7,821 nucleotides of DNA from a bacterium (GTDB taxonomy: Bacteria; ARS69), in contig JALGZO010000468.1 in NCBI GenBank assembly GCA_025774865.1, forward strand, positions 1 through 7,821, given 5' to 3'. The position numbers and the translations under genes were made by a program. Positions 1-7,821 of the stretch are shown piece by piece (within the stretch, counting starts at the first letter, position 1; each line of letters opens with the position of its first letter). Below the pieces are notes generated by a model. That model was not told the DNA's origin, ran no database searches, and saw only the letters and a list, made by a program, of their open reading frames with translations.

Positions 1-662
1 GCCGTCGCGACGACCGCGGCGAGTCCGGGGCGCCCCCGGCGGACCGCGAGCCAGGCGCCGGCCACCACGAACGCAGGGACGAGAAAGCCGAACTGCGGTT
101 TCGTCAGCGTGGCGAGCGCCGCGAGCGCGCCCGCGGCGACATTCCCGGCGCGCCCGCCCCGAAGGAGCATGACCGCTCCCGCGAGGCCGAGCGTCGTGCC
201 GAGCGTCTCGGGCAGAGCGAGCCGGCCGAGCTGGCTCCCGGCGAACGAGACCACCCAGAGCAGCGCGGCGATCCGCACCGCCCGCTCCGCGGCGGAATCA
301 CGCTCCCGCCGCCCCGCCGCGAGCAACAGCCACAGTCCCGCCGCCCCGACCGCGATCGACGCGAGACGCGCCGTCGCCAAGCTCGCCCCGCCGATCGAGA
401 ACACCGCGGTCATCCACAGCGTGAATACCGGGCTCACCCAGAAGAGGTCGAAGCCGGTGCCGAGCCGGGATCCGAATCGAACTGCCTCGCGGGCGTTCGC
501 CGTCCACCAGCCTTCGTCGAAGACCGAGAATGCGACGTCTTGGTAGTGCGAGACGAGCCGGGCGGGCGGATCCGCGGTGAGCGCGAAGAGGCGCAGCGCG
601 AGGAATCCGAGGACGAGCGTCACGGCGAACGGGCCGAACCGCATCGAGTCGATCCATCTCAT
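1..662 (-). CDS. GT39/ArnT-like membrane glycosyltransferase, 3' end beyond window
   Basis: Partial gene: 220 codons run without a stop from ATG 662 off the left edge. The N-terminal half looks like a GT-C fold enzyme of the PMT/ArnT (GT39) type, which transfers a sugar from a polyprenyl-phosphate donor on the periplasmic side of the inner membrane. Seen in the sequence: a first membrane segment at about residues 10-30; a loop containing an acidic pair in VFDEGWWTANARE (D49, E50), where GT39 proteins carry their catalytic Asp/Glu; hydrophobic segments at about 78-116, 131-141 and 155-168; GRLALPETLG at 146-155; and ATLTKPQFG at 184-192, like the lysine-proline motif common in this superfamily. 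The ATG overlaps the stop of the upstream GNAT gene (ATGA) and no Shine-Dalgarno sequence is evident, so coupled translation is likely. Family assignment is good; donor and acceptor are unknown. Confidence 0.8.
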   Translation of the reverse strand, partial: MRWIDSMRFGPFAVTLVLGFLALRLFALTADPPARLVSHYQDVAFSVFDEGWWTANAREAVRFGSRLGTGFDLFWVSPVFTLWMTAVFSIGGASLATARLASIAVGAAGLWLLLAAGRRERDSAAERAVRIAALLWVVSFAGSQLGRLALPETLGTTLGLAGAVMLLRGGRAGNVAAGALAALATLTKPQFGFLVPAFVVAGAWLAVRRGRPGLAAVVAT

Positions 663-1582
663 GAGAGGGTCCGCTCGAACGTCTCTCTCGCAAACCGGAT
701 ACCGCCGTGCGCTTCCTTGAACGCAGCGAGTCCTTCGTTGAGCTCGCCGCCGATCGACGACGTGCCGAGGTCGAGCTCCTTCAGGGACGCGGCGACCGCC
801 CACTCGAGCGCCCGCAGCATCACGAGGTTCGTCGCTCGCTGCCGACGGTGATCGCGGTTCTGGCAGAAGTAGAACGAGAGCCCGACGCGATCGTTGACGG
901 CGAGAAGCCAAGCCCCGGCGACCGGAACGCCGTCGTGGCGCGCGAGGAGAATCGTCTGCTTCGGACCGAGACGTCGAACGAGATCGGCGAGTTCTTCGAC
1001 GGTGTGAACCGGCTCCATTCCGAAGGCCGCCCGGTCGGCCACGAGCAGGTCGTGGAACGCGGTCGGGTCTTCCTCGACCCCGACGACCACGCCCTCCCGC
1101 TCCGCCTTCGCGACACCGCGGCGCGCGGACCCGGCGAGGAGATCACCGGGTCGCCGGGTGAGGGGCACGGTGTGGGAGATGTCGGACGCGATGCACTCGA
1201 AGCCGGACGCGAGCAGCGCGCCGCGGACGATGGCGTCGCCGCCCAACTCGTAGCGCGGCGGCGGCGGGGTCGTGCGGAGCCGTTCGTATCCTCGCGTGCG
1301 CGCTTCGTCGACGAGCGCCGCGACGGCTTCCGCCGCCCGCGCGGTGGCCACTCCCTCTCGCAGCACCGGCCCCCCGAACGACGCGCCTGCGCCCGACCAC
1401 CAGGTCGTGCCGTTCGCGGCCGCCGGCCAGAGGAGGATCGGGTGACCGTCGTCGCCCGCGATCTCCGCGTGATCCCACGCGAACCGGCCCTCCGGGTGAT
1501 AACCCAGGAAGTTCCTCGTATGGAAGAGCGTCCCGTTTCGACTCGAGGCGACGAACGCGTCCCAGGTTTCCATGTCCATCAT
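659..1582 (-). CDS. FemAB-like GNAT-superfamily acyltransferase
   Basis: 307-residue soluble protein with the two-lobed look of FemAB-type GNAT proteins, which transfer an acyl or aminoacyl group to an amine. The N-lobe begins with ETWDAFVASSRNGTLFHT (residues 5-22) and NFLGYHP (24-30), the typical opening of this group. A basic SARRGVAKAEREGVVV stretch (152-167) resembles the FemAB motif preceding the second lobe. The second lobe has ILLARHDGVPVAGAWLL (211-227), a beta-strand pair, and ends with LDLGTSS (270-276) and LAAFKEAHGG (285-294), matching the C-terminal FemAB signature. The start ATG at 1582 gives an ATGA overlap with the stop of the upstream membrane protein; nearby in-frame ATGs at 1579 and 1573 are alternatives. 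The frame stays open well upstream, but that stretch is the shadow of the neighbouring gene. The substrate is unknown; its position between two glycosyltransferase-like genes suggests a glycan or glycolipid amine. Confidence 0.85.
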   Translation of the reverse strand: MMDMETWDAFVASSRNGTLFHTRNFLGYHPEGRFAWDHAEIAGDDGHPILLWPAAANGTTWWSGAGASFGGPVLREGVATARAAEAVAALVDEARTRGYERLRTTPPPPRYELGGDAIVRGALLASGFECIASDISHTVPLTRRPGDLLAGSARRGVAKAEREGVVVGVEEDPTAFHDLLVADRAAFGMEPVHTVEELADLVRRLGPKQTILLARHDGVPVAGAWLLAVNDRVGLSFYFCQNRDHRRQRATNLVMLRALEWAVAASLKELDLGTSSIGGELNEGLAAFKEAHGGIRFARETFERTLS

Positions 1583-3141
1583 GGAGGACCACCCGCCATC
1601 TCGAACTCGACACCGGTCGGCAGCGTGGTCCGGAACTCGCGGGCGAGCGGCTCGGCGCGCGCCCGCGCCGCCTCGTCGAGAGCGAAGAAGGTCACCTTCG
1701 GCTGTGCAACCGTGACGAGCTTGCGCCCCAGGCGGAGCGTGCCGATTTCGCTCCAGCTCTCCGGGACATCCCCGAACCAGGGCGCGTAAATCATCGCGAG
1801 CTTCGCGTTCTTCGCGCGCGTCCGCTCGGCGACCCACGACCAGTCCCCGCCGGCGAGCCTGGCCTCGAGCGCCGGCCGCGAGCCGAGGCCCCACAGGTCG
1901 AGGACGTGTTCGTCGTTCCGGAAGGAGACCCAGCCGAGATCGTTCACGGCCACGGGCGCGCGCCAGTAACGCGTCGCGAAACGATGCATCTGGTACTGCT
2001 GCTCGTAGATGTTGTTGGAGCCGACCGGCAGAGTGTACAGCGCGTGCACGTAGGGGAATGACGCGGCGAGCGCGATCACGGCGAGCGCTCCGACGCCGGC
2101 GAGCCGCGGACTCCCCTCGACGAGCCGCACGATGCGGTGACGCTCGACGTGGACGAGCGTCAGGAGCACCGTGACCCAGATGTAGTTCTCGTAGCGGTGA
2201 TACCAGCCGAATCGCCCCACCAGGAAGTGGAGCGCCACGGCCGCCGTCCCCCACGCCGCCAGGGCCCGGTTCCCGGAGCGGCCGACGGCTCGGAATAGAA
2301 GAGCGGCGCCGGCGACCGCGAGCATCCCCCCCTGCCGATCCGCGAGTCCGACCGAGACGTTGCCGGCCAGCGAACGAAGTCGTCCTCCGGTCGCTACCGG
2401 ATGGGATTTCGCGATCACGGAGCTCGGAACGAGGCCGAGCTCCATCGAGCTCAGGTAGAGCGCGAACGCACCGAGGAAGGCCAGGAGCACCCCGCCGGTG
2501 ACCGCGGCGGTCCTGCCGTGTCCGCGGGCCATCAGGTAGACGAGAGCCGGCCCGCAGAGCGCGAGCAGTTCGAAACGGACGAGCGGGCCCGCGACGAGAA
2601 CCACGGGCAACCAGGGAAGCACCGTTCCGGATCGCGACTCCCGCATCAAGCCCCATACGACCGCCGTCGCCAGGAGGAGCTGCAGCGAATGCTCCATACC
2701 CGTGAACGCCATCCCGGTCAGATTGCCCGCGAGCACGAGCAGAAGAACGAGCCACGGGGCCGATTCCGCCACTCTGCGGTTCCCGACCGGATCGAGCGAG
2801 AATCGGATGACGCGCGCGAACAGTCCGATCGCGAGCAGGGAGACGAACAGGTTGACGATCAGCGGAACGTATTCGCCGACGGTCGCGCGGGCGAACGGCA
2901 CCAACAGAAAGGGCCACGCGATGCTCGAAGACGGCGCCGAGAACTCGTCGGCGTTCACCCCGTAGTGACCGCGGGTGAGGTTCTCGGCGACGGCGAGATG
3001 GATGTAGGGATCGTCCAGCGTGTAGAGGAAGCGTCCCTCGTTGAGCCGCAGGACGAGAAGCATCTCGACCAGACAGATCCCGAGGAAGATCGCGGCGGGG
3101 ATCCCGATCTCAGAACGCGGGAGCCGACCCGGCGGGTTCAT
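1579..3141 (-). CDS. Polytopic membrane protein, GT-C glycosyltransferase-like
   Basis: 520-residue integral membrane protein. The first membrane segment (about 12-33) is followed by a loop with an acidic pair in FLYTLDDPYIHLAVAENL (D43, D44), the position of the catalytic acids in GT-C enzymes. NLTRGHYGVN (54-63) and APSSSIAW (69-76) follow; all are typical of predicted polyprenyl-phosphate-sugar-dependent transferases. About ten more hydrophobic stretches follow, for example 92-111, 128-147, 174-201, 212-232, 270-285, 294-308, 320-332 and 348-366. GRFGWYHRYENYI (309-321) is a distinctive aromatic/basic loop. The last 150 or so residues look soluble and presumably periplasmic, with PVAVNDLGWVSF (396-407) and LDLWGLGSRPAL (414-425). 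ATG 3141 was chosen because it forms an ATGA overlap with the formyltransferase stop and sits directly before the first membrane segment; the open frame continuing upstream is a shadow. It could instead be a non-enzymatic or polymerase-like membrane protein. Donor and acceptor cannot be read from sequence. Confidence 0.8.
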   Translation of the reverse strand: MNPPGRLPRSEIGIPAAIFLGICLVEMLLVLRLNEGRFLYTLDDPYIHLAVAENLTRGHYGVNADEFSAPSSSIAWPFLLVPFARATVGEYVPLIVNLFVSLLAIGLFARVIRFSLDPVGNRRVAESAPWLVLLLVLAGNLTGMAFTGMEHSLQLLLATAVVWGLMRESRSGTVLPWLPVVLVAGPLVRFELLALCGPALVYLMARGHGRTAAVTGGVLLAFLGAFALYLSSMELGLVPSSVIAKSHPVATGGRLRSLAGNVSVGLADRQGGMLAVAGAALLFRAVGRSGNRALAAWGTAAVALHFLVGRFGWYHRYENYIWVTVLLTLVHVERHRIVRLVEGSPRLAGVGALAVIALAASFPYVHALYTLPVGSNNIYEQQYQMHRFATRYWRAPVAVNDLGWVSFRNDEHVLDLWGLGSRPALEARLAGGDWSWVAERTRAKNAKLAMIYAPWFGDVPESWSEIGTLRLGRKLVTVAQPKVTFFALDEAARARAEPLAREFRTTLPTGVEFEMAGGPP

Positions 3142-4088
3142 CCCGCGGGAGGGCCCGCCGGCGACCCTTCTCCGACGAGCGTGAACTTCCCGTGCATTCG
3201 GAGATCGCGCGCGACTCTCTCGAACGCGTCGGGGGATTCGTCGGCCTCGTAGGACGCGGACAGAATCTCCACGGTCCCGGTACCGGCGCCGACCACGAGG
3301 CGCCCGAGGTCCGGCGACAGAACGCCCGGCCCCGCGCCCAGCGCGCTCCTCGGGCGTACCCTCCAGACGATGACCCGCCTTCCGGCGAGCTCGGTGAATG
3401 CTCCCGGGTAGGGGCGCGTGAGCCCACGAACCCAATTGAAGACCGTGCGCGGGTCGAACGCCCAGTCGATGACGCCGTCCTCGGGACGACGTTGCGGACC
3501 GTAGCTCGCGCCCTCCCCGGTCTGGACGATCCGCGGGGCCGTACCCGCGGCCAGCCCGGGCAGGTACTCGGACAGGAGCCCCGACGCCGCCTCGACGAGC
3601 CGCCGCCGCACCGTGCCGGCATCGTCTTCGTCGGTCAGATCGAAGGGCCGTTGCCCGACGATGTCGCCGGTATCCGTTCCTTCGTCGAAGTAGAAGAGCG
3701 TGGGACCGGTGCGGGGCTCGTCGCGAATCAGCGCCCAATTCACGGGGGCGAAGCCGCGCAGCCGCGGCAGGAGCGACCCGTGGATCCCGAGACATCCCTT
3801 CGGCGGGATCGCCAAGACCTCAGGCGGCAGGATCCAGCGCCACCCGATGGCGAGCAGGATCTCGGGCTCCAGACTCTCGAGCTCGTCGACGGCATTCGCG
3901 GTCCGGAAGCGCCGGCCGCGGATCGTCGGCAGCGAGCGGTCCGCGACGATGCGCGTCACATCGTCGGCCCAGTCTTCGTGCTCACCCGGCGCGAACGCGC
4001 CGACCCCGACGATCTCGTGCCCCGCGTCGTGCACGACCTCCAGACAGCGGGCGCCGATCTCCTGGCTTCCGAGGAAAACGACCCTCAT
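3138..4088 (-). CDS. FMT/ArnA-type formyltransferase, probably acting on an amino sugar
   Basis: 316-residue protein of the N10-formyltetrahydrofolate-dependent formyltransferase family. The N-terminal Rossmann part starts MRVVFLGSQEIGARCLEVV. The core contains IHGSLLPRLRGFAPVNWALI (102-121) and YFDEGTDTGDIVGQ (133-146), where the catalytic His (H103) and Asp (D139) are expected. The usual Asn two residues before the His is replaced by Gly (G101). The C-terminal part carries RRPEDGVIDWAF (200-211) and RGLTRPYPGAF (221-231), the oligonucleotide-binding-like domain shared by methionyl-tRNA formyltransferase and ArnA. Housekeeping fmt normally sits beside def or rsmB. Placement between sugar-nucleotide enzymes and membrane glycosyltransferases argues for formylation of an amino sugar instead. 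The ATG overlaps the acetyltransferase stop (ATGA) and has a plausible GGAAGG ribosome binding site, the best one among the coupled genes. Family is secure; sugar specificity is inferred from context. Confidence 0.88.
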   Translation of the reverse strand: MRVVFLGSQEIGARCLEVVHDAGHEIVGVGAFAPGEHEDWADDVTRIVADRSLPTIRGRRFRTANAVDELESLEPEILLAIGWRWILPPEVLAIPPKGCLGIHGSLLPRLRGFAPVNWALIRDEPRTGPTLFYFDEGTDTGDIVGQRPFDLTDEDDAGTVRRRLVEAASGLLSEYLPGLAAGTAPRIVQTGEGASYGPQRRPEDGVIDWAFDPRTVFNWVRGLTRPYPGAFTELAGRRVIVWRVRPRSALGAGPGVLSPDLGRLVVGAGTGTVEILSASYEADESPDAFERVARDLRMHGKFTLVGEGSPAGPPAG

Positions 4089-4717
4089 TCGCCTTCCCCG
4101 GGACGGGCCAAGGGCGGAGAAGACCCCCGAGCGGCGTCCCACCGGCGCCAGGTCTCCTCGGGCACCCGGATCTCCTCCCCCGTCTCCAGCGATCGGGCGA
4201 CGACGACTCCCTCTTCGCGCCGCACCTCGGTCGCGAGCCTGCCTTTCACCGTCACGAATCCGACGATCCGCGCCGGGTTCCCCACCACGAGCGCGTGCGG
4301 CGGCACGTCCTTCGTCACGACCGCGCCGGCTCCGACCATGCAATACGTGCCGAGCTCCAGACCGCAGACAATTGTGACGTTCGCCCCCACCGAGGCGCCC
4401 TGGCGGACGAACGTGGGAACGACGTGCCATTCGGGGTCGAACGCACGCGGATAGAGGTCGTTCGTGAACGTCATGTGCGGCCCGAGGAAGACGTCATCCT
4501 CCACGGTGACGCCGTGGTAGATCGAAACGCCGTTCTGGATCTTCACGCGGTCGCCGATCACCACCGTATGATCGATGTAGACGCTCTTCCCCACGATGCA
4601 TCCCTTGCCCACGATGGCCCCCTCCCGGATCTGCACGTTGTTCCAGACCTTCGTGCCGGCGCCGAGGGCTGCGGAAGGATCCACGTCGGCGGTGGGGTGA
4701 ATGAAGACGTCGCTCAT
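4085..4717 (-). CDS. Left-handed beta-helix sugar N-acetyltransferase (WbpD/WlbB-like)
   Basis: 210-residue acyltransferase built of hexapeptide repeats. The repeats are visible from residue 5 onward (IHPTADVDPSAALGAGTKVW, 6-25) and again at 108-145 (ASVGANVTIVCGLELG, then VGAGAVVTKDVPPHALVVGN). TFTNDLYPRA (83-92) matches the conserved Asn-Asp-x-Tyr-Pro-Arg loop of WbpD/WlbB. Those enzymes acetylate the 3-amino group of a UDP-3-amino-2-acetamido-glucuronate with acetyl-CoA. GNPARIVGF (146-154) ends the helix, followed by a roughly 55-residue tail. The start at ATG 4717 opens with MSDVFIHPTADV, as expected for the family, and forms an ATGA overlap with the oxidoreductase stop. The immediately preceding Gfo/Idh/MocA gene fits the WbpB/WlbA step of the same pathway. 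Fold and acetyltransferase role are confident; the exact sugar is inferred. Confidence 0.9.
   Translation of the reverse strand: MSDVFIHPTADVDPSAALGAGTKVWNNVQIREGAIVGKGCIVGKSVYIDHTVVIGDRVKIQNGVSIYHGVTVEDDVFLGPHMTFTNDLYPRAFDPEWHVVPTFVRQGASVGANVTIVCGLELGTYCMVGAGAVVTKDVPPHALVVGNPARIVGFVTVKGRLATEVRREEGVVVARSLETGEEIRVPEETWRRWDAARGSSPPLARPGEGE
4092..4097 (-). promoter_or_regulatory. Ribosome binding site of the formyltransferase gene
   Basis: GGAAGG lies three bases before ATG 4088 on the minus strand. It supports that start over the open frame upstream. It also suggests this cistron can recruit ribosomes as well as receive them by coupling from the acetyltransferase gene. Confidence 0.5.
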
Positions 4718-5727
4718 GGGTGCGCCCGAATTCCGACGGTCGCTCCGCGCGACCGCATCGAAGCGTCCATCGCCTCCAGGACGGAGAGAACGCGGATTCC
4801 GTTCTGGGCGTCCGTACGCGGCTTGGTTCGATCCCGAACACACTCCAAGAAGTGCTGGGCCTCCACCTTCAGCGGCTCACCGATCGGTACCGGCGGAATC
4901 CGGATGTCGCCGATACGCTCGGCGATCGCGTCCTGGAAGCTCTCGTAGTGCTCCGTGGTATCGATGCCCTTGTCGATGATGCGAATCTTCTCGACGGGCT
5001 CCATGTCGTCGAACACCGCCATCCTCCGATTGCCCACGAGGGTGACGCGACGGACCTTGTGGGGGTCCAGCCAGCTGACGTGGACATTCGCCACCACCCC
5101 ACCTTCGAACGTGATCGTCGCGAACACCACGTCCGGAAGACCCGGACGAAGGTAGCTTCCTCCCTGCGCGGAAACGTGGAGCGGCACCGCGTCCGTGAGG
5201 AAGCGGATCGTCGAGACGTCGTGCGGCGCCAGGTCCCACAGAGCGCTCTCGGCCGCCCTGACCTTTCCGAGGTTCACCCGCGTCGTGTAGAGGTAGTAGA
5301 GATCGCCGAGCTCACCGCCTCGGACCATCTCACGAAACCGCATGAGACCGGGGTGGTATTCCAACAGGTGTCCCACCATGAGCACGCGCCGTTTCGCCTC
5401 GGCCTTCTCGGCGAGCGCGATCCCATCCTCGACGGAGAGCGCGAGTGGTTTCTCGACGAGGACGTCGATCCCGGCGTCGAGCAGCCGGCCGGCAATCTCG
5501 AAGTGAGTCGAAGCCGGCGTCGCGACGACGACCGCATCCACCCCGGCGTCCAAGAGCCCGTCGAGCCCGCGGAACAGATCGATGCCGGGATACATCGAGC
5601 CGGCGGCCTGCAGTGCTTCCGCCCGCGCATCGACGATGCCGATGACCTCGCAGTCGGGCAGCCCCCTCAGGACCCGGACGAAGTTCGGGCCCCAGTAACC
5701 GAATCCGATGACACCGACGCGGATCAA
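4714..5727 (-). CDS. Gfo/Idh/MocA-family sugar-nucleotide oxidoreductase (WbpB/WlbA-like)
   Basis: 337-residue NAD(P)-dependent dehydrogenase, close to the usual family length. The N-terminal Rossmann fold starts at once with VGVIGFGYWGPN (4-15, GxGxxG-type at 8-13), then ATPASTHFEIA (69-79) and VEKPLALS (91-98) with the conserved EKP lysine K93. In the C-terminal domain, WDLAPHDVST (164-173) supplies the likely catalytic His (H169) and Asp (D170). In the WbpB/WlbA branch the enzyme oxidises C3 of a UDP-N-acetylglucosaminuronate to a ketone that is then transaminated and acetylated; the adjacent WbpD-like gene supports that role. The start codon is TTG at 5727. The frame opens only seven codons upstream with no ATG, GTG or other TTG, and the Rossmann strand begins at residue 2. 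A promoter lies about 50 bases upstream. First gene of the six-gene operon. The aminotransferase of the pathway is not in the window. Other sugar substrates remain possible. Confidence 0.88.
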   Translation of the reverse strand: MIRVGVIGFGYWGPNFVRVLRGLPDCEVIGIVDARAEALQAAGSMYPGIDLFRGLDGLLDAGVDAVVVATPASTHFEIAGRLLDAGIDVLVEKPLALSVEDGIALAEKAEAKRRVLMVGHLLEYHPGLMRFREMVRGGELGDLYYLYTTRVNLGKVRAAESALWDLAPHDVSTIRFLTDAVPLHVSAQGGSYLRPGLPDVVFATITFEGGVVANVHVSWLDPHKVRRVTLVGNRRMAVFDDMEPVEKIRIIDKGIDTTEHYESFQDAIAERIGDIRIPPVPIGEPLKVEAQHFLECVRDRTKPRTDAQNGIRVLSVLEAMDASMRSRGATVGIRAHP

Positions 5728-5803
5728 CAGAGGTCCCGGAAGGGGGAATCAGCGAGGGCCGGAGGCCGAAACACCTTATCGTAGGAATCGGGCGATTTCC
5801 GTG
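5728..5803 (-). other. Only non-overlapping gap in the minus-strand gene series
   Basis: This 76-base gap between the barrel gene and the oxidoreductase holds most of the predicted promoter and a short leader. The leader includes GGCC-TCC-GGCC (minus strand), a four-base-pair hairpin too weak and lacking a T-run to be called a terminator. Read-through from the speB pair into the operon therefore remains possible. Confidence 0.5.
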
Positions 5804-5807
5804 TCAA
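5778..5807 (-). promoter_or_regulatory. Sigma70-like promoter for the glycan operon
   Basis: On the minus strand a perfect -35 box TTGACA (5807-5802) is followed after 18 bases by TACGAT (5783-5778), a four-of-six match to the -10 box. Transcription would begin near 5771 and leave a leader of about 44 bases before the TTG start at 5727. The -35 box contains the stop codon of the upstream barrel gene (TGA, 5806-5804), so the promoter is embedded in the end of that gene. Such an AT-containing, well-spaced pair stands out in this GC-rich window. Not tested. Confidence 0.55.
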
Positions 5808-6619
5808 CGTCGGATACCCGTCCGCGGACCGCCGGGCCCCCGACGCCGGCTCCCGGCCCAATCCCAGACCGCGAACTCCCGCCGGGCGCCTTCGTTGGGG
5901 TCACGAACGCCCCCCCCGACGAAGTGGGCCCCGAAGACTACCCCCGCGGTCAGACTCCAGTTGCCGTCGATGTCGGCCGCACCCCCGAAACGGAGAGGCC
6001 GCGTCCGGTCGAAAGCGAGCCCGAACCAGTGCTCCCGGTCACCGGCCTCGAACCGCGCGTCGTACGTGACGTGGCCGAGAAAAGCCGCCGGACGCCACGC
6101 CGCGCCCAGTTGCCACGTTTGACGCGACTTGACCCCCTGGGTCTCGGGCTCGAACAGGTGAGTGCCGGCCGCCGCCAGTCGCCATTCTCGGCCCACCGGC
6201 AGCACGGCCCCCACGCCGCCATCCAGCGACGAGTCTTCTCCGCCGCGCCACTCGATTTCGACGCCGAACATGAGACGCGCCACCGGGAATCTCTTCCCCA
6301 CGGCGAAAGTCCAATCAGGGACCCCCGCCTCGTCCGCGAAGTTCCACTGGAGGCCGTAGGCGGCCAAGGGCATGGCCGCCACCACGCTCAGGCGTCGCAC
6401 GTCGCCGATCCGGAGTTGATCCTCTTCGTACCAGACGACGTCCGCGGCCGCGGTCGGCGCGTTGTTCGCGCCGATCGCGGCCGGGTTCACCCACAGCGCA
6501 CGCGCGCCCTCCTCCCCCGCCACGGGCCGGAAACCGCCGAGGAAGGAATGCGCCGCCTCGGCCTCGGTCGCGGCGGCGACGATCCCGGCGATCACGAAGA
6601 TCCATCGACCCGTTCTCAT
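5804..6619 (-). CDS. Small outer-membrane beta-barrel protein, PorV/FadL-like start
   Basis: 271-residue predicted exported protein. Residues 1-22 form a signal peptide (basic MRTGR, hydrophobic core, AEA before the cleavage site). The mature part begins SFLGGFRPVAGEEGARALWV (25-44) and NPAAIG (45-50), resembling the opening of FadL/PorV-like barrels, where a GARA...NPAGL-type motif is typical. From about 58 to 235 the chain alternates short polar turns with amphipathic stretches, for example LSVVAAMPLAAYGLQWNF (77-94), LMFGVEIEWRGG (116-127) and WRLAAAGTHLF (146-156), as expected of beta strands. The last 30 or so residues are Arg/Gly-rich and do not end on an aromatic residue, which is unusual for a barrel. 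A run of eight G lies just before this tail (see findings). The ATG overlaps the speB stop (ATGA). No specific function is recognised. Confidence 0.7.
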   Translation of the reverse strand: MRTGRWIFVIAGIVAAATEAEAAHSFLGGFRPVAGEEGARALWVNPAAIGANNAPTAAADVVWYEEDQLRIGDVRRLSVVAAMPLAAYGLQWNFADEAGVPDWTFAVGKRFPVARLMFGVEIEWRGGEDSSLDGGVGAVLPVGREWRLAAAGTHLFEPETQGVKSRQTWQLGAAWRPAAFLGHVTYDARFEAGDREHWFGLAFDRTRPLRFGGAADIDGNWSLTAGVVFGAHFVGGGVRDPNEGARREFAVWDWAGSRRRGPGGPRTGIRR

Positions 6620-7494
6620 CCGTGTTCCATCCCGTGGTAGGTGATCATCTTGGCGGTGAGTCGTGCCGCCGCGAAATCGGAGACCTGGGAACCTGCCCGC
6701 GGCGCGAGCTCGACGAGGTCCATCCCGCGCACGCGTCGCTGCGCGAACACCTCACGAAGAAGATCGAGCACGTCCCACCAGTCGAGCCCTCCCGGTTCCG
6801 GGGTCCCCGTCGCGGGAACGATGGAAGGATCCAGGCCGTCGACGTCCACGGTCACGTAGACGTCCGCGCCGAGCTTCGACACGATCTCGGCCGGCGTCAC
6901 CCGTGAGGCCGTGACATCCCGCGCCGAGACGAGCGTGAGCTCATCCGCTCCTTTCGCGAATGCTGCTTCCGCCGCCGACAGGCTACGGAGGCCGACGACG
7001 GTGAACGGTCCCCCTTCGAAGACACGACGCCCCACGCACGCGTGAGAGTAGTCGTCTCCCTCGTAACGGTCGCGGAGATCGGCATGAGCATCGATCGAAA
7101 GCACGTGCGTGTCCGGGTGAGCACCGCGGACGGCCTGCACCGCCCCGAGCGTCACGGAGTGCTCACCTCCTACCACGAACGGAACCCTGCCGTCCGCGAC
7201 TACCGGAGCGACCGCCGCCCGCACGCGCTCCGCGTACCCACGGGCATCGACGTCTTCTGCCGAGATTTCGGAGCCGAGCGCGAAGGAGAGCCCCTCCAGC
7301 TCGACGCCCGTCTCGTCGTCGAAGGTCTCCACCTGGAGGGACGCTTCGAGGATCGCCCGTGGGCCCTCCGCTTGCCCGCGCCCGTACGACGCGGTCCCGT
7401 CGAACGGCGCCGGCAGGAGCACGACCCGGGCTTCTTCCACCCGTCCCCCCGACCGGGACGACACCCCGGCGAAGTTGCGTATTGGCTCCGGCAA
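6616..7494 (-). CDS. speB: Agmatinase-family ureohydrolase (agmatine to putrescine and urea)
   Basis: 292-residue arginase/agmatinase/formiminoglutamase-family enzyme, the normal length for SpeB. All six binuclear manganese ligands can be placed: His in VVGGEHSVTLG (H112), Asp-His-Asp in SIDAHADLRD (D135, H137, D139) and Asp-Asp in VTVDVDGLDPS (D217, D219). Also family-typical are PAPFDGTASYGRGQAEGPRA (28-47), YSHACVGRR (149-157), PATGTPEPGGL (227-237) and MDLVELAP (258-265, with E262). Family knowledge gives hydrolysis of agmatine to putrescine plus urea in the cytosol; a related guanidino substrate is possible. The TTG start at 7494 was chosen because GGAGGAG sits three bases upstream and the N-terminus then matches family length. 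The frame remains open to a GTG at 7641, but that start has no ribosome site and would span the likely promoter region. No speA or other polyamine gene is visible. Its stop overlaps the barrel-gene start. Confidence 0.88.
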   Translation of the reverse strand: MPEPIRNFAGVSSRSGGRVEEARVVLLPAPFDGTASYGRGQAEGPRAILEASLQVETFDDETGVELEGLSFALGSEISAEDVDARGYAERVRAAVAPVVADGRVPFVVGGEHSVTLGAVQAVRGAHPDTHVLSIDAHADLRDRYEGDDYSHACVGRRVFEGGPFTVVGLRSLSAAEAAFAKGADELTLVSARDVTASRVTPAEIVSKLGADVYVTVDVDGLDPSIVPATGTPEPGGLDWWDVLDLLREVFAQRRVRGMDLVELAPRAGSQVSDFAAARLTAKMITYHGMEHG

Positions 7495-7497
7495 GAT

Positions 7498-7504
7498 CTC
7501 CTCC
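7498..7504 (-). promoter_or_regulatory. Ribosome binding site deciding the speB start
   Basis: GGAGGAG on the minus strand, three bases before the TTG at 7494 (GGAGG with a five-base spacer). It is the only well-spaced Shine-Dalgarno sequence for an in-frame start of this gene. Confidence 0.6.
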
Positions 7505-7566
7505 GGCGGATACGGGTCGCGGGCATCATCCCCGAACGAACCGGACCTGCCAACCCCGAGCCACTG

Positions 7567-7573
7567 CCTCCTT
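7567..7573 (-). promoter_or_regulatory. Orphan AAGGAGG Shine-Dalgarno-like sequence upstream of speB
   Basis: A near-perfect anti-16S match AAGGAGG lies about 70 bases before the chosen speB start. No start codon in the speB frame lies within the usual spacing. The nearest GTG, two bases on, opens a 12-codon frame that ends in TGA. It may serve a short leader peptide, or be chance. Confidence 0.3.
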
Positions 7574-7588
7574 GATACACTGTTACGG

Positions 7589-7602
7589 CGATCGAACGAT
7601 CG
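7589..7602. repeat. Palindromic repeat CGATCG-AA-CGATCG, possible operator
   Basis: Two copies of the self-complementary hexamer CGATCG separated by AA, so the element is both a direct and an inverted repeat. It lies between two divergent genes and just upstream of a -10-like box, a typical place for a repressor site. CGATCG is common in GC-rich DNA, so chance is possible. Confidence 0.35.
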
Positions 7603-7607
7603 TCTCG

Positions 7608-7613
7608 TATACT
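7608..7613 (+). promoter_or_regulatory. Candidate -10 box for the beta-helix gene
   Basis: TATACT, five of six to the consensus, 50 bases before ATG 7663. Its core GTATAC is palindromic, so it could also be read on the other strand. No good -35 box is found at 16-19 bases; TTGATA at 7572 is 30 bases away. Weak call. Confidence 0.3.
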
Positions 7614-7662
7614 CGCTCCTCGCGATGGACACGAGTCCCACGCCAAACCGGATCTCGCCGGC

Positions 7663-7821
7663 ATGCCGATCTCCACGACCTCGCGCCCCAACCCTCTCGG
7701 TGTCGGACTGCGCCGGGTGGCCGCGCTCGCGCCGTTGATCCTCGGTGTGGCCGCGCCCGGTCGCGCCGCGGAGCTCAAGGTTCCGCTCGACTACGCCACG
7801 ATCGGGGACGCTCTCGCCGCC
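7663..7821 (+). CDS. Secreted protein, probable right-handed beta-helix repeat protein (5' part only)
   Basis: The first 53 codons of a gene that runs off the right edge. Residues 1-36 look like a signal peptide: a polar N-terminus with an RR pair (17-18), a hydrophobic core AALAPLILGVAA (20-31) and a small-residue cleavage site at GRAA (33-36). The mature start ELKVPLDYATIGDALAA (37-53) closely resembles the VP-x-DYPTIQxAIDAA opening of right-handed parallel beta-helix (pectate-lyase-like) surface proteins. It is the only plus-strand gene supported here, divergent from speB. No clear Shine-Dalgarno sequence precedes ATG 7663. The rest of the protein, and so its function, is out of view. Confidence 0.6.
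   Translation, partial: MPISTTSRPNPLGVGLRRVAALAPLILGVAAPGRAAELKVPLDYATIGDALAA

Follow-up and report, generated by a model that had tools for sequence, protein, structure and literature searches.

Several described systems share part of their gene content or enzyme chemistry with the locus analysed here. WlbA/WlbC/WlbB (WbpB/WbpE/WbpD) belong to the pathway for UDP-2,3-diacetamido-2,3-dideoxy-uronic acid, and the Arn proteins to that for 4-amino-4-deoxy-L-arabinose. VioF, QdtF, WlaRD, PseJ, and WbkC, from O-antigen or nonulosonic acid loci, have the Formyl_trans_N fold and, as here, stand in a sugar locus with an aminotransferase and an SDR. According to a crystal-structure paper, catalysis by FMT, ArnA, and GART depends crucially on one Asn residue, and the corresponding residue of 10-formyl-THF dehydrogenase (FDH) is Ile; changing Ile104 of FDH to Asn left hydrolase activity below 10% (PMC4388273).

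The window, meaning the whole stretch of DNA that was analysed, is 7821 bases long and makes up the whole of C472, one of 785 contigs in a metagenome-assembled genome (4.7 Mb, completeness 92.7%, contamination 8.3%). All six of its previously listed reading frames were confirmed. They form an operon-like run on the minus strand (OX, NAT, FMT, GT1, FEM, and GT2), with 4-nt overlaps at all five junctions between successive genes (Table 1), and GT2 is cut short where the contig, and with it the window, ends. Comparison with related genomes leads us to favour, with some confidence, the view that this locus is half of a nucleotide-sugar module whose product, an N-acylated amino sugar, would be destined for a surface glycan. 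Its most unusual feature, absent from the earlier note on this DNA, is an enzyme of the formyltransferase fold that is conserved and lacks the catalytic Asn. The two genes upstream of OX were rejected as members of the module, given the 76-nt gap that separates them from OX and the fact that one relative (G003) does not keep them.

Table 1. Features of the window and their positions.
Feature	Position	Strand	Remarks
OX, Gfo/Idh/MocA sugar dehydrogenase	4714..5727	-	337 aa, TTG start
NAT, hexapeptide-repeat N-acetyltransferase	4085..4717	-	210 aa
FMT, formyltransferase-fold protein, GxH clade	3138..4088	-	316 aa, Formyl_trans_N + Formyl_trans_C
FMT codons 101-103, Gly-Ile-His	3780..3788	-	Gly at catalytic-Asn position of Fmt/ArnA/PurN; from alignments
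FMT codon 139, conserved catalytic Asp	3672..3674	-	within motif DEGTDTGD; from alignments
GT1, multi-spanning membrane protein, DDxYIH loop	1579..3141	-	520 aa; putative GT-C-like label
GT1 residues 43-48, DDPYIH	2998..3015	-	comparison of 9 homologues
FEM, FemAB/GNAT-like (Acetyltransf_6)	659..1582	-	307 aa
GT2, PMT_2-type membrane protein, N-terminal 220 aa	3..662	-	incomplete at contig end
271-aa protein without family	5804-6619		upstream of OX
Agmatinase	6616-7641		upstream of OX

The relatives used for comparison (G001, G002, and G003) come from the family of the host but from three other genera. The earlier note had proposed a conserved block of six genes, with an order conserved nowhere as the finding that would speak against it. 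The order OX-NAT-FMT is in fact kept in all three relatives at 59-80% identity (OX 72-80%, NAT 71-79%), with OX in G001 incomplete at a contig end. The block as a whole is not conserved in these genomes: the three genes do not run on into GT1, FEM, and GT2, and a FEM-like gene lies nearby but inverted. Instead, OX-NAT-FMT stands tail to tail with an opposite-strand set made up of an extended SDR, a DegT-family aminotransferase, a NodU-type carbamoyltransferase, and a FemAB-like GNAT.

In the host genome, the SDR and aminotransferase orthologs occupy the end of a second contig, C150, with the aminotransferase directly after the SDR (74% and 63% identity of SDR and aminotransferase, respectively, to their G002 counterparts). 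A search for the carbamoyltransferase in the host genome gave no close match, only distant paralogues, the best of them 30% identical over half the length. Beyond the aminotransferase on C150, after 31 nt, comes the last part of a minus-strand frame that is cut off by the contig end, and this fragment could be the C-terminus of GT2. The orientation of the frame and the gene order in relatives both fit a place for C150 immediately left of the window, where it probably lies; the break between the two contigs would then fall within GT2. The ends of C150 and C472 showed no overlap when compared, and no homologue spanning both GT2 halves was present in the fetched loci, so the two fragments are not tied together by such a match.

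Window FMT matches both Formyl_trans_N (7.5e-25) and Formyl_trans_C (1.8e-13) in Pfam, and its nearest match is ArnA (8e-44). In alignments, Gly101 replaces the Asn and both His103 and Asp139 are retained; the Asn-His-Asp triad of Fmt/ArnA/PurN is thus incomplete. An HxSLLPxxxG-type motif is present as HGSLLPRLRG, and all four FMT orthologs carry GIHGSLLP, with Gly at the Asn site and the His and Asp kept. Asn is nearly universal among the best matches from outside the family, and Gly was seen in two genomes (G059 and G229). In a tree of 59 rows, for which the bootstrap had not fully settled, the Gly-type (GxH) proteins form one small clade (support 98/93) that is grouped with the formyltransferases of Arn-like operons (97/89), and canonical Fmt falls elsewhere. 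VioF, QdtF, WlaRD, PseJ, and WbkC are more distant in sequence from window FMT, which also differs from them in retaining a C-terminal domain like that of Fmt and ArnA and in carrying Gly in place of the Asn. An AlphaFold model made from three sequences only had a pLDDT of 56, was weakest in the active-site half, and was of too low a quality for fold comparison. Searches of literature that included few subscription journals returned no paper describing GxH formyltransferases.

The host genome encodes a separate canonical Fmt on contig C511, which groups with other Fmts in the tree, and has a PurN-like match on C258, so that window FMT is a third member. Action on initiator tRNA alone, which the earlier note had named as a reading that would undo its proposal, was rejected given the canonical Fmt, the separate clade, and a score of 135 bits against TIGR00460 (Fmt), below the cut-off of 201.5. 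Window FMT may nevertheless be a transferase of another kind. Because it lacks the Asn common to characterised formyltransferases, N-formylation by the enzyme cannot be taken for granted.

The presence of Gly at the Asn position in every ortholog, and throughout the clade, would also suit a protein that has ceased to be a formyltransferase and that hydrolyses 10-formyl-THF in the manner of the FDH hydrolase domain, or uses another donor or acceptor. That domain resembles window FMT in keeping the His and Asp, in the absence of the catalytic Asn, and in a DxGxDTGD motif. Among PDB entries, FDH also matched best the catalytic stretch of another GxH member (L040), and the low hydrolase activity of its Ile104 to Asn variant, mentioned above, points in the same direction. 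However, FDH has Ile rather than Gly at this site and its domain is part of a fused dehydrogenase, and window FMT retains His103, Asp139, and the SLLP motif. Furthermore, the two GxH genes outside the family adjoin a PIG-L-type deacetylase and are near a NeuB-like synthase, which places them in sugar loci as well. An amine freed on a nonulosonic acid may be re-acylated there. These neighbourhoods suggest a transferase role for GxH enzymes, and loss of that role in window FMT appears unlikely.

The sugar chemistry of the module is indicated by its other enzymes. OX matches GFO_IDH_MocA in Pfam (1.9e-25), and its top NCBIfam model is UDP-GlcNAc 3-dehydrogenase, at 172 bits and below the cut-off of 450. 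NAT matches Hexapep (3e-19), and its nearest solved structures are the LPS-biosynthesis acetyltransferase 3mqg (1.6e-47), which we take to be of the WlbB type, and a WxcM-like protein. Like the Wlb/Wbp system, the locus has at family level a Gfo/Idh/MocA dehydrogenase adjoining a WlbB-type hexapeptide N-acetyltransferase, and this pair suggests a 3-amino sugar, as in that pathway. Unlike Wlb/Wbp, the module adds FMT, the SDR, and, in relatives, the carbamoyltransferase, and its aminotransferase belongs to the facing operon and is ArnB/PseC-like rather than WbpE-like (ArnB 7e-76 and 259 bits; WbpE 144 bits). The aminotransferase suggests a 4-amino sugar, and so far no single known pathway accommodates both hints. 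A second DegT-family aminotransferase adjoins a paralogue of OX on contig C591. None of OX, NAT, FMT, and the aminotransferase reached a specific NCBIfam equivalog cut-off, and therefore no substrate can be named.

Affinity to ArnB raises the question of an Arn-like pathway, in which the SDR would yield a 4-keto pentose or hexose, the aminotransferase would aminate C4, FMT would formylate, GT2 would act like ArnT, and OX and NAT would serve a second sugar. The module does share with the Arn system an ArnB-like aminotransferase, an ArnA-N-like FMT, and GT-C-like membrane proteins; its aminotransferase and FMT are nearest ArnB and ArnA, and the FMT clade is sister to the Arn-type formyltransferases. 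It differs in having OX and NAT in addition, in the missing Asn of FMT, and in the absence of ArnC and ArnD, since no gene like either was called within the module in any of four genomes. By contrast, four apparent true Arn operons (L037, L127, L130, and L132, with gene names judged from sequence starts and order) have an ArnC-like GT2-family gene, an ArnD-like deacetylase, and an Asn-type FMT. Against PRK06988 (cut-off 316), the Arn-type FMT of L127 scores 381 and passes, whereas window FMT fails at 212 and also misses the ArnA model (181 against 777 bits). Moreover, the SDR is nearer epimerase/LegB-type enzymes than ArnA. The locus was rejected as an Arn operon because ArnC and ArnD were not called and window FMT scores below a threshold that an FMT of the Arn type clears, and an Arn-like pathway in the looser sense seems distinctly improbable.

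The other three genes of the run encode the two membrane proteins and the FemAB-like GNAT. GT1 has no match to any Pfam or NCBIfam model, and the basis of its GT-C label is its hydrophobic membrane segments together with a conserved DDxYIH loop motif, in which D43, D44, I47, and H48 are invariant among nine homologues. Its family is present in 12 of 241 genomes, with a second copy in the host genome, and no ortholog was found in G001-G004. An AlphaFold model made without an alignment gave a pLDDT of 44, too low for fold comparison. GT2 matches PMT_2 weakly, barely above the cut-off (1.3e-6). Both proteins are putative transferases for the module sugar, and comparison of the loci places them as local additions outside the conserved module. 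FEM (Acetyltransf_6, 6.8e-10) is probably the FemAB-like gene of the relatives turned round, because it is 36-38% identical to their inverted neighbour and is the only match in the host genome to the FEM family alignment. An assignment to the exosortase-linked FemAB proteins was rejected: FEM scored 34 bits against TIGR03019 (XrtA/PEP-CTERM-associated FemAB), far below the cut-off of 260, and no exosortase was found in the host genome.

Several sugar genes unrelated in function and sharing no product might also have come together by chance in a variable island of glycan genes. This would accommodate the unconserved GT1 and GT2, the inverted FEM, and the carbamoyltransferase without a close match in the host, yet it too seems distinctly improbable: OX-NAT-FMT and the facing SDR-aminotransferase pair persist at high identity in three further genera, and no ortholog of either NAT or FMT was found in G004, although the completeness of G004 is only 82%.

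Regarding the other claims made from the window alone, the family assignments were largely right, with Pfam matches for OX, NAT, FMT, FEM, and GT2; that of GT1 is unproven. An amino-sugar pathway is upheld at the level of families by WlbB-like N-acetylation, oxidation like that of WlbA and UDP-GlcNAc 3-dehydrogenase, and a non-tRNA formyltransferase. That the locus is by itself a complete unit for making, transferring and decorating a glycan is not supported: the aminotransferase is absent from the window itself and lies on C150, GT1 and GT2 are outside the conserved module, and FMT is without its Asn.

For the nucleotide-sugar module, a pathway can be proposed in which each substrate, and the position of every acyl group, is predicted by comparison with related proteins. 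Oxidation of a nucleotide sugar by the extended SDR and OX would give a keto-sugar, on which the DegT-family aminotransferase would install an amino group. NAT would N-acetylate and FMT formylate amino groups, which would either both be on a single diamino sugar, at different positions, or be divided between two sugars. In relatives, the NodU-type enzyme would probably attach an O-carbamoyl group. The activated sugar may pass to a polyprenyl carrier made elsewhere and from there to GT1 and GT2, both GT-C-like, and FEM may attach a further acyl or aminoacyl group. In its fullest form, this would mean an undescribed nucleotide sugar with acetamido and formamido groups, built by Asn-less formyl transfer and in relatives also O-carbamoylated, a proposal that we put forward as speculative and rather doubtful.

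Either answer on the GxH enzymes would have consequences beyond this locus. If formyl transfer is their reaction, the Asn-His-Asp requirement accepted for a large enzyme family needs revision; if it is not, N-formyl-sugar annotations of glycan loci carrying them are wrong. The module itself offers a defined and testable gene set for a surface sugar of uncultured bacteria.

In the same-family relative G002, the amino-sugar module is bordered on both sides by polyamine genes, with agmatinase at one flank and an MFS/spermidine synthase at the other; the same holds in the genome of the window if contig C150, which carries the SDR and aminotransferase orthologs, is the neighbour of the window. Upstream of the module dehydrogenase lies a gene for a 271-aa protein of no family, with a likely signal peptide, and its G002 homologue is 36% identical and in an equivalent position.

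The GT1 family of membrane proteins with a DDxYIH loop, which has neither a Pfam model nor a name, is widespread, and its members are frequently located away from glycan loci. The canonical, initiator-tRNA Fmt of the window genome is read as a single frame of 764 aa, far exceeding Fmt length and perhaps representing a fusion.

Judged from the starts of its sequences only, a locus in G367 seems to join an SDR, a DegT aminotransferase, a deacetylase-like protein, an Asn-type formyltransferase and a FemAB-like protein. In two unrelated genomes (G059 and G229), a PIG-L-type deacetylase adjoins a Gly-type formyltransferase, with a NeuB-like synthase close by; the deacetylase and the formyltransferase may act as a pair on nonulosonic acids, the one deacetylating and the other then formylating.

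Coordinates of the loci and genes discussed
Feature	Location	Genome:contig
Agmatinase side	window 6616-7641	
MFS/spermidine synthase side	L051:7561-9645	
271-aa protein	window 5804-6619	
GT1 family members	window 1579-3141; L094:144-1703; homologues in L090-L093, L097, L098	
Canonical Fmt frame	L057:127-2421	G000:C511
Putative Asn-type formyltransferase locus	L133:3980-12544	G367:C36
Gly-type formyltransferase/deacetylase/NeuB-like locus	L040:473-4036	G059:C104
Gly-type formyltransferase/deacetylase/NeuB-like locus	L129:2081-9090	G229:C38
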